This document shows positions 1-64,000 of a stretch of DNA of 64,000 nucleotides, piece after piece. The notes under the pieces are model-generated. The model saw nothing but the letters and a program-made list of their open reading frames with translations. It was not told the DNA's origin and did no database searches. Both the position numbers and the translations under genes were made by a program. How positions within the stretch are numbered: the first letter of the stretch is position 1; each line of letters opens with the position of its first letter. The stretch is from Ktedonobacteria bacterium brp13 (lineage in GTDB: Bacteria > Chloroflexota > Ktedonobacteria > Ktedonobacterales > Ktedonobacteraceae), in contig AP024096.1 of assembly GCA_015099395.1 (NCBI GenBank), forward strand, positions 1,550,001 to 1,614,000, written 5' to 3'.

Positions 1-1998
1 ATAACTACCAGCAGTTTCTCTGGCCTTTCTACAAAAATCATCGTGCGCAACTCTTCCGTCTCCTCTCGGTGATGCAGCTCCTCTCCAGTAGCCAGGATAA
101 GAGCATGGAAGAGGTTGTGTGCTTTCTCAAAGCGCATGAAAGCAGCAAAGGGGACTGGCTCATCACAGCAACAATCCAGAATCCAGATACGCCTGAAGAA
201 CAACGTCTCCCACTGGTTGATCTTTCCTGGGCTTCGGATGCCTGGTGGAAATTCATGACTGGGCACAGCAAACGCAGTCCCTGCCCGGACAAAGTCCTTC
301 GACGGCATTTCGAGATCGCCGTCTTCTCTCAAATCCTGTGGGATCTCAAATCAGGAGATCTCTACGTTGAAGGCAGCGACCAGTATTCTGACTACCGCGA
401 AGAGCTCATTTCCTGGGAGGAGTATGCACAGCAGGTCGGCGCTTATGGGACGCTGGTCGGACTGCCCACGGATGGGCAAGCATTGGTCAACTATCTGCGC
501 GACTGGCTCCATGCCAGGATCACACAAACAGACGACGCATTTCCATCGAACCAGTATTTGCGCTTTGAAAAAGGGGAACTCATCCTGCGTCCAATGGAAA
601 AACAAGCTGATCCCGAGGGACTCTCAGCCCTGGAGCAATTTCTGGCAGAACGCCTCAAGCCCATCTCTCTGCTCGATGTCCTCACCCAGACGGAGCAATG
701 GCTCAACTGGTCGCGTTTTTTCGGCCCACTCTCTGGGCATGCCACCAAGTTGGAGGATGCGGTAGCCCGCTATGTTGCTCTCACGTTCTGTTATGGCTGT
801 AATCTCGGCCCATCTCAAACCGCACGGTCGCTGACTGGAGTGGAACGTCGCGACCTTTCCTGGGTCAATCAGCATCATATCACCGAAGAGAGACTGGACG
901 AGGCAATCCGCTGTGTCACGGAGGCATATAATCGATTCCATTTGCCCAAGTATTGGGGGACAGGAAAACGAGCCTCTGCTGATGGAACCAAGTGGGAAAT
1001 GTATGAACAAAACCTGCTGGCAGAATATCACATAAGATACGGGGGCTACGGCGGGATTGGCTATTATCATGTGTCCGATACCTATATCGCCTTGTTCAGT
1101 CGTTTCATTCCATGTGGGGTGCATGAGGGAGCCTACATCCTCGATATGTTTGAAAAAGAGCAAGCGTCTATTCGGCCAGAGACGGTGCATGGTGATACCC
1201 ATGCACAAAGTACGACGATCTTTGGTTTGGCTCACTTGCTGGGAATCTCGCTCATGCCAAGGATTAAGAACTGGAAGGATCTGACGCTCTTTCGTCCCGA
1301 CCCAGATGTCCACTACACCCATCTCGATAGTCTCTTCTCCGACGCCATTGATTGGGACCTGATTGCCACACATTTGCCCGATATGATTCGGGTCGCGCTG
1401 TCCATCAAGGCCGGAAAGATCGCCCCCCTCAACGATTTTACGCAAATTAGGGGCGTATAGCCGGAAAAACAAACTCTACCAAGCCTTTCAGGAATTGGGA
1501 CGAGTGATCCGAACGCACTTTTTGATGCAGTATCTTGCTGATCCCGAGTTGCGCTCAACCATTCAATCAGCCACGAACAAGAGCGAGGCGTTTAATGGTT
1601 TTGCCAAGTGGGCTTTTTTTGGAGGAGAGGGCGTCATTACGCACAACCGCCGAATAGAGCAAAGAAAGTGTGTCAAATTCAATCACCTGGTGGCGAATTG
1701 TCTGATTTTCTACAATGTCCATGTGATCAGCGAGGCATTGCAGAAGCTCAATCAAGAAGGCGCAGAGCTCGGCGAACAGGTGGTCGCAGCTCTCTCTCCC
1801 TATGTTCGTCAACACATTAATCGTTTTGGCCGCTACCAGCTTGACTTGACTCAGCCACCACCGCCTCTTAATTATGATATCCGGGTCGTCACCTCAAAAA
1901 AGAAATCAGCTGGTTTTGTGGCCTCCGAAGCCCAGAAAAAGGCGAAGGCAAAGCAGAAAAAGAAAAAATCGGCTCGTCAAATGAAGCTCTTCTCGTAG
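1..1998 (+). pseudogene. tnpA: Tn3-family transposase, 5'-truncated by window edge and frameshifted
   Basis: This is the DDE transposase of a Tn3-type transposon, which performs replicative transposition. The frame is open to the left window edge, so the N-terminal part lies outside. Catalytic signatures are visible: the first Asp in SADGTKW (about nt 980), the second in HGDTHAQS (about 1190), and the Glu in NKSEAFNGF in the downstream frame. The frame breaks at a run of six C at 1423-1428. With five C the reading would continue from IAP into STILRKLGAYSRKNKLYQAF and run to the stop at 1998. The C-terminus is Lys-rich and ends in MKLFS. I infer an inactive copy or a sequencing slip in the homopolymer; the family call is secure. 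Confidence 0.9.
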
Positions 1999-2090
1999 GC
2001 AATAGTATGGATATGATGTAATAGATGTTTATGGTGCTTGAGCGGCTCATATGGCTGTCCTGGGAAGGAATCCTTGCCATATCCCAATAC

Positions 2091-2411
2091 GTTCCGCGCG
2101 TGATCATCACTGATAAATTGAAGAGTTATGGAGCAGCCAAACGCGAGATCCTGCCTGGTGTGGAGCATCGCCAGCACAAAGGGCTGAACAACCGGGCGGA
2201 AAATTCACATCAACCCACGCGACTGCGTGAAAAGAAGATGCGGCGGTTCAAGTCAGCTAAACAGGCACAACGCTTTCTTTCGGCCTTTGGCCCCATCGCT
2301 GGACATTTCCAACCCCGAAGACATCGTTTGCGTGCCGGGGAGTACCGTGCCCTTTTGCAAGACCGATTCCAGCAATGGAATGAGGTGACTGGAGTCAAGC
2401 AGGTTGTATAA
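2091..2411 (+). pseudogene. IS6-family transposase C-terminal fragment
   Basis: This is the C-terminal half of an IS6/IS26-type DDE transposase. The motif VIITDKLKSYGAAK carries the second catalytic Asp. NRAENSHQPTRLREKKMRRF carries the catalytic Glu and the Arg/Lys-rich stretch typical of the family. The N-terminal helix-turn-helix and first Asp are absent, so it is a remnant of about 107 residues out of the usual 230 or so. It follows the Tn3 transposase closely, suggesting one element inserted beside or into the other. Confidence 0.8.
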
Positions 2412-2501
2412 CCACCCTGACCTCCCCACTGCTCATTGCCTTCCAGAGCTTTTCTCCTTATGGCTTATCAATATATTTCGTTTTTATAAATAAGTTGACA
2501 A

Positions 2502-2793
2502 TTGGTAATTGCGCTGAAAGTTCGAACAAAAGTGAGCGTGGAGAGCCCATATGTCGAACCTTCAGCGCAAAATTTTTTGCGCTGAAGGTTCGACGCTACT
2601 TCCATGTTCTGGTTCATTTCATAATAACAGACCATTTTCAGCAGAAAAGACGTATAACCAATTTCCATTTGTTCCCTGGCATATTCCGCCCTGGGAGCGG
2701 TACGAGCCACCGAGGTTCTGCCTTGATCGAACATTGAGCGCAAAATTCGATCATTGAGGTTGATTCCGTCGAACATTCAGCGCAATTACCAAC
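2502..2793. mobile_element. 292-bp MITE with TTGGTAA ends and CAA target duplication
   Basis: The ends are inverted copies, TTGGTAATTGCGCTGAAAG on the left and its near-perfect complement on the right. They are flanked by CAA at 2499-2501 and 2794-2796, a 3-bp target duplication. Inside, a long palindrome around 2553-2594 (TCGAACCTTCAGCGCAA and its complement) repeats the terminal motif. There is no convincing coding frame. The end sequence resembles that of the 48698-49937 element, so both may be moved by the same unseen transposase. Confidence 0.75.
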
Positions 2794-2796
2794 AAT

Positions 2797-3261
2797 ACCT
2801 TTTCGTTCGATCCTTCAGCCTATTTACCAGGACTGATTTTTCACTGAAGGATAGAATTTTGATCTGATTCATGGGAATCGGTGTTGGCCATCCAGACGAT
2901 GCTGCTCTCCATGCGGCATCTTCCATTGGCATCTTGTAAATTGGCCCTCTCATGTCAAGCGCAATGGGTCGTATGGGTTGTAGAGATTGTGGGGGATTGT
3001 CGGGACAATGAGGTGCAGGTTGTGATGTTCTGCTTGACACTCAAGCATAGAATGAGGTCATCTATGCGAGATGTGCATGAGCCTCCAGGCGAAGTTTCGT
3101 GCGAATGCTGGACCTCCATGCTCGTGTGGCACAAGTTGCCCCTGCTCTACAATGCCAGATGGCGAATTTACAAGCCTCAATGAAAGAAAATCAGATGTGG
3201 TGCGGGATGATGAGGCATCTGGATAGAAACGATCGTCAGAACGTGAGAGAAAGGGTGAACG
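2797..3261. other. Non-coding stretch upstream of the LLM oxidoreductase
   Basis: No gene with recognisable similarity was found here. A weak imperfect inverted repeat (TTCGATCCTTCAG near 2808 and CTGAAGGATAGAA near 2843) echoes the neighbouring MITE. The ribosome-binding site AAAGGGTG for the next gene lies at its right end. Confidence 0.5.
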
Positions 3262-4143
3262 ATGAACATTGGTATTGGTCTGCCAGCGACCATTCCTGGG
3301 GTCAAGGGAGAGTTGATTCTGGATTGGGCGAGGCAGGCAGACAGCGCAGCTTTTTCGAGCCTGGGAGTGATCGACCGGGTCGTGTACCAGAATTATGAGC
3401 CACTGATGACGCTGGCGGCGGTCGCGAGTGTGACGAAGCGTCTTCGTTTAATGACTGCGGTGCTACTCGCGCCGCTGCGCAGGACGGCTCTTCTTGCCAA
3501 GCAGGCCGCCAGCCTGGACGCGCTCTCCAACGGTCGGCTGACGCTCGGCCTGGGCGTTGGCGTGCGCGAGGATGATTTCCTGGCGGTGGAGGCCTCCTTT
3601 CGCGATCGTGGCAAGCGCTTCGATCAGCAGCTCGCGCTGATGACCCAGATCTGGTCTGGACAGCCAGTCAGTGGGACGATTGGAGAGGTCGGCCCGGTGC
3701 CCGTTCAACCAGGCGGGCCGGAGCTGCTGATTGGGGGGTACTCACCGAAAGCGAGAGAGCGGATCGCTCGTTGGTGCAACGGAGCACTTGTCGGTGTAGG
3801 CGGTGGTGGCCCAGAGATGGTGCGCCAGTCCCTGGAGATGACCAGAAAGGTCTGGCAGGAGGCTGGCAGGACTGGCAAGCCGCGCCTGGTCGTGACCTCG
3901 TACTATGCTTTGGGCCCCAACGTGGCTGACTGGGTGAACCGATTCGTGCGGGACTTCTACGCGTTCTTAGGACCAGCGGCGACACAGGTAGCTGCCGGAG
4001 TGTGTACCACGCCAGAAGCGCTGCGTGGCCTTGTCCAGGAGTTTGCGGACATGGGCGTGGACGAGCTGCTGCTGTGGCCGTGCATCCCCGAACTGGATCA
4101 GATCAGCCGTTTGAAAGACGCGATCTCAAAAGTGCCTCACTAA
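3262..4143 (+). CDS. LLM-class flavin-dependent oxidoreductase
   Basis: This is a luciferase-like monooxygenase-family enzyme, cytosolic, expected to use reduced FMN or coenzyme F420 to oxidise or reduce a small organic substrate; the substrate is unknown. The 293-residue protein starts MNIGIGLPATIPG. It contains the family's typical core strand-helix segment LDALSNGRLTLGLGVGVRED (residues about 84-103) and a C-terminal segment ending in DELLLWPCIPELDQ. The start is supported by AAAGGGTG about eight bases upstream. It stands alone between mobile-element remnants. A second LLM enzyme at 44796-45722 belongs to a different subgroup. Confidence 0.88.
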   Translation: MNIGIGLPATIPGVKGELILDWARQADSAAFSSLGVIDRVVYQNYEPLMTLAAVASVTKRLRLMTAVLLAPLRRTALLAKQAASLDALSNGRLTLGLGVGVREDDFLAVEASFRDRGKRFDQQLALMTQIWSGQPVSGTIGEVGPVPVQPGGPELLIGGYSPKARERIARWCNGALVGVGGGGPEMVRQSLEMTRKVWQEAGRTGKPRLVVTSYYALGPNVADWVNRFVRDFYAFLGPAATQVAAGVCTTPEALRGLVQEFADMGVDELLLWPCIPELDQISRLKDAISKVPH

Positions 4144-4308
4144 AGTTTGGGGAAACAGTGAAGAAGAATGAGAGCGGGAAAATGTACTGACGCTCCGCTG
4201 TGCCGGATGCTGTCCTCCGCACACCGTCACCTCAGCACCATGGGCCGCGAGCTTCTGGACCCGCGGCACGCACGGGCGCATGGCGGTGACACGAAAGGAA
4301 AAACATTC

Positions 4309-4621
4309 ATGGACACGATCGATCTCGCCTACGTCGAGCGGGGCCCGCACGAGGAACTGGTCGCCTACATCGCCGACCAGCAGGACTACTGCGCCGATGA
4401 GGGCGTCCACGTCGCGCTGCGCGACGGCTGCTCCTGGGACAAGGAGCGGCTGCGCCACGGCGCCACCATCGGGCTCAGCCGGGCACTGCTGACCCGACTG
4501 GCCGATGGCATTCCCTGGGTCGCACTCCAGGTCAACACCCACCGCCCGCTGTTCTGGTTCCTCGCCCGCCCCGGCCTGACCTCCCTGGCCGATCTGGCCG
4601 GCCGACGGCTGGCGGTACACC
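4309..4621 (+). pseudogene. ABC transporter substrate-binding protein (SsuA/NMT1-like), N-terminal fragment
   Basis: The fragment of about 104 residues starts MDTIDLAYVERGPHEELVAY. It resembles the N-terminal lobe of small cytosolic SsuA/ThiY-like solute-binding proteins, including the LADLAGRRLAVH element that normally continues into the ligand loop. Homology breaks off at about 4621, where the sequence turns into the tail of the IS4-type element, and no continuation is seen on the far side near 6050. Its G/C-rich third positions stand out from the neighbours, suggesting acquisition from a high-GC donor. It probably encodes no functional product. Confidence 0.6.
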
Positions 4622-4647
4622 TTTCAGGTATAGGTTTTTTGGCGCAG

Positions 4648-5931
4648 TCAAGCCTGAGTCCGCGCCCGCGCCCGCGCGCGGCGTTTCTGCTCCCGTTTGC
4701 GCTCTCGCTGATGCAAAGCGGAGGCAGACGGGAGTTTTCTCGGCGAGGTGATGGTCTCCGGCTAGGGTTCCGCCAGCAGTCTGCCACACAGTAAGACCTC
4801 GGCTTTGAACAGGGCAGCGACTAATCCCAGGCGTCCGCGCACCACGCAACTCAACCGGCGTGGTGGCGGCTGACCTGCTGGCCGTTTCCGCCGGCGACAC
4901 GCGATATGCTGGGCGGGTAATTGCTCACCCAGTGGGTGCTGATGCTGCTCTTCCTCGGCCTCGCAGCCAACGCTCACCGTCCAGACCTGGGCCACAGCCA
5001 TTGCCAACCAGAGCCGCTCCACACGACTCGCTGTCTGCATTTTGCTGTGATGCCAGCCCCACAGGCCGCGTTTAAAGTCTTTGAAGCCGGTTTCAATCCA
5101 GGTGCGCATGCCATACCAACTCACCTCCGCTTCCTCCGGTGCAAGATCGGTGAGCACCACCCAGGGATGCTCATAACCCGCCTCCCAATGCATCAGCAAT
5201 GTGCCTGTCACTCGGTTCGCTTTGCCCGCAAAACACTCCACCCGTCCTTGCCAACTCGTCCCAGGCGTGGGCGTCCATCGGCTGATCCAGTCAAAGGTCT
5301 CTTCTCCTACTGCACGCGCTTTGACCCCCATATTCAGGCGCAAGAACGGATGCCAGCCACAATCCATGATCGCCTGGAACAACCAACGAGCATACAAGCC
5401 TCGATCAGCGAGCACGAGTACCTGCCAATCCGCCGGAATACTGCCCTCCAAGTGCTTGAGCAACCCTTCCCAATGCGGTCGCCACGAGCCTTTCTCATGC
5501 CCTCCCACCACTTTCCATGCCACCGGAATAGCGCACGAGCGGATGACCACGCTGATCGATAAAATGGTCCAGCGCTCCCCCAGCGTTGTGGCATCCAGCA
5601 CCAGTACCATCTGCTGGTTCCCTTTCTCCCACAAACGCACAATCCAACACAATAAGGGCGCGAAGCACGAAGTGACGTCGAGTTCCCTCCGCTTCTTCCC
5701 GCTTTTGTGTTCCCCATCCAGATACCACTCGCGCAAGCGCTGAAACACGGCCTGTTCTTGCTGTTCCAACACCAGAGCGAGCAGAGCACTGATTTGGGTA
5801 ATCCCTGCTGCTCCTGACAGCGCGATCCCCGCGCTCCAGAGCACCAGACCCCACACTTGCGGTTTGCTCAAATGACCAAAGGCGGTTGACACCTCTTGCG
5901 ACCACTGCGATAATCGATCCGGGCAAGGCAT
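4648..5931 (-). pseudogene. IS4-type transposase with in-frame amber stop near the C-terminus
   Basis: This is a DDE transposase of the IS4 superfamily. The YREK signature is perfect: in WYGMRTWIETGFKDFK the Y-2-R-3-E-6-K spacing is met. VLVLDATTLG carries the first Asp and VLVLADRGLYAR the second. The start ATG at 5931 has AGGAG eight bases upstream. The frame stops at a TAG (4762-4764), but the same frame continues for 37 codons into a basic tail (QRERKREQKRRARARARTQA) ending at 4648, as is usual for these proteins. I infer a nonsense mutation removing the tail. The IS ends were not resolved; the element interrupts the gene fragment at 4309-4621. Confidence 0.82.
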
Positions 5932-6053
5932 GTTCGTTCTCCTGCTCTCGATGAGTCTCTTTGGTTTTTTCTCATCTTAGCAGATCACGAGGTCTTGCCG
6001 TCTTTGTTTTAGGAACTCAATAGCAAAAATCGAGTAGAATAGGTTCGCTCGTT

Positions 6054-6956
6054 TTATCCTTTTTTCTCTGATGCCTCTGCCTCCTCATGGAGAGGGTTCC
6101 AGCGATAGCCATCCTCTGCTTGTACGACACGACCCCAGCCTGGAAAGGAGGCATGCGTGAAAATGACCGGGGCCTGGCTTGCCGCTATCTCAGGTAGGAA
6201 TTTCATGCGTGACGCCTGTAATTGCTCTTTGTCAGAGCCATAGCGTGTCCAATGCGGATGCGCAAATTCAACGGCGTGATGGACAAGATCTGCAAGTGCA
6301 TAAAAGGTTTGCCCACCTGATTCCACACGTACAATGGAATGGCCTGCTGATTCACCGGGAGCGTGAAGCATGATGATGCCTGGCATCACCTCATAATCAC
6401 CATCGATCAGTTCCAGCAGGCCATGTTTTTGCAGTGTATCCATGCGGGCTATCTCCTCTGGCCAGACCTCCAGGCTGGTACCAGTCCCTGCCCAGTCGGC
6501 ACGATTGAGCAGATGGCGTGCATGAGGATAACGTGGCACAAAGGTGCCATCGTCTTGCTCGATGGTCGCGCCCAGAACATGGTCCCAATGATAATGGGTG
6601 AACAGCACATGGGTGATATCTTCAGGCACAACGCCAATCTGTGTTAGACTCGCGACCATACCTGCGGTGCGCACCATGCCCATCTGCTCTTTGTTCTGTT
6701 TCCCCCAGCGGGAATCCGGCTCATCCATGCTTGCGTCGATGAGGATCGATGCGCCAGGCAGAGAGACGTGTATGCCAAGGTGATCGAAACGCGCCTTCCC
6801 TGCAGAATCGATATCCACCGCCTCTCGCAATTGCTCCTCTGGTGCCTGTAACAGCCACGCAACAGGGACACGAATGGTTCCATCAAGGATAATCGTGACG
6901 AGTGCATCACCAATGCGCCTGCTATGAAGATATATTGAATGCGTTATTTTATGCAT
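6054..6956 (-). CDS. Metallo-beta-lactamase-fold hydrolase
   Basis: This is an MBL-fold hydrolase of about 300 residues, probably a soluble zinc-dependent esterase or lactonase-like enzyme; the substrate is not predictable. The metal-binding motif is HYHWDH (HxHxDH form), preceded by VVPEDITHVLFT. A downstream APGESAGHSIV supplies the next His, and ALADLVHH a later metal ligand. I chose the start MHKITHSIY because AAGGAGG lies nine bases upstream; an ATG 18 codons further upstream lacks such a site. It is isolated, with a MITE immediately upstream of its promoter region. Confidence 0.85.
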   Translation of the reverse strand: MHKITHSIYLHSRRIGDALVTIILDGTIRVPVAWLLQAPEEQLREAVDIDSAGKARFDHLGIHVSLPGASILIDASMDEPDSRWGKQNKEQMGMVRTAGMVASLTQIGVVPEDITHVLFTHYHWDHVLGATIEQDDGTFVPRYPHARHLLNRADWAGTGTSLEVWPEEIARMDTLQKHGLLELIDGDYEVMPGIIMLHAPGESAGHSIVRVESGGQTFYALADLVHHAVEFAHPHWTRYGSDKEQLQASRMKFLPEIAASQAPVIFTHASFPGWGRVVQAEDGYRWNPLHEEAEASEKKG

Positions 6957-7037
6957 TTTCTCTTCCTCCTTTTGAGAAGAAAGTATACCAGGAAACAATT
7001 GCTCCAACATCGTCTATTTGAACGATGTGTTCTACTA

Positions 7038-7243
7038 GGGGTTACTAGATTATCCGGGGTAAAACCCACGCTAAGCTATGGAGTCCCTTCCCAAGCTTGT
7101 TTTCTCATGAGGTCAAAACCTGTGTGATTGTAGAAACGGTTCTCTTATACACCTCTTTTCATCTCTTTTTCTGTAAATGCACGCGCTGACAACATGTGAA
7201 GGAGCCTTAGCGTGGGTTTTACCCCGGATAATCTAGTGACCCC
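7038..7243. mobile_element. 206-bp MITE with 38-bp inverted ends
   Basis: Two 38-base arms (7038-7075 and 7206-7243) are inverted copies with one mismatch, beginning GGGGTTACTAGATTATCCGG and GGGGTCACTAGATTATCCGG when read inward. The centre has no coding frame. A target duplication is not clear. The element lies between the metallo-hydrolase and the membrane-protein gene. Confidence 0.7.
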
Positions 7244-7347
7244 ATCAGGGGCGAAGATGAAATCTGCCAGGTGTCACCTTCGCGGAGTGGGCACGGCCAG
7301 ATGGCGACAATTTTCCTTTTCTGGATCACGAGTGGATCACGTTGGGA

Positions 7348-7402
7348 TTCTCTCATGGGTTCGTTCCAACACGCGGGAAAATGGAACGAACCCATGAGAG
7401 AA
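7348..7402. terminator. 21-bp perfect inverted repeat (terminator-like hairpin)
   Basis: The arms 7348-7368 and 7382-7402 are perfectly complementary and separated by 13 bases. The hairpin lies 27 bases past the stop of the leftward membrane-protein/MMPL operon. It has no U-tract, so it could be a factor-dependent terminator or mRNA-stabilising hairpin, or another MITE tip. Confidence 0.5.
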
Positions 7403-7428
7403 CGCCAGCCCGAGGTTTCGTTCGTGCG

Positions 7429-8181
7429 TCAGCGTCCCTCTCCCCTCAACCGCCACGGTCTGGTGACAAGGAGCACCAGTGTGGCGAGAATCAGGCCAAC
7501 AATCAAGGGGGCGGGGATCACCTGGCCTGTCTGACTCCAGACGACCCACGGTGTGGTGCCGGGGAACAGGAGGATGGCGGCGACCACGCCAGCCAGCAGC
7601 GCGCCGAGGTTCACGCCAAACCGGAGCCAGCGTGCCTTTTGCGGGCTCCGGCCAGCTTGTTTTCTCCAGTCGTCCGCGACCAAGCGTGGGGTCCGCCAGA
7701 GGTAGGCAACGACATGGATAGCGATCAGCGCGAACCAGATCAGGACACTCAGGTTATGCAGGGGGAGAAGTGGCCCAGCCTGCCTCGGGCCAGTCACCAC
7801 GAGTCCGATCCCGCTGCCGATCACCACAAGGGTCGTGACGAGGAGCAGCGGAGCCAGTATCCGCAGCTGCAGACGGGGCGGCCCTTTGCGCACATAGGCG
7901 GGTGATCCGCTGTAGTAGCGCAGAAAGCGGTAGCCAGTCGAGCCGAGCTTGACGGCGAGCGGACCGACCAGGAGCACCCCGACAAAGATATGGATGGGCA
8001 GCAGCGCGTGCAGGCTCGCCGAGCTTACGATTTCAACCACGATCAGCACAAGGAGCACCGCGCCAGCCAGCGCGGTCAACCGCTCGTTGCCGACCACGGC
8101 GGACTGCTCGTCACCGTTCTCTCCGGACGTTTGGGTCTGTCCCGCTGGGCGCACGGACCCATGATTGCCGAGCGATTTCAT
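7429..8181 (-). CDS. Six-helix membrane protein with paired histidines (heme-b type, unassigned)
   Basis: This is a 250-residue integral membrane protein. The hydrophilic N-terminus of about 34 residues is followed by about six hydrophobic helices near residues 36-56, 60-80, 106-130, 142-162, 188-208 and 224-243. His58 and His64, and His142 and His156, sit in or at helices, an arrangement seen in cytochrome b561/ferric reductase-like proteins, so heme binding is plausible but not proven. The ATG overlaps the stop of the MMPL gene by four bases, so the two are translationally coupled. Function might be electron transfer serving the envelope; no enzymatic domain is visible. Confidence 0.7.
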   Translation of the reverse strand: MKSLGNHGSVRPAGQTQTSGENGDEQSAVVGNERLTALAGAVLLVLIVVEIVSSASLHALLPIHIFVGVLLVGPLAVKLGSTGYRFLRYYSGSPAYVRKGPPRLQLRILAPLLLVTTLVVIGSGIGLVVTGPRQAGPLLPLHNLSVLIWFALIAIHVVAYLWRTPRLVADDWRKQAGRSPQKARWLRFGVNLGALLAGVVAAILLFPGTTPWVVWSQTGQVIPAPLIVGLILATLVLLVTRPWRLRGEGR

Positions 8182-10520
8182 GATCTCTCCTTCCCGAACA
8201 CTGGGCCAATCTGCAACATTGGCTCAGTCTGGTCTGTAGGCGCTTCGGGTGCGGGCATGGTGAAAGATTTGCGGAAGAGCGGAGCGGGCCACCAATTCCA
8301 CAGCCCCAACAGCACCACGAGTGCAGGGATGAGCAGGGTGCGAATCAGGAACGTATCCATCAGAATGCCAGCTGCCACGCCAAATCCCACCTGGCGTACC
8401 TGGTCCGTATTTCCCTCCACTGCCAGCAGGGCAAACGTGCCGGCCAGGATTACTCCCGCAGCGGTGACGGTACCCCCGGTGCGGCTGATCGCCTCGCGCA
8501 CTGCTATCCGTAAGGGCAGGACGAGCGCCTCCTCCCGGATGCGGCGCATCACCAGAATATTGTAGTCCGACCCCAGCGCCATCAGGAAGACGAAGAGCAG
8601 GAAGGGCAGAATGAACTGCACGCCCCCACTGCCCGCCAGATGAACAAAGACGAGCGCCACCAGCCCCCAGGCGGCCAGAAAGGACAGCACCACGCTGACG
8701 ATGAGGTAGAGCGGCGCGATCAGGCTGCGCAGGACGAGTACGAGCAGCACGGCAATCAACACGGCGACGATGGGGATGATCAGGCTCAGATCGCTCTGGG
8801 AGGTCTGGGTAATATCGTAGGCGAAGGCGTTCGCGCTCAACACCCCGGACTTCTCGACCCCAACTGACGTAGCGACCTGAGCGACCGCTGTACGCAACGC
8901 GGGGATAGCGTTCAAGGCAGCGGAACTGGAGGAGGAGTCCTTCAAAATCGCCACGAATTGCACGGTCTGCCCATCCGCGCTGATATATTGTCCGGCAGCT
9001 CGATAGGCATTGTATTCCTGCGGGGAAATCGAGGTATGGAGCGGCGGGATCGCTGGCAGCTCTTGCGGGTTGCCAAGCTGCTGGTGCAGTTGTATCAATT
9101 GTGCCACCGTAAGTGTTGCCCCATTGGGATTGAGCGGCCCAAGCACCGTCTGAAGCGTGGAGATCTGTCTTAGCCCCTGCTCGGCGGTTGCCAAGCGCGT
9201 GGGGTCATCCCAGATGGATGCCGGGAACTGGAAGAGGATCTGAGCCGGATTCTGGTTCGTGCTGGGATAGTGCGCAGCGATGACTGCGCTGCCCACGGTG
9301 GAGTCGGCATCTGTCGGGCCGCCACTGCTTTGCCCCCCAAAGCCACCGAGGCTGGTGCCAAGCTGTCCTAGGGCCAACCCGATAAAGAGGACCACTCCCA
9401 AACCAAGGGTCAGAGCAGGCCGCTGCATGAGACGCCCGGTCAACCTGCCCCAGAGGGACGCCTCGACGTCCTCGCGTTTCTGGGTTGAAGTCGGCCAGAA
9501 GACAGCACGCCCAAAGATCGCCAGCAGCGCAGGCAGGAGCGTCAGTCCGGCCAGCAGCATCAGCGCGATGCCAATGGCAAGTGCCGGACCCATGCTCCGG
9601 TAAATGCCAAATTGAGCAAGGATCAGCGTCAACAGGGCAGCAATCACGGTGAGCGCCGAGAAGGTAATGGTTTCGCCAACGGTTTGTACTGCTCGCACAA
9701 CCGCTTCTTGCGGAGCGAGGCCGCGCCGCAGCTCCTCCCGGACACGGAAGGTGAGGAAGAGGCCATAGTCCGTGCCCGCGCCCAGTACTAACACAATCAG
9801 GAGCAACTGGGTAATCTCCGCTGCCTGCACACCCAGATAAGTCACGGCACCCGCGATGACCGGGCTGGCAAGCAGCAGAACGAGGACAGCAGGCAGGAAC
9901 GTGATGAGGGGCGCGAGCAGCGCGCGAAAGGCGACCAGCAAGAGGACAATAATGAGGAGAAACGAGAGATACTGTAAGACGTTCCGGGTGGTCTGCGAGG
10001 CGTTCTGGGTATCTACATTGATAGCAAGCGGTCCGGTGAGATGAAAGGTGAGGCCAGCGGGAGCATTGACCTGCCCAAACGCCTCCCGGATAGCGCTCAC
10101 CAGCGTGGCGTCCGTGCCAGTGCCGTTCGACGACACATCCGCCTGAAGCACGGCCTGGCGCGCCGCGCCATCGGACGAGGTAGACAGGTCGCGGAGCGTT
10201 TTGACATGAGGCAGAGCACGCGTCATCTGTTCAAGCCGATCCATCGCGGCCTGGTCGGCGGGCGTCAGTTGCCCAGTATCGCGCGACACCACGATACTGC
10301 CCGAAACATACCGGGTATTTTGAAAGGGAGTGGCAAGAGTAGCCGCCTGGATGCTGGGTGCACTGGCGGGTAAGAACGAATTGATAGTCGCGCTGGGAGT
10401 CACACTGCTCAGCGACGGAAAAGTGCGGATGCATACAATCGTGATGACGATCCAGGCGACCACGATCAGGTAGCGAAAGCGGACATCAAAGCGTCCTAAA
10501 GCGGCGTAGACGGTATCCAT
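8178..10520 (-). CDS. MMPL-family RND transporter
   Basis: This is an MMPL/RND-type exporter of about 780 residues, expected to move lipids or hydrophobic compounds across the membrane using the proton gradient. It shows the family's duplicated layout: an N-terminal helix, a large extracytoplasmic loop, a helix bundle with GAGTDYGLFLTFRVREEL, then a second loop and a second bundle with ALGSDYNILVMRRIREEA. The conserved GxxxDY motif is in both halves. I prefer the start MDTVYAALGRFDVRFR; GGAGGAG lies about 11 bases upstream, although an ATG three codons earlier is possible. It is followed by the heme-type membrane protein with a four-base overlap. Confidence 0.9.
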   Translation of the reverse strand: MDTVYAALGRFDVRFRYLIVVAWIVITIVCIRTFPSLSSVTPSATINSFLPASAPSIQAATLATPFQNTRYVSGSIVVSRDTGQLTPADQAAMDRLEQMTRALPHVKTLRDLSTSSDGAARQAVLQADVSSNGTGTDATLVSAIREAFGQVNAPAGLTFHLTGPLAINVDTQNASQTTRNVLQYLSFLLIIVLLLVAFRALLAPLITFLPAVLVLLLASPVIAGAVTYLGVQAAEITQLLLIVLVLGAGTDYGLFLTFRVREELRRGLAPQEAVVRAVQTVGETITFSALTVIAALLTLILAQFGIYRSMGPALAIGIALMLLAGLTLLPALLAIFGRAVFWPTSTQKREDVEASLWGRLTGRLMQRPALTLGLGVVLFIGLALGQLGTSLGGFGGQSSGGPTDADSTVGSAVIAAHYPSTNQNPAQILFQFPASIWDDPTRLATAEQGLRQISTLQTVLGPLNPNGATLTVAQLIQLHQQLGNPQELPAIPPLHTSISPQEYNAYRAAGQYISADGQTVQFVAILKDSSSSSAALNAIPALRTAVAQVATSVGVEKSGVLSANAFAYDITQTSQSDLSLIIPIVAVLIAVLLVLVLRSLIAPLYLIVSVVLSFLAAWGLVALVFVHLAGSGGVQFILPFLLFVFLMALGSDYNILVMRRIREEALVLPLRIAVREAISRTGGTVTAAGVILAGTFALLAVEGNTDQVRQVGFGVAAGILMDTFLIRTLLIPALVVLLGLWNWWPAPLFRKSFTMPAPEAPTDQTEPMLQIGPVFGKERS

Positions 10521-10548
10521 AGGGAACATTCTCCTCCAGAAAACAGGC

Positions 10549-10586
10549 AAAAAAAACGCGGAACAGGTCCAGGCAAACATGCCTGG
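10549..10586 (-). terminator. Possible terminator after the ABC permease
   Basis: On the minus strand, CCAGGCA-TGTT-TGCCTGG (10586-10569) is followed 12 bases later by eight T (10556-10549). The gap makes it a weak candidate for separating the ABC operon from the MMPL operon. Confidence 0.3.
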
Positions 10587-10806
10587 ATGAGCGAGGCCCG
10601 TGCCCTCTCAAGGTCAGTGTATGCCGAGACGCGCGAGCTGTGCAGGCAATATTGCCAGTCGAAAAGACACACGGCTCGACGCGCGGGACAGATGACAGCG
10701 CGGTAGACCCCCTCGGGGCGCACGGATGCGGGTCAACGAACCTCCCGCCCGTGTGTCGGCTGGCGCGGGCGCGCTTGTGCAGCGCGTCTTGCGCGGAAAG
10801 CAGCGG

Positions 10807-11610
10807 CTACGCGTTGACATCCTGACGCCGGAACACCACGGCGCTCACCACGATAAAGCCGGTCATCCACAACAGTGCTACAAGAAGAGCCGCCGTGTAG
10901 CCCTGAGGAGGAGTGGGACCGACAGCCGCAGGCACGGTCGAGCCCGGCAGGAAGTTGAAAACGCGGACGGGGAACCACTTGGACCCCTCCGGCCACACCA
11001 TGGCAAGCAGCCCTTCCGGGACCAGGACATAGACCAGGGCGACTCCAACGGCAGCGCCCACGGAGCGCGTCAGCACGGCGATCAGCATTCCCAGCAGGCT
11101 GATGCCGACGAGACAGAGCACCTCATTGCCCAAGAAGCTCAGAAAGGCGCGCATTCCTTCAGCCGAGATCCAGGCAGCCGTCTGGACCCCCTGGCCCTGA
11201 GCCAGAGCGATGATGAGCGCGGCACTGATTGCCAAAGTCAGCGTGGCGGAAATGGTCACGAAGAGCAGCAGGGCAAGCATCTTGCCCGCAAGCAGGCGCA
11301 GTCGGCCAGGCTCGCGTACGAGCAGATTGCGCAGGGTTCCTTGGGACCATTCCGCGGCGAGGTTCGCGGTGACCATGATGAGCGCAATCGCAATGATCAG
11401 GGATCGCCCCTGGCCAATGACGGTGATGAGTCCCTGCGTCGTTGGGAACGCCTGAATGAGTGGGGCGATCTCCGATCCTGTGGCCCCAGACGTGATCTGG
11501 TGGAAAGTCAAGGAGGCGATAAAAGCGGTGGCGGCGATCATCACTCCCGCACCCGCCAGGACGCTCCAGCGGCGGAGCTTGAGCAACTCGCTCAGAAAAG
11601 CACGCACCAT
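10807..11610 (-). CDS. ABC-2-type transporter permease
   Basis: This is a membrane subunit of an ABC exporter, 267 residues with about six hydrophobic segments. The N-terminal FLSELLKLRRWSVL and the following helix are typical of ABC-2 permeases, and NLAAEWSQGTLRNLLVREPGR is the family's coupling-helix region. The start codon overlaps the stop of the ATPase gene (TAATG), so the two are co-translated and form one exporter. Antibiotic or lipid export is possible, but the substrate cannot be read from the sequence. The kinase/regulator pair transcribed in the opposite direction is a likely controller. Confidence 0.87.
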   Translation of the reverse strand: MVRAFLSELLKLRRWSVLAGAGVMIAATAFIASLTFHQITSGATGSEIAPLIQAFPTTQGLITVIGQGRSLIIAIALIMVTANLAAEWSQGTLRNLLVREPGRLRLLAGKMLALLLFVTISATLTLAISAALIIALAQGQGVQTAAWISAEGMRAFLSFLGNEVLCLVGISLLGMLIAVLTRSVGAAVGVALVYVLVPEGLLAMVWPEGSKWFPVRVFNFLPGSTVPAAVGPTPPQGYTAALLVALLWMTGFIVVSAVVFRRQDVNA

Positions 11611-12569
11611 TAGTGTTCTCCTTTCAACAGAGCCAGGAAGCTCTCTTCGAGGCTAGCCTCCCGCGCTTGGGTGGTAATGCCAGTGGCACCAGCCTCCCTG
11701 GCTCGTCGGTTCAGTTCGGAGGCCCAGTCCAGGGGACAGGCAATCCGCAGGGAGCCGTTCTCCGGCGTGACCGTGTAGCCTGCCTCAGCCGCGATCCTGG
11801 CCACCAGATCGAGTTGCGTCGCTTCCTCGGCTTTGACCACCAGTTCACCACGACGATCAAGAAACTCGCGGGCAGGGCCGCTGAAGAGGGCCTTTCCTTG
11901 ATTGAGCATCACCAACCAATCCGTGACCTGCTCCAATTCCCCCAGCAGGTGGCTACTGAGGAAGATCGTCTTGCCCTGCTCGCGCAGGCGCCGCAGCAGG
12001 TCGCGCATCTGGATGATCCCGAGTGGGTCGAGGCCATTGGCCGGTTCGTCGAGGATCAGCAGGTCGGGATCAGGGAGCAGCGCCATGGCCACGCCGAGCC
12101 GTTGCTTCATCCCTTGCGAATACTTCCTCACGGGGTCTTTTGCCCGGTCGGAGAGATCGACCACTTCGAGCAACTGGCCAACGCGAGAGCGGGGGTGACC
12201 GCCCAGGCGGGCGAGTACTTCCAGATTCGCCTGCCCGCTCAGGCTGGGATAGAAGGCAGGAGCTTCGACGAGCGCCCCAACGCGTGGAAGGTAGTTTCGG
12301 AGATCCGTCAGCGGTTGGCCAAGAATGGTGGCGCTCCCAGCACTTGGGCGCAGCAGTCCCAGCAGCAGGCGAATGGTGGTTGTCTTCCCGGCCCCATTGG
12401 GACCGACAAAGCCAGCGATAGTCCCGGCAGGGATGCTGATCGTGAGGTTATCGACGGCTTTGCGCTGCCTGAAGTGCTTGCTCAAGCTGTGGGTTTCGAT
12501 GGCCAGGGCCCCGATTGGCGACACAGATGTTGCCTGCTCAGGCTGAGATATGTCAGAAGAGGGGGGCAT
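11610..12569 (-). CDS. ABC transporter ATP-binding protein
   Basis: This is the ATPase partner of the permease at 10807-11610. Walker A GPNGAGKTT, the signature YSQGMKQRLGVAMAL, and Walker B LLILDEPANGLD are all present. The C-terminal extension of about 90 residues is typical of drug- and bacitracin-type ABC-2 exporters. I chose MPPSSDISQ as the start: GGAGGTGAT, close to the ideal Shine-Dalgarno, ends four bases before it and itself overlaps an earlier in-frame ATG four codons upstream, which therefore is unlikely to be used. The gene is divergent from the kinase at 12909. Confidence 0.92.
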   Translation of the reverse strand: MPPSSDISQPEQATSVSPIGALAIETHSLSKHFRQRKAVDNLTISIPAGTIAGFVGPNGAGKTTTIRLLLGLLRPSAGSATILGQPLTDLRNYLPRVGALVEAPAFYPSLSGQANLEVLARLGGHPRSRVGQLLEVVDLSDRAKDPVRKYSQGMKQRLGVAMALLPDPDLLILDEPANGLDPLGIIQMRDLLRRLREQGKTIFLSSHLLGELEQVTDWLVMLNQGKALFSGPAREFLDRRGELVVKAEEATQLDLVARIAAEAGYTVTPENGSLRIACPLDWASELNRRAREAGATGITTQAREASLEESFLALLKGEH

Positions 12570-12746
12570 GATCACCTCCATGAGTCTGCCTCTTGTGTGG
12601 GAGGAATGACAGATATTTTTTCATCGCGGGAAGTATGTCCTTTCTCACTCTTCGAGAGTGTATGTTCGCGTCTCCGCGCGCCTGGTACAACTGCTCACGA
12701 GACTGAGCTTGGTTCCAGTGTAAGGCATGTGTGGCTTGGCTGTCTT

Positions 12747-12829
12747 CGTCCGTTTGGGACGTCTTCCCTCGTCCGTTCGTACGCTGTCCGTTTGGACGCT
12801 TTCGCGCCACCACGCGCTCGTGCTATACT
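12747..12829 (+). promoter_or_regulatory. Promoter with GTCC-N4/5-GGAC palindromes upstream of the kinase gene
   Basis: The -10 hexamer TATACT is at 12824-12829 and no good -35 lies at the expected spacing. Upstream are CGTCC-GTTTG-GGACG (12747-12761), a half-matching GTCCGTTCGTACG (12771) and GTCC-GTTT-GGAC (12786-12797). Repeated palindromes above a weak -35 suggest an activator site, perhaps autoregulation by the NarL-type regulator of this operon. This is inference. Confidence 0.45.
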
Positions 12830-12908
12830 TTTTGGGCGGAATTGGCAGCGCACACTTTTTACCTCCACCGGGCAGGAGGATCACAAAGAAGAGAGTTGGA
12901 GACATCCC

Positions 12909-14159
12909 ATGCAATCACTACAACACCTACAAGCACACGTGCGGAAGATCAGTCCTTTTCGGTGGATCTTGCTCCTGTGGATCGGCTTTATCTACCTGTG
13001 GGGAGTCCTGTGGGGAGGAGTGATGAGCGAACAAATCACCCCTCAGGTGTTCTTGCTATTCACGCTCCTCATGCTGCTGCACTTCAGCCTGTATGGGATC
13101 AGCAGCTTCCGGTCAACCGCATCTGCCTGGTTTCGCGTTGTGTACTTTGCCATCCAGGCACTCCTGATCGTGCTCATCAGTGTCGTCGCGCATCGTTTCA
13201 CCGTGACGCTGGGCCTCTATCTCGCGTTGGTCGGAGAAATAGCCAGCCTGCTCCTTGAGCTCCGCATGGTGCTGCCGGTCGGGGCAGCCTGCCTGCTCCT
13301 CTTCAGCCTGAACCTCCACCTGCTCTATGGTGGGGAATCAGTCCCCATCCTTTCGCCACACCCCGTCCCGTTCTACATGGCCCTGGTCTATGTTCTCCCC
13401 GCTTTTGTCCTCGTGGTCGGCTATGCGCTGCAGCAGGCGCGTGCGCGCGCGCAGACGCAGAGACTACTGCAAGAACTGGAACAGGCGCATCGCCAACTGG
13501 CCGACGACGCCGTTCGTCTCGAAGACCTCACTAGGGCCGCAGAACGGCAGCGGATGGCCCGCGAATTACATGACACACTCGCCCAGGGATTAGCTGGCCT
13601 GACGCTCCAGTTAGAAGCCGTCAAAGCCCATCTCGTGGCAGGGCGAGAGGGGCGGGCGCTGGAGATCGTCATCCAGGCCATCGGACGGGCTCGGACTTCG
13701 CTGGCTACTGCGCGCTCGGCCATTGACGATCTGCGCATCTCGACCATGACCCCCACGGATCTGCAACACGCGCTCGAAGAGGAGACGTTTCGCTTCACCG
13801 CAGCGACCGGCATTCCCTGTACCACGCAATTCTCCTCCCTCTCGCCGGTTTCTGAGGCATGCAGCGCGTCGATCCTGCGCAGTGTCGCCGAGGGGTTGCT
13901 CAACATCGCCCGGCATGCCCAGGCGAGCCAGGTCTGGGTATGCGTTGATCAACACGATCAGGAACTGGCCATCGAGGTGCGGGATAATGGGAGAGGCTTT
14001 GATCCCAGCGCCGTGGCCCAACAGGGCCACTATGGCTTGCTTGGTCTGCGCGAACGCGCCCGTTTGCTCGATGGCCAGTTTGCTTTGCTCACTGCACCTG
14101 GGGAGGGCACAACCCTGCGTTTCCTGCTCCCAGTAACCTGGAGAGGAGACGCACGATGA
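12909..14159 (+). CDS. Sensor histidine kinase (HisKA_3/NarX-like class)
   Basis: This is a membrane-bound two-component sensor of about 416 residues. Five or so N-terminal hydrophobic segments (residues 17-175) lack a large extracytoplasmic domain, so the signal may be sensed in the membrane. A coiled-coil linker (about 176-210) leads to the phosphoacceptor box AERQRMARELHDTLAQGLAGL with His221, followed by the ATPase domain with NIARHAQA, VRDNGRGFDP and HYGLLGLRERA. I chose MQSLQHLQAH because hydrophobic segments begin right after it, although the frame is open far upstream. It overlaps the response regulator by four bases. It probably controls the divergent ABC exporter. Confidence 0.9.
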   Translation: MQSLQHLQAHVRKISPFRWILLLWIGFIYLWGVLWGGVMSEQITPQVFLLFTLLMLLHFSLYGISSFRSTASAWFRVVYFAIQALLIVLISVVAHRFTVTLGLYLALVGEIASLLLELRMVLPVGAACLLLFSLNLHLLYGGESVPILSPHPVPFYMALVYVLPAFVLVVGYALQQARARAQTQRLLQELEQAHRQLADDAVRLEDLTRAAERQRMARELHDTLAQGLAGLTLQLEAVKAHLVAGREGRALEIVIQAIGRARTSLATARSAIDDLRISTMTPTDLQHALEEETFRFTAATGIPCTTQFSSLSPVSEACSASILRSVAEGLLNIARHAQASQVWVCVDQHDQELAIEVRDNGRGFDPSAVAQQGHYGLLGLRERARLLDGQFALLTAPGEGTTLRFLLPVTWRGDAR

Positions 14160-14848
14160 ACAAAGAAGACAAGGGAATCCGCGTGGTCATTGCCGACGAT
14201 CACTTCATCGTGCGCGAAGGATTGCGGCTGATCTTAGAGACTGATCCAGAGATGGAACTGGTGGGAGATGCTCCCGATGGGGCCTCAGCCGTGCGTCTCG
14301 CGGGCGAAGCGCAACCAGACGTGGTGTTAATGGACCTGCGCATGCCGGGTCTGGATGGAATCCAGGCGATCGAACAGATCCATGCGAGGTGGCCACAGAT
14401 CGCCCTGGTTATTCTGACGACCTACCATGAAGACGCGTTGATGCTGTGCGGCCTTCAGGCGGGTGCCTGCGGGTATTTACTGAAAGATACCAGTCGCGAA
14501 ACCTTATTGGATGCGATCCGCACCGCCGCTCGTGGAGAGACGCTGCTCCAACCAGAGGTGTTGGCTCGCCTGCTCGCCCAGACGTCGAAGGGTCGACAGA
14601 CTCCTGCTCCTCCTCCGGGAAATGTCGCAAGATCGGTCACGCTCACCGAACGAGAACAGGAAGTGCTGCGAGGCATCGCGCGGGGAGAACGGAGTAAAGA
14701 GATTGCCGCCCACCTCGGCATTACCGAGCGGACCGTGAAGACCTACCTGTCCAGCATCTACACCAAACTGGAGGTCGATTCACGTGCCGCTGCGGTGGCG
14801 AAAGCATTCGCGAGCGGTTTGTTGTCTCCTCCAGATGGAAAACGGTGA
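14156..14848 (+). CDS. NarL/FixJ-family response regulator
   Basis: This 230-residue regulator pairs with the kinase just upstream (ATGA overlap). The receiver domain has the acidic pair in VVIADDH (Asp14-Asp15), the phosphorylation site Asp60 in VVLMDLRMP, and the conserved ILTTYHED and YLLKD segments. A Pro-rich linker (about 147-155) leads to a LuxR-type helix-turn-helix with LTEREQEVLRGIARGERSKE and ITERTVKTYLSSIYTKL. It is expected to bind DNA as a dimer when phosphorylated; nearby palindromes at 12747-12797 are candidate sites. Confidence 0.93.
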   Translation: MNKEDKGIRVVIADDHFIVREGLRLILETDPEMELVGDAPDGASAVRLAGEAQPDVVLMDLRMPGLDGIQAIEQIHARWPQIALVILTTYHEDALMLCGLQAGACGYLLKDTSRETLLDAIRTAARGETLLQPEVLARLLAQTSKGRQTPAPPPGNVARSVTLTEREQEVLRGIARGERSKEIAAHLGITERTVKTYLSSIYTKLEVDSRAAAVAKAFASGLLSPPDGKR

Positions 14849-15289
14849 AGGGATCCGCACAAGCAACCGATTTTCATGCATCTCTGTGCCTGGCTCGCCC
14901 TTTCAGTCCCAATTACTTGACCTCATTTACCACATAGTAACGGGCCCTCCGAAAGGGAAGGGGTTGTCTTCACTTGTGAGCCATTCTCACGTTGAAATAC
15001 GCCGCACCTCTGTGACAAGTTGAGGTAGTTGAAGCAGTCACTCTTCTATGCCTGGGTGGGGACCGTTATCCAACACGATCTGGCACACCGATATGAAGAC
15101 ATACCGCAGGAACTGACTCCTGCGCGACGCTGGACCAACAAATGGAAGGCACGGGCCGGGAGGCCAGAGGTTGAAATTTGAGCGATAATTTTCAGACATT
15201 GAGGAAAAGTGCAAAGTTAGAGCTACTATTTACCGTCATTTACAGTCACAGGCAAGGACAGAAACAGTGGCAAATCACAACGTGTTGCC
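14849..15289. other. Spacer with a possible decayed ORF end (15028-15183)
   Basis: No intact gene is visible. Plus-strand codons 15028-15183 read LKQSLFYAWVGTVIQHDLAH and on to a stop after RAGRPEVEI, which looks like the C-terminal end of a protein, possibly a transposase, with its front part gone. I could not assign a family. Confidence 0.3.
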
Positions 15290-15862
15290 TCATGACTTCT
15301 CAGTGTTCACGACATATTTATAGAACGTATTCCGACTTTTGAAGCCAGTCATGTGCATAATTTCGGCGATGGTGTTTTGCCTGGCGGCATAGAGCTCTTT
15401 GGCGCGGGCCAGGTTGCGTGGTTCTATGTGCTGGATGGCTTTCGGTCGTCCGCCGTGTCTACCGCGTGCGCGCGCTGCATCGAGCCCTGCCTGGGTCCGC
15501 TCGCGCATCACATCGCGCTCAAATTCAGCCATGGCGCCGATAATGTGAAACATGAGTTTGCCGGTGGAGGTCGTGGTATCAATGTTTTCCTTCAGGCTGC
15601 GCAACTCAATGCCCCGTTCTCCGAGCAGGGTCACCGTTTCGATGAGTTGCTTGAGGGAGCGGCCCAGGCGGTCGAGCCTCCACACAACGATCACGTCGCC
15701 TGACCGCGCCATCTCCAGCATGGTGAGGAACTCGGGCCGATCAAAGCGTTTGCCGCTCATTTTGTCGGTGAAGATCCGTTCACAGTGTTCCTTCTCCAGC
15801 GCGTCTTCCTGCAGGGCGGTGGTTTGCGTATCACGTGAGACTCTGCTGTAGCCAATTTTCAT
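15290..15862 (-). CDS. tnpR: Serine resolvase/invertase
   Basis: This is a small serine recombinase of the Tn3-resolvase/Hin type, 190 residues, which catalyses site-specific DNA strand exchange. The catalytic Ser9 is in GYSRVSRDTQ. Conserved RLDRLGRSLKQLIETV and GKLMFHIIGAMAEFERDVMRERT follow, then a C-terminal helix-turn-helix (TIAEIMHMTGFKSRNTFYKY). The start has GAGGGAAA upstream. No Tn3 transposase is adjacent, so it may be a leftover of such a transposon or an independent DNA invertase. No crossover site was identified with confidence. Confidence 0.92.
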   Translation of the reverse strand: MKIGYSRVSRDTQTTALQEDALEKEHCERIFTDKMSGKRFDRPEFLTMLEMARSGDVIVVWRLDRLGRSLKQLIETVTLLGERGIELRSLKENIDTTTSTGKLMFHIIGAMAEFERDVMRERTQAGLDAARARGRHGGRPKAIQHIEPRNLARAKELYAARQNTIAEIMHMTGFKSRNTFYKYVVNTEKS

Positions 15863-15906
15863 TGTCGTGGTTTCCCTCGCTCTCTCGCTCTCTATTTGAT
15901 GAGTTT

Positions 15907-15935
15907 ATTGTATCAGAACTCATCGGAGGAGGCAA
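15907..15935 (-). promoter_or_regulatory. Sigma-70-type promoter of the resolvase
   Basis: On the minus strand TTGCCT (15935-15930) and TACAAT (15912-15907) are separated by exactly 17 bases, placing a start site about 30-40 bases before the resolvase ATG. Confidence 0.5.
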
Positions 15936-16412
15936 GTTTACGGACGTTGATTTCCAGACGGCACTACGCACACGAATGTGGCTGTCCAGAGGGGGTTGGC
16001 GCGGTGTGAATGGATGAGTACAAAAAACGAAGGTATTACACACAGACACACACACCCAGCGAAATCAGGCCAGGACAATGTCGAGCATGTGAAGCCGGAT
16101 TAAAAATCTTCTTTCCGCTGCTTTGCTTCTCCATCATGTTCCATTGCCTGGAGAAGGGAAGCATAATTCCTACGAACGGTTTGTGCGTTAGGATGGTTTT
16201 GGCCGAGAGAACCGGTCAAGAAATGAAGTGCCTGGGCTTTGAGCCTATTTTGAGCCTATAAAGAAGCAGTCATTGCTTCTCCTTGAGGAGAAAAGTGGTT
16301 CAAGCAAAAGGCTGCTCCGATTTTCTCTGCACCATCGAAGCAGCCGCACAACAGGCACAAGCAGGGACCTTCCTCCACTCACCTCACGTCGCCCAACGTC
16401 GCCCATCATCGG

Positions 16413-17089
16413 TCAGGTTTCTTCTCTTCGCCGAGGAAGCAGGCCGCGCTCAATCGCTACCGCGACTGCTGCGGCTCGCGAGTCTACATTCAATTTGGTG
16501 TAGATGCTGTTCAGATAGGACTCGACCGTGCGGCGGGTAATCCCCAGGCGCGCACCGATCTCCTTGCTCCGTTCTCCCGTTGCGATCCCGGCCAGCACCT
16601 CCTGCTCACGCTCGGTCAGTTGAACATTGCTGTTGCCGGGTGGGGGTGATGCTGGGGCTGCCCGACGCGCCGCGTAGTCCAGGACTCGTTGCATCAGCTC
16701 TGGCTGGAGCAGCATCTCGCCACGAGCGGCGCGCTCAATTGCTTGCAGGACCGTCTCAAGGCCGCTGTCTTTGAGCATGTAGCCACGCGCGCCTGCTTGC
16801 AGGCTGCGCAGCATCAGTTCGTCTTCATCATAGGTGGTCAGTACGATGATGGCGATGTGCGGGAATTCCGCCCGAATCTGCTCAATCGCCTCCAACCCAT
16901 CCATTGCGGGCATACGCAGATCCATCAACACGGCATCGGGTACCAGCGAACTCACCAGGTGGATCGCGGCGACGCCGTCAGCGGCCTCCCCGACCAGCTC
17001 GATCCTTTCCCCATGTCGAGCATCAAGCGCAGGCCCGTGCGGACCACCGGGTGATCGTCGGCGATGACGACACGAATCTTCTCAGACAT
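16413..17089 (-). pseudogene. NarL-family response regulator, frameshifted (copy 1)
   Basis: This is the paralogue of the intact regulator at 56963-57640. The start MSEKIRVVIADDH is preserved at 17089, and the C-terminal LuxR-type helix-turn-helix (LTEREQEVLAGIATGERSKE) is intact. One T present in copy 2 (CTTTCCTCCATG) is missing at about 17010 (CTTTCCCCATG), shifting the frame after about 26 codons. Only a truncated protein lacking the acidic pair could be made from an internal start at 16955. The kinase stop overlaps the regulator start by eight bases (ATGTCTGA). I infer loss of function of this regulator, leaving the copy 2 regulator as possible partner. Confidence 0.85.
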
Positions 17090-18527
17090 ACGTGTGCCCC
17101 TCTCCCGTGTGCCCCTCTCCCGTGTGCCCCTCTCCGCTCAAAAAAGGTGAGACCTCCTGCTTGAGAGGATGGGCTGGACCATTAGCTATGGCGAGAGGGA
17201 CACGGAACCGGAGGCCAGTTCCTGCTCCCTTCGCACTGCTGAGCAACAAGCTTCCCCCGACCAGCTGCGCGCGCTCTTGCAAGCCCAGTAAGCCATAATG
17301 CTCGGAGTGGAGCTCCGAGCTTTCAGGATCAAAGCCTTGACCATCGTCCTGCACCAAGACCTCCAGCCACTTTTCCACGACCCTCGCTTCGACGCTCACG
17401 TGCCGGGCCCTGGCATGACGTGCGACGTTGCTTAACGCTTCTCCAATGACGCGCAGGACATGCTCGCAGTGCTGAGGCGGAGTATGCGCCAGGTCATCCA
17501 GTTCGGTATGGCACTCGATCCCGGTCAGCTGGAAAAAATGCGCGATCTCTTCCTGAACGGACGCGACGAACTGCTCCATGCGAGGGGCCTTCGTGCGCAG
17601 ATCACGAATGGCGTGACGAGCATCGACCAGGGCAGCGTGCGCGCTGGAGAGCGTCTGGCTGAGAACCTGTTGCGCCTGGAGGTAGTGCTGCCGATCCATC
17701 TGAGCAGAGGTGACTTCCAATTGCATGACCATCCCGGCCATGCCCTGCAGCAGCGTATCATGCAGTTCCCGCGCCATGCGCTGGCGTTCGGCGAGTCGGG
17801 TCAGCGTTTCAATTTGCCTGGCCGAGGCAGCAAGCTCGCGATGAGCCGCCTGTAACTCCTCATGAGCCCGTTCGATTTGCGCCTGCGCGTGAGCTTGCTG
17901 CCGATACACCATCAGGTAGCCGAGCACGAAAAAGACGAGCGTCGTCCCATCGGAGAGGCTCCAGATATTGAACCAGAGAGCAGCCACCAGATCTGTCCCG
18001 AAGAAAACGCCGAAAGGGATTTTCATGCCCAGCGGGGCCACAAAGAGCAGGAGGGCGCCAGCGGCAATCAGGAGCACCGGGCCAACACGTTTGAACATCG
18101 CCAGGGCACACAGCACCAGTGCCAGGTAGAAATTCAGCGTGAGATTAGGCTGCCCTGCCACCAGATCCATGGCGAACACCAGCAGAGCCTGCACCAGGAA
18201 ATACAGCCAGAAGAACCGAGGCTGCACCTGGTCAGAAAGCCCTCCCCAGAGCAAGAAGCTATACAGCGCCACCAGCAGGAGAAAGAGCAGGGTGAGCGAA
18301 AGGGGCAGGGTGATGGGCTTCACGGCAACCTGCCCAGGCCCCAGTTGAAACAGGTTCACAGGAGCCACATGAATGAAAGCACGAGGGTCAGGAGAGGCCG
18401 CAATTTGGAGGCCGCCAAAATCAGTCTTCTGTGCATTGGTCCCGAGAAGCCATGCGGCAACCGCCATGCCGATCCAGAGCAGGAGAAACCAACGCAGCGG
18501 CGACCTGGTCAGATATCTCTTCTTCAT
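17082..18527 (-). CDS. Sensor histidine kinase (HisKA_3 class), copy 1
   Basis: This is a membrane sensor kinase of about 481 residues. It starts MKKRYLTRSPLRWFLLLW with GGAAGGTGGT upstream. One hydrophobic segment precedes an extracytoplasmic stretch of about 60 residues that is longer than in copy 2; four or five more hydrophobic segments follow. The phosphoacceptor motif is AERQRMARELHDTLLQGMAG, and the ATPase domain ends VQDDGQGFDPESSELHSEH and YGLLGLQERAQLVGG. The C-terminus carries a short repeat, GEGHT three times, encoded by a 15-bp tandem repeat (two in copy 2). The gene overlaps the regulator start by eight bases. Confidence 0.9.
   Translation of the reverse strand: MKKRYLTRSPLRWFLLLWIGMAVAAWLLGTNAQKTDFGGLQIAASPDPRAFIHVAPVNLFQLGPGQVAVKPITLPLSLTLLFLLLVALYSFLLWGGLSDQVQPRFFWLYFLVQALLVFAMDLVAGQPNLTLNFYLALVLCALAMFKRVGPVLLIAAGALLLFVAPLGMKIPFGVFFGTDLVAALWFNIWSLSDGTTLVFFVLGYLMVYRQQAHAQAQIERAHEELQAAHRELAASARQIETLTRLAERQRMARELHDTLLQGMAGMVMQLEVTSAQMDRQHYLQAQQVLSQTLSSAHAALVDARHAIRDLRTKAPRMEQFVASVQEEIAHFFQLTGIECHTELDDLAHTPPQHCEHVLRVIGEALSNVARHARARHVSVEARVVEKWLEVLVQDDGQGFDPESSELHSEHYGLLGLQERAQLVGGSLLLSSAKGAGTGLRFRVPLAIANGPAHPLKQEVSPFLSGEGHTGEGHTGEGHTYV
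17092..17136. repeat. 15-bp tandem repeat, three units, encoding GEGHT
   Basis: The unit GTGTGCCCCTCTCCC is repeated three times here, against twice at 57643-57672 in the paralogous locus. It forms the C-terminal tail of the kinase and lies just before the regulator start, so unit number can vary without breaking the frame. Confidence 0.8.
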
Positions 18528-18589
18528 AACAACGGAACCACCTTCCTTGATGAGCGACGATTTTCCGTTTCCACACCAGTTTCCACACC

Positions 18590-18652
18590 AGTATACCATT
18601 GCTTCTCTTCCTTGCCCACGCCGAAATTACTCCCGTAATATACTCCCGTAAT
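18590..18652. promoter_or_regulatory. Divergent promoter region with ATTAC-N4-GTAAT operators (copy 1)
   Basis: The minus-strand -10 TATACT (18595-18590) serves the kinase. Upstream of it are ATTAC-TCCC-GTAAT (18626-18639) and ATAC-TCCC-GTAAT (18640-18652). The same arrangement is kept at 59059-59120 in the second copy. The position, about 35-60 bases upstream of the kinase -10 and within the leader of the GT39 gene, suits an activator shared by both directions; the NarL-type regulator is the obvious candidate. Confidence 0.55.
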
Positions 18653-18850
18653 TTGTCCCCTCCCGCGGACATTTCCCCAAGGGAAGTTCCACGATGACAA
18701 ACGGCAGAACAGGCTGCTAGAGTAGTGAGTGAAATGATACTGCTCAGCCGCGGAAGAGCAAGTATTCGTCCCATGCGGTTGCTCGGTGTAAATAATCTCC
18801 TTTCTCCAGGAGAGGAACGCCAGGCGACAGAAGTGAAAGGAGAAAAAACG

Positions 18851-20872
18851 ATGGCTGAGACACCTACGGCGAGTCAGGAGGCACCTGAGCTTCCGCCTAA
18901 GCTTCCGATAGCACGACAGGAACCACAGCGCTTTTCCGTGCTCTGGCAGCGACTCGCGCTCTGCGGCATTCTGCTGCTGTCGATCTGCATGGACTTCTAT
19001 CGATTGGGGCAAAACGGCTTCTTTTCGTATTATCCGCCTGCCGTCAGAAGCATGATGGACAACTGGCATAATTTCTTCTTCGCTGCTTACGATCCCGGCG
19101 GCTATACCTCGCTAGACAAGCCCCCGGTGGGCTTCTGGTTCGAGGTCATCAGCGCCAAAATCTTCGGCTTTAGTCCGGTCAGCATCCTGCTACCGCAGGC
19201 GACTTTTGGGGTGTTGTCGGTGCTCCTGCTGTACTTCCTGGTGCGGCGTCACTTCGGCGTGGTAGCCGGCCTGCTGGCTGCTCTTGCCCTGGCCATCAGC
19301 CCGATCAGCGTGGTGACGAATCGCAATGCGACCATCGATAGCACCCTGGCCTTCTTCCTGCTTCTCGGAGCCTGGGCCATCATGCACGCTGCTGAGAGCG
19401 GGCGGCTGCGCTGGCTGCTCCTCTCGGCTTTCATTATCGGCATTGGTTTCAATAGTAAGATGCTGGAGGCCTACCTGGTGGTGCCGGCCTTCGGCCTGCT
19501 CTACCTGCTGGCCGCACCCACCAGCATCAGGAAGCGCGTGCTCCACCTGGCCCTGGCCCTGCTCGTGCTGCTGGCCGTCTCATTCTCCTGGGCAGAGGCG
19601 GTGGACCTCACCCCGGCATCGCAGCGGCCCTTTGTTGGTTCGACGGCGGATGACTCAGAGGTCAACCTGGCGCTGGGCTACAATGGCATCCAGCGCCTGA
19701 CGCAGGGGAAACCGTGTCTCCAGGCATGCAACTCATCTGCGACGAGGGGGAACCCTGGCGGAGGGAAGGTGCCAGCATCAGTGTCGGCTAACGCTCAAAC
19801 AACAAATAGTACCTCAGGAAGAAGCTCCAGCGGATCACTAAGGTCAAACGCCGCAACTGGCGGAAATAGTTTTACCGGGGGGACTCCGGGTCCCTTGCGC
19901 CTCTTCATAGAACCGTTGGGAGAACAGATCGGTTGGCTGTTGCCGCTGGCCATTCTGGGCATGGTCGCGCTGGCCTGGCAGGGGCGTCCTCGCCCACGCA
20001 GCGATCGCAAAGTGCAGTCGCTGCTCTTGTGGGGGATGTGGTTGCTCACCATGGGCATCTTCTTCACCATCGCAGGTTTCTTCCATGAGTATTACCTGAC
20101 CGTGATGGCCCCGGCCATCGCCGCCCTCTGCGGCATCGGCTTGGTCGTGATGTGGCGGGACTATCGCGCCGGAGGCTGGCGTGGCTGGCTGTTGCCGATT
20201 GCCCTGCTGCTCACGGCGGCGGAGCAGATCGTGATTCTCGTCAATTACCCCACCTGGGGCCAGTGGATGATTCCCTTGCTCATCATTCCCTGCCTGCTGG
20301 CCGCTGGCGTACTCATCAGCTTCCGCCTCGCTTCACGCTGGGCAGGCAAAGAGAGAATCGCTAGCTCGCTCATGTCCGCTCTGGCTGTTGGGCTGGTGGC
20401 TCTGGCGCTTGCTCCGACGGTGTGGGCGGCCATCCCTATTCTCCAGGGGACGGAATCGGATCTTCCCCAGGCTGGTCCGGCACAGCAGGATGGTGGCCTC
20501 GCCGTCAATGGCCCTGGGACCACTGTCGATCCGGCGCTGGTTCGCTACCTGGAGGAGCATCAGGGCCATGCGAGCGTGCTGCTCGTCACCGATGCCGGTA
20601 CGGATGGACTCATTCTCGCGACGAACAAACCAATCATTCCGCTGTCCGGATTTTCCACCTATCCGCTGACGACCAGCGAAGCTGCGTCCATGGTCGCCAG
20701 CGGGACGGTGCGCTTCTTCCTGCTGGGGGGCTCCGTACCGTCCTGGGTGGCGCAGCACTGCACGACGGTACCGCCGAACCTGTGGCAATCGTCCTCGTCC
20801 AGTTCTCAGGCTATCGATGGGGTTCCCCCAGGTGCCAGCCTCCAGTTGTACGATTGCGCCTCGCCGCATTGA
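18851..20872 (+). CDS. GT39 (PMT_2/ArnT-like) membrane glycosyltransferase
   Basis: This is an integral membrane glycosyltransferase of about 673 residues, expected to move a sugar from a polyprenyl-phosphate donor to a lipid or protein on the outer face of the membrane. The start MAETPTASQEAPELP has AAAGGAGA upstream. After the first helix come the family motifs YYPPAVRSMMDNWHNFFFAA and YDPGGYTSLDKPPVGFW, then NRNATIDSTLAF. About twelve hydrophobic segments occur; a Ser/Gly/Asn-rich loop (about residues 285-345) splits the protein, and a soluble C-terminal domain follows. It leads an operon with a DUF2156 protein and GtrA. A truncated paralogue lies at 59328-60095. Confidence 0.88.
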   Translation: MAETPTASQEAPELPPKLPIARQEPQRFSVLWQRLALCGILLLSICMDFYRLGQNGFFSYYPPAVRSMMDNWHNFFFAAYDPGGYTSLDKPPVGFWFEVISAKIFGFSPVSILLPQATFGVLSVLLLYFLVRRHFGVVAGLLAALALAISPISVVTNRNATIDSTLAFFLLLGAWAIMHAAESGRLRWLLLSAFIIGIGFNSKMLEAYLVVPAFGLLYLLAAPTSIRKRVLHLALALLVLLAVSFSWAEAVDLTPASQRPFVGSTADDSEVNLALGYNGIQRLTQGKPCLQACNSSATRGNPGGGKVPASVSANAQTTNSTSGRSSSGSLRSNAATGGNSFTGGTPGPLRLFIEPLGEQIGWLLPLAILGMVALAWQGRPRPRSDRKVQSLLLWGMWLLTMGIFFTIAGFFHEYYLTVMAPAIAALCGIGLVVMWRDYRAGGWRGWLLPIALLLTAAEQIVILVNYPTWGQWMIPLLIIPCLLAAGVLISFRLASRWAGKERIASSLMSALAVGLVALALAPTVWAAIPILQGTESDLPQAGPAQQDGGLAVNGPGTTVDPALVRYLEEHQGHASVLLVTDAGTDGLILATNKPIIPLSGFSTYPLTTSEAASMVASGTVRFFLLGGSVPSWVAQHCTTVPPNLWQSSSSSSQAIDGVPPGASLQLYDCASPH

Positions 20873-20960
20873 TGATCCATGAGTGGAGCGCCTGGGCCCG
20901 GTGTGCCACAAGACACACCAGGCCCGGCTCCCAACCTTTTTGCTGAACGGAGTCGCACGT

Positions 20961-22187
20961 ATGATGAACAGATATCCACCGAGCGCAGACGACGACCCCG
21001 CGGATCAACGCGCCCAGGTTCGTCAGCCGGATGCGGAACTCTTCCGTCGCTATGGGAGCCACTCGCTGGCCTTCTTTGGTCTGGCTGAAGAGTCCGAGTA
21101 TTTCCTGGCCCCAGGGGATCAGGGCTTGATCCCCTATCGCGTGGTCAATCGCGTCGCGGTGGCCCTCGGAGATCCCCTGTGCGCGCCGGAGGCAGTTGAA
21201 GAAGTCACGCGCAACTTTCTCGCCTTTTGCCGCGCGCATCGCTGGAACGTCGCGTTCTATCAGACAGGTCCCGACTTTCTGGCGATCTATCGGGCCCTCG
21301 ATCTGCATGCGTTCAAGATAGGGGAAGAAGCGATGCTCTTTCCCCAGACCTTCACCTTGAAAGGCCCGGCGCTCGCCAAAGTCCGCACCAGGTGCCGGCA
21401 CGCAGAGCGGGAGGGGGTGCAGATCCAGTGGTATGAGGGCATCCTGCCAACTCCCGTGATGCAGCAGCTCGCAGACGTTTCCAACGCCTGGTTGGAGCGC
21501 AAAGGAGGCCAGCAAACGGAGGAGACGGGCTTCAGCACGGGAAAGTTTCATGAGCTCCTGACAAACGCACAACGAGCTGACCAGATAGCCGAGCTGACCC
21601 AACCATTCCCCGCATTGCCACTGGTGACGGGCGTCGCACTGACCCGCTCTGGTCAGGCCTGCGCGTTTGTCACCTTTACTCCCATGTATGGAGGAGCGAC
21701 CGGCGAGGAAGGCACCGGTCAACGCTGGGGCTGGGCCCTCGATCTGATGCGCCGCACGGCGGATGCCCCTTCCGGCGCGATGGATCTGTTACTGGTCCAG
21801 GCGATGGAGCGCTTCCAGGTGCGAGGAGCACACCAAGTCAGCCTAGCCCTGGTTGCCCTGGCTGACACCAGGCAAGAAATGGCTCCGATCTGGCGGCGCC
21901 TGGTCGACGTTGCCACCCGACGGATGGCGCTATTCGAGACCCGCCAGACACTCTTCCGCTTCAAACAGAAATTTGCTCCCTGCTGGGAGAGCCGCTATTT
22001 GATTGCCAGTTCCAGGCTTGCCTTCCCGAGCATTGCTCTGGCGGTGCTGCGCCTGCGCCATTACTCGGGGAAAGGATTCGTGAGACTGCTTGAGACTGCT
22101 GACGAGATGGTTCACCCGGCTCACCGACGGCTCCCTGTCGAGCAGCAAAGAGAGAGGGTGAACGAAGAGAGTGAACGAAGAGAGTAA
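20961..22187 (+). CDS. DUF2156/MprF C-terminal-like protein
   Basis: This protein of about 408 residues resembles the soluble catalytic domain of phosphatidylglycerol lysyltransferase (two GNAT folds): RYGSHSLAFFGLAEESEYFL, VVNRVAVALGDPLCAPE, FCRAHRWNVAFYQTGPDFLA, and FHELLTNAQRADQI. There are no membrane helices, unlike full MprF. Homologues transfer aminoacyl groups from tRNA to membrane lipids, which would fit envelope modification beside GT39 and GtrA; this specific activity is inference. I chose the ATG at 20961 because GGAG lies nine bases upstream. The C-terminus ends in a highly charged repeat (RVNEESERRE). It is followed after five bases by gtrA. Confidence 0.82.
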   Translation: MMNRYPPSADDDPADQRAQVRQPDAELFRRYGSHSLAFFGLAEESEYFLAPGDQGLIPYRVVNRVAVALGDPLCAPEAVEEVTRNFLAFCRAHRWNVAFYQTGPDFLAIYRALDLHAFKIGEEAMLFPQTFTLKGPALAKVRTRCRHAEREGVQIQWYEGILPTPVMQQLADVSNAWLERKGGQQTEETGFSTGKFHELLTNAQRADQIAELTQPFPALPLVTGVALTRSGQACAFVTFTPMYGGATGEEGTGQRWGWALDLMRRTADAPSGAMDLLLVQAMERFQVRGAHQVSLALVALADTRQEMAPIWRRLVDVATRRMALFETRQTLFRFKQKFAPCWESRYLIASSRLAFPSIALAVLRLRHYSGKGFVRLLETADEMVHPAHRRLPVEQQRERVNEESERRE

Positions 22188-22192
22188 GTGAG

Positions 22193-22693
22193 ATGAAATG
22201 CGTGAAAGTACCGCACATTTCTGGAATGAGCCCATGCTGGCAGTTTGTTCGCTACTGTCTGGTGGGTGGGGTCAACACGATCATCGATGTGTCGATCCTC
22301 AATGCCCTGCTCTGGCGCTTTCCCACACACAACGTCCAACTTCTGGTGGTCGAGAACTCCGTAGCGTATGCCAGCGGCGCGGTAAGTAGTTTTTTCTTGA
22401 ACAAGTACTGGACGTTTCAGCGCAAGCAGCGACCAACACGCCGGGAAGTGGGACGCTTTCTCCTCAGCGTGGCGCTCGAAATTGTTTCGAGCAATGGTCT
22501 CCTGTGGTGCGCCGCGATGGCTTTATCTCCATTTCTGGCCAATGTGACCGTGTGGGGCAATGCTTCAAAACTGCTGGCAGTGGCCGCCAACGCGGTGCTC
22601 TCGTACCTCATCATGCGCTTCTGGATCTTTGCCAGTGGAACGCAGGACCGCGCGATCCCGCCAGGAACTTCTCCCCCGACAGCCGAAGTGTAA
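22193..22693 (+). CDS. gtrA: GtrA-family membrane protein
   Basis: This is a small membrane protein of about 166 residues with four hydrophobic helices. It carries the family features RYCLVGGVNTIIDVSILNAL at the N-terminus and AYASGAVSSFFLNKYWTFQ before the second pair of helices. GtrA proteins are thought to flip polyprenyl-phosphate-linked sugars across the membrane, which would supply the GT39 transferase upstream. The start 22193 lies five bases after the preceding stop; an alternative start MSPCWQFVRY 11 codons further is possible. It closes a three-gene operon. Confidence 0.88.
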   Translation: MKCVKVPHISGMSPCWQFVRYCLVGGVNTIIDVSILNALLWRFPTHNVQLLVVENSVAYASGAVSSFFLNKYWTFQRKQRPTRREVGRFLLSVALEIVSSNGLLWCAAMALSPFLANVTVWGNASKLLAVAANAVLSYLIMRFWIFASGTQDRAIPPGTSPPTAEV

Positions 22694-22805
22694 ATGTTGG
22701 AATTCTGTGGGTCTGGCACGCTTTTGGTGATGAGGGAAAGGTGTGATAGAATAGAGAACAATCGTTCTTTTACCTTTTCTTCTCATGGAGTGTTTTCCTA
22801 CCCAG

Positions 22806-22901
22806 ATGTCCATCATTCCCTTGCTTGCCTTACCTTCTGGCCTTGAGATTACCGCATTCTCTTACCAGGAAGAAACGCTGTGCGTGTTGATTGACAAATA
22901 A
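22806..22901 (+). pseudogene. Short N-terminal transposase-like fragment (ISL3-type?)
   Basis: Thirty-one codons, MSIIPLLALPSGLEITAFSY through to a stop after VLIDK, resemble the start of ISL3-family transposases (short Leu/Pro opening followed by two beta strands). The frame ends just before the MITE at 22910. It is too short for certainty. Confidence 0.35.
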
Positions 22902-22909
22902 AATTGGCT

Positions 22910-23023
22910 CATGTCCACTTTTGGGGATAGATGAGCTTATTGGTTTGATCTACTTCAAACTTCGTGCATGTTAACCAGATCGAAATAACTCATCAATTTA
23001 CCTTTTCACCAAAAGTGGACATG
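22910..23023. mobile_element. 114-bp MITE with CATGTCCACTTTTGG ends, copy A
   Basis: The ends CATGTCCACTTTTGG and CCAAAAGTGGACATG are perfect inverted repeats of 15 bp. A nearly identical copy lies in opposite orientation at 23977-24090. There is no coding capacity, and no clear target duplication was found. Confidence 0.75.
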
Positions 23024-23200
23024 AGGCATATCTTTTCGTGCCTGACTGAGCGGAAGAGGGCAGGTGCAGCTCGTTGCGCAACCCGTAGGTGTGCCCACCA
23101 TTTGCTCTTGCCTGAGTGAGGATGGTATCATATAAATAGCGTCGCGTGTCGGTGGCGGACAGCGTCAGACATGGAGGCGCCATAATGTGAGAGGATAGAC

Positions 23201-23587
23201 ATGTCTATCAGATTCAACCACACGATCGTTACCGCCCGAGATCGGCACGTCTCGGCAGCCTTCTTCACGCACCTCTTTGGCCTTCCCGAACCAACCGCCT
23301 GGGGACCATTCGTCTCTGTCAGGCTGGACGAGGGCGTCTTCCTCCAGTTCGCTGAACCAGACATCAACGACATCCAGATGCAGCATTACGCCTTCCTCGT
23401 CGATGACCGGAGTTTCGACGAGATCTATGCGCGTATCCTCCAAGGTGGGATCGAACACTGGGCCGATCCCCAGACGACCCTGCCCGGTCGCATCAATACC
23501 AATCATGGTGGACGGGGCGTCTACTTCCGCGACCCAACTGGGCACGGCTTAGAAATCCTCACCCGCCCCTATGGTTCGGCCACCTAA
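23201..23587 (+). CDS. VOC-family (glyoxalase-like) protein
   Basis: This is a 128-residue single vicinal-oxygen-chelate unit, probably acting as a metal-dependent dimer. MSIRFNHTIVTARDRHVSAA gives the first strand with its metal-ligand His, HYAFLVDD the middle strand, and RGVYFRDPTGHGLEILTRPY the typical closing strand with a His and a Glu. It could be a resistance or ring-cleavage enzyme; nothing fixes the substrate. The start has GAGAGGAT upstream. The gene sits between two inverted MITE copies, so it may have been carried as a passenger. Confidence 0.85.
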   Translation: MSIRFNHTIVTARDRHVSAAFFTHLFGLPEPTAWGPFVSVRLDEGVFLQFAEPDINDIQMQHYAFLVDDRSFDEIYARILQGGIEHWADPQTTLPGRINTNHGGRGVYFRDPTGHGLEILTRPYGSAT

Positions 23588-23655
23588 CGGGCAGGGAACA
23601 CAGCGATTCATGTCCTGTGTCCGCTGGTTGACAGCACCTCAAGCTTTTTCTGTAT

Positions 23656-23685
23656 CCAGCTTTCTCTGCATGCAGAGAAAGCTGG
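23656..23685. repeat. 30-bp perfect palindrome
   Basis: CCAGCTTTCTCTGCA is followed directly by its exact complement. It lies between the VOC gene stop and the TnsA-like fragment. It could be a bidirectional terminator stem or a recombination relic; it has no U-tract. Confidence 0.6.
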
Positions 23686-23689
23686 GCAT

Positions 23690-23841
23690 ATGGAGTAGCG
23701 TCCGCTCACATTGGAGGCTCTGCCGCGAACCTTGCGTTCGGGGGAGGCGGTACGCAGGCGTTGAATATAGGTTGCGGTTTCTGGCTCGATCTGGTTGCGG
23801 TGACACCAGGCATGAAACTCCTCATCGGTTAACCGTGTCAT
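23690..23841 (-). pseudogene. N-terminal fragment of a second TnsA/TnsB-type transposase
   Basis: About 50 codons read MTRLTDEEFHAWCHRNQIEP and then YIQRLRTASPERKVRGRASN, ending at VSGRY. The SGRY end and spacing match the beginning of TnsA-like N-terminal domains in Tn7-like transposases, comparable to MPVWYPSKKMQ in the complete protein at 26710-29268. Everything after VSGRY is missing. It shows that a related but distinct Tn7-like element once lay here. Confidence 0.55.
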
Positions 23842-23976
23842 TCGTCTTTTCCCCTCTCTTTGCTCTTCAGTAGCTTCATCGCGTGAGATACCCACGCAAG
23901 TCCACTGGAGGCTCGAACCCGCGGCAAGTATAGCAGAGATACTGAGAAGAGACAAGTTTCCACCCCATATCTGCCT

Positions 23977-24090
23977 CATGTCCACTTTTGGTGAAAAGGT
24001 AAATTGATGAGTTATTTCGATCTGGTTAACACGCACGAAGTTTGAGGTAGATCAAACCAATAAGCTCATCTATCCCCAAAAGTGGACATG
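23977..24090. mobile_element. 114-bp MITE with CATGTCCACTTTTGG ends, copy B (inverted)
   Basis: This is the inverted counterpart of 22910-23023, differing only at a few positions. Its last bases (ATG) coincide with the tip of the Tn7-like left end, so it either inserted at the very tip of that transposon or abuts it by chance. Confidence 0.75.
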
Positions 24091-24097
24091 CAGATTC

Positions 24098-24136
24098 AAC
24101 ATGAGTGTGGCCGTTTGACCAACATGAGTGTGGCCG
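24098..24136 (+). promoter_or_regulatory. Left-end transposase binding repeats (putative TnsB sites)
   Basis: Two direct copies of AACATGAGTGTGGCCG begin at 24098 and 24121, a 23-bp period. They match repeats in inverse orientation at 29395-29410 and at 29418 onward. Repeated sites inside the ends are a hallmark of Tn7-like elements, where TnsB binds. Confidence 0.7.
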
Positions 24137-24142
24137 CACATC

Positions 24143-25528
24143 TCAAGGTTCAAAGCCAATATCCCGGAGAGCAGCATGCCAAGCCTCACGAGCTTCTGGA
24201 GACTTCATCAATCCACGAGGCAGAAAAGATTGCACTTTGTGCAAAGATGGATAAATGCCCTGAGTGTGAAGAGAAAGTACCACTTGTTGTATGTTTTCGC
24301 GTACCTGAGCAAGACGTTGGACCTTACGTTGTTGTCGATATTCTCGCGCCCGCTGCACTACCAATTTGCACTCTTCTGGAAAATGATACATGAGTTGACG
24401 AGCGTCCTCATAACCCAATTGCTGTGCTACGTGAGAGAGGGCCAGCGGCTCATTTTTGTCGTCTAAAGCGGCATGAAGAGCCTCCAGGCAACGTTCGCGA
24501 TCTAATCGCCGATTCTGACGATGAGGCAAAGGTGGGCAAAGCTCTGTCCCCTTCTGAACGATGAGTTGACGTGGATCGAGCTGACCATTCATCACCTGGA
24601 AGGGGGTAACTTGACACACATAACACAACTTGAGAATCGCTTCGAGCGTTGGGCTGTAGGTATCAGCAGGATCTATCCACCGATAGAGCACCGTCCTGTC
24701 AATACCTGCCGCCCGGGCCAGCCGTGAATGGCCTTTTTGCTCTCGAAGATACGCCGCAAGATGCCTGAAGAACGCTTCCCACGGGATCATGCCAGTACGA
24801 GAACAGGTGGCCTGTAATTCCTGGAGTATTCTCCAAACCCATTCTTGCCAGGTATGGTGTTCGTCGCTGACCTGCTGGGGAGAGTGCATATTCATATCGT
24901 TCCCAAGTCCATGTCCACAAGAAGTGCATTCCCCAGGTTGTGTTTTCCTCGAAGCGAAAACGAGTTGACATTTTTGGCAGTGGGGGCAGTGATCGATGAG
25001 CGGAGTCTGGTGCTGAGGACAGAGCGTCACCACCCGCATCATCCAATGAAGAGGCTGGTAGAGTGGTTGTCCATTTGCTCGCCAGTCAGAGATGCAGCAA
25101 GGGCACCAGGCTGGGGTCTCCCGCAATTGCCAGCGAGGAGAAAGATCCCCAACCCAGAACGGCAGTGTCAATAGCGGTAAATCTTCGCGGCTGGTCAGAT
25201 GGCTTAACACCCCAATCCAGGGTTTCGTTGCGACTCCAGCGCCATTGAGACTCATCGCCCATTTGGTCCCGAAGACTCCTACTGGAACTGCGAGGCGCTG
25301 GCGTTCGTCGAGTCGAGGAACAATTTCCTGAGCCACAAGCGCGCGCGGTGGGATATGATGCGTCCACCCCAGGCGATTGATATATCCTGTCAAGCTTTCA
25401 CACCAGGGAGTCTCAATTTCGTAAGGAGCCAGATCATAGAGCCGACTACGAGGCAGAGCACGCTCCTGTGGGAGTAGAGCGTGCCAGGTATTTCTGATCT
25501 GCACTATCATCTGGGCGGGCTCGCTCAT
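24143..25528 (-). CDS. tniQ: TniQ/TnsD-like target-selection protein
   Basis: This 461-residue protein guides a Tn7-like transposase to target DNA. The N-terminal TniQ domain includes ETPWCESLTGYINRLGWTHH. A zinc-binding region follows with CPCC (about 142), CPQHQTPLIDHCPHC (about 173-187) and CTSCGHG (about 202-208). The C-terminal half contains an XRE-like helix-turn-helix (SRLARAAGIDRTVLYRW) and further DNA-binding helices ending PEAREAWHAALRDIGF, as in TnsD rather than short TniQ. This suggests sequence-specific site choice. The start overlaps the tnsC stop by four bases. Confidence 0.88.
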   Translation of the reverse strand: MSEPAQMIVQIRNTWHALLPQERALPRSRLYDLAPYEIETPWCESLTGYINRLGWTHHIPPRALVAQEIVPRLDERQRLAVPVGVFGTKWAMSLNGAGVATKPWIGVLSHLTSREDLPLLTLPFWVGDLSPRWQLRETPAWCPCCISDWRANGQPLYQPLHWMMRVVTLCPQHQTPLIDHCPHCQKCQLVFASRKTQPGECTSCGHGLGNDMNMHSPQQVSDEHHTWQEWVWRILQELQATCSRTGMIPWEAFFRHLAAYLREQKGHSRLARAAGIDRTVLYRWIDPADTYSPTLEAILKLCYVCQVTPFQVMNGQLDPRQLIVQKGTELCPPLPHRQNRRLDRERCLEALHAALDDKNEPLALSHVAQQLGYEDARQLMYHFPEECKLVVQRAREYRQQRKVQRLAQVRENIQQVVLSLHTQGIYPSLHKVQSFLPRGLMKSPEAREAWHAALRDIGFEP

Positions 25529-26688
25529 CCGGCCCGATCCTGCTCATCAGAACTGACTCCCCCTCCAATCTCATCACGACCTGGCCCGCGTTTTCCTGGT
25601 CGGAGGGCAGAGCTTGGGGATGAGGACTGGTCCTTTTCCTGCATCTGTTGAGAAGAAGCAGGTCGCGAGCCCCTCAACCCGAGAAGAGTGAGAAGCCGTT
25701 CGTCCGCACCAGCAGTTTCGGCAAGCTCCGTTTCGCTTTCCAGGGCATCCCTGAGCGCTAGTTCAACTCGTGCTTCTGGCAGAGCCGTTTTCCGTAAATG
25801 CGAAAGGGTCACAGTCTTCTTCTTTTCCGTGAGAGCAAGGGCGAGTGCTCGATTCAGATGCATTTTGACCAGGCCAACGCATCCAATGCTGCGAGCATAC
25901 AAAAATTCCCATTGGTCAACTAATTGAGGCTCTTGTTCCACCGGAAGTTGGCGCTGGAGTGCCCACAACACGCTCCGAAATGCCTGTGCTTCCTCTTCAT
26001 GGGCGGCATCATAGCGAGGAAAGTGAATATCGACGCTCCGACAGGCTAATTGTGCATTGATTTTCCGAAAGGGACGGAGTTCGTAGGTGCCTACCAGAAG
26101 ATGGCTGACCCCAGTAAGATTCTCAAAATATTTGAGGTGATCAAGCTGATCCTGGAGATATCGCCCGCTGGACGTTTTTGCGAGATGATGGGCTTCATCC
26201 ACAATGAGGGCGATGGGCCTGCGCTGGAGTAATGCCGTTTCCATCGCTTCTCGCAACTCGCGTTCTCGGATTCTGGCAATTTTGCCATCCACGAAAGGGT
26301 CCTGGAGTCCTCGTAAGATCGCCCGGTAGTAGGTGCGCCAGTCAAAACGGCTGGCATTGGGTCCTGCTGCGGTAATGCTAGCAAAGGGAATGAAGCTCGC
26401 ATCGCGTTCCATCTGACTTTTTGCCTGCGCAAGAAGCCGTTCTTCCAGTAAACGGATGAGAGTCGTCTTCCCAACACGGCTCGGACCAATCACCAGAGCC
26501 ATCGTTCCTGGCCTTCTTCTGCTTGCTCCTTCACCTGGAGGACAAATGGTTTGGACAATGTGATCTAAGACCTGCTGTAAATGAGGATGTTCAATGAGGC
26601 ATTGCTGCTCAAAGTACTCCTGGCGCGTCCCTGCTGGCTGGGCCAGCAAGTCGGATGGGAAACGATCTGGCTCCCCTGACACTCCCAC
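25525..26688 (-). CDS. tnsC: TnsC/TniB-like AAA+ ATPase
   Basis: This is the regulator ATPase of a Tn7-like transposon, linking the target selector to the transposase; about 387 residues. Walker A is GPSRVGKTT (residues 68-76), Walker B IALIVDEAHH (159-168, Asp164-Glu165), and a sensor-like LLVGTYELRPF follows. The start is a GTG with GGAGGAA six bases upstream. The C-terminal 60 residues are low-complexity and charged (SSQQMQEKDQSSSPSSALRP), probably the contact region for TniQ or TnsAB. It lies 21 bases after tnsAB and overlaps tniQ. Confidence 0.88.
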   Translation of the reverse strand: MGVSGEPDRFPSDLLAQPAGTRQEYFEQQCLIEHPHLQQVLDHIVQTICPPGEGASRRRPGTMALVIGPSRVGKTTLIRLLEERLLAQAKSQMERDASFIPFASITAAGPNASRFDWRTYYRAILRGLQDPFVDGKIARIRERELREAMETALLQRRPIALIVDEAHHLAKTSSGRYLQDQLDHLKYFENLTGVSHLLVGTYELRPFRKINAQLACRSVDIHFPRYDAAHEEEAQAFRSVLWALQRQLPVEQEPQLVDQWEFLYARSIGCVGLVKMHLNRALALALTEKKKTVTLSHLRKTALPEARVELALRDALESETELAETAGADERLLTLLGLRGSRPASSQQMQEKDQSSSPSSALRPGKRGPGRDEIGGGVSSDEQDRAG

Positions 26689-26709
26689 TTGGCTTCCTCC
26701 ATTCTGGTT

Positions 26710-29268
26710 TTAGAGCTCGATCCGCTTGAGCACAAGCAGATTTTCATAGGGGTTGTTCTTTTTCGGGAGAGCGAGGGCAGCAGGTTCGCTCTCGTCGCCT
26801 CTCTCTTCAGCGAGGTGAGGCTCAATTGGTGCCGTCTTCCCTCCCTCTAACACGGTCAGCGCAGCTCTGGTCTCTCGATCATGGCGTTGCTGGCGTAACA
26901 ACGTTTCGATTTCCACGTTCTCTCGCCGGAAAGCAGCTAATTGCTTCTGGGTTAGCTCCGTTTGTTCGCGCCCAGATGTGATGCGGTTACGCTTACGTAA
27001 TTCTTCCGCAAGCAGTTGCAATTCGCGTTCCGAACATCCCGTAAACTCTGTGTAGGGGCAGTCACACTTCCTCCACTTGTGATCAATGTAAGCAAATCCC
27101 ACACTCACATTAAAGGGATCGTAGCGCACCTTGACCTGCCGGTTCTCGACCGTTGGGTCACGCATGGCCTCACACCAGTAATCCAGGTGATTGATTCTGA
27201 CGCCGACCCCCGGAACGACTTTAGCGGTTCCTTTCCGGGTGGTCGGAAAGGTTGCCATCCGAAAGGTCTCATCGTAGAGGATTTCCTTGTGAGCGCGCAG
27301 CCCATCGCGCTCGATTGATCGTTCATATGCTTGGCGCGGTGTCATGCCCAGCGCTGGATGCCGGATGGTTTCATACTCTTCATCAGCCCATTGTTGCACT
27401 CGTTCAGCGAGTCGTGGGAGCGTCCACACGGCAAGGCGACGGGGATCAGTCGTTCTGGTCATCTGTCGGGGTTCGCGTGTTGCCTGCGTATTCCCAAGTA
27501 AATGATAGAGGACGGTGGTATCCAGGGAGCCGAAGAGCCTTTCTTGTGGCGAACCGAACCGTGGTTCCGACGCCGGGCGTTGCTGTTTTCGCACTTGATA
27601 AAGCGCGAGTAATTGCTCCAGGTAGACGCTCTGAAATTCGGGACCCCCATCGACCACCAGAGCAGTTGGCAAGCGCCCATACCGTTTCACGCACAAGCGC
27701 AAGGTCATCATACATGAGCGGTAGGAAGGAGGATCAAAAGTCAAGTAGAATGCCGCAATCCTGCGAGGAAAGGCGAGAATGAGCAGGGTTAACCAGCATT
27801 TCCCAAGAACCTGGCCTGTCCTGGAGTCACACAGAGCCAGGTCGAGTTCCGTATGATCAATATGTGCCAGTCCCCATGCATAGGTTCCATGGCGGCTGAT
27901 CGTCTGCTCCTGGTCGTGGACGTAATCCTTCAAGGGGTAGGCTGCGCGCGTTCCCTCCCGCGCTAGCGTTTGTTCATACGCGGCTTTGTGACGCTGGGCT
28001 TCCAAGTAAAAGGTCTGCTGGCTGACTGGCTTGAGAGCGCTTTCCTCTGAACATTTGAGATATTCTCCGTAGGCTCCACGTTTAGGCGCACGCCGGACCG
28101 TATCGTAGTGCGTTTCCAGCACCTGATGAATGAGGTCGATCACTTCGGTAGAGATTTTTCGGTTTCCTCCGCAGTTGTGATAGTGGGGCAACAGGCCAAG
28201 AAAGCCGTTTCCATAGGTCACTTTAGCCTCACGGTACCACTGCTGCCAGCGGCGTCGGGTCCGCGCCGGAACGGCCGCTCGTGCTTCTGCGGTTCGCGCC
28301 TGTTCCTCGTCGTCATACTGTTCAGGATGGATGACCCGATTGCGGAACACCGCTGTCGCAGAATCAGCATCGTTAGCTTGTTCAAACAACGCTTGGCCTT
28401 CGCGTGTGAAGCGCGAGGAGGTTTCTGTGGCAAGGGAAAGCAGCCCATGGTCGTGGGAAACGGGAGGAACAGGGTCTGGCGTTGAGTTTTCTTGGCGAAA
28501 AACAGGCGCATGTGCTGGTTCCGAGAGCCGATAGCGCCCCAGATCGACAAACAAATCATGTCGGGCAATCGCAATATTGATGAGATCAGTAGGGATATCC
28601 CCCGCTACCTCCCGGAGATTTGCAAGAGTGATGCCTGGCTGTTCATCAACCAGTTGGAAAAGAACGGCTAAAGTCTGTTCAGGGACATGGAGTTGCTCGA
28701 CATGCTGGTAGTAATCCTCCAGATAGAGGGCGTTGTCTTGCGCAACCCAGTTAATCTGATCGGAGGACCAGACGCGGTATGTCAGGCCATACGTCGCAGC
28801 AAATATTTCACCTGGTGGACAGTGCCAGACCCCCTGCTCATCCCTGGCGAAGCGGTTGGGGCGCGCCTTTGCCTGCTTGAGTAACTCTTCAAGGGGCTTA
28901 CACTCAATCCAGCCGCATTCCTCTCGGCCAAAGATAAAGTAATCGGCAGTATGCATTGGTCGTTGGAGGCGGCCACGTTTGTCCAGGTACTCCAAGGGAA
29001 TGGAAGGCGGCTGGTCCCATATTTCTAAAATAGCGTCATCGTGCTCGGCAGCCAGTAAGAAAGCAAACTCGACTTTGGCACTCTCTGCTTTGATGATGCA
29101 TTGCATCTTCTTCGATGGATACCAGACTGGCATATTGCCGTGATGTGCTCCAGGAGTACGACTTGGGGGCGATGAGCGAATGGTGTCGAGGAGTTCTTGT
29201 GTTTTTTGAGGAAAACCAAATTGACGGCAGTATGCCAAAAAAGCCGTGCCGTCGAGAGGTCGAGGCAT
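26710..29268 (-). CDS. tnsAB: TnsA-TnsB fusion transposase
   Basis: One 852-residue protein joins two Tn7 functions. The N-terminal part matches TnsA endonuclease: AESAKVEFAF (Glu62), HTADYFIF (Asp109) and IECK (Glu122, Lys124), followed by a winged-helix-like region to about 250. The C-terminal part is the TnsB/Mu-type integrase: Asp471 in HIDHTELD, Asp540 in VVDGGPEF and Glu576 in SPQERLFG, a D-69-D-35-E spacing. Both active sites appear complete, so cut-and-paste transposition by a single polypeptide is predicted. GGAGG lies six bases before the ATG. It leads the transposition operon. Confidence 0.9.
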   Translation of the reverse strand: MPRPLDGTAFLAYCRQFGFPQKTQELLDTIRSSPPSRTPGAHHGNMPVWYPSKKMQCIIKAESAKVEFAFLLAAEHDDAILEIWDQPPSIPLEYLDKRGRLQRPMHTADYFIFGREECGWIECKPLEELLKQAKARPNRFARDEQGVWHCPPGEIFAATYGLTYRVWSSDQINWVAQDNALYLEDYYQHVEQLHVPEQTLAVLFQLVDEQPGITLANLREVAGDIPTDLINIAIARHDLFVDLGRYRLSEPAHAPVFRQENSTPDPVPPVSHDHGLLSLATETSSRFTREGQALFEQANDADSATAVFRNRVIHPEQYDDEEQARTAEARAAVPARTRRRWQQWYREAKVTYGNGFLGLLPHYHNCGGNRKISTEVIDLIHQVLETHYDTVRRAPKRGAYGEYLKCSEESALKPVSQQTFYLEAQRHKAAYEQTLAREGTRAAYPLKDYVHDQEQTISRHGTYAWGLAHIDHTELDLALCDSRTGQVLGKCWLTLLILAFPRRIAAFYLTFDPPSYRSCMMTLRLCVKRYGRLPTALVVDGGPEFQSVYLEQLLALYQVRKQQRPASEPRFGSPQERLFGSLDTTVLYHLLGNTQATREPRQMTRTTDPRRLAVWTLPRLAERVQQWADEEYETIRHPALGMTPRQAYERSIERDGLRAHKEILYDETFRMATFPTTRKGTAKVVPGVGVRINHLDYWCEAMRDPTVENRQVKVRYDPFNVSVGFAYIDHKWRKCDCPYTEFTGCSERELQLLAEELRKRNRITSGREQTELTQKQLAAFRRENVEIETLLRQQRHDRETRAALTVLEGGKTAPIEPHLAEERGDESEPAALALPKKNNPYENLLVLKRIEL

Positions 29269-29394
29269 GATACCCTCCTATCACCCAAAGTCATCACGTG
29301 ACCTAATTATCTATCCCTACCTACGATACAAAAAGCGTACCATATTTCGATGTGCTTGTCGAGATCTGATCCAAGTTCTTTTCTCGTTGAAATG

Positions 29395-29429
29395 CGGCCA
29401 CACTCATGTTGGTCAAACGGCCACACTCA
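29395..29429 (-). promoter_or_regulatory. Right-end transposase binding repeats, outer one split by a MITE
   Basis: CGGCCACACTCATGTT (29395-29410) and CGGCCACACTCA (29418-29429) are complements of the left-end repeats. The outer copy continues as ACACTCATGTTGAATCTGCA only after the MITE, at 29562-29581. Confidence 0.7.
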
Positions 29430-29561
29430 GGCTCTCCGTCACATTTGGTGAAGGATGAGCTTACCACGGGCATTCCCTTTTTTGCAATTCGCTCCTGAAG
29501 CCATATAAGGTTTTCCCGATTTTGTTATTGCAGAACTTATCACCAAACCTGACGGAGAGCC
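29430..29561. mobile_element. 132-bp MITE inserted in the Tn7-like right end
   Basis: The ends GGCTCTCCGTCACATTTGGTG and its imperfect complement (tips GGCTCTCCGTCA identical) are flanked by ACACTCA at 29423-29429 and 29562-29568, a 7-bp (possibly 8-bp) target duplication. It therefore inserted after the Tn7-like element and may disable its right end. Confidence 0.8.
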
Positions 29562-29845
29562 ACACTCATGTTGAATCTGCATTTCGCCAGTGGTATCACT
29601 TTTGAGCCAGATCCAAGTATTTCGACAAACCACACCTGGTCCATCCTTGATTGGAAGACCATCTATCTTGTTCCGATACTTAATTGACGTTAAGTTCTCC
29701 TGATGTCATTATTGGCCTAGAAATTATTGAAGCTTGATAAATTATCTGTTTAATCATACTGCTTTATATGTATGTTTTACCGCTATCCCTTAAACCACTT
29801 TTCCGTATGGTCGGCGACGAGGTCGCCCTCGCCACCGCCAATCCC

Positions 29846-29880
29846 AAACCGTGCATAATACTTTCGCATTACACGGCTTT
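29846..29880 (-). ncRNA. Domain V of group II intron A
   Basis: The minus-strand sequence begins AAAGCCGTGTAATGCGAAAG and closes with TGCACGGTTT. It has the AGC-type catalytic triad region and GAAA tetraloop expected of domain V. Confidence 0.85.
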
Positions 29881-29891
29881 TCAGTGTATGG

Positions 29892-30791
29892 TCATTTGAT
29901 ATTGATACCTGCGCTGGCGAGTTTGTCGAGCTTTTCGGCATCTACAAACTTGGCATGGCGCTCATCGTGGCAATGGCGATGAAGGAGCATCTTGTTACTC
30001 AGGTCGTTGTTGTTTCGGTTCCGATCAATATGATCGACTTCCAAGATATCCTCATCTTTGAAGTGCAGTTCACACCAGCGACATTTTCCCTGTTGCTTTT
30101 GTAGAAGTTGTGCCTTTGTCTCATGCATCATTGGATGTTTCTTCAGACGTTGACTCCAGTACAGCAGCTTACCATCGTATGGACTCGCCGTTCCCTTTAC
30201 CTTGCTATACCTCTGAATAGATGTTTTACTGTGCATTCTCATTTCTACACCTTTAGGTGTCACAAACACCCACTTTCGTTTTTCCACTTGATGCCAGTAT
30301 TTCTTCACCACCCATTGGCTTCCTTTGTTGGGGTGTCTGGCCTTTGCCCAACTCATGAGTTGTTCCCACAGGATCGTGTCACATCGTTTGAAGACCGCTG
30401 ATGCAATCGATGTCTTGTAGTAGGCTGCCCATCCCCAGATGACAGGGTTCAATTCTTTGATCAGTTGTTCTTGCGAAGCTGACCGAAGTGTGCGTAGGTG
30501 TTCTTTGATGACAAGGGTATGTCGCTTTATCGCTTCTTGGCTAGGTCTGATGATGGTTTTGAAGCCTAAGGCATCTCTATTCACCTTTCTTCCTGTATGT
30601 GTTTTCCCTACAGGAAACTGACGAATGGTGAATCCTAAGAAATCAAACCCGACCTGTCCTTGATAGGGGGTGAGGGTATGCGTTATCCGCGTTTTCTTAG
30701 CATTGAGAGAGAGCCCCACGTCCTGTAACCATTGTGTGACTCTGTCCGCTGTTTTCTGTAGCTCTTCTCTATTGGAGTGGAAAATCACGAA
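29892..30791 (-). CDS. ltrA: Intron A reverse transcriptase/maturase, C-terminal exon
   Basis: This is the second part of the intron A encoded protein. It starts directly after intron B with FVIFHSNREELQKTADRV, which continues the YADD-FVIF strand of the polymerase palm. The segment contains the rest of the palm and thumb, the maturase X domain (LNPVIWGWAAYYKTSIAS), and an HNH nuclease with CRWCELHF, LEVDHIDRNRNNND and LLHRHCHDERHA. Joined to 35657-36505 in phase, it gives an uninterrupted frame of about 582 residues. Without splicing of intron B, this part cannot be translated as one protein with the N-terminal half. Confidence 0.85.
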   Translation of the reverse strand, partial: FVIFHSNREELQKTADRVTQWLQDVGLSLNAKKTRITHTLTPYQGQVGFDFLGFTIRQFPVGKTHTGRKVNRDALGFKTIIRPSQEAIKRHTLVIKEHLRTLRSASQEQLIKELNPVIWGWAAYYKTSIASAVFKRCDTILWEQLMSWAKARHPNKGSQWVVKKYWHQVEKRKWVFVTPKGVEMRMHSKTSIQRYSKVKGTASPYDGKLLYWSQRLKKHPMMHETKAQLLQKQQGKCRWCELHFKDEDILEVDHIDRNRNNNDLSNKMLLHRHCHDERHAKFVDAEKLDKLASAGINIK

Positions 30792-30850
30792 GTCGGGTAG
30801 GCCGCAGGCGAGGTACTGTGTGCGCAGCCCTTTTCCCCCGGCCCCCCGCC

Positions 30851-30885
30851 GAACCACGCATGCCCGTTTCCGTAGCACGTGGCTC
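30851..30885 (-). ncRNA. Domain V of group II intron B
   Basis: The minus strand begins GAGCCACGTGCTACGGAAAC and ends GCATGCGTGGTTC, a domain V hairpin with GAAA loop. Its sequence differs from A and C, so B belongs to a separate lineage. Confidence 0.85.
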
Positions 30886-30895
30886 TCCAGTGTTT

Positions 30896-31776
30896 TCATG
30901 TCCCTGTCCGGTATCCGCTAAAGCTCCCAGCATGAATGTCATCATGGCAGGAACGACAAACGATTAACGTTTTGCGTCGTCGTGCCGCCATAATATACAT
31001 CCATCGTGGACGCTCCCTCTGTCCTTTCTGTTGGAGATCCTTCAAAGCTCGAATATGGTGGACTTCCACCTGTTCGTGCGATCCGCAGAGTTCGCAGGTG
31101 TCTGCGAGTAGCCGTTTTTCTAGCTCTGATCGATCTCCCCAGATCGGGGCGATGGTGTCGGCGAGAATTGCTTTCGTGTTTCGGGCAAGCGAAATGCCCC
31201 CCCAATGGGCTGTCAGTGGCCGTTTCCCTTCCCGTTCTACTGTCACCTGAAGGACCTTTCGTGGTCCATCAACTGTTTCCATCATGGTTTCGTAGCGGTC
31301 ATAGATCTGAGAAACCGTGATGCGAAGTTTCTCAGCGAGCGTGGCCACTAATGAGCGCTCCATCACCCATTTGAGCCGATTGAGTTGGTAACGGTTGACT
31401 GCCAGTTGGTAATATTGCGCCAGTCCCCGGTATTCCTGTTGATATTGAGCGATGATACTGTAGCAAGTATCTTCGCTCCGTTCCTTTCGGGCCACAGGTT
31501 TGCCGTGGCGACGAAACTGCTGGCTTTTCGCTTGTATGACCTGCGCAGGCACTTTCAGTCCAATTTGTCCATTGATACTACGATGCCTATGCCGGTCATG
31601 CTTGCGATTGTTGTTGAGAACAACGATGTCGTAACCGAGAAATTTTGCCGGATTGCTCCGTGCATGAGTAATGAGCGTCTTTTCCTCGGAAAGCGTCAGA
31701 TGAAGTCTTTCCTTGAGGAATACTCCTACTTGGTGTTTGATTTCTTCGGCTTCTTTACGTGGTCCACTAAAACCAA
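30896..31776 (-). CDS. ltrA: Intron B reverse transcriptase/maturase, C-terminal exon
   Basis: This is the second part of the intron B protein, resuming directly after intron C as GFSGPRKEAEEIKHQVGVFL. It includes the thumb (LSEEKTLITHARSNPAKFLG), the maturase region (YSIIAQYQQEYRGLAQYYQL), and a C-terminal zinc/HNH-like region (CELCGSHEQVEVHHIRALKD with CRSCHDDIHAG). Joined with 34229-35138 across the phase-1 junction (ATT codon), the frame is open for about 596 residues and reads YADDWLIGFSGPRKEAEE. It is therefore intact but dependent on splicing of intron C. Confidence 0.85.
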
Positions 31777-31817
31777 GTCGGGTAGCCAGAGGACATTGCT
31801 GTCCCCCGGCCCCCTGA

Positions 31818-31851
31818 GAACCGTGCGTGCGCCTCTCAACGCACACGGCTC
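31818..31851 (-). ncRNA. Domain V of group II intron C
   Basis: The minus strand begins GAGCCGTGTGCGTTGAGAGG and ends CGCACGCACGGTTC, a typical 34-base domain V hairpin. The domain VI stem and the 3' splice site follow within 45 bases. Confidence 0.9.
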
Positions 31852-31858
31852 AAGCACA

Positions 31859-33634
31859 TCACGTACAGCACTGCTTCTCTTCCTCTCTGCGCTTTGTGTA
31901 TCGAGCGGCTTTGCGTTTTGTCGCCAGCGGGTCACGGTTGTTGAACTCCTGGCAATCGCTCAGTGCTCGTTTCGACGCGGCGTGAATATGCTGATGGCAG
32001 AGCAAATGAACCAGAACAAGATTACTGTAGACATTCTTTCCCCCATCGGCGCGGGCATGGAGGTGATGGATCTGGAGTTCTTCATCCTTGAAGAGGGACT
32101 CTCCGCATTGTGGACATCGACCATGTTGCCTTTTGACGAGCTTTTGTTTGGAGAAGGTCAGGTCCTTGGCTTTCGCCGCCTGCCGTTCCATCCAGTAACT
32201 CCTCAGGCGGGGATCATCGGGTGAGGATGTCCCTTTGACCAGCGTATGTCGTTCAATGGGGAACCAACTGAATTTGAGCAGATACGCCCCGGTTTGTTTG
32301 TCACCAAACACCCAGGGATCGTTCCGTTCGAGATGCAATCGGCCCCAATAGTGTTGATGCCGCCAGTCTTTGGCCTTTTTGGGGTGTGCGCGCCTGGTGT
32401 ACCGATCTTCTTTGTAGAACATCCAGCAGTCCAAGCCGCTAAAGATTTCTTTGGCTACCGCCGTGCGAAAGTAGTTCGCCCATCCCCGAATAACCGGGTT
32501 GAATTGCCCCAGGACGGTTTGGACGTTTGTTCCGTGGGCTTTTTTCCACAAAACTTTGAGCTTCGTTCGCACTTCCTGTACTGACTCTTTGCTGGGTTTA
32601 ATGAGGAGTTTCCATCCTGTGCGTGAGGTTTTCGGCGCGGGGTAATGCCGAATATTGAAACCAAGAAAGTCAAACCCTTCAGTCAGGTGGACAATCCGCG
32701 TCTTTTCCTCCGAGAGGGTCAGACCGCGCTCTCTCAACCATTCCGTCAGGATGCCTTGCACTCGCTCGGCATCTTCCCTGGTTTCACAAAAGCATACGAA
32801 GTCGTCTGCATACCTCACGACTGCCCGTTTGCCAGTAAGTTGGCCTCGGGAGTCATATTTGACCCCAATGGCCTCTTCCATGCCGTGTAGGGCAATATTG
32901 GCCAATAAGGGCGACACGACGCCGCCCTGGGGCGTTCCTTGCTCTGTTGCGTAGAAGACCTCTTTTTCGACATAACCTGCTTTGAGCCATTGCTTGATGA
33001 GTTCCATCCCTGGAACCGGACCAATGGCCCGGAGCAAGTGTTCATGTGAGATGTGGTCGAAGGCGCCGCGTATATCTGCGTCCAAGACCCATTTCTTGGT
33101 CTTGTTTGGTCGAGCCAATCCGAAGATTTTCTCGATCGCATCATGTCCACTGCGCCCTGGTCGAAATCCGTAGCTTGTGCCCTCGAACTTGGCTTCCCAG
33201 AAAGGTTCCAGGGCGTTCTTGACCATTGCCTGAAGGCAGCGATCCTGAATGACGGGGATTCCGAGCGGCCTTAACTTGTTGTTGGCTTTGGGGATGTAAA
33301 CCCTTTTTGCTGGTTTGGCTTTCCAGAGGGTGTAGTGGGCGAGGGTATCGACCATTCTTCCTCTGGCGGCTGGTGTTTTGATAACCAGTTTATCCACCCC
33401 GGGCGTGTTTTTCCCAGCGTTGATCTGTGCTACTCGCCGGACACTCACCAGCCGGTTGGAGTAGCTTTTCAGCATGAGTTTTTGAAGCGAGCGCACCCGT
33501 TTCCGGTTGCCCTCTTGTGCTGCCCGAAAGATGCGGTGTCTCAGGTTACGAACAGTCCGATTGGCTTTACGCCAGTTGATCGCGTTCCAGTCGGTCTGCT
33601 TCTCGGTTCCGTTTGCAAAGCGTGTGGCTTGCAT
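31859..33634 (-). CDS. ltrA: Intron C reverse transcriptase/maturase with HNH endonuclease
   Basis: This is an intact intron-encoded protein of about 591 residues that should aid splicing of intron C and its retrohoming. In order it shows an N-terminal RT0 region (RTVRNLRHRIFRAAQEGNRK), fingers (GVDK, IPVIQDRCLQAMVKNALEP), GTSYGFRPGRSGHDA, the first palm Asp in VLDADIRGAFDHI, TPQGGVVSPLLANI, the second palm Asps in VRYADDFVCF, the maturase X domain (FNPVIRGWANYFRTAVAK) and an HNH nuclease (CPQCGESLF, IHHLHARADGG, LLCHQHIHA). I chose MQATRFANG, with AAGGG upstream, over an earlier ATG. Confidence 0.92.
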   Translation of the reverse strand: MQATRFANGTEKQTDWNAINWRKANRTVRNLRHRIFRAAQEGNRKRVRSLQKLMLKSYSNRLVSVRRVAQINAGKNTPGVDKLVIKTPAARGRMVDTLAHYTLWKAKPAKRVYIPKANNKLRPLGIPVIQDRCLQAMVKNALEPFWEAKFEGTSYGFRPGRSGHDAIEKIFGLARPNKTKKWVLDADIRGAFDHISHEHLLRAIGPVPGMELIKQWLKAGYVEKEVFYATEQGTPQGGVVSPLLANIALHGMEEAIGVKYDSRGQLTGKRAVVRYADDFVCFCETREDAERVQGILTEWLRERGLTLSEEKTRIVHLTEGFDFLGFNIRHYPAPKTSRTGWKLLIKPSKESVQEVRTKLKVLWKKAHGTNVQTVLGQFNPVIRGWANYFRTAVAKEIFSGLDCWMFYKEDRYTRRAHPKKAKDWRHQHYWGRLHLERNDPWVFGDKQTGAYLLKFSWFPIERHTLVKGTSSPDDPRLRSYWMERQAAKAKDLTFSKQKLVKRQHGRCPQCGESLFKDEELQIHHLHARADGGKNVYSNLVLVHLLCHQHIHAASKRALSDCQEFNNRDPLATKRKAARYTKRREEEKQCCT

Positions 33635-34228
33635 CGAACTTTTCCCTTGATAAATAGCCTTTACATCGTTCTTTGGGTAATGCACCAGGATCACGTCAGC
33701 CGCCTTTCGGCGTGGGTATCTCCGTTTCCGGCCCTATCTGCCCAGTTATGAATTCCTGTTGCCTTTCGGCTGGCAGCATTCGCTTTTTGATCCCTCCCTT
33801 TCCCACTGAAGAGTTCGGCTTTCCTTGCGGTTGGCTTACTCAGAGCATCGACCATCTCTGAGACTTCATTGGGGTTATCCTGTTTCGCATGTGTGAGATA
33901 CAACTGGTGAGGAGTGCCTTCTTTACTGCGGGGACTGGGTATCCATTCCTGGGATGGCTTAGCCCACAGGGACCGTTGTCCCATTCATCATCGTTTTAGC
34001 CGTTTCGATGACCGCGACGTCACGCAGCCTCATCGAAGGTTCATTTGCATTCATCCTTCCAGTTTTCCCCTTGCCCGGTTGCCTCATTCGGCTCGAAGCT
34101 TCCTTGGACGTTACCCCTCGCTTTCCACCTCACCGTTGCCAGTGACGCAGAGAGGGATTGGAGACAGCCTTGGATACTAGGCTGGGAGCGCCTTTGCTCC
34201 ACTCAACACAAGCGACTTCAGGTCGCAC

Positions 34229-35138
34229 TCAGCCAGTCATCGGCATAGCGGAGGTACCGCATCCGTCTGTATCCTGGGTCAGTTGGATCGAGGGAGGGCA
34301 GACACTGCATCTGATGACGCAGTGTTTCCGCTTCTTCTCGTTTTCCTGTCTTTCGCAGATCCAACGCGCGTCTTTGGAGTGCTCCGTATGGGGGATTGAC
34401 CCGTCTTCGCTCTCCGCGCGTGTAGGCTGGAGCAAGAGTCGTTTCAACAAATTTGTCCAATTTATCCAGATAGATATTGGCGAGCAGCGGGCTCAAAATG
34501 CCCCCTTGGGGGCTGCCACTGTACGTGGCATGATAGCGCCACTCTTCCAGATATCCAGCTTTGAGGAGTCCTTCGATGAGTCGAAGAAATCGACCATCGT
34601 GGATGTTCTCGCTCAAGATTGACAGCAAGACCGAATGGTCGAGCGCGTCGAAGCATTGGGCGATATCTCCCTCCACCATCCACTTTGTGCCTATCCACGT
34701 GTGGTAGATCTCCGAGAGCGCGGTGTGGCATCCTCGGCCTGGTCGAAACCCATGTGAACTGGGACTGAATTGCGGCTCGTAGTATGCAGACAAGATGAGT
34801 CGCATGACTTCTTGCAGCAATTTATTCGACCAAGAAGGCAGTCCGAGCGGGCGTTTCTTCTTCGAGTGACGTTTCTCGATGTAGATGCGTCGCACTGGTG
34901 TCCAGTGATAGCGCTCATATCGCAGTGCTTCAATGATCGCTGCGATTTTGGACATGGACATACCATCCACCGTTTCTTCCGTTGAGCCTGGTGTTAATGC
35001 ACCGTTGTTTCGATAGATTTTCCCATACGCTTTGAGGTACAAAGCCGGATTGAACAGTAATCGATAGACTCGTTCCAGTGGCAATCCTCGTTTGCCGCGT
35101 TCATGGATGATACTTAACACCTGATCGGCTGTTCGCAT
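34229..35138 (-). CDS. ltrA: Intron B reverse transcriptase, N-terminal exon
   Basis: This is the first part of the intron B protein. It starts at MRTADQVLSIIHERGKRGLP and carries finger and palm motifs GKIYRNNGALTPGS, KKRPLGLPSWSNKLLQEVMR, SSHGFRPGRGCHTALSEI, VEGDIAQCFDALDHSVLL (first catalytic Asp), SGSPQGGILSPLLANI and LRYADDWL. The frame then runs into intron C and stops three codons later. This RT differs clearly from those of A and C (for example the 'MRYLRYADDW' palm and Pro-rich finger), so the three introns are not recent copies of one another. Confidence 0.87.
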
Positions 35139-35656
35139 CTCGCGTACCTTTCTTTCTGTAAGTATCGAAAACACCTACCATCCTTCGCCATGTACAAGGT
35201 TACTTGTTCCCTTGCGCGGACTACTACGATGGTTCCGTGACCTTACCGCTCGCGCGGTTTAGGCCATCCCAAGTTCCCGTGTGGCTAGACGTATCGAGCC
35301 TGACGTAGGTGCCGTGTTCGCTCCCTTGAGTGAAGTCATTCTTCACCGCTCATCCTCTGGAGGGTTCAGGTGCCGACGATTTTGACACCCTATGAGGACG
35401 ATCTCGCAACAGACGCTGTAATCGAGAGATGTACGCTTTCATCGCTGGAAGCTACGATTCAGCCAGTGTAGGTTTCACCGTTCAGGCGGGTCTTGCAGAA
35501 CAAGGCCTTTAGCGTCTTCTTTGCCTTTTCCGCTTTCTCAACATGCTCATTTCCCCTTCAGCTTTCACATCCAGGTAGGTTGAGTAACCCAGAAGTCTTT
35601 TCCTCCAAACTTCTCCTCTCTGTGAGAGGGATCTAACCACCGGTTAAGTGGCGCAC

Positions 35657-36505
35657 GTCATCAGCGTACCGAATGAGCAGCGGTTTTTCTACCGAATGAC
35701 TCTTCGAGTACCCTTCGACGATGAGATGCTCCATTCCGTGAAGAGCTACATTCATGAGTAATGGTGAAATCACTCCTCCTTGCGGTGTTCCCACCTTTGT
35801 TGGGGAAAAAATACCATCATCCATGACCCCTGCTTTTAGCCAAGCTTTGATGGCTTGTCTGAGGAGAGGATACGTTTGTAGCTTGTTAAGTAACACTTCC
35901 TGGTTAATGTTGTCGAAGGCTCCTTTTACGTCGGCATCATACACATATTTTGGCTTGCTTCTGATGGCATTGAAGATCGCTTCTCTTGCATCATGGCAGG
36001 AGCGGGCAGGACGAAAACCATAACTATTTGCCTCAAACCGTGCTTCCCATTCTGGCTCTAGCGCCATTTTTGCCAGAGCTTGCTTGCACCGCTCGACCAT
36101 CGGTGGAATCCCTAAAGGACGTTGCTCGGTTTTTCCTGGCTTCGGTATCCAGACACGTCGTACGGGCTGAGGAGTCTGCTGTTTCCAGTGCTTTGGATGT
36201 ATCTGGCTTGCCATGACAAGCCGCTCTTGGGGTTTGACAGCTTTCACCCCATCTATTCCTGCGGTTTTCTTGCCCTGATTCTCTTGCGTTACCCGACGGA
36301 CTGCCAGCAATCGTGCTGCTTCTGATTTCATCAGTAACTTTTGAAGCTTTTGAACTGCTCGTGTGTTGCCACGCTGACTGGCTTGATAGATTCGCTTTTG
36401 GATGCGGAAACAGTGTTTCTCTAGCTTGCGCCAGGGAAGTTTGTTCCAAGCCTCACTCTCAGGATCAAGTGGTAACTTGACCTTGGGTGCTTTTCTTTCT
36501 TTCAT
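35657..36505 (-). CDS. ltrA: Intron A reverse transcriptase, N-terminal exon
   Basis: This is the first part of the intron A protein: 283 codons ending precisely on the second Asp of YADD. It begins MKERKAPKVKLPLDPESEAW and contains GKKTAGIDGVKAV, EQRPLGIPPMVERCKQALAK, NSYGFRPARSCHDAREAIF, VYDADVKGAFDNI (first catalytic Asp), GTPQGGVISPLLMNV and LLIRYADD. The unspliced transcript would add only VRHLTGG before a stop, yielding a truncated protein with an incomplete palm and no maturase domain. Confidence 0.87.
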
Positions 36506-37130
36506 CTGACTTGTTCACTACCTTCCATACAGCAGTGCCTCCGTCTGCTTGCGCTTCTGAGGCAATCGTTCCACAGAGTGCATGCGGCCTGGTCGCCTGC
36601 TCATTGTATCGACCATCAATGAGAGCAGTTCTGTAGTTATCCCGTTCCAATGTCTGTTTTGCGCTACCTTAGATTGGGTGCTGTCCGCCGGAGACCTTCC
36701 TGAATGGGTTGAGCAGAAGGAACAAATCTGTTCACAGTCGTGCTTCAGCGATACGCCTCAGCACTGCGGTCTCATTACCGTTTTGGTCAAGCCTTTTATC
36801 CTGCGTCGGCTTGGTGTGCATGACGATGGGTCCATCGCACCTTCGACCGCTAACCTTGGTAGGTTAGTAACTCATCATAGTAGCTGGCTAGCAGCGTTCT
36901 CATATCAGGATTATGGTGAGGCCGCATTCTCTCCCGCTTCACGGATTGACGACCAATTTCTACCGTGGGGAGAGTGCTGTCTGCTTCCATCTCGCAGGGT
37001 GGGAATTTCGCCCACCATCAGATCATCAGTTGTCAAATTTCTTTGCCACGCATCCCCCGTGTTGCCACGGTCTCGCGTGAACGGGTCGCACTGTTCCATT
37101 ACACCACAGACCCCTTACTCTAAGGGCAGA

Positions 37131-38872
37131 CTAGCCTGATAATCGGTTCCTCAAATTCTCCGCCTCTTCCTCCCCATGCGCTTCATGGCCTAAAATGCGC
37201 GAAGCTGTCATGAAGTGCAAAGTGGACAGTCAACTTGATGATTTCCCGTTTTTGCCTTGATTATTGCTCGTCATCACTCCTTTTAACTGTTTTACCAGAG
37301 CATTAACACGCAGTTTTACAGGTTCAACTCGTCCTAGATTTTTGTATCTAGTACCAGATTTCTCGTACGAGTTATTCTCGCAGAAAAAACCGTTCAAGGC
37401 AGGATAGAAGAGGGCTAAAGAGATATCACTATGAGACAACAAGAGGCTTATCTAGAGGATACTTTGCACTTCATGACAGCTTCGCGCATTTCAGGCCATA
37501 ATAGGCATAGTCCCAGCGTTCTGAGTGAGTATACTCAGGCAGTGACTCGGTCAGAATAGCGGTGGTTTCGACGACTTGCTCAAACAAATCTTTCTGGAGA
37601 AGAAGAGGTCGCCAGATGGAGCGGTAGAACGGGAGGAAAACGGTTGCGAGAAGATCTTTCCTTTCTGTCGTTTGCAGACGCGAATAGACTGCCTTATGGA
37701 AAGCAAGGCATTGCGTTTTATTGAGGGAGGCTCTTGCTTCGGGGGAAAAGTCTTCCAGCGTTGGGCACCAAGGATTCTTTTTTCGGGGATGGGTCGCCTT
37801 GAGAATATCGTCACAAAGCAGGAGCAAGAGTCCTTCCTGGGTGACAAGGGGAAGCCAATTCGTATCGATGGTTATCCCGTGCTCGGCTGTTTCCTGAATG
37901 GCTCCGAGGTGCAGGAACGTTTCCCAATGCTCTTTGAGAGGAGTTGGTTCATCCCATGGTGATGGAAGGGAGAGGTGTTGCCAATCAGAAGCATCTTGCT
38001 CATAGATGAAGTAGAGTAATTTTTTTTGTGTATCTATTAATTGGTTCCATCGCCCGCGAGCGTTTTCCTGGCGCAGATCTTCTAAGCGTTTCTTCATACG
38101 CTTGATATTGCGCTGATAGCGTTCTTCCTCAGAATTCAGATTCAAAGCCAGCGCCTGTTCCATCAAATCAAGCGCCTCGGCAAGCTCCCCGTTGTTTTCA
38201 AGTATAACGGCTAAATTATTCAGAGTGAGGTCGCTATCCGGATGATATTTCAGGTAGACGCGGAAGGCCTGCACTGCCTTATCATGCTCTCCAAGTTCAT
38301 CCAAACTATACGCATAATCCCACCGCTCGTTCGTTGTTTCCTCTTCAGAAGCTCCCACCATGAGCAGGCTTGTTACCGCCACGATAGCCTGATGCATATC
38401 TCGGTCATAGAGGATTTGGTACCAGAATGAACGGTAAAAGGGCAGGAAGACGGCCCTAATGAGTGAAGGACTCTGATGCTCTTGGAGCAGGGCAATGGCC
38501 GTCTCGTGAATGGCTTGGCTCTGCTCTATAGAAAGTTCTTTATCCTCTTTATCATCCGTGTCTTCCTCATCCTCAATGCTGTAGTTTGAGTGGTCCTGAG
38601 AGTAGGCATCCTCATCGCATTGATAGAGGAGAATGCACCCGCGTAAATGATGGTACACGGCTCGCGCAAAATCTTGCTTTCTCAGATAATAAGAGGAGAG
38701 CTCTTCCTGGATCTGGTGGTGGTCAAAGAGCGAGGCTGCCTGCAAGAGGAGTTGTTCATGCTCCTCCCTCTTCTCCCACACAATTCTGCTGCGTAGTTCA
38801 TAGTAGCTCTTGTAGTAGGTGTAGAGCAGGAAGGAGAGCTGACCCTTGATCAGGGAGTCACGGTATTTGGTG
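37131..38872 (-). pseudogene. TPR-repeat protein gene, N-terminally truncated and split by a MITE
   Basis: About 470 codons of a helical-repeat protein remain. Two long similar blocks (VFLPFYRSFWYQILYDRDMH with ERWDYAYSLDELGEHDKAVQ, and VFLPFYRSIWRPLLLQKDLF with ERWDYAYYG) flank a clear TPR pair (LNNLAVILENNGELAEALDL). Acidic stretches (EDEEDTDDKEDKE) lie between them. A 315-bp MITE (37185-37499) cuts the last repeat. Without it, and counting one AT, the frame continues as YYEAHGEEEAENLRNRLSG to a TAG at 37131. The front is lost at about 38872, where the decayed transposase element begins. Function is unknown; such repeats usually mediate protein contacts. Confidence 0.7.
37185..37499. mobile_element. 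315-bp MITE with 39-bp inverted ends
   Basis: The arms 37185-37223 and 37461-37499 are inverted copies with one mismatch (ATGGCCTAAAATGCGCG against ATGGCCTGAAATGCGCG). A 2-bp AT duplication fits the reading frame of the gene it interrupts. The AT-rich centre encodes nothing recognisable. Confidence 0.75.
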
Positions 38873-41231
38873 GTGCTTCTGCGCAGGAAGAATGCAACCG
38901 GTGGAACGGATGGTGAAAGAGAGCAGGCGTCCATCAGGAAGTTGAGGCGAAGCCTGATTGACCCGTTCACACAGCAGTGCCAAATCGCGATTGAGTGCGC
39001 GGTCGTTAAAAGGAGATAGGTGCACCTGGGTCGTGGTGGCATCGCGCGTGATAATGCCGGGAAGTTGAAAGAACGGGAGCAAACGCCGCCACGTCGCATG
39101 AGCATACGAGGGAGGAAAATACTGGTCACGGGTCCACATCGCCAGATTTGCCAAAGCAACCTTGCAGACCGTCATCACCTGATCCTTCCGATGATCCAGT
39201 TCATACATGGTTCGCTCTTTGGCTTCGAGATCTTCCAACACCCGGAGCACGTCTCGTTGTTCTTTACAGTAGCGTTCCTGTTTACGGAACTCGTTGTTGC
39301 ACTGCTCATAGGCGCGCCACTCTTTGGCTCGTATCGGCTCCAGTTCCGCTTCAATGACGGCTTGGCGCTCCTTGATTTGCCGTCGCAAGACGTAATCAGC
39401 CACCCCCTGCAGTTCCAGCGTTGTCTGGTATAAACCCAACTCTCGGTACAGCCCATCGCTGCGACTCTTGTACTCTTTGCGCAATCGCTCCCGTCGTTTG
39501 CTGGCTTGTGTCTCTCGTTTGCCTGCACTCTGTGTCCATTGCTTCAAGTGGCTCAGACGTTGTTCTAGATGGGTCCGTCGCTTGACCACCTCCGTGTTTT
39601 CCACCGCAACCTTGGCGAAACCGTGGTTGGTGTCTAACCCCAGGGGAAGTAAGTAGTCTTTGATCACATTTTCTTGTGCAGGCCAACGATGAATGTAGGT
39701 CTGGGCAAGTTCGACTGCATCGATGCTCGGTGCGGTAGTCACAATCGGGATCAGCTTGGCCGTCGTCTCTTTGGCTGGAGCGGCAGTGGCTTGCCAATCC
39801 TCTTCCTACCATCGCGGATCGGTTCGCTCTCGGTCTGCGTCCCAACGCCGTGGCTGGTCTGCGTCCTCTGGATCGGACTGGGCCACAACGAACCGACGCA
39901 AATCGCGGATCAACGCCACCTGCAAACAGAGTTGCTCTCCTGGGTGATCGGGACGAGGCAAATGAATACGAGCGGCCGCCACCTCTCGGGTGATCTGGCC
40001 CCGTGTATCAGTGCTCAAGGGAACAAAGGTTCCTACGTTGCTGAACGAGCTCAGATCCTGGTACTGATTGGTGCGTAAGATCGTGACCACGGTTCGTCCT
40101 TCAGCGTGTAAGCTTGCGAGGAATTCAGTGGCCATGCCTTCTCGATCCACGATGATCCGTTTGACTTGGATGTGCTCCTGGTTGTGTTCATAGCGAGCAA
40201 CGATGGAGGGCAATCCCACGATCAAATGTTGATCCCCACGATGCGTGGTGGCAAGCAGGGGGTGTCCGTGTTCATCGTGAAGCAAGACCAGAGCGCGGCA
40301 GCCAAGAATCGTTCCCAAACGTCCAATGAGTCCACGTGGAATGAGCATATCGCTGTGCACGGGCTTGCGATGCCCATCGACATAGCAGGTCAGAACACGC
40401 TTCGACTCGCACGCTCCCTCTGGGGGATACCACAGATGCATTGTCCACTGCGCGAGTGCGTCAGTCAACCGCTCCGTGTCCTCACCATGTGCTACCTGCG
40501 ACAAAAAAGCTTCAGTATACCGATAGCCATACGCTTGCCTGCGCCCGGTCAGCAGGGCTAACCCATCAGACGTGTAGCCACGTAGATCCCAGGTGCGATG
40601 CAGCCCAACTGCCCCAAGAAAGAGCAAGGTAAGCAGCAGTCGTCTTCTCACCACCGCCGAACTGCCCACAAGTGGAGATCGCTCTTCCGCCTGCTCTGCT
40701 GGCAACGCTTCTGTTAAATGGGCAATCAGTGCGGTCTCATTGGCTGCTGCCAACAGAAGCAAACCACCAGCATGCTCGTGGTATCCTGGCTCAAGGAAGA
40801 AGGTCGCTTGAGGCTTTTTTTTCTCGCTGCGCTGGCTGACGAGAGAGTCCCAGACGTGCGCGGACGCGGTTGAGTTGGCTAACGCTCGGGGGAGAAGCGA
40901 AACGCTCACGAATGGCGTGCTGGAGTTCCGAGCTTGCGACGCTGGGTACCGCCTGACAGGACTCAATCAAAAAGGTGAGCACCTCCCCGCGCAGCTTGAC
41001 CGGGTGCCCATGCCGACCATCGGCAAAGCCGTTTTCTCCTTCGCGCTCTATTCGCTTAAGCAACCGATACACGGTCGTGCGGTGCATCGGGACGGCACTG
41101 CGAACCCTCGCCTCGCGGGCCGATACTCCCTGCTCAATGTCTCTGACGATCTCTCGTTTGGCTACTTGGCGTTGTTGCGGGGTGACAGTGGCTGGCATAG
41201 CAGAAGCTCCTTCTTCCTTGCTTTCACGCAT
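38858..41231 (-). pseudogene. Large unclassified (ISNCY-like) transposase, broken by a frameshift and an amber stop
   Basis: Three frames together make one transposase of about 790 codons. The N-terminal helix-turn-helix part starts at 41231 (REARVRSAVPMHRTTVYRLL). The run of eight A at 40815-40822 (read on the minus strand) shifts the frame; with seven A, REKK would continue into PQATFFLEPGYHEHAGG. The middle part holds the putative catalytic strands VLTCYVDGHRKPVHSDML and IIVDREGMATEFLASLHAEG. At 39808-39806 an in-frame TAG follows TDPRW, and the same frame continues EEDWQATAAPAKETTAKLIP into the Arg/Glu-rich C-terminal helices. The family resembles transposases often annotated ISNCY. Inverted ends were not resolved with confidence. 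Confidence 0.7.
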
Positions 41232-41653
41232 TTTTCTCAGTCTACCATCATTTACCGTTGCCGTCCAGATGCGCAGAGCTTCCTTTTATCGTGAGACCCT
41301 GTTTACCATTCCTCTGTTGAAAGCATCTCTCCTGTTTTAGCCTGTGGAGCCATTCTCTCGGCAAATGGAAGAGAGAGTAAACCGAGCGTCACGAGCATCA
41401 TTGGCACGTTTCCACTCGCTTATTTCCAAAATGTACAGCGAATGTTCCTCAAAACCCTTCAATTCGACTTCTGTTACGGTCATCGCCGCCAAAGCGCTCG
41501 TACATTTTGCTGGTGGGCTATATACCTGGTGGACAATATACAAAGAGACGAATGCTACTGTCTCTGCATTATATATAACAGGCATGAACCTTTTACGATC
41601 ATGAGGAATTCTTTGTAACGCAGATATTCCTGTTATAAAGGTGGCGTAATCAA
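41232..41653. other. Intergenic region upstream of the Ycf48-like lipoprotein
   Basis: No gene is supported. Remnants of the transposon end are probably on its left side. The ribosome-binding site AAGGTGG of the next gene is at its right end. Confidence 0.4.
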
Positions 41654-42838
41654 ATGTCTCATAACAAATCTACTTCTTCTCTTATCACATTACTGCTTGC
41701 TCTTCTGCTGGCCAGTTGCGGTATCGGTACAGCAACGGATACAGCAACCCCTGCCCCAACGAGATTGAGCACAGCAACGACAGTCACGGGCAACGTGGTG
41801 CGTTTACAGCAGGTCCATATGTTCAATGCCAGCACGGGTTGGGCCATGACGGCGGGTGATCCAGTGAACGGTCAGAGCCGCATCTTGCACACTACGAAAG
41901 GCGTCGCCCACTGGCAGGATGTCACACCCGCGACCGGCAAGCAACCCTCGTTCATTGGTGGGAGCGATTTCTTCGATGCGCTGACCGCCTGGGTGGTCGT
42001 GGGTAGCGCCCCCGGCATCCCCATGGTTGTCTATCGCACACACGATGGAGGACAGAGCTGGCAGCAGGCGCGGCTACCAGACCAGGACATAGGGCGTGAT
42101 ACGTTTTTCTTCCTCAACGCGCGGGTTGGCTGGCTCATGCTTACCAAAGGAGCCGCTACGGGCAATGTGTGGGTGGACGTACTACGGACCAGCGATGGAG
42201 GCGCTAGCTGGAAGATCATCTCTCTCGCCAGCTACACCACGGCCAGCCCATCAGCACTGCCATTGGAGGGCTCCAAATCGATCAGCTTTGTGAACGAGAC
42301 GACAGGCTGGGCCACCAGTATCACCACCCGAGAGAACTTTGCCGAGCTCTACGTGACGCACGATGGGGGCACGACATGGCGGCACCAGAACATTCCCTTA
42401 CCCGTGCAGGACGTCCAGGTCACGATGTTGCCGCCCAGTTTCTTTAGCGCAACTGATGGGCTGCTACCAGCCATCATTTCCAGTCGGGCGGGCGAGACCA
42501 TGACGATCTATGTGACCCATGATGGAGGGGTGAGCTGGCACCCCACAAGCCCGGTACAAACTGGATGGAGCTTGATTGCTATTGCCGACGCACAGCACGC
42601 CTGGATCGTCAATAGTAGCTATGATGTCAAGAGCTATCAATATATCCATAGCACGGTATACAGTACCCGCGATGGGGGATGGCACTGGACGCAGCACACC
42701 GTCAAGTTCAGCGCGAATCCGACCATGATCGATTTTGTTTCTCCTACGCAGGGCTGGGCAATTGACGAGGGGCAATCCCTGTACCAGACCGCGGACGGTG
42801 GACAGACGTGGGTGAAGGTGACGCCAACCATTCCATGA
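41654..42838 (+). CDS. Secreted lipoprotein with Ycf48-like beta-propeller
   Basis: This is a 394-residue predicted lipoprotein. A short positive N-terminus and a hydrophobic stretch end in the lipobox LASC (Cys about residue 22), followed by a Thr/Ala/Pro-rich spacer. The rest is a propeller of Sortilin/BNR/Ycf48-type blades marked by repeated (T)xDGGxxW: THDGGQSW, TSDGGASW, THDGGTTW, THDGGVSW, TRDGGWHW and TADGGQTW, each preceded by a GW turn such as STGWAM, RVGWLM or TTGWAT. Such proteins act outside the cell in ligand binding or complex assembly; here no partner is evident, and the photosystem role of plant homologues does not apply. AAGGTGG lies eight bases before the ATG. Confidence 0.88.
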   Translation: MSHNKSTSSLITLLLALLLASCGIGTATDTATPAPTRLSTATTVTGNVVRLQQVHMFNASTGWAMTAGDPVNGQSRILHTTKGVAHWQDVTPATGKQPSFIGGSDFFDALTAWVVVGSAPGIPMVVYRTHDGGQSWQQARLPDQDIGRDTFFFLNARVGWLMLTKGAATGNVWVDVLRTSDGGASWKIISLASYTTASPSALPLEGSKSISFVNETTGWATSITTRENFAELYVTHDGGTTWRHQNIPLPVQDVQVTMLPPSFFSATDGLLPAIISSRAGETMTIYVTHDGGVSWHPTSPVQTGWSLIAIADAQHAWIVNSSYDVKSYQYIHSTVYSTRDGGWHWTQHTVKFSANPTMIDFVSPTQGWAIDEGQSLYQTADGGQTWVKVTPTIP

Positions 42839-43377
42839 GCGGAATCTGTACAATGAGATGAGCGCTTTTCGCTCTCGTTCGCTCCCTTCACGATGAACAC
42901 TTCGAGTCGGGGGCTCGTCTCGGGGGCTCGTCATTGCCACACTGGCAAGCGTCCTTACCTCTTTTCAAGTTTGTTGCCCTGGCCGCCGTGCATCGTTCCA
43001 GCTCGCCAGGGTTTTATTTCCAACGCTCAATGCCAGTACCTCAGATGGGGAGCGGTTTTCCCAGGCGACTCCACACGAGTGCTCATGCTTCGCACCGATT
43101 GCTCACTCTTCACCTTATTTACCACCTTGGCAACAGCAGTATGCAGCATCGCTTGCAATAAAATCCTTATCTGGCTCATCAAAAAATGAGGCTTCTTCTC
43201 GCTTGCCTGATGAGCACATTCTCCATGCTACGCTCGGTGCTCCTTGTTGCAGTCTTCCTGCGCAGAAGCCTCGCACACGACCGTGACTCCCTGCTTATGA
43301 TTTCAATATAGGTCGAGCCAAGCCCATCTTTCAGTTTGCCGCGCACATATGCTGCTGCGAGCGGCAGGTCATCCGCA
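42839..43377. other. Intergenic region, no supported gene
   Basis: It contains a short direct repeat (GGGGGCTCGTC twice near 42911-42933) and frames without recognisable similarity. It separates two convergent transcription units (lipoprotein to the right, oxidoreductase to the left), so terminators are expected here, but none is convincing. Confidence 0.4.
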
Positions 43378-44727
43378 TCAGTTGATAAGCGCTTGCGGCG
43401 CGATATTGAAGTTGTCACGGAAGACATTGTTGGGGTCGTAGCTCGACTTCAGCTCGCGGAGGCGTTCGATGGTCCGGGACGGAAACGCATCGTTTAGGCG
43501 CTCGGGACGTAAATCGGTTTCAAAGCTCAGATAGAGTCCTTTGAAATGGACGGAGATTTCGTCCCACAGCGCATTCATGCGTTCACGGCTCACGCCAAAG
43601 GCTGTCACTGCAAAGTTCGCAGTGCGGTTCCCGTAGGCTGTTGCGTCAGGGTCGACGTCTGAAACTGCACCTCCGACAGCGCGTATCTGGAGAACGTATA
43701 CGACTCCGCTACGGATGAGTCGTGCGACCGCAGCAGCGAATTCTGGCGTGATATGCTCGATGAGTCCAGAACGTACGGTCGGCTCCCCCTGCCCGTTGTG
43801 GTCGCCCTCTTGCGCGTTTGCCATGATCTGCGCATAGGACGTGACGACGACTTGTTGATCATACATCGGTGAAATGTCAGCGATCGGCTGAATTCTGTTA
43901 ATGATGATATCCGGTTTGTCTGAGTCAACAACGGCCATTACCTGCGCGACCGCTGGTCGTCCCCCACGGGGCGGACCCATGAAGAGGAAGCTCGTGAGAT
44001 CACGTGGCGCAGCCTCGATGATTGCGCCCCACTTTTCGAGGAAGCCAGCCGTGTCACTTGCATCGAAGACCAACTGCGCCCAGCCAATAGGACCAACCTC
44101 GTCGACCTCGAACTCAAAGGATGTCACGATACCAAAGTTCGCTCCGGCACCACGAACAGCCCAGAACAGATTCACGTTCTCCTCGTCGCTTGCACGCACC
44201 ACTGAACCGTCCGCAAGCACCATCTCGACAGCACGCAAATGATCAATCGTCAGACCATGCTCGCGCGAAAGCCAGCCAATTCCGCCAGCGGTCGCCAGAC
44301 CGCCGACACCCACACCACCGTAATCGCCCGAACTCAGTGCCCACCCATATGGAGCCAGTGCAGTCGCAACATCCATCCAGCGCGCCCCTGGCTCGATGTG
44401 CACCCGACGGGTTGACGCATCAAGCACTTCGATCCTATTGATCCTGGAGAGATCGATGACGATACCGCCATCGTTGGTAGACCGACCACTGATACCGTGC
44501 CCACCACTGCGTACCGCGAGTGGCAGATCAGCATGTGAGCGAGCGAAGGCGAGGGCTTCGACAATTTCATCTCTCTTCTTCACTTGAAAGACGATGCCAG
44601 GCGATCCGCCGCGCATGTAGGTCGACTTGACACGCGCATAGCTGACATCCCCTGGCACTATCACGGTTGCTGCCAGTGACGCGGGCACGATGAATGGTCC
44701 GAACTTGATTGGGTGATTGTCGTTCAT
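43378..44727 (-). CDS. FAD-linked oxidoreductase, berberine-bridge-enzyme-like
   Basis: This is a 449-residue flavoenzyme that should oxidise a hydroxyl or amine group of a small molecule with oxygen as acceptor. The PCMH-type FAD domain contains RSGGHGISG, where His77 is the usual site of covalent FAD attachment. A second attachment Cys is replaced in SSGDYGGVGVGGL, so single-covalent flavin is likely. ANFGIVTSFEFEVDEVG follows, and the BBE C-terminal motif is SSYDPNNVFRDNFNIAP. It lies downstream of the LLM oxidoreductase gene on the same strand (68 bases apart) and probably shares its HxlR-controlled promoter. Confidence 0.9.
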   Translation of the reverse strand: MNDNHPIKFGPFIVPASLAATVIVPGDVSYARVKSTYMRGGSPGIVFQVKKRDEIVEALAFARSHADLPLAVRSGGHGISGRSTNDGGIVIDLSRINRIEVLDASTRRVHIEPGARWMDVATALAPYGWALSSGDYGGVGVGGLATAGGIGWLSREHGLTIDHLRAVEMVLADGSVVRASDEENVNLFWAVRGAGANFGIVTSFEFEVDEVGPIGWAQLVFDASDTAGFLEKWGAIIEAAPRDLTSFLFMGPPRGGRPAVAQVMAVVDSDKPDIIINRIQPIADISPMYDQQVVVTSYAQIMANAQEGDHNGQGEPTVRSGLIEHITPEFAAAVARLIRSGVVYVLQIRAVGGAVSDVDPDATAYGNRTANFAVTAFGVSRERMNALWDEISVHFKGLYLSFETDLRPERLNDAFPSRTIERLRELKSSYDPNNVFRDNFNIAPQALIN

Positions 44728-44795
44728 AATCGCAAGATTTCCTTCTAGGGGCTTCTCTACGCAACTTTCAATTGCATAGACAAAGATCGCGTGTG

Positions 44796-45722
44796 CTACT
44801 CGCCTGTGCGAGAGGCAAATTGCTCGGTCGCAGCCAGTTCTCGTACCGCGGGTACGACTTCGGTAGCAAAGCGACGAATTTGCTCAGAGCTTTCCTGTTC
44901 GAGCACAAAATTGAACGTATCGAAGCGCTCCTCGTTCATCAGTTCGGTGATAATCCTGGCCCAGACCTGCGGGGTGGTGCGGATCACTTGAGAACCAGGG
45001 CCCCTGCGTGGACGCTGCGTGGTCTGTGGAAAGTTTGTCACAGAGCCGACTAACTGCATCATGCGGCGCACCGCCGAGGGGTCGCGCCCGGCAGCACGAG
45101 CACTCTCGTCGATCCGCTGTTGCGAAGGGAGCTTGGCCTCGTAGGGTGTTGAGAGGGGAGCAATCCAGCCGTCAGCAAACTGGCCTGTCAGGCCGAGCAT
45201 ACGTGGATAACGAGCACCAGACCAGATCGGCAGCTGATGTTTCACTGCTGGTCCGCTAGGAGCATCCGCTAGCTGGTAGTGTGTGCCCTCGAACCTGAGA
45301 ATCTGCCCCTCATGCCACATGGCCCGGATGATCGTGACTGCTTCCTCAAAAGCTTTGACCGTCTCCCCTGGGGTCAATGTCCGTCCACCAAGAGCAGCGA
45401 TTCCCTGCCAATTCGCGCCGCCCCCCAGTCCAAGGTCGAAACGTCCACCACTGAGTAGACTCAAGGTAGCCGCTGTCTTAGCAAGCATAGCGGGCGGACG
45501 AAGGGGGAGATTGGCAACGTCGGAGATAAAACGTATCCTCTTTACTTCGCCGATCAGAACCCCAATCAGACTCATCGTGTCCAGGAACTCAGGAACGTAG
45601 GGGTGATCCTGGATGGAGACAAAGTCGAGGCCACCGTCCTCCGCAGTATGGACCTTGTCACGCAGCACCTCCAGATTTGTAGACCTGGGTGCGATAAAAA
45701 CACCAAACTCAAGTGTATTCAT
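44796..45722 (-). CDS. LLM-class F420/FMN-dependent oxidoreductase
   Basis: This is a luciferase-fold enzyme of about 308 residues. It starts MNTLEFGVFIAPRST with GAAGAAGG seven bases upstream; an earlier ATG lacks a site. Signature regions are GGLDFVSIQDHPYVPEF, FISDVANLPLRPPAMLAKTA, LSGGRFDLGLGGGANWQG and GGRTLTPGETVKAFEEAV. The substrate is not evident. Together with the BBE-like oxidoreductase it could form a short degradation or detoxification route, controlled by the divergent HxlR gene. Confidence 0.9.
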   Translation of the reverse strand: MNTLEFGVFIAPRSTNLEVLRDKVHTAEDGGLDFVSIQDHPYVPEFLDTMSLIGVLIGEVKRIRFISDVANLPLRPPAMLAKTAATLSLLSGGRFDLGLGGGANWQGIAALGGRTLTPGETVKAFEEAVTIIRAMWHEGQILRFEGTHYQLADAPSGPAVKHQLPIWSGARYPRMLGLTGQFADGWIAPLSTPYEAKLPSQQRIDESARAAGRDPSAVRRMMQLVGSVTNFPQTTQRPRRGPGSQVIRTTPQVWARIITELMNEERFDTFNFVLEQESSEQIRRFATEVVPAVRELAATEQFASRTGE

Positions 45723-45835
45723 AAAAGACCTTCTTCTTCTCCTAAGCTCGTATGCTGTGATGGTCGAATGTTCCAGCAATCGTCTGTTATCCTGCGTCTA
45801 TATGTTTAGGCCATTCGCATCAACGTTTTCAATTA

Positions 45836-45931
45836 AGTTACTATTCGTAACTTTGTTATTTAGTATAACGAATCAAGGACACGGATGTCAAGTAACCAGG
45901 TTACATTTCATAACTGATAACGTGGTATACT
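45836..45931. promoter_or_regulatory. Divergent promoter with three HxlR-type palindromes
   Basis: AGTTAC-TATTC-GTAACT (45836-45852), GTTAT-TTAGT-ATAAC (45855-45869) and GTAAC-CAG-GTTAC (45892-45904) lie between the LLM gene and hxlR. A -10-like TATACT for hxlR is at 45926-45931. HxlR-family dimers bind such GTAAC/GTTAC palindromes, so repression of both directions is likely. Confidence 0.6.
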
Positions 45932-45969
45932 ATAGAGAATACAAAATCGGAGAACACAAGGGAGAAACG

Positions 45970-46407
45970 ATGGGAGCTCAAGAAATATCGCCTCAGGCGC
46001 AGGCAAAAAGCAACCATGGCAAGTTCGTTCATCAGGCAAGGGTCTGTCCGCAGTACCATCAGGCAGTGGAACTCATTGGTCGGCGGTGGATGGGGGCAAT
46101 CCTCTTTGCACTCATGGAAGGACCACGTCGTTTTCATGAGATTGAGGAAATGATCCCCGGTATCTCCCACCGTCTCTTAACTGAAAGACTCAGAGAATTG
46201 GAGGAACAAGGCATTGTGCTCCGGAGAGTCATTGTGACGTCGCCAGTTAAAGTCGAATATGAACTGACAGAAGCAGGGCTGGACCTCCAAGAGGCGGTAG
46301 CAGCTATCATGAACTGGGGGGAAAAGTGGCTTCCATCTAGTACATTGCAGCAGAAACAGCATGGTAGTAAAGATCCTCTCTATCAAGAGAGGGAAAGCTC
46401 ATTATGA
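45970..46407 (+). CDS. HxlR-family transcriptional regulator
   Basis: This is a 145-residue winged-helix regulator of the HxlR type: CPQYHQAVELIGRRWMGAIL (with the conserved Cys), GPRRFHEIEEMIPGISHRLL, TERLRELEEQGIVLRRV, and VEYELTEAGLDLQEAVAAIM followed by WGEKWLP. It starts at MGAQEISP with AAGGGAGAA six bases upstream; the frame is open further 5' but without a site. These proteins respond to redox or aldehyde/quinone signals, often through that Cys. It is divergent from two flavoenzyme genes and very likely controls them through the palindromes at 45836-45904. Confidence 0.92.
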   Translation: MGAQEISPQAQAKSNHGKFVHQARVCPQYHQAVELIGRRWMGAILFALMEGPRRFHEIEEMIPGISHRLLTERLRELEEQGIVLRRVIVTSPVKVEYELTEAGLDLQEAVAAIMNWGEKWLPSSTLQQKQHGSKDPLYQERESSL

Positions 46408-46496
46408 CTTTTCCCTTCAGTTCGCTCTTATTGTAGAGTTACGGAAATGGGTTGGCTTGCGTATTAGGAATTATTCATAATGGGGTCACTAGTGGG

Positions 46497-47785
46497 TCAA
46501 CCTGCAATTGAGCAGCCATGAGCCAAAGCCGCAGCCGACCCGCCTAAACGGCGTGAGCGAGCACGCTCACGCCGTCGACGCCGTTTGCCATTCCACACAA
46601 ACGGTGTTGGATTATGGTTCCAGCCCGCTACCGTTTGTTCCAGCCAGTCAATCACCTCTTGAGCATTCTGAGGATACTGTCCGCTGAGTGCACGCCGGAC
46701 AATGATGCGCTGTACCGACTCTGCCATGTTTAACCATGAGCCACCAATCGGTGTGTAGAGCGGCATTACCCCATGGTCAAAGAACCAACGCACCAGATCA
46801 GAGGAGAGATGTCCTGCCAGATTGTCCAACACCAGCACGATGCGTAAGGGCGGGAGCGGTCGGCCAGGAGGATGACCCAGCCAGGTTTCCCAACGGGCAT
46901 AGAGCGGTCGCTCTTCTTCGGGAGGCAAGGTCTCTGGAGGCTGTTGCTGCTCGATCAGAGCAAGCACCTCTGAGAGTTGTTCTTGAAGCCAGGGATGCAG
47001 TACGGAGTTGGGAGCTTCGGTCACTCCTTTGGCGCGCACTTGGCCCGTGGACGGACGGAAGAGGGTAAGCAGTTTGGCGGTACCTCCGCGCTCATACTCA
47101 TGTGGTTGCGTGGCTGGATGGCCTTCTGGCTGCCAGGAGGCTCCCGACTGCGGGATCGCCTGGTATGGCCCAGCTTCATCTTCGTTGAGTTGCACGATCC
47201 CAGCAGCCTCTGCATGCTCACACGCTAACTCGATGACTCTTTTTTTTCCAGCGTTTCGGGATCATACACGGTCACCGTCCCGCTTTTACGTTTGCGCTGT
47301 GCGTAGCCGGTGTGGCACCAGGTGCGTGTCTGCTGAAAGCGGTAGCCTGACTCATGGAGGACTTGACGAATGGTTTCAGCGCCAACATGAGGGAGATCAC
47401 TTTTGCGCAACGCCCGGCGTAGGGTCATCAGAGACCAGGTGCCCGTCTGATCCTCTTTGTGATCAGGTTTGCGCTGCACTTCGACGAGAATGCGGCTTTG
47501 CTGCGAGCTCGTGTAGGTGGGCTTGCGACCACGACCAGCAGCAATAGCGAGAGCGAGGAGGCCGCGCTGGTTAAAGCGACGTACCAATTGACTGATAGTA
47601 TCATTGCTTTTGTATCCGGCAACTTTCGCCGCCTCAGTGTAGGAGTTTCCTGCACGAACAGATAACAACGCGTTCGCTCGCTTGACGACATCTATGCGCT
47701 CACTGGTGGATTTCGCCAGCTTTTGTAAGGCCCGTTCTTCCTGTTGAGTTAGCTCACGTAAGGGATCTTTTTGCATCATGCTCAT
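46497..47785 (-). CDS. IS630 transposase made from two frames by slippage on A8
   Basis: The first frame (47785-47225) is an N-terminal helix-turn-helix region (SYTEAAKVAGYKSNDTISQL and GRGRKPTYTSSQQ). It ends shortly after eight A (47247-47240 on the minus strand), reading LEKKESSS. A -1 shift on this run continues as KRVIELACEHAEAAGIVQLN into the catalytic frame with DEDEAGP-type first Asp (QLNEDEAGPYQAIP), LVLDNLAGH and GGSWLNMAESVQ, the DDE residues of IS630. The A8 run and correct direction suggest a functional slippage site like that known for other two-frame IS elements, rather than decay. GAGGAGAAAC precedes the first ATG. Confidence 0.85.
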
Positions 47786-47909
47786 ATCTTGTTTCTCCTC
47801 TTCTTGAATCTATCACCTTTTTCACCCTTTGGCAAATGTATTGCACTGCAAGAGAGAGAAGTGCTACACTCAAAGAAACGGGATGCACAACTCCAAGGAG
47901 GGGTGAAGT

Positions 47910-48395
47910 ATGGGAACTCCGCAAAAATTTCCCTTGCGTGAGCTAACTCAACACGAACGAGAAGAACTCTCCCAAAAAGCTGCTGGCGAAGAGGTGAGTG
48001 TTGGAAAAAGAGCAAAAGCGCTCTTAGCTCTTGCCAATGGATGTTCATTCGCCCAAGCTGGCAAGCAAGTCGGAATGAGCTGCGATGGGATCTCGCAATT
48101 GGCGGCGCGATTTTTCCGGAGCGGATTGGACGCCCTATTCATTGCTCCGGGTCGTGGTCGCAAGCCCTCCTACACCACCCAGGATCACGAACTGATCCTT
48201 CGAGAAATGCAGCGCCGTCCTACTTGGGATGTCGATCAATGCACCGTCTGGTCACTTTCCCTTTTGCAAAAGTCCTTGCAGGCGAGAGGATTTTTAGACA
48301 TCTGCCCAAAAACGATCCGTTTGGTCTTGCAGGCACATGGATGGAAGTACCAGCAGACAACACGCACTTGGCACCTCATTGATCAGGTAGAATAA
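47910..48395 (+). CDS. Stand-alone helix-turn-helix paralogue of the IS630 N-terminal domain
   Basis: This 161-residue protein is similar along its length to the first frame of the neighbouring transposase (FPLRELTQHEREELSQKAAG against the paralogue's DPLRELTQQEERALQKL; GRGRKPSYTTQDH against GRGRKPTYTSSQQ) but has no catalytic part. A strong AAGGAGG precedes its ATG. It lies inside the same inverted repeats and is transcribed in the opposite direction. It could compete for the ends as a regulator, or be a remnant of a second transposase; the clean frame and good ribosome-binding site favour an expressed protein. Confidence 0.75.
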   Translation: MGTPQKFPLRELTQHEREELSQKAAGEEVSVGKRAKALLALANGCSFAQAGKQVGMSCDGISQLAARFFRSGLDALFIAPGRGRKPSYTTQDHELILREMQRRPTWDVDQCTVWSLSLLQKSLQARGFLDICPKTIRLVLQAHGWKYQQTTRTWHLIDQVE

Positions 48396-48472
48396 GCGTA
48401 CCCTACTCTGTTGTCTGGTCGGGTCGGCTGCGGCTTTGGCTCATGGCTGCTCAATTGCAGGTTGACCCACTA

Positions 48473-48589
48473 GTGGGTCAACCCGTAATTGAGCGGCCAT
48501 TCGTAGCAGAATGTTGAGTCCCGGCCAGAAGCCATCTGCGTCGTTATGATACCTTTGGCGAATACCTGTTTATTTGCGGGTTGACCCAC
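48473..48589. mobile_element. 117-bp MITE of the IS630 type, copy 1
   Basis: The ends GTGGGTCAACCCGTAATTG and TTTGCGGGTTGACCCAC are related to the IS630 tips at 46492/48470, and TA flanks both sides. It is identical to copy 2 (51501-51617). The IS630 at 46492 may be able to mobilise it. Confidence 0.85.
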
Positions 48590-49082
48590 TAGTACACTGA
48601 GGCGTAGATACCTCCATGATTAGAGAGTGAGGTCTTTTTGCTTGTCATATTGAATACAGAGGCAAGGAAACGGCTATTGTTCACTCTTGTGTTATAATTG
48701 GTAAATAGCGCGAATGTTCGACGATTTTTGAGGCGAATGGTAGGAAATCGGCGCGAAACATGGGAATCGACCTTGCAGACCTCCATAAAATGGCTTGAGA
48801 AGCGGGCTGTTGTGCACAGATGTTGCGCATTCGTAGGAGAGCGACTTCCATCAGCACCCATGCGAGGCTTTCGTCAAGGAAAGCGCAGGCGCGTCGGCTG
48901 ATCTTTCCCAGGCAAGAGTCGGGCCGAGGATTTGAGCAAGATTGGAGAAGTTTCTTTCGTGCCCTCATGCTATGCTCGCGAAAGCGAGCAACGTTCATCA
49001 TGTGAAGCCGAGTAGAGAAGAAACACTGCATCCGCTTTGTCGCGGACACATGAACACGAGATCCAGAGGAGAAACCTGGCGT

Positions 49083-49532
49083 ATGGACAAAATCACTGCT
49101 CAAAACAATGGCTCAGTCGAAGACTACATTGCTTCACTCGACGAGCAAACGGTAAAAGAGAGCCAAGTGCTGATTGAAATGATGCAACGAATAAGTGGGC
49201 ATGAGCCAAAGCTGTTGAATGTAGGTACTATTGGGTTTGATACCTACCATTACAAATACGACAGTGGGCGCGAAGGCGACAGTCATGTTATTGGCTTTTA
49301 TCCAAGAAAAGGGAAGATCACCGTTTATCTTATGGACGGTACGGCACGCTACTCTGAATTGCTGGCTAAGTTAGGTAAACATACGACTACCGGATATTGT
49401 GTTTACATCAAGCGGCTCAGCGATGTAGCGCTGCCAATCCTTGAGCAAATCGTGCAACAGTCTTATGAGTACATAAAGTCAAAGTCCCAAGACGGGCCTA
49501 TAGACCGAATATTATGGCAAACTGAAAAATAG
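49083..49532 (+). CDS. DUF1801-domain protein carried inside an inverted-repeat element
   Basis: This is a protein of about 149 residues of the DUF1801 (YdhG/iron-chaperone-like) fold: VEDYIASLDEQTVKESQVLI, then GTIGFDTYHYKYDSGREGDS, GFYPRKGKITVYLMDGTARY, and a C-terminal GYCVYIKRLSDVALPILEQI. I chose MDKITAQNN as the start; GAGGAG lies about 12 bases upstream, and longer readings extend into the inverted repeat. The biochemical role of DUF1801 proteins is poorly defined. It is the only gene between the two 105-bp arms. Confidence 0.85.
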   Translation: MDKITAQNNGSVEDYIASLDEQTVKESQVLIEMMQRISGHEPKLLNVGTIGFDTYHYKYDSGREGDSHVIGFYPRKGKITVYLMDGTARYSELLAKLGKHTTTGYCVYIKRLSDVALPILEQIVQQSYEYIKSKSQDGPIDRILWQTEK

Positions 49533-49683
49533 GCGTTTCTGCCTAAATGGAACTCTCGCCTCTTCTTTTCTGAGTATGGACTCTTGATACGGTATCTCAA
49601 GTATTTCTCTCCAACGGGTAATCTCATCTCTGACGTGGTGTAAACGTGTAGATCCCGGGATCGAATGGGAGAACATTGAGTAA

Positions 49684-49731
49684 ATGAAGCGGGTGGTTCT
49701 CTCTTGTTTCAGAAAGAACCACCCGCTTCAT
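49684..49731. terminator. 17-bp perfect hairpin downstream of the DUF1801 gene
   Basis: The arms 49684-49700 (ATGAAGCGGGTGGTTCT) and 49715-49731 are perfectly complementary around a 14-base loop. The hairpin lies 150 bases after the stop and inside the element. It has no U-tract. Confidence 0.5.
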
Positions 49732-50004
49732 TGGGCAGATTCAGCTTCACTTCATTCTGGAATCTACAGGTTAAGCGTCGGCTTCCCTTGTTGCCGATTG
49801 CTTGCATTACCAGAAATGGCGTACCGTCACCCCTTCTCAAGCCATTTTATGGAGGTCTGCAAGGTCGATTCCCATGTTTCGCGCCGATTTCCTACCATTC
49901 GCCTCAAAAATCGTCGAACATTCGCGCTATTTACCAATAATCTTGAGAAAAACATTGACCCTGTAGGAGTAGATACGTGCTCAGTAAACGTTTCAGGATC
50001 TTAG

Positions 50005-50131
50005 TACTACAGCGCCAGTTAGTGTCTGAAACGGCTTCTGGAGGGCATTCACCTATTTAGTAGTGTGAATCGCCATTCGGCCTCCCAAGCCACCTTACTT
50101 CACTTCCCCTGTTGTAAGTGGCACTGTAGTA
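50005..50131. mobile_element. 127-bp IS701-type MITE with TTAG duplication
   Basis: The tips TACTACAGCGCCAGTT and TACTACAGTGCCACTT (inward) match the IS701 tips at 55136/56631. TTAG flanks both sides (50001-50004, 50132-50135), consistent with the YTAR target of IS701. The following stretch, 50136-50548, contains no recognisable gene. Confidence 0.75.
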
Positions 50132-50560
50132 TTAGAGCGTGTTTTGGAATGTCATCAGAGGGAGCATGTGAGAGACTGTGATCCATACATTCCACCTTTT
50201 CTGAAAAACCTTTCTGCTGCCGAGTGGCAGACTGAAGAAAGCATATGTGATGGTGGTTTGCACTAGTGGCTGGAAGAACAAGGGATGAGGAACCGTTTCG
50301 CTAAAACTGCGCTGCCAGCTTGGCCCTGCTTGTTTCCATCTTGCATCCTGACGCTCTTTGCTGAAGGCTCCATTTCCGCTCTGGCTCGATACAGAAAGAA
50401 GAGATTCAGGAGATGAGATGCTTTCGTTTTCTCACTCATAAGACAGATGAAGTAGAAGGAGCGAGGCGGAAAGCGGCCGTTGTCGAGGGAGTTGTCTCAG
50501 CTTGAAAGACCCGGCGGTCCCACCTTTCCCCATCTCCTTCACTATCGAAAGGAGTTTTTG

Positions 50561-51085
50561 ATGAACGAACCCATCACGAAACTGGACCCGCGCTACAGCG
50601 ACCCGGACGCCGTTGCTACGCAATGGGAAGAGACCCGTCGCGTGCTTGAAACAGCCGAGCTATTCTGGCTCTCAACGGTACGGGCCAACGGTCGCCCCCA
50701 TGTCACGCCGGTCGTGGCCGTCTGGCTCGATGGAACTCTCCATTTCTGTACCGGCGTCACCGAACAGAAGGCCAGGAACCTGCGTGGGAAGCCACACGTG
50801 ACCCTAACGACCGGCTGCAATCATTGGGAGGAAGGGTTGGACGTGGTGGTCGAGGGCGACGCCGTGCGGATCACCGATGATGAGATACTCGGACGCCTCG
50901 CCTCGACGTGGGCCACCAAGTGGGACGGACGATTTCAATTCCTGGTGCGCGACGGCTGCTTTTACAACCAGGATGAACACGGGGCTCCTCTAGGAGAGGC
51001 GGTCCTCGTGTTCGCGGTGGTGCCCATCAAGGTCTTCGCGTTCGCCCAGGGCGGCACGAACAGCCACACCCGTCACCAGTTCTGA
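50561..51085 (+). CDS. Pyridoxamine 5'-phosphate oxidase-family (split-barrel flavin) protein
   Basis: This 174-residue protein has the split-barrel fold of PPOX/F420-binding reductases: LFWLSTVRANGRPHVTPVVA, VWLDGTLHFCTGVTEQKARN, RGKPHVTLTTGCNHWEEGLD and VVVEGDAVRITDDE. It probably binds FMN or F420; it is not PdxH itself because the PLP-site residues and length differ. AAGGAG sits nine bases upstream of the ATG. It stands alone between mobile elements and is included in a region bounded by two identical 117-bp MITEs. Confidence 0.87.
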   Translation: MNEPITKLDPRYSDPDAVATQWEETRRVLETAELFWLSTVRANGRPHVTPVVAVWLDGTLHFCTGVTEQKARNLRGKPHVTLTTGCNHWEEGLDVVVEGDAVRITDDEILGRLASTWATKWDGRFQFLVRDGCFYNQDEHGAPLGEAVLVFAVVPIKVFAFAQGGTNSHTRHQF

Positions 51086-51125
51086 CTTCCGGCCAGAGGA
51101 AGCACTATTTTCCAAGAAGGAGCTT

Positions 51126-51433
51126 AGTGTTGCTGCGCGGTGATCGTCGGTTTCACTCCTGGTCGTGGGGCATCTTGCAAGCGCTCGGTTACGCTCAGTG
51201 CCTCTTGATCAATCCCCTGCAAAACCTACCCAACGATTACGCCACAGGCGAGCTATATCCACCGTGATCTTCAGCTCGCGTGCTATCTGCGCATTGGACT
51301 GGTCTTGCGCTGCTGCTAACACAATGCGCGCTCGCAAGACTAGTTGCTGTTCACTTCGATGCCGCTTCGTGATTTGCTTTAACTCTCGCTCTTCTTGCTC
51401 ACTGAGAATAACTCTTGTTGCTCGTCGGGGCAT
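51126..51433 (-). pseudogene. IS630-family transposase N-terminal remnant (frameshifted)
   Basis: The helix-turn-helix start MPRRATRVILSEQEERELKQ, with QLVLRARIVLAAAQDQSNAQ and IARELKITVDIARLWRNRW, is typical of a second IS630 subgroup. The frame stops after GFAGD, but +1 codons read QGIDQEALSVTERLQDAPRP before all similarity ends at about 51126. The catalytic part is missing. The sequence up to 51500 upstream (CCTCAATGTAC) is probably its native end. Confidence 0.75.
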
Positions 51434-51500
51434 CCCGGAGATTTCCTTCTTCTTGTTTCCTCCTATTTTATCAGAGACTTATCTCAGCCTCAATGTACTA

Positions 51501-51617
51501 GTGGGTCAACCCGTAATTGAGCGGCCATTCGTAGCAGAATGTTGAGTCCCGGCCAGAAGCCATCTGCGTCGTTATGATACCTTTGGCGAATACCTGTTTA
51601 TTTGCGGGTTGACCCAC
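51501..51617. mobile_element. 117-bp MITE of the IS630 type, copy 2
   Basis: It is identical in sequence and orientation to copy 1 (48473-48589). TA is on the left (51499-51500) and right (51618-51619). Its right edge abuts an IS4 element. Confidence 0.85.
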
Positions 51618-51621
51618 TAGT

Positions 51622-53151
51622 GGGCAATGCCATTCAAATAAGAATAATGTCGCGAAAGGTGGTATTTTTGAAGCATACGGAGTGATATTTGTCTTGCTGA
51701 CGATAGAAGGCGGAAGAGACGCCTTTGACCACACGCGGACAGAAACGCAAGCGGCGAGGAGACAGCAATTTCTTGGGGTTCCGCAGATCGGCAAGCAAGC
51801 GTTCTTGCTGGCGAGGCAGCTCTTCCTTGGTCGCCACCGAGAACTCATAGAACGCCGTATCCAGGGTCTGCAGCGCATGCGTAAAGCTGAGACGATCAGG
51901 ATCCAGATCCCCTTGCAGGGCCGCTTCATGCATCCAGGCTCGGATGGCATAATGTGCCATCACCAGGCCGTAGAGCTCCTGATAGATGAACTCCGGCGTT
52001 TTGCTGCGTAAGGGCTGCGGGCTGAGTCGTTGATGAATTTTCATTTCCTTAATAGCCAGTTCAATCTCCCAACGCTCATGGTACAGGCAGATCAGGTCCA
52101 GGGCCGGAGCCTGCTGGGGATCAAGCAACGTGGTCACCAGTCGATGCACCTTCGAGGGATTGGCCCGGTCCGAGGTCCGTGAGGTGGGCAAGTCGGCCAG
52201 CTCACGCGCCACCGAGGGCTCAAGACGGTACTCAATGATACGGACCGTCAAAGGTGGTTGGTTTTTGCCTTTGGGTCGCAGATTGACCAGGTAACTGCCG
52301 TCAGCCAGGGTGCAACTGCGTTGGGTGAAGATGCCTGCCTTCAGTCGGCAGAGCAGATGTGCCCCCTGGTGCTCGACGGCCGTCAACCAGTTGATCGAGG
52401 GAAAATTGCGATCGGCCAGCAGCAGCATCCCCTCATGGAGCGAGCGCAGCAGAGCCCAGGCCATGCTTTGTTCGCTGGCTTTACAGCGGGCAAAGAGCGC
52501 ATCGACGATGGCATGGGTGCCCACTTCGGCCAGATACATACAGCGCACCTGGGGATAGGGAGACTGACTTTTGCCAGAAGTGAGGCGACCAAAATGCAAG
52601 GCATTGGTCGGCGAGTCAGGAACCTCATCCAATGTACTATCAATGGCCATCAGTCGCAAGCCAAAGGCGAAGGCTCCTTTGGTGCGTTCAGTGGCCAGCG
52701 GCCGGCAACACTGGCGGAAGAGCCGACGCATGACGATGCTGCCCAGGCTCGCTCGGCGTGCGGTCAAGGCCCCCCCAGTCGGCAACGCAAGATGGGAATC
52801 GGGCCAGAGCCACTCCAGGCCACGGCACAGATGGGCAAACACGTCGGTGACATTGTACTGACGGAACAACGACAAGGCCATCACATAGTAGACCATGACC
52901 AGTTGACTGAGCTTGCGTTCGCGCTTCTCCCAGGCTTGACACTGACTCAACACCTCACCGACCAGTTCACGCGGGTAGCACCGTTCCAGAAATGGCAGCT
53001 GCAGGTGCTGGCAAAACTTGCTATCTGGGTCAATCTGCTGTAACCTAAAAGGCATAAAGAAGGTCTCCTTGCTTCGACTAAATGAGTTACATTTTCTACT
53101 CTCAGTATCGCACATGGAGATCTTCTTCTTCTTATTTGAATGGCATTGCCC
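51622..53151. mobile_element. IS4-family insertion sequence with 23-bp inverted repeats
   Basis: The ends GGGCAATGCCATTCAAATAA are perfect inverted repeats for 23 bases. ACTAGT lies outside both ends (51616-51621 and 53152-53157). Removing the IS and one ACTAGT joins MITE copies 2 and 3 through a single TA, so the IS inserted after two MITEs were already adjacent. The repeat and flank are partly palindromic, so the exact duplication length is ambiguous. Confidence 0.88.
51634..53055 (-). CDS. IS4-family transposase
   Basis: This is an intact IS4 DDE transposase of about 473 residues. The first Asp is in LMAIDSTLDEVPDS, the second in LLADRNFPSINWL, and the Glu lies in the YREK signature YHERWEIELAIKEMK with exact Y-2-R-3-E-6-K spacing. 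I chose MPFRLQQIDPDSKF, with AAGGAGA upstream, rather than an earlier in-frame ATG that overlaps the terminal repeat. The N-terminal CYPRELVGEVLSQCQAWEKR is the usual helical domain. It is probably active, given intact ends and gene. Confidence 0.93.
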   Translation of the reverse strand: MPFRLQQIDPDSKFCQHLQLPFLERCYPRELVGEVLSQCQAWEKRERKLSQLVMVYYVMALSLFRQYNVTDVFAHLCRGLEWLWPDSHLALPTGGALTARRASLGSIVMRRLFRQCCRPLATERTKGAFAFGLRLMAIDSTLDEVPDSPTNALHFGRLTSGKSQSPYPQVRCMYLAEVGTHAIVDALFARCKASEQSMAWALLRSLHEGMLLLADRNFPSINWLTAVEHQGAHLLCRLKAGIFTQRSCTLADGSYLVNLRPKGKNQPPLTVRIIEYRLEPSVARELADLPTSRTSDRANPSKVHRLVTTLLDPQQAPALDLICLYHERWEIELAIKEMKIHQRLSPQPLRSKTPEFIYQELYGLVMAHYAIRAWMHEAALQGDLDPDRLSFTHALQTLDTAFYEFSVATKEELPRQQERLLADLRNPKKLLSPRRLRFCPRVVKGVSSAFYRQQDKYHSVCFKNTTFRDIILI

Positions 53152-53155
53152 ACTA

Positions 53156-53272
53156 GTGGGTCAACCCGCAATTGAGCGGCCATTCGTAGCAGAATGTTGA
53201 GTCCCGGCCAGGAGCTGTCTGCGTCGTTATGATACCTTTGGCGAATACCTGTTTATTTGCGGGTTGACCCAC
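53156..53272. mobile_element. 117-bp MITE of the IS630 type, copy 3
   Basis: It has the same length and orientation as copies 1 and 2 but differs at a few positions (CCGCAATTG, AGGAGCTGTCT). TA is at 53154-53155 and 53273-53274. Confidence 0.85.
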
Positions 53273-53274
53273 TA

Positions 53275-53406
53275 GTGCGCGATCTGGAGAAACATCTCAA
53301 GGATATGGAGTTCCTCCAGGTTGCCATTGAGGATGGGACGCGCCGCCCTATCTTTCTCTTGCAGCCAGCAACTCCATGCGAGGGGGTCATTGTTGATGCG
53401 GAAACG
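53275..53406 (+). pseudogene. C-terminal end of an unidentified gene, probably a Tn554-like integrase
   Basis: Forty-three codons from the MITE edge read VRDLEKHLKDMEFLQVAIED and on to FLLQPATPCEGVIVDAET before a TAA that overlaps the start of the DUF6262 gene by 11 bases. Position and overlap fit the tyrosine recombinase TnpB that normally precedes such a gene, but similarity over this short tail is not diagnostic. The front has been lost. Confidence 0.45.
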
Positions 53407-53917
53407 TAAACAGGCTACTCGACCGCGTACCTCGTACACGGAACAACAGCTCGCGGGACTCCATGTCCATGCCCAGGCTCAGAAGCAAAGCACCGTAGAT
53501 CGGCTCAGGACCGCTATTACGACGCTCACGGCACAGCACAAGCCCATTTCTGCCAGAACCATTTACGAGGAATGCGGCCTGGCATATGCCTCCTTTCGCC
53601 GGAATCCAGAAGCGCTGCTCTTGTATCAGCAACATAGTACGTTCCTCAAGCGCGAACGCAAACGCACCAGGACAGCGTGTCCGGATACTGTGTCTCCGCG
53701 CGATCCCTTCCTGGCCTACAAAAAGCCCGACCTAGTGACCCGCCTCCGGCAAGAGCAGGCCCGCCGTGCAGAACTGGAAACTCAGTATGCGACAATGCTC
53801 CAGGATTACGTTCAGCGCGATGTAAAAATCGCCGAACTGGAGGCAGAACTGGCACGCCATCGTATGTACCTTGAGGGTCTGCGCCTGACCATCCAACAAC
53901 AGGAACACGGAAACTGA
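53396..53917 (+). CDS. DUF6262/TnpC-like protein of a Tn554-type integrative element
   Basis: This protein of about 173 residues starts MRKRKQATRPRTSY. The central part (STVDRLRTAITTLTAQHKPI, SARTIYEECGLAYASFRRNP) is a helix-turn-helix-like domain found in small proteins encoded next to Tn554-type tyrosine recombinases. The C-terminal 70 residues (LRQEQARRAELETQYATMLQ and KIAELEAELARH) form a coiled coil. It overlaps the preceding gene tail by 11 bases, as in a translationally coupled operon. With the recombinases gone, it is an orphan. Confidence 0.65.
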   Translation: MRKRKQATRPRTSYTEQQLAGLHVHAQAQKQSTVDRLRTAITTLTAQHKPISARTIYEECGLAYASFRRNPEALLLYQQHSTFLKRERKRTRTACPDTVSPRDPFLAYKKPDLVTRLRQEQARRAELETQYATMLQDYVQRDVKIAELEAELARHRMYLEGLRLTIQQQEHGN

Positions 53918-54034
53918 TTTGCTCGTTTGAAACGAGCGACGGCCAGGAACATTGGATTCTCTTCCATGAGATACGTCTTTTTAGATAGGGTACAAGAAGA
54001 GACTACATCGTATCCAAAGAGAAGAGGAGATCCC

Positions 54035-54574
54035 ATGTTCAAACGGTTTTTTCTAATGACATTCGCAGTCATTTCACTCTGCTTTTTGTGTGCTGCTTGT
54101 GCCCCAACTCTTGCGAATGGGCATGCGGCACCAGTCGCTTGCCTTGCCTTAGATAACGATATTCCAGCTCACCATGTCATTCCACTCCAGGGTATTCCTG
54201 CCCAAGTTGGGAGTAGCATCACGATCACGTGGAGATTGTACAAACCTGCTCCTGATGTTCAAAGTCCTACGATGCCGGTTGACCCAATCCAGCGGGCGAC
54301 CATGCAAGAATTGCTCTTTGGCCCTTTTTCCTCAAGGAATGCAGTCGACCATCTTTCGGGGCAAAATGCGGGTGCATCAAGCAGAGGACCAGCTCTTGCA
54401 TCCTCAAAGCTGATTGTGGCAAGCGGATGTAAGACCCAATCCTTTGCGAGTACCATGACGTTGCCAAAGAATCTGAAACCGGGCTACTACGATCTTTATC
54501 TCACCGGATCTTCATTCTATGCCAGTGGTTCCAGTGGCACGACAAGCGAAATACCAATCCACGTCGGACCCTGA
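54035..54574 (+). CDS. Predicted lipoprotein, function unknown
   Basis: This is a 179-residue secreted protein. MFKRFFLMTFAVISLCFLCA leads into the lipobox AAC, with Cys at about residue 22. The mature part has no helices and ends in beta-rich LKPGYYDLYLTGSSFYASGS with SEIPIHVGP, resembling an Ig-like fold. I do not recognise a family. The start has GAGGAG seven bases upstream. It may be cargo of the Tn554-like remnant or host DNA. Confidence 0.6.
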   Translation: MFKRFFLMTFAVISLCFLCAACAPTLANGHAAPVACLALDNDIPAHHVIPLQGIPAQVGSSITITWRLYKPAPDVQSPTMPVDPIQRATMQELLFGPFSSRNAVDHLSGQNAGASSRGPALASSKLIVASGCKTQSFASTMTLPKNLKPGYYDLYLTGSSFYASGSSGTTSEIPIHVGP

Positions 54575-54698
54575 TATATGGTCGTTCTCTGCATTCTCAT
54601 ACTCTTGGAGTTGCCAGGTCCCTCATATGTTACTGACAGATGTGGCTTATACCGCTATTTGGGAAGGGTTCTCCGTACAAAATGAGTGGAAATGGCGG

Positions 54699-55055
54699 TT
54701 ACTCCACGAAACAGCGATAATAGACATAGGGCCCTCGACCGTTGACCTCGCGAACCTCCAGCCACCCCACATTCTCGTGACCCTGCACTCGCCGCCAATG
54801 ACGCAGCTGGCGACTCAGATTCTGCATGGTGAGAGGGTCTTGCTCACGCACAATCTTCATGCACAGTTTCAGCGCAGCAATGACCGTCTCCGCACTTTCC
54901 CATCGCTCGACCAACCCCAACCAGTTCCCTTTCCCCCATATGGGGTGCGGAGGAGTCTCCTTGAGCACCTGCACCAATTCTTCTGCAAGTCGCACTTCAT
55001 CATCTTGCACCTCTTTCGATCTGCGCAGGATCTTCTCGTATGAAGTTTCTTTCAT
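54699..55055 (-). CDS. Hypothetical protein, 118 residues
   Basis: I do not recognise this protein. It is mostly alpha-helical, with an N-terminal charged stretch (EKILRRSKEVQDDEVRLAEE), a central SAETVIAALKLCMKIVREQD and a C-terminal REVNGRGPYVYYRCFVE that may form a hairpin. AAGGG lies about 12 bases upstream of the ATG. A perfect 19-bp palindrome (55095-55113) stands about 40 bases upstream of the start and could be an operator or attenuator. It lies between the lipoprotein gene and an IS701 element. Confidence 0.45.
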   Translation of the reverse strand: MKETSYEKILRRSKEVQDDEVRLAEELVQVLKETPPHPIWGKGNWLGLVERWESAETVIAALKLCMKIVREQDPLTMQNLSRQLRHWRRVQGHENVGWLEVREVNGRGPYVYYRCFVE

Positions 55056-55094
55056 CTACAGCATTCCCTTCTCCCTCAAACGTCAGCACTCATG

Positions 55095-55113
55095 AGGTCC
55101 TCAGTGAGGACCT
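55095..55113. promoter_or_regulatory. 19-bp palindrome upstream of the hypothetical gene
   Basis: AGGTCCTCA-G-TGAGGACCT is a perfect inverted repeat about 40 bases before the start of the minus-strand gene at 55055, a plausible operator position. Confidence 0.4.
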
Positions 55114-55135
55114 TCCCTCCGATCAACCCGTCTAG

Positions 55136-56631
55136 TACTACAGTTGTAAGTATGGTAGAATAGGAGGAAAAGAGAAAGTCAGGAAGAAATCCCTCAATGA
55201 AGCAGCAAGACACATCCTCGTTTCCCTCAGCAGAAGAGCTCTGGACCGCCGAATTCCAAGACGTTTGTGAGCGCATAGGCCCCTCGTTTGCCCGTTCCGA
55301 AACGCGCAAGCGAGCTCAGATCTACTTGCAAGGCTTGTTGAGTCCCATCGAACGCAAAAATGGGTGGCAATTGGCCGAGGAAGCAGGCGAAAGCACGCCC
55401 TATGCCATGCAGTACTTGCTGGATCGGGCGGTATGGGATGCCGAGCACGTGCGCGATGTGCTGCGTGCGTATGTCAGGGAAACGATCGGAGAGGCTGCTG
55501 GCATGCTCGTCATTGATGAGACCGGCTTCCTCAAAAAAGGCGTCAAGTCGGTGGGAGTGCAACGACAGTACAGTGGCACGGCTGGGCGCATCGAGAATTG
55601 CCAGGTGGGCGTCTTTCTTTCTTATGCGTGCTCACATGGACACACGTTGCTGGATCGAGCATTGTATCTGCCCAAGAGTTGGACCAACGACCAGAAGCGA
55701 TGCCAGCAAGCCGATGTCCCCGCCGAGGTAGGCTTTGCCACCAAACCGGTGTTAGCGGCCCGCATGTTGTGGCGTACGCTCGATGGAGGCGTGAAGGCCA
55801 GCTTTGTGCTCGGTGATAGCGTCTATGGAAGCCATCGGCCACTGCGAGAAGGTCTGGAGGCACGTTGGCAAGCCTATGCATTGGCCGTTGCCTGTAAAGA
55901 GAAGGTTGAAGTGGCAGGTACGCGCAAGCGGGTCGATCAGGTGGCTCGAACCCTCTCGACGATGGATTGGCAGCGACTCTCTGCCGGAGATGGCAGTAAA
56001 GGTCCCCGTCTCTTTGATTGGGCGTGGGTGGAAATCGTCGGGCCCCAGAAGCAAGGCTGGAAGCGTTGGCTGGTCGTGCGACGCAGCCTGACTGAGGGAG
56101 CCAAGCCTGCTGATCTGGCCTATTTCCTGGTGTTTGCTCCCGCGGCTACCACGCTCTGGGAAATGGTCAGTGCGATTGGAAGCCGCTGGACAGTGGAGCA
56201 GTGTTTTGAGGAAGCCAAAGGAGAAGTGGGTCTGGATGAGTATGAGGTGCGCTCCTTTCACGGATGGTACCGTCACATCACCTTGTCGATGCTTGCCCAC
56301 GCCTTTCTCACCATTCTGCGAGCACACAGTCAGGTCGACCTCCCACAAGGGGAAGAGAACGAGGAAAAAAAAGAGTGGAAACCCTTCCTGTCCCATGCTC
56401 CTTCCCAGACCCTCTCCGGCTTCAAACGCCAGCGGGGACTGGCTTGCTGATCCTTGTCCCATTGAGTCTGGCCGAGGTGCGACGTCTCTTCTCTGCTCTC
56501 CTGCTTGCTCGTCCGGTCTCCTTTCCCTTCCGACTCGCCTGGTCCTTTTTTCGTCGTACCCATCAAGCTATCGCTCGTCGATCCCATTACAAGCGTCGTT
56601 TAGCTGCTCTTACTTAATTACCACTGTAGTA
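55136..56631. mobile_element. IS701-family insertion sequence with CTAG duplication
   Basis: The inward tips TACTACAGTTGTAAGT and TACTACAGTGGTAATT are imperfect inverted repeats. CTAG flanks both sides (55132-55135 and 56632-56635), the usual IS701 target. It encodes one transposase, broken near the C-terminus. The right CTAG is shared with the MITE at 56636. Confidence 0.88.
55197..56617 (+). pseudogene. IS701-family transposase, frameshifted near the C-terminus
   Basis: The main frame (55197-56450) carries the IS701 features: MLVIDETGFLKKGVKSVGVQ (first Asp), QYSGTAGRIENCQVGVFLSY, FVLGDSVYG (second Asp) and SRWTVEQCFEEAKGEVGLDE (Glu). It stops at TGA 56448-56450 after KRQRGLAC, while the shifted frame reads GLLILVPLSLAEVRRLFSAL and continues with the Arg-rich end HQAIARRSHYKRRLAALT to about 56617. 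All catalytic residues precede the shift, so activity is uncertain rather than excluded. Confidence 0.85.
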
Positions 56632-56635
56632 CTAG

Positions 56636-56760
56636 TACTACTTTGTTAGTTTCTCATTGATGGGCCAACCTGATAGGCTGATTGAGCACGAACGACGTTC
56701 AATATGATCAGCTTTGCTTACTGGTTAGAAACTCACTTTTACTAAACTAACAAAGTAGTA
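56636..56760. mobile_element. 125-bp MITE with CTAG duplication adjoining IS701
   Basis: The ends TACTACTTTGTTAGTTT and AAACTAACAAAGTAGTA are inverted repeats. CTAG flanks both sides (56632-56635, 56761-56764); the left one is shared with IS701. The first six bases match the IS701 tip. Confidence 0.8.
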
Positions 56761-56962
56761 CTAGAGAACCGGTCAAGAAATGAAGTGCCTGGGCTTTGAG
56801 CCTATTTTGAGCCTATAAAGAAGCAGTCATTGCTTCTCCTTGAGGAGAAAAGTGGTTCAAGCAAAAGGCTGCTCCGATTTTCTCTGCACCATCGAAGCAG
56901 CCGCACAAGCAGGGACCTTCCTCCACTCACCTAACGTCGCCCATCATGTCGCCCATCATCGG

Positions 56963-57640
56963 TCAGGTTTCTTCTCTTCGCCGAGGAAGCAGGTCGCGCT
57001 CAATTGCTACCGCGACTGCTGCGGCTCGCGAGTCTACATTCAATTTGGTGTAGATGCTGTTCAGATAGGACTCGACCGTGCGGCGCGTAATCCCCAGGCG
57101 CGCACCGATCTCCTTGCTCCGTTCTCCCGTTGCGATCCCGGCCAGTACCTCCCGCTCACGCTCGGTCAGTTGAACATTGCTGTTGCCGGGTGGGGGTGAT
57201 GCTGGGGCTACCCGACGCGCCGCGTAGTCCAGAACGCGTTGCATTATCTCCGGCTGCAGCAGCATCTCGCCACGAGCAGCGCGCTCAATTGCTTGCAGGA
57301 CCGTCTCAAGGCCGCTGTCTTTGAGCATGTAGCCACGCGCGCCTGCTTGCAGGCTGCGCAGCATCAGTTCGTCTTCATCATAGGTGGTCAGTACGATGAT
57401 GGCGATGTGCGGGAATTTCGCCCGAATCTGCTCAATCGCCTCCAACCCATCCATTGCGGGCATACGCAGATCCATCAACACGACATCTGGCACCAGCGAG
57501 CTCGCCAGGTGGATCGCGGCGACGCCGTCAGCAGCCTCCCCGACCAGCTCGATCCTTTCCTCCATGTCGAGCATCAAGCGCAGGCCCGTGCGGACCACCG
57601 GGTGATCGTCGGCGATGACGACACGAATCTTCTCAGACAT
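56963..57640 (-). CDS. NarL/FixJ-family response regulator (copy 2, intact)
   Basis: This is a complete regulator of 225 residues: acidic pair in VVIADDHPVVRTG, phosphorylation site Asp57 in VVLMDLRMPAMDG, IIVLTTYDEDE, and a LuxR-type helix-turn-helix (LTEREREVLAGIATGERSKE, ITRRTVESYLNSIYTKL). It overlaps the kinase stop by eight bases. Because the copy 1 regulator is frameshifted, this protein may serve both kinases and both promoters, which share the ATTAC-N4-GTAAT palindrome. Confidence 0.93.
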   Translation of the reverse strand: MSEKIRVVIADDHPVVRTGLRLMLDMEERIELVGEAADGVAAIHLASSLVPDVVLMDLRMPAMDGLEAIEQIRAKFPHIAIIVLTTYDEDELMLRSLQAGARGYMLKDSGLETVLQAIERAARGEMLLQPEIMQRVLDYAARRVAPASPPPGNSNVQLTEREREVLAGIATGERSKEIGARLGITRRTVESYLNSIYTKLNVDSRAAAVAVAIERDLLPRRREET

Positions 57641-59000
57641 ACGTGTGCCCCTCTCCCGTGTGCCCCTCTCCGCTCAAAGAAGGTGAGGCCTCCTGCTTGA
57701 GAGGATGGGCTGGACCATTAGCTATGGCGAGAGGGACACGGAACCGGAGGGTCGTTCCTGCTCCCTTCGCACTGCTGAGCAACAAGCTTCCCCCGACCAG
57801 CTGCGCGCGCTCTTGCAAGCCCAGCAAGCCATAATGCCCGGAGAGGAGCTCCGAGCTTTCAGGATCAAAGCCTTGACCATCGTCCTGCACCAAGACCTCC
57901 AGCCACTTTTCCACGACCCTCGCTTCGACGCTCACGTGCCGGGCCCTGGCATGACGTGCGACGTTGCTGAACGCTTCTCCAATGACGCGCAGGACATGCT
58001 CGCAGTGCTGAGGCGGAGTATGCACCAGGTCATCCAGTTCGGTATGGCACGCGATCCCGGTCAGCTGGAAAAAATGCGCGATCTCTTCCTGAACGGACGC
58101 GACGAACTGCTCCATGCGAGGGGTCGTGGCGCGCAGATCACGAATGGCGTGACGAGCATCTACCAGGGCAGCGTGCGCGCTGGAGAGCGTCTGGCTGAGA
58201 ACCTGTTGCGCCTGGAGGTAGTGCTGCCGATCCATCTGAGCAGAGGTGACTTCCAATTGCATGACCATCCCGGCCATGCCCTGCAGCAGCGTATCATGCA
58301 GTTCCCGCGCCATGCGCTGGCGTTCGGCGAGCCGGGTCAGCGTTTCAATTTGCCTGGCCGAGGCAGCAAGCTTGCGATGAGTTGCCTGTAACTCTCGATG
58401 CGCCCGTTCGAGTTGCGCCTGTGCGTGCGATTGCTGGAGATACACGAGGACGTAGCCGAGCACAAAAAAGACAATCGTTGTGACATCGGATTGGCTCCAG
58501 ATAGTGAACCAAAGAGCCTCCAGGCTTGTCCCCAAGGAAACGGCAGAGAAGATTTTCATGCCCATCGGGACCACAAAGAGAAGGAAGGCGAAAGCTCCAA
58601 TCAGGAGCATCGGGCCAACACGTTTGAACATCGTCAGGGCACACAGCACCAATGCCAGGTAGAAATTCAGCGTGACATTGAGTGGCCCTCCCACCATCTG
58701 CAGAGTGAACACCAGCAGACCCTGCCCCAGGAAATACCACCAGAAGAACCGGGGCTGTACCCGGTCAGAAAGTCCCATCCAGAGCAAGAAGCTATACAGT
58801 GCTACCAGCAGGAGGAAGAGGAGCGTGAGCGGAAGGGGCAGAGGAGACCTCATAGCAACCTGCTTCCCCGGTGTGAGAGAAGCCGTGCCCATGAAATCAC
58901 CAAGAAACATGTTCCCGACAAGCCATGCGGCAACCGTCATGACTACCCAGAGCAAGAGAAACCAGCGCAGCGACGGCCTGATAGGGGAGTGCTTTTTCAT
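57633..59000 (-). CDS. Sensor histidine kinase (HisKA_3 class), copy 2
   Basis: This is a membrane kinase of 455 residues. It starts MKKHSPIRPSLRWFLLLW with GGAAGGAGG nine bases upstream. It has five to six hydrophobic segments; the first extracytoplasmic loop is shorter than in copy 1 (NMFLGDFMGTASLTPGKQVA). The phosphoacceptor box AERQRMARELHDTLLQGMAG and the ATPase domain (VARHARARHVSVEARV, VQDDGQGFDPESSELLSGHY) are nearly identical to copy 1. The different loop suggests a different signal with a shared output. It ends in two GEGHT repeats. Confidence 0.92.
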   Translation of the reverse strand: MKKHSPIRPSLRWFLLLWVVMTVAAWLVGNMFLGDFMGTASLTPGKQVAMRSPLPLPLTLLFLLLVALYSFLLWMGLSDRVQPRFFWWYFLGQGLLVFTLQMVGGPLNVTLNFYLALVLCALTMFKRVGPMLLIGAFAFLLFVVPMGMKIFSAVSLGTSLEALWFTIWSQSDVTTIVFFVLGYVLVYLQQSHAQAQLERAHRELQATHRKLAASARQIETLTRLAERQRMARELHDTLLQGMAGMVMQLEVTSAQMDRQHYLQAQQVLSQTLSSAHAALVDARHAIRDLRATTPRMEQFVASVQEEIAHFFQLTGIACHTELDDLVHTPPQHCEHVLRVIGEAFSNVARHARARHVSVEARVVEKWLEVLVQDDGQGFDPESSELLSGHYGLLGLQERAQLVGGSLLLSSAKGAGTTLRFRVPLAIANGPAHPLKQEASPSLSGEGHTGEGHTYV

Positions 59001-59058
59001 CCGACGGGCCTCCTTCCTTGATAAGCGACGATAGGCAGCGCTTTTCAGCTTTCACACC

Positions 59059-59120
59059 AGTATACCATCGCTTCCATCCCCTGCCCACGCCTAAATTACT
59101 GCAGTAATTTACTACCGTAA
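59059..59120. promoter_or_regulatory. Divergent promoter region with ATTAC-N4-GTAAT operators (copy 2)
   Basis: ATTAC-TGCA-GTAAT (59095-59108) and TTAC-TACC-GTAA (59109-59120) lie upstream of the kinase -10 TATACT (59064-59059 on the minus strand). The arms are conserved relative to copy 1 although the spacers changed, which supports a protein-binding role. The remaining 59121-59327 is the leader of the GT39 fragment. Confidence 0.55.
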
Positions 59121-59327
59121 TTTGTATCCCTTTTGCAAACATTTCTACAAGGGAAGTTCCACGATGACAGGCAACAGAACCAGCTGCTAGAGTAGCCAGT
59201 GGAACACTCTCGCTTCTTGAAAGACGAGCAGGTATCTGTCCCGTCTCGTTGTCCGGTGTGATGATCTTCCTTTGCTTCTCGGCAAGGAATGCCCGGCAAC
59301 ACAGGTGAAAGGAGAACAGAAAGAGCT

Positions 59328-60095
59328 ATGGCTGAGACATCCACGACACATCCGCAGACTGGGCCTGAGCATCCGACCGCACCACAGAAATCGCAGCACT
59401 TTCCCGTGTTCGGGCGGCGACTCGCGCTGGGGGGCGTTCTCCTCGTTGCGATTCTCATGGATTTCTATCGGCTGGGTCAGGACGGCTTCGGTTTGTATTA
59501 TCCACCCGCTGTGCTGAGTATGATGGACAACTGGCGCAATTTCTTTTTTGCCGCCTACGATCCCGGAGGCTTCACTTCGCTTGATAAGCCCCCGGTGGGT
59601 TTCTGGTTCCAGGTCCTGAGCGCCAGGATCTTCGGCTTGAATACGGTCAGCGTCCTGCTGCCCCAGGCGGCTTTCGGAGTGCTGTCCGTGCTCCTGCTCT
59701 ATTATCTGGTGCGGCGTCACTTCGGCGTCGTGGCCGGCCTGCTTGCCGCGCTTGCTCTGGCCATCAGCCCGGTCAGCGTGGTGACCAATCGCAATGCGAC
59801 CATCGATAGCACGCTGACCCTGTGCCTGCTCCTCGGGGCGTGGGCAGTGATGCGGGCAGCGGAGACCGGACGTTTGCGCTGGTCGCTCTTCTCAGCCCTC
59901 TTCGTCAGCATCGGCTTCAATATCAAGATGCTGGAGGCGTACCTGGTGGTGCCCGCCTTCGGCTTGCTCTACCTGCTGGCTGCTCCCACCAGCATCAAGA
60001 AGCGCGTGCTCCATCTTGCCCTCGCCCTGCTCGTGCTGCTGGTTGTCTCCTTCTCCTGGGTGCTGGTAGTGGACCTCATCCCGGCGTCGCAGCGG
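59328..60095 (+). pseudogene. GT39 membrane glycosyltransferase, truncated paralogue
   Basis: The first 256 codons of a GT39 enzyme paralogous to 18851-20872 remain: MAETSTTHPQTGPEH, YYPPAVLSMMDNWRNFFFAA, YDPGGFTSLDKPPVGFW and NRNATIDSTLTL. Homology stops after DLIPASQR, where a transposase fragment in the opposite orientation begins; later codons read into that antisense strand. The second half with the large loop and C-terminal domain is absent, so no active enzyme is expected. Confidence 0.85.
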
Positions 60096-60443
60096 CAGGT
60101 TCGAGACGTGAATGTAGCCCCGATCCTGGCTGGTTTGCGCGTCCGGGCGCTCGGCGGGCGTGGCATCGACCGCGAGCCACACCACCTCCTCGGTGGGCAA
60201 CTCGGCGAGGACACTGCACACGCACAACGCCTGCAACTGGTCAAGATCGATCTTCCCGTCGGCCAGGGCCGCATAGACACTGGGCCACTTTCGCTTGAAA
60301 AAGGGCGACTGCGACAGTTCGGGCAAGCTTCGCGCCTGTGGGCTGCTCAGCAAGCCGTCGCACAAGCTAAACAGGGCGTCAGCTCGCTGTTCCAGGCAGT
60401 CATAGGCGTGCTGACGAAACGTCTTCCATGTATTAAGGTTCAT
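60096..60443 (-). pseudogene. Transposase N-terminal fragment
   Basis: About 116 codons begin MNLNTWKTFRQHAYDCLEQR, then SLPELSQSPFFKRKWPSVYA and VVWLAVDATPAERPDAQTSQ (first Asp of a DDE-type active site), ending at YIHVSNLP. This is the N-terminal third of an IS4/IS701-like transposase; the rest was replaced by the GT39 segment. A hairpin at 60493-60521 (AGGCAATT and its complement) probably marks the outer end of the IS. Confidence 0.65.
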
Positions 60444-60569
60444 CTGGAATTGGCTCCTGGTGTGTTTGTTGTACCTGGAAGCCTACTCCAGCAGGCAATT
60501 TTCTGCAACAGAGAATTGCCTGTGTTTACTTTTGTCTAAACATCAATAAGTTAAAGAGCGAGGAAAAGT

Positions 60570-61946
60570 ATGAATGTAGTAACACGAGGTATGAGAAACG
60601 CGTTCCGCAACGCCACGCGGACGTTGTCTATAGTCATAATTTTGGGTTTAAGCATCGGCCTGAGTCTGGTTATGCTCATCGCTCACCAGGCGGTACAAAG
60701 CAAGATTGCGACGACTAAGAGCTCGATTGGTAACACGGTGAGCATACTGCCGATCGGGGGCGGCACTACACTCAGTGCGGGCGGCGCTTTGTTGAAGACC
60801 AGTGATCTTAACAGAGTGAAATCGATAGCACATGTGACGAATGTGAACGAGCTGTTAAGTGATCGCGTGCAACCGCAAGGTACAAACGACGTGGGCGTGC
60901 CGGGTGCGCCGCCGAGGACCGATGGCACGACAAGCCTCAAATCGCCGTACACTGTACACTGCAATGACGGCACGTGCAGCGGTGTTGGCAGGACGATATT
61001 ATGTCTACCTAGCAACGGCTGCAGTAATGGGCACCCACCCAGCGACTTCAGCCTGTACATACCTATAGTGGGTACTACCGACCCGACCAATCCGTCCAAC
61101 ATATATGCCTCATCGATTACTATAACCAGCGGCAATGCTATCGACGGCTCCAAAGACACCAACGACGCCATGGTTAGTAAAGCTATAGCACAAAAGAATA
61201 ACCTAAGGGTAAGCTCGACATTTACCGCTTACAACAAAACGCTGACTGTGAGCGCAATTTTCAACAGCGATACGCAGGATGGCAACCAGACCATCATTGT
61301 CAGCTTGCCGACGGAGCAACACCTGACCGGCAAGACTGACGAAATCACCAGCGCGACCGCCACGGTTGATTCGCTGGAGAACCTGAGTTCTACTGTCACG
61401 GCCATTAGCAATGCCCTCTATTCGTTAGCGGATGTCACCAGTGATGTCGGCCAGGCCAACGCTGCGCTGCAACCGCTGGATAGCGTCAAGAATATCTCGC
61501 TCTACAGCCTCATCGGCGCGGTCATTGCTGGCGCGGTCATTCTCCTGCTCACCATGATCATGATCGTCCGCGAGCGCAAACGGGAGATCGGCGTGTTCAA
61601 AGCCATAGGGTTCAGCACTATCCGTATCATGTTTCAGTTCATGGCCGAAGCGCTCACACTGACGCTTTTAGGTATGGTCATAGGCGTGCTGGTCGGTGTG
61701 CTCGGCGGCAATCCGGTGACGACCACGCTGGTCAACAACAGCATGAACTCGATCAATAGTGGCGGGTCGACGGGGAAAGACGGCGCTCCGGGCTTTAGCA
61801 CCATCCAAAACATCCACGCCCAAATCGGCTGGAGCGTCATCCTCTACGGCCTTGCCGCCGCGGTGATCATCGCCCTGGTCGGGAGCGCCCTGGCCTCGTT
61901 CTTCATCAGCAACATAAGACCAGCCGAAGTATTAAGGAGCGAATAG
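60570..61946 (+). CDS. MacB/FtsX-type ABC transporter permease
   Basis: This is a 458-residue permease with one N-terminal helix (residues about 18-40), a large extracytoplasmic domain of about 270 residues, and three C-terminal helices (about 315-335, 360-385, 425-445) separated by RERKREIGVFKAIGFSTIRI, the FtsX-domain signature. The topology matches MacB-like periplasmic-core exporters. The start has GAGGAAAAG upstream. The partner ATPase begins two bases after the stop. Its loop is rich in Ser/Thr/Asn; codon use is less GC-biased at the 5' part, suggesting a separate origin from the flanking DNA. Confidence 0.88.
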   Translation: MNVVTRGMRNAFRNATRTLSIVIILGLSIGLSLVMLIAHQAVQSKIATTKSSIGNTVSILPIGGGTTLSAGGALLKTSDLNRVKSIAHVTNVNELLSDRVQPQGTNDVGVPGAPPRTDGTTSLKSPYTVHCNDGTCSGVGRTILCLPSNGCSNGHPPSDFSLYIPIVGTTDPTNPSNIYASSITITSGNAIDGSKDTNDAMVSKAIAQKNNLRVSSTFTAYNKTLTVSAIFNSDTQDGNQTIIVSLPTEQHLTGKTDEITSATATVDSLENLSSTVTAISNALYSLADVTSDVGQANAALQPLDSVKNISLYSLIGAVIAGAVILLLTMIMIVRERKREIGVFKAIGFSTIRIMFQFMAEALTLTLLGMVIGVLVGVLGGNPVTTTLVNNSMNSINSGGSTGKDGAPGFSTIQNIHAQIGWSVILYGLAAAVIIALVGSALASFFISNIRPAEVLRSE

Positions 61947-61948
61947 CC

Positions 61949-62626
61949 ATGTTACAAGTTACAGACGTCAAACGAATGTTTCATGCCGGAGGCATCAAAG
62001 TACTCGCCGTCAACGGCGTTAGCTTCCAGGTCGACCTGGGCCAGTTCGCCAGCATCGTCGGCCAGAGCGGCAGCGGCAAAACCACGCTCATGAGTCTGCT
62101 CGGTGGTCTTGATAAGCTGACTGAAGGAAGGATTGAGATTGACGGCAAAGACATCGCCAAGATGCACGACCACTCCCTCATCGGTTACCGTAGCAAACAG
62201 ATCGGTTTCGTCTTCCAGAGTTACAACCTGGTACCGAACCTGACGGCCATGGAGAACGTGATGTTGCCCATGGAGGCCGCCAAAGTACCGGTCCGCAAAC
62301 GGAAAGAGCGAGCCGTAGAACTCCTGAGAGCGGTAGGGTTTACAGACGACCAAATGAAACGGAAGCCAGGAAAACTGAGTGGCGGTCAGCAGCAGCGGGT
62401 AGCGATAGCGCGGGCACTTGCCAATAAACCGAGCCTGATTCTCGCCGACGAGCCGACCGGCAACCTGGACAGCCAGACCGGTCAAATGATATTCGACCTG
62501 CTCAAAGGTCTGGCCCATAGCCAGCGGACGACCGTCATCATGGTCACGCACGACCTGTCCATGGCCAGACAAGCCGATATGATGTTTCAACTCAAGGACG
62601 GAAAGTTCATCGAGGAAGAGGGATAG
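61949..62626 (+). CDS. ABC transporter ATP-binding protein (LolD/MacB-type)
   Basis: This is a 225-residue ATPase pairing with the permease at 60570-61946. Walker A is GQSGSGKTT, the Q-loop [11 protein letters not shown], the signature [15 protein letters not shown], Walker [14 protein letters not shown], and the H-loop VMVTHD. The short length and EPTGNLD motif place it in the MacB/LolD/FtsE group. AGGAGC, within the end of the permease gene, is its ribosome-binding site. The two genes form a complete exporter or mechanotransmission complex. Confidence 0.92.
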
Positions 62627-62714
62627 TCTGTAAATCCCAACAGTGCGCGGGTAGGAAGCTCGGATTCATGGAGCGAGATTGACAGCAGAAACAAAGCGAG
62701 CAGGAGAACGCGAA

Positions 62715-62828
62715 ATGGCAAGGAAAAGCGGTCGTGCCCCAGCCACGACAGCGCACACACTCACCTGTCTGCGAACCCATTGTGGTACCTGTGGTTCCCC
62801 GATCACGGTGGCCTACCGCACGCTGTAA
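62715..62828 (+). pseudogene. N-terminal zinc-finger fragment of a transposase-like protein
   Basis: Thirty-seven codons begin MARKSGRAPATTAHTLTCLR and continue THCGTCGSPITVAYRTL before a stop. The basic start and the CxxHCGTCG zinc knuckle are typical of the first residues of some Ktedonobacteria-associated transposases. Too short to classify. The stretch 62829-63197 beyond it contains no recognisable gene. Confidence 0.4.
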
Positions 62829-63197
62829 ATGTTGGAATTAAGCTGTTGGAGTTTTTGCAATTATCCTGGCGAGAGAGTTTTCCCTCCTTTGGCGCGCCTT
62901 CGCCAATTTCTGGGGAACTGGTCAAGAAAGAATGCCCTCTGATCAACAGAGTAATTGCCAAAAAATCAACAGCTTAATCTCAAAATTTACAACGAGGGAG
63001 CATACACAATTTGCATCTTCTACGTGGGCCTTCTGAATAGTTACTATGAGTTACGAAATGGAGAGATCTTTTTACCGTTTCTACCTGTTTCCCCTATGTC
63101 CTATTTTCAGCGTATCTCGGTCCTGGCTCTTAGAGGGAAGGAAATACTATACTAGTATCTTCATTAAAGTAATACCGTTTATGCCCGCTACTCTGCC

Positions 63198-63355
63198 CCA
63201 GGTGTATGACTTTCGATCCTTGTGACCCAGGGTATTTCCGCAACTCGTAGCCATCTCATCAATACAGCTTCAGCTATCTTACCCTTAAAATTGTTGAGTA
63301 GGCTACGAGTTGAGAAAACAGGTTGGGTCACAAGGATCGAAAGTCATACACCTGG
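63198..63355. mobile_element. 158-bp MITE with CCAGGTGTATGAC ends
   Basis: The arms beginning CCAGGTGTATGACTTTCGAT are inverted at both ends for about 31 bases, with an inner second pair (AACTCGTAGCC and its complement). No target duplication is clear. It immediately precedes a methyltransferase remnant. Confidence 0.7.
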
Positions 63356-63356
63356 T

Positions 63357-63569
63357 GACAGCTTACGTAGCTCTACCCCTCGTCCGGGTGGGCGGCTTGT
63401 CTTTGAGGTGCGTGATCCAACCAAGGAAGCATGGAAAGGTTGGAACCGAGACCAGTCCTACCAGACGATTGAAGCGCCCGGAATCGGTACTGTCGAGTCC
63501 TGGGTGGAGTTGATGAACGTACAGATGCCGCTGGTCTCTTTTCGCTATAGGTCCATTCGTACTCGAGGG
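63357..63569 (+). pseudogene. SAM-dependent methyltransferase fragment
   Basis: About 70 codons read STPRPGGRLVFEVRDPTKEA, WKGWNRDQSYQTIEAPGIGT and VESWVELMNVQMPLVSFRYR. The opening is the usual 'LxPGGRLVFE' strand-turn of class I methyltransferases, followed by a substrate-facing beta region. The SAM-binding N-terminal half is missing, and the MITE at 63198-63355 lies directly at the break. Confidence 0.5.
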
Positions 63570-63577
63570 CCCATGTG

Positions 63578-64000
63578 CTACCCTCGATCCCCCAGCAGAC
63601 CGCGCTCAAGAGCTGCAGCCACAGCGGAGGCGCGGGAATCGACATTGAGCTTGAGGTAAATATTGGTGATATGGGAGCCGACCGTGCGAATACCGATGCC
63701 GAGGCGAGCCGCGATCTCTTTGCTGCGTTCGCCTCGCGCAATGGCCTGCAGGACTTCTCGCTCACGGTCGGTCAAGACTTCGTTCGCAGGTATGGCAGGC
63801 GGCTCAGACGGAATGTGAGGCTCGGGGGGAGGACGGTGGGCCAGGATGCGGGCCATAATCTCTGGCTGGATGAGCATATCGCCACGGGCGGCCAGTTGCA
63901 CGGCCTGAAAGAGCGTTTCGCGATCGGTATCCTTGAGCAGGTAGCCACGTGCTCCGGCACGTAGGCCCTGGACCATCAGCTCATCTTCGTCATAGGTGGT
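63578..64000 (-). CDS. NarL/FixJ-family response regulator, N-terminus beyond the window
   Basis: This is the C-terminal 140 codons of another regulator of the same class. Readable parts begin TTYDEDEL at the right edge, then GLRAGARGYLLKDTDRETLF, a Pro-rich linker (HRPPPEPHIPSEPP), and the LuxR-type helix-turn-helix LTDREREVLQAIARGERSKE with IGIRTVGSHITNIYLKL. It is distinct from the 57 kb regulator. A kinase gene is expected outside the window to the right. Confidence 0.9.
   Translation of the reverse strand, partial: TTYDEDELMVQGLRAGARGYLLKDTDRETLFQAVQLAARGDMLIQPEIMARILAHRPPPEPHIPSEPPAIPANEVLTDREREVLQAIARGERSKEIAARLGIGIRTVGSHITNIYLKLNVDSRASAVAAALERGLLGDRG

Follow-up and report, generated by a model that had tools for sequence, protein, structure and literature searches.

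Three nested group II introns in a Ktedonobacteria genome, with the inner two at active-site codons of their hosts' reverse transcriptases

Results

Anatomy of the nest

The window, a 64,000-nucleotide stretch of the genome of Ktedonobacteria bacterium brp13 (contig AP024096.1, positions 1,550,001 to 1,614,000), contains three group II introns lying one inside another, A{B{C}}, each encoding a reverse transcriptase (RT). An initial annotation had described three introns of different lineages here, and our analysis bore out both the nesting and the exactness of the ends. The features are as follows, in window coordinates:

29805..37091, minus strand: intron A, outermost, CL-like RT; ends GTGCGACCC...ACCATAC, with an RF00029 match at its 3′ end and a copy free of B at L052
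30792..35656, minus strand: intron B, middle, LtrA-like (ML) RT; directly 3′ of the YADD codons of RT A
31777..34228, minus strand: intron C, innermost, CL-like RT, 2452 nt; at YADDWL plus one base of RT B
35657..36514, minus strand: RT A frame, first piece, ending at YADD
29892..30791, minus strand: RT A frame, second piece, FVIF to stop
34229..35174, minus strand: RT B frame, first piece, ending at YADDWL plus one base
30896..31776, minus strand: RT B frame, second piece, HNH-like end (domains seen on the G034 homologue)
31859..33733, minus strand: RT C frame, uninterrupted (RVT_N, RVT_1, GIIM, HNH)
29805..29881, minus strand: domain V/VI of A (RF00029, 53.3 bits)
30792..30887, minus strand: domain V/VI of B (RF00029, 47.3 bits)
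31777..31853, minus strand: domain V/VI of C (RF00029, 60.6 bits)

Intron A measures 7287 nt with its inserts and 2422 nt without B, and B measures 4865 nt, or 2413 nt without C. At its 5′ junction B follows TAC GCT GAT GAC, the YADD of RT A, and begins GTGCGCC; at its 3′ junction CTACCCGAC is followed by TTC GTG ATT TTC (FVIF). Intron C follows TAT GCC GAT GAC TGG CTG A (YADDWL plus one base), begins GTGCGACC, and ends CTACCCGAC before TTGGTTTTAGTGG. The initial annotation had left out the two T residues at this 3′ junction of C. All three introns have GTGCG...AC ends, in agreement with GUGYG and AY termini, and the covariance model upheld the domain V assigned to each: every RF00029 match exceeds the gathering score of 40 and stops precisely at the 3′ end of its intron. 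At the level of the two intron groups, structure further upstream was recovered, with consensus folds of 84 pairs (73 changed on both sides) for 12 ML 5′ regions and 88 pairs (63 changed on both sides) for 11 CL 5′ regions, judged against a column-shuffle control that is a generous one, and with an RF02012 (D1–D4) match in C at 34074-34185.

Unspliced, the RT frames of A and B run out at YADDVRHLTGG and YADDWLSAT, respectively, each host RT being interrupted at its active site as had been noticed at the outset (RT A by B, RT B by C). Removal of the inserts restores open stretches of 585 (A), 608 (B) and 624 (C) residues, whose start codons are not fixed; the earlier estimates of about 582 codons for A, with C and B out, and about 596 for B, with C out, were thus close. 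The accompanying claim that the inserts turn off the mobility of their hosts holds as a statement about truncated frames in the unspliced sequence, the only form in which it is shown. Pfam RT and maturase domains are present in the intron-encoded proteins, and TIGR04416 scored above its cut-off for C, for the L052 copy of A and for a further lineage, D, described below; a B homologue scored 266.9 against the cut-off of 300 and matched LtrA over its length.

Each intron had been said to lie in the YADD region of a host RT, which is true of B and C but not of A, in whose flanking sequence no gene could be identified. The end of A's 5′ exon, GGTGTAATGGAACA, is reminiscent of the 5′ part of a tRNA, but a tRNA gene as the exon was rejected: ARAGORN detected no tRNA in the window, nor across the exons once joined.

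Introns A and C, and homologues of B, also occur apart from their partners

Related genomes had been named as places to look for each intron alone; these and other loci of this genome supplied A without B, B without C and C without B. At L052 a near-identical copy of A runs colinear across B's site with B absent (99.3% identity before the site and 99.6% behind it). Because this is an empty site in the same intron, it confirms the ends of B, and it shows an inner intron wholly enclosed whose exact removal restores the outer one, as in a twintron. The L052 frame is uninterrupted over 535 of the 585 residues, including the RT and maturase domains.

Intron B is present four times in this genome, all 34 candidates having been scored, in hosts A, X, X and Y and always behind YADD. 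A relative, G034, has four B homologues, each in the YADD of another intron and none containing C. Thus all eight full-length copies, in six distinct hosts, lie exactly behind the YADD of the host RT, and in every host removal of B leaves an open RT frame. All four copies in this genome carry a C-type intron at YADDWL, C in two and the 9% diverged C′ (229 of 2452 bases) in the other two, yet among these copies B1 differs by only 0–1 bases and B2 by 0–4.

Intron C is identical in three places (the window, L031 and L034), which indicates recent activity. At L034 it lies at the YADDWL of a different host, Z, whose RT is 30–45% identical to RT B; the match extends over 2452 of 2452 bases and the flanks differ, confirming the ends of C. 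With B at YADD in six distinct hosts and C at the YADDWL of both B and Z, the pattern is that of Methanosarcina-type homing. YADD is reportedly also the insertion site of the nested Methanosarcina introns described by Dai and Zimmerly in 2003. Homologues of C in G031 and G034 (L089, L090, L096) share a common site that is not YADD, so target preference varies within the clade of C.

Two of the four B copies, at L032 and L033 in hosts X and Y, belong to four-intron nests, made up of the host and B{C′,D}, in which a fourth intron, D, splits domain VI of B. The site corresponds to the position behind window base 30845 and is empty in the window's B. Both here and in related genomes, introns of lineage D occupy a position directly behind the domain V of their host introns. 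Its own domain V/VI matches RF00029 at 44.8 bits, and its homologues match RF02012. In this genome D departs from the GUGYG and AY termini, starting TTGCG and ending GGC; for TeI4h, a U at the 5′ end has been described (PMC2882425).

Because A occurs without B, B without C in G034, C in the unrelated host Z, and C and C′ on near-identical copies of B, we consider it probable that B and C each arrived by separate retrohoming, and did so repeatedly, guided by intron RNA loops whose predicted pairing partners are the codons for the catalytic YADD motif in the host RT. One could instead suppose that B RNA retrohomes while domain IV still contains C, the two moving as a single composite of 4.9 kb, a kind of movement named as one possibility for twintrons in the available part of PMC2882425. 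The B{C} of the window and that of L031 are 99.8% identical over 4884 positions in the unrelated hosts A and X, and domain V/VI of B is intact, C being inserted in the RT frame. However, C′ on near-identical B, C in Z without B and B without C in G034 make such a composite unlikely as the general explanation. For the single step between the window and L031, composite movement is possible.

Homologous recombination or gene conversion between B copies could also have spread C, C′ and D in place of homing. The copies are near identical, and B{C′,D} is nearly the same at L032 and L033 though the hosts differ (3388 of 3389 positions in B2 plus D, with B1 and C′ showing no difference). Against this, no B flanks surround C in Z, the hosts A, X and Y have no common flanks around B that are long enough beyond the YADD region, and other species have B and D at comparable sites. 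We regard recombination as improbable in place of homing, although it could plausibly have acted alongside homing in the case of C′ and D. The C′,D pair shared by L032 and L033 could also stem from recombination between B copies.

A less lively reading is that the nest is a dead pile of introns that no longer splice, in which order is irrelevant. It would fit the position of A outside any identifiable gene, host RTs that are not made without splicing, and the L052 copy of A, which is truncated and differs from A by 5 nonsynonymous and 3 synonymous changes. We find it rather doubtful, given that every spliced frame is open and that C is identical in three places; dN/dS between genera is also near 0.1 (0.10, 0.09 and 0.08 for the B, C and D lineages), a value that describes the lineages and is not a test of this nest. 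Repeats of several kilobases at 100% identity can be misassembled, but an assembly artefact is very improbable here, where the sequence is a single 8.88-Mb contig, the joints are exact in-frame splice sites, and G034 and G032 contain similar nests whose parts have diverged.

Predicted guide loops

Guide loops (EBS) were compared with the exon sequences (IBS) at the intron sites. The loops considered in the window are:

35371..35380, minus strand: EBS1 predicted for B (ATCGTCGGCA), complementary to the codons for ADD; 10/10 in host X, mismatched at -1 in host A
34006..34014, minus strand: predicted EBS2 of C (CGGTCATCG), whose pairing in RT B covers the DD codons and extends to the W codon
33955..33961, minus strand: candidate EBS1 of C, TAAGCCA against TGGCTGA, 6/7, found by eye and not confirmed by the aligned test
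36719..36724, minus strand: candidate EBS1 of A, TGTTCC against GGAACA, 6/6, alone not above chance

A free scan for EBS helices was weak for most introns. Pairing of B exceeded chance at three sites (P 0.011 for X, 0.011 for Y and 0.024 for L085) but not at L087 (0.69) or L088 (0.42); in the window's host A, an A-C mismatch falls at -1 and the best pairing was not above chance (P 0.22). Nor was the best pairing above chance for C in B (0.15), A (0.66) or D (0.14–0.16). We therefore used aligned cross-pairing, with the ML slice set on B and the CL slice on the loop of L100, both placed after pairing had been seen in one intron. Across 13 aligned ML introns, 75 of the 78 positions in the EBS1 slices were paired with bases -6 to -1 of each intron's own exon, against a mean of 54.1 in shuffles, none of which reached that figure in 20000 trials. 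For eight D-type introns the figures were 40/40 for EBS2 (shuffled mean 27.9) and 45/48 for EBS1 (shuffled mean 34.6, P 0.0008). When the C introns were added, their own EBS1 slices paired at 1 of 6 positions for C and 3 of 6 for C_G031. Of the EBS/IBS pairings proposed as a check of the ends, those of the D group and of the ML group that includes B are clear, while those of A and C taken alone are not above chance. The predicted guide loops of D covary with its domain V target.

Splicing order

The initial annotation held that the maturase of C must act before that of B, and B's before A's. The anatomy does not force such an order, because the insertion points of B and C fall within host RT frames, leaving the hosts' domain V/VI uncut, and because the maturase may act in trans: an uninterrupted A frame exists at L052, and L047 encodes an uninterrupted LtrA-like RT 58% identical to that of B. 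The dependency of B on a C-type intron is the stronger one, since all four of its copies carry C or C′. A strict order of C, then B, then A is a plausible prediction. An order forced at the RNA level would be expected solely where intron D interrupts B's domain VI, which it does at loci other than this one.

Census in the genome and the phylum

At least 46 domain V matches occur in this genome, 17 of them in nested introns; the 46 come from 150 scored of 615 first-look candidates, and more may exist. In relatives, domain V scoring covered 6 candidates per genome and, in a further scan, at most 28. The pattern TAYGCNGAYGAYGTGYGNC, which is blind to C-type and D-type sites, had 12 matches in 400 Chloroflexota genomes, as did its reversed control. 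Eight of the 12 are the B copies of this genome and G034, and the other four (G281, G313, G318, G322) had no match to the four RTs nearby, so that two of the 400 genomes showed B-type nests. Domain V invaders other than D include ML introns of G024 and an ORF-less intron, V, inside domain V of intron U. One further candidate, a nest in RT W at L049, was set aside: its 1873-nt insert recurs at L057, and neither place shows an RT match in the insert.

Discussion

The recurrence of these introns at matching sites, in this genome and in relatives, suggests that B and C-type introns likely specialise in jumping into other introns. Splicing would remove C first, giving back RT B, after which B would be excised, giving back RT A, each step being aided by the maturase from the preceding step or by one supplied in trans. 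An inner intron left unexcised would truncate the host RT at its active site. Every competent intron is expected to have YADD codons, so a lineage aimed at them would probably always find a landing site. Lineage D is predicted to apply the same strategy to the ribozyme core: positioned as it is directly behind its hosts' domain V, it would have to be excised before them.

We give roughly even weight to a broader proposal, that Ktedonobacteria harbour a guild of introns living on introns, with guide RNA aimed at one of the two catalytic cores that a competent intron has to retain, either RT YADD codons (B and C) or ribozyme domain V (D, the ML introns of G024 and the ORF-less V). Because such a target could not mutate away without crippling the host intron, these would be hyperparasites with a nearly escape-proof homing site, and the domain V/VI invaders would make host splicing depend on their own excision. 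Both nests in Chloroflexota and a bacterial RT-bearing lineage aimed at domain V/VI appear to be unreported in the open-licence literature searched. With several lineages whose empty sites are known, guide loops that can be predicted, and two inner introns that are rivals on nearly identical outer ones, the nest becomes a testable system. It would let one test how one selfish element, a ribozyme, comes to use another as its niche, whether inner introns gate outer mobility, and how obligatory splicing orders originate.

Several known systems share features with this one, as far as the available parts of the reports describe them. In the twintrons of Thermosynechococcus elongatus, as here, inner introns are identical and outer ones diverged, which was taken as a sign of separate mobility, and separate splicing and mobility were demonstrated by assay; that inner intron, however, is ORF-less and lies between two start codons of the outer ORF rather than at YADD (PMC2882425). 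The Trichodesmium twintron is likewise bacterial and joins two distantly related introns, each with its own ORF, whose sequential splicing was shown, but it is a single nest in a protein gene with the inner intron in its host's domain I (PMC4649490). In the chloroplast psbF twintron of Euglena the inner intron interrupts its host's domain V, an arrangement that resembles V inside U and comes near to that of D; the part of the report available gives no RT-bearing lineage with a recurring domain V/VI target (PMC8393795). Porphyridium plastids have one mobile inner intron in two different outer introns, themselves in genes, and YADD is not given as the site in the text available (PMC4476101). The closest likeness in depth is Methanosarcina acetivorans, where nests reach five introns through repeated site-specific homing into other introns (PMC4424553); with these and the four-intron nests at L032 and L033, the triple nest, first called unusual, is not without precedent. 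There too introns home into the ORFs of other introns, and the flanks lack a host gene (PMC4424553). Unlike those archaeal nests, as the available part of that account presents them, the ones described here are bacterial, mix ML and CL introns, have two inner lineages competing for one site, and include a lineage that lies behind domain V.

A nest of three introns, the inner two at reverse-transcriptase active sites

The initial annotation had proposed three nested group II introns, the inner two at YADD (the catalytic motif of the intron reverse transcriptase, RT), and both the exact ends and the Rfam domain V/VI matches bear this out.

Introns of the A{B{C}} nest, with Rfam domain V/VI scores
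37091-29805, minus strand: intron A, 53.3 bits
35656-30792, minus strand: intron B, 47.3 bits
34228-31777, minus strand: intron C, 60.6 bits

Each 3′ end coincides exactly with the end of the Rfam match. B is inserted directly after the YADD codons of RT A, whose FVIF codons resume behind it, and C is inserted in RT B one base past the YADDWL codons, with TTGG next behind it. Without splicing, the RT A and RT B frames end shortly after the active site; as had been claimed, they are restorable, with removal of C yielding an RT B of 608 codons and removal of B an RT A of 585 codons. RT C (624 codons) is uninterrupted. The 132 nt immediately downstream of A (window 29430-29561) recur at 100% identity at L049:18238-18369, with a weaker copy around window 24061-24138.

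Sequence comparison with second copies at two other loci of the brp13 genome, L052 and L034, proves the ends of B and C. Intron A recurs at L052 (99.3% and 99.6% identical) and there runs continuously across the insertion site without B; this match ends after RT residue 535, and a search of the locus for the 3′ end of A did not find it. At L034, C lies in host intron Z and is identical at 2452/2452 positions, the RT of Z being 30–45% identical to that of B. G034, a genome from the same family, has four homologues of B at 79% nucleotide identity, and all lack C.

Nests across the brp13 genome

The single 8.88-Mb contig contains at least 46 domain-V matches (150 scored of 615 first-look candidates), 17 of which we assign to nested introns. 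X, Y and Z denote other host introns, C′ a diverged C type and D a further lineage.

Nests in brp13, with their share of the 17 nested domain-V matches
Window, minus strand: A{B{C}}, 3
L031: X{B{C}}, 3
L032: X{B{C′,D}}, 4
L033: Y{B{C′,D}}, 4
L034: Z{C}, 2
L049: ORF-less V in domain V of ORF-less U, 1 (the split U yields no match)

B occurs four times, each copy behind YADD and each with a C-type intron at YADDWL; scoring all 34 candidates for a fifth copy revealed none. Since all four copies carry C or C′, a full RT B in this genome would need their prior excision. In the first part of B, the window copy differs from the others at one base; in the second part, L031 differs at 4 bases before the D site and L032 at one base behind it. 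C is identical at three places, and C′ differs from it at 229/2452 bases. Near-identical outer introns hold two different inner ones, and a single inner intron occurs in unrelated hosts; this distribution of C and C′ is best explained by independent homing. For X{B}, a duplication may account for the two copies instead of two separate insertions, because the spliced RTs of both X copies are identical and the copies have 635 nt of 3′ flank in common (93% over the last block). Judged by a sequence motif, X lies in a putative IS630-type transposase gene at L031 and L032, presumably making these loci transposase{X{B{C}}}.

Several smaller arrangements were also seen. V lies within domain V of U at L049:6977-7644 (minus strand), and intact copies of U are present at L035 and L051. 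One repeated locus (L036, L037, L045, L056) carries introns R and S together, R alone or S alone, combinations that provide natural empty sites for each. A piece at L040:7586-7885 (minus strand) is 98.9% identical to Y with the same domain V directly after it, and is likely an ORF-deleted derivative of Y.

Lineages inserted at domain V

At L032 and L033, intron D (2404 nt) interrupts B immediately after domain V, splitting domain VI. We inspected 20 D-like loci for ends and called the site in 15; in six of the 20, both ends were seen and another intron's domain V precedes the insert.

D and D-like introns behind domain V
L032:11367-13770: D, behind domain V of B
L033:9813-12216: D, behind domain V of B
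L097, L107: D-like, both ends, brp13
L098: D-like, both ends, Ktedonobacter racemifer (G032)
L099, L108, L113: D-like, both ends, G034 (L113 within a B homologue)

For two more of the 20, L109 (G031) and L110 (G033), the sole sign is a 3′ flank that by eye resembles domain VI; three lie at AAYTGG, a site in a putative TnpB-like gene, three at a repeated site (R) and one elsewhere. The host domain V directly before D exceeds the Rfam gathering score in L098/L091, L099 and L108/L088 and falls below it in L032 and L033 (37.1 bits); in L113/L087 Rfam lists no host domain V before D, and domain V is shown there by identity with B.

In a FastTree phylogeny of 21 RTs, five representative domain V inserters group as a single clade (support 0.93). 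Among eight aligned D-type introns, the EBS2 guide loop pairs with its own exon (-13..-9) at 40/40 positions (shuffled mean 27.9) and EBS1 at 45/48 (shuffled mean 34.6), and the predicted guide loops of D, which is inserted at this position in several species, covary with the target. In brp13 and K. racemifer, IBS2 of D, the matching exon sequence, is the 3′ strand of the host domain V. Genome G024 has two ML introns (L133, L147) that interrupt domain V itself, each within its 3′ strand and each in a different host. Their EBS1 ACCGGA faces TCCGGT, and by insertion site they make up a second lineage whose target position lies in domain V.

RT lineages and homologues in relatives

LtrA matches the G034 homologue of B across nearly its full length (1e-118), and this homologue carries an AI2M-like HNH domain as well as Intron_maturas2. 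The 6me0 maturase is the best match both for RT C and for the copy of RT A at L052, which are 43% identical to each other and contain RVT_N and GIIM. By these matches, an LtrA-like intron, B, is sandwiched between two CL-like introns, the labels ML and CL being our own, after the nearest solved relatives. dN/dS was 0.10 for B (brp13 versus G034) and, in comparisons of brp13 with K. racemifer, 0.09 for C and 0.08 for D; for C versus C′ it was 0.125. These ratios indicate that the RTs of the lineages are kept under constraint; the window nest itself is outside their scope. A versus its L052 copy gives 0.46, from 8 changes.

The four G034 B copies are mutually identical (D left out) and sit in YADD of three distinct hosts, with spliced host frames of 687 (L085 and L086, identical), 637 (L087) and 663 codons (L088). 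In K. racemifer, placed in the same family as brp13, a C homologue interrupts YADDFV|IG of a host 31–48% identical to B (L091). The C homologues of G031 and G034 (L089, L090, L096) share one insertion site that is not YADD, so YADD targeting is not universal within the C clade; these sites were called without L094 and L095 (5′ ends) and L092/L078 (interrupted). In the last of these (K. racemifer, L078:2694-7131), the RT of the C homologue is split by ~2 kb near residue 270-275. At L094:5181-5387 (G026), a HEARO RNA (RF02033, 123.8 bits) adjoins the C homologue.

Proposed homing route and splicing order

Group II introns are known to home by EBS pairing, followed by reverse splicing and reverse transcription (PMC2882425), and the nested introns would have moved by the same EBS-guided route. 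The predicted EBS1 of B is complementary to the ADD codons, pairing 10/10 with host X. Host A in the window has C at -1, a mismatch with B of brp13; in G034 B the facing base is G, not A, and -1 is C at three of the four insertions there.

Inside-out splicing would rebuild each RT in turn. The initial annotation had made the order C, then B, then A obligatory; that order is plausible, but its strictness is not proved, because the window inserts lie in RT frames and leave the ribozyme core intact, and maturases could act in trans, possibly from L052 for A and from L047 for B. Where D is present, it cuts the host domain VI, which should force the order.

Comparison with known systems

Introns homing into introns are already known: nests of up to five occur in Methanosarcina (PMC4424553), inner and outer introns were shown to be separately mobile in T. 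elongatus (PMC2882425), a Trichodesmium nest splices sequentially (PMC4649490) and a Euglena intron is inserted in domain V (PMC8393795). The group II intron text of the K. racemifer genome paper gives 34 RT genes and does not mention nests (PMC3236041). Searches of the open-licence literature gave no account of intron nests in Chloroflexota, nor of an RT-bearing lineage in bacteria that homes to domain V/VI; both thus appear unreported.
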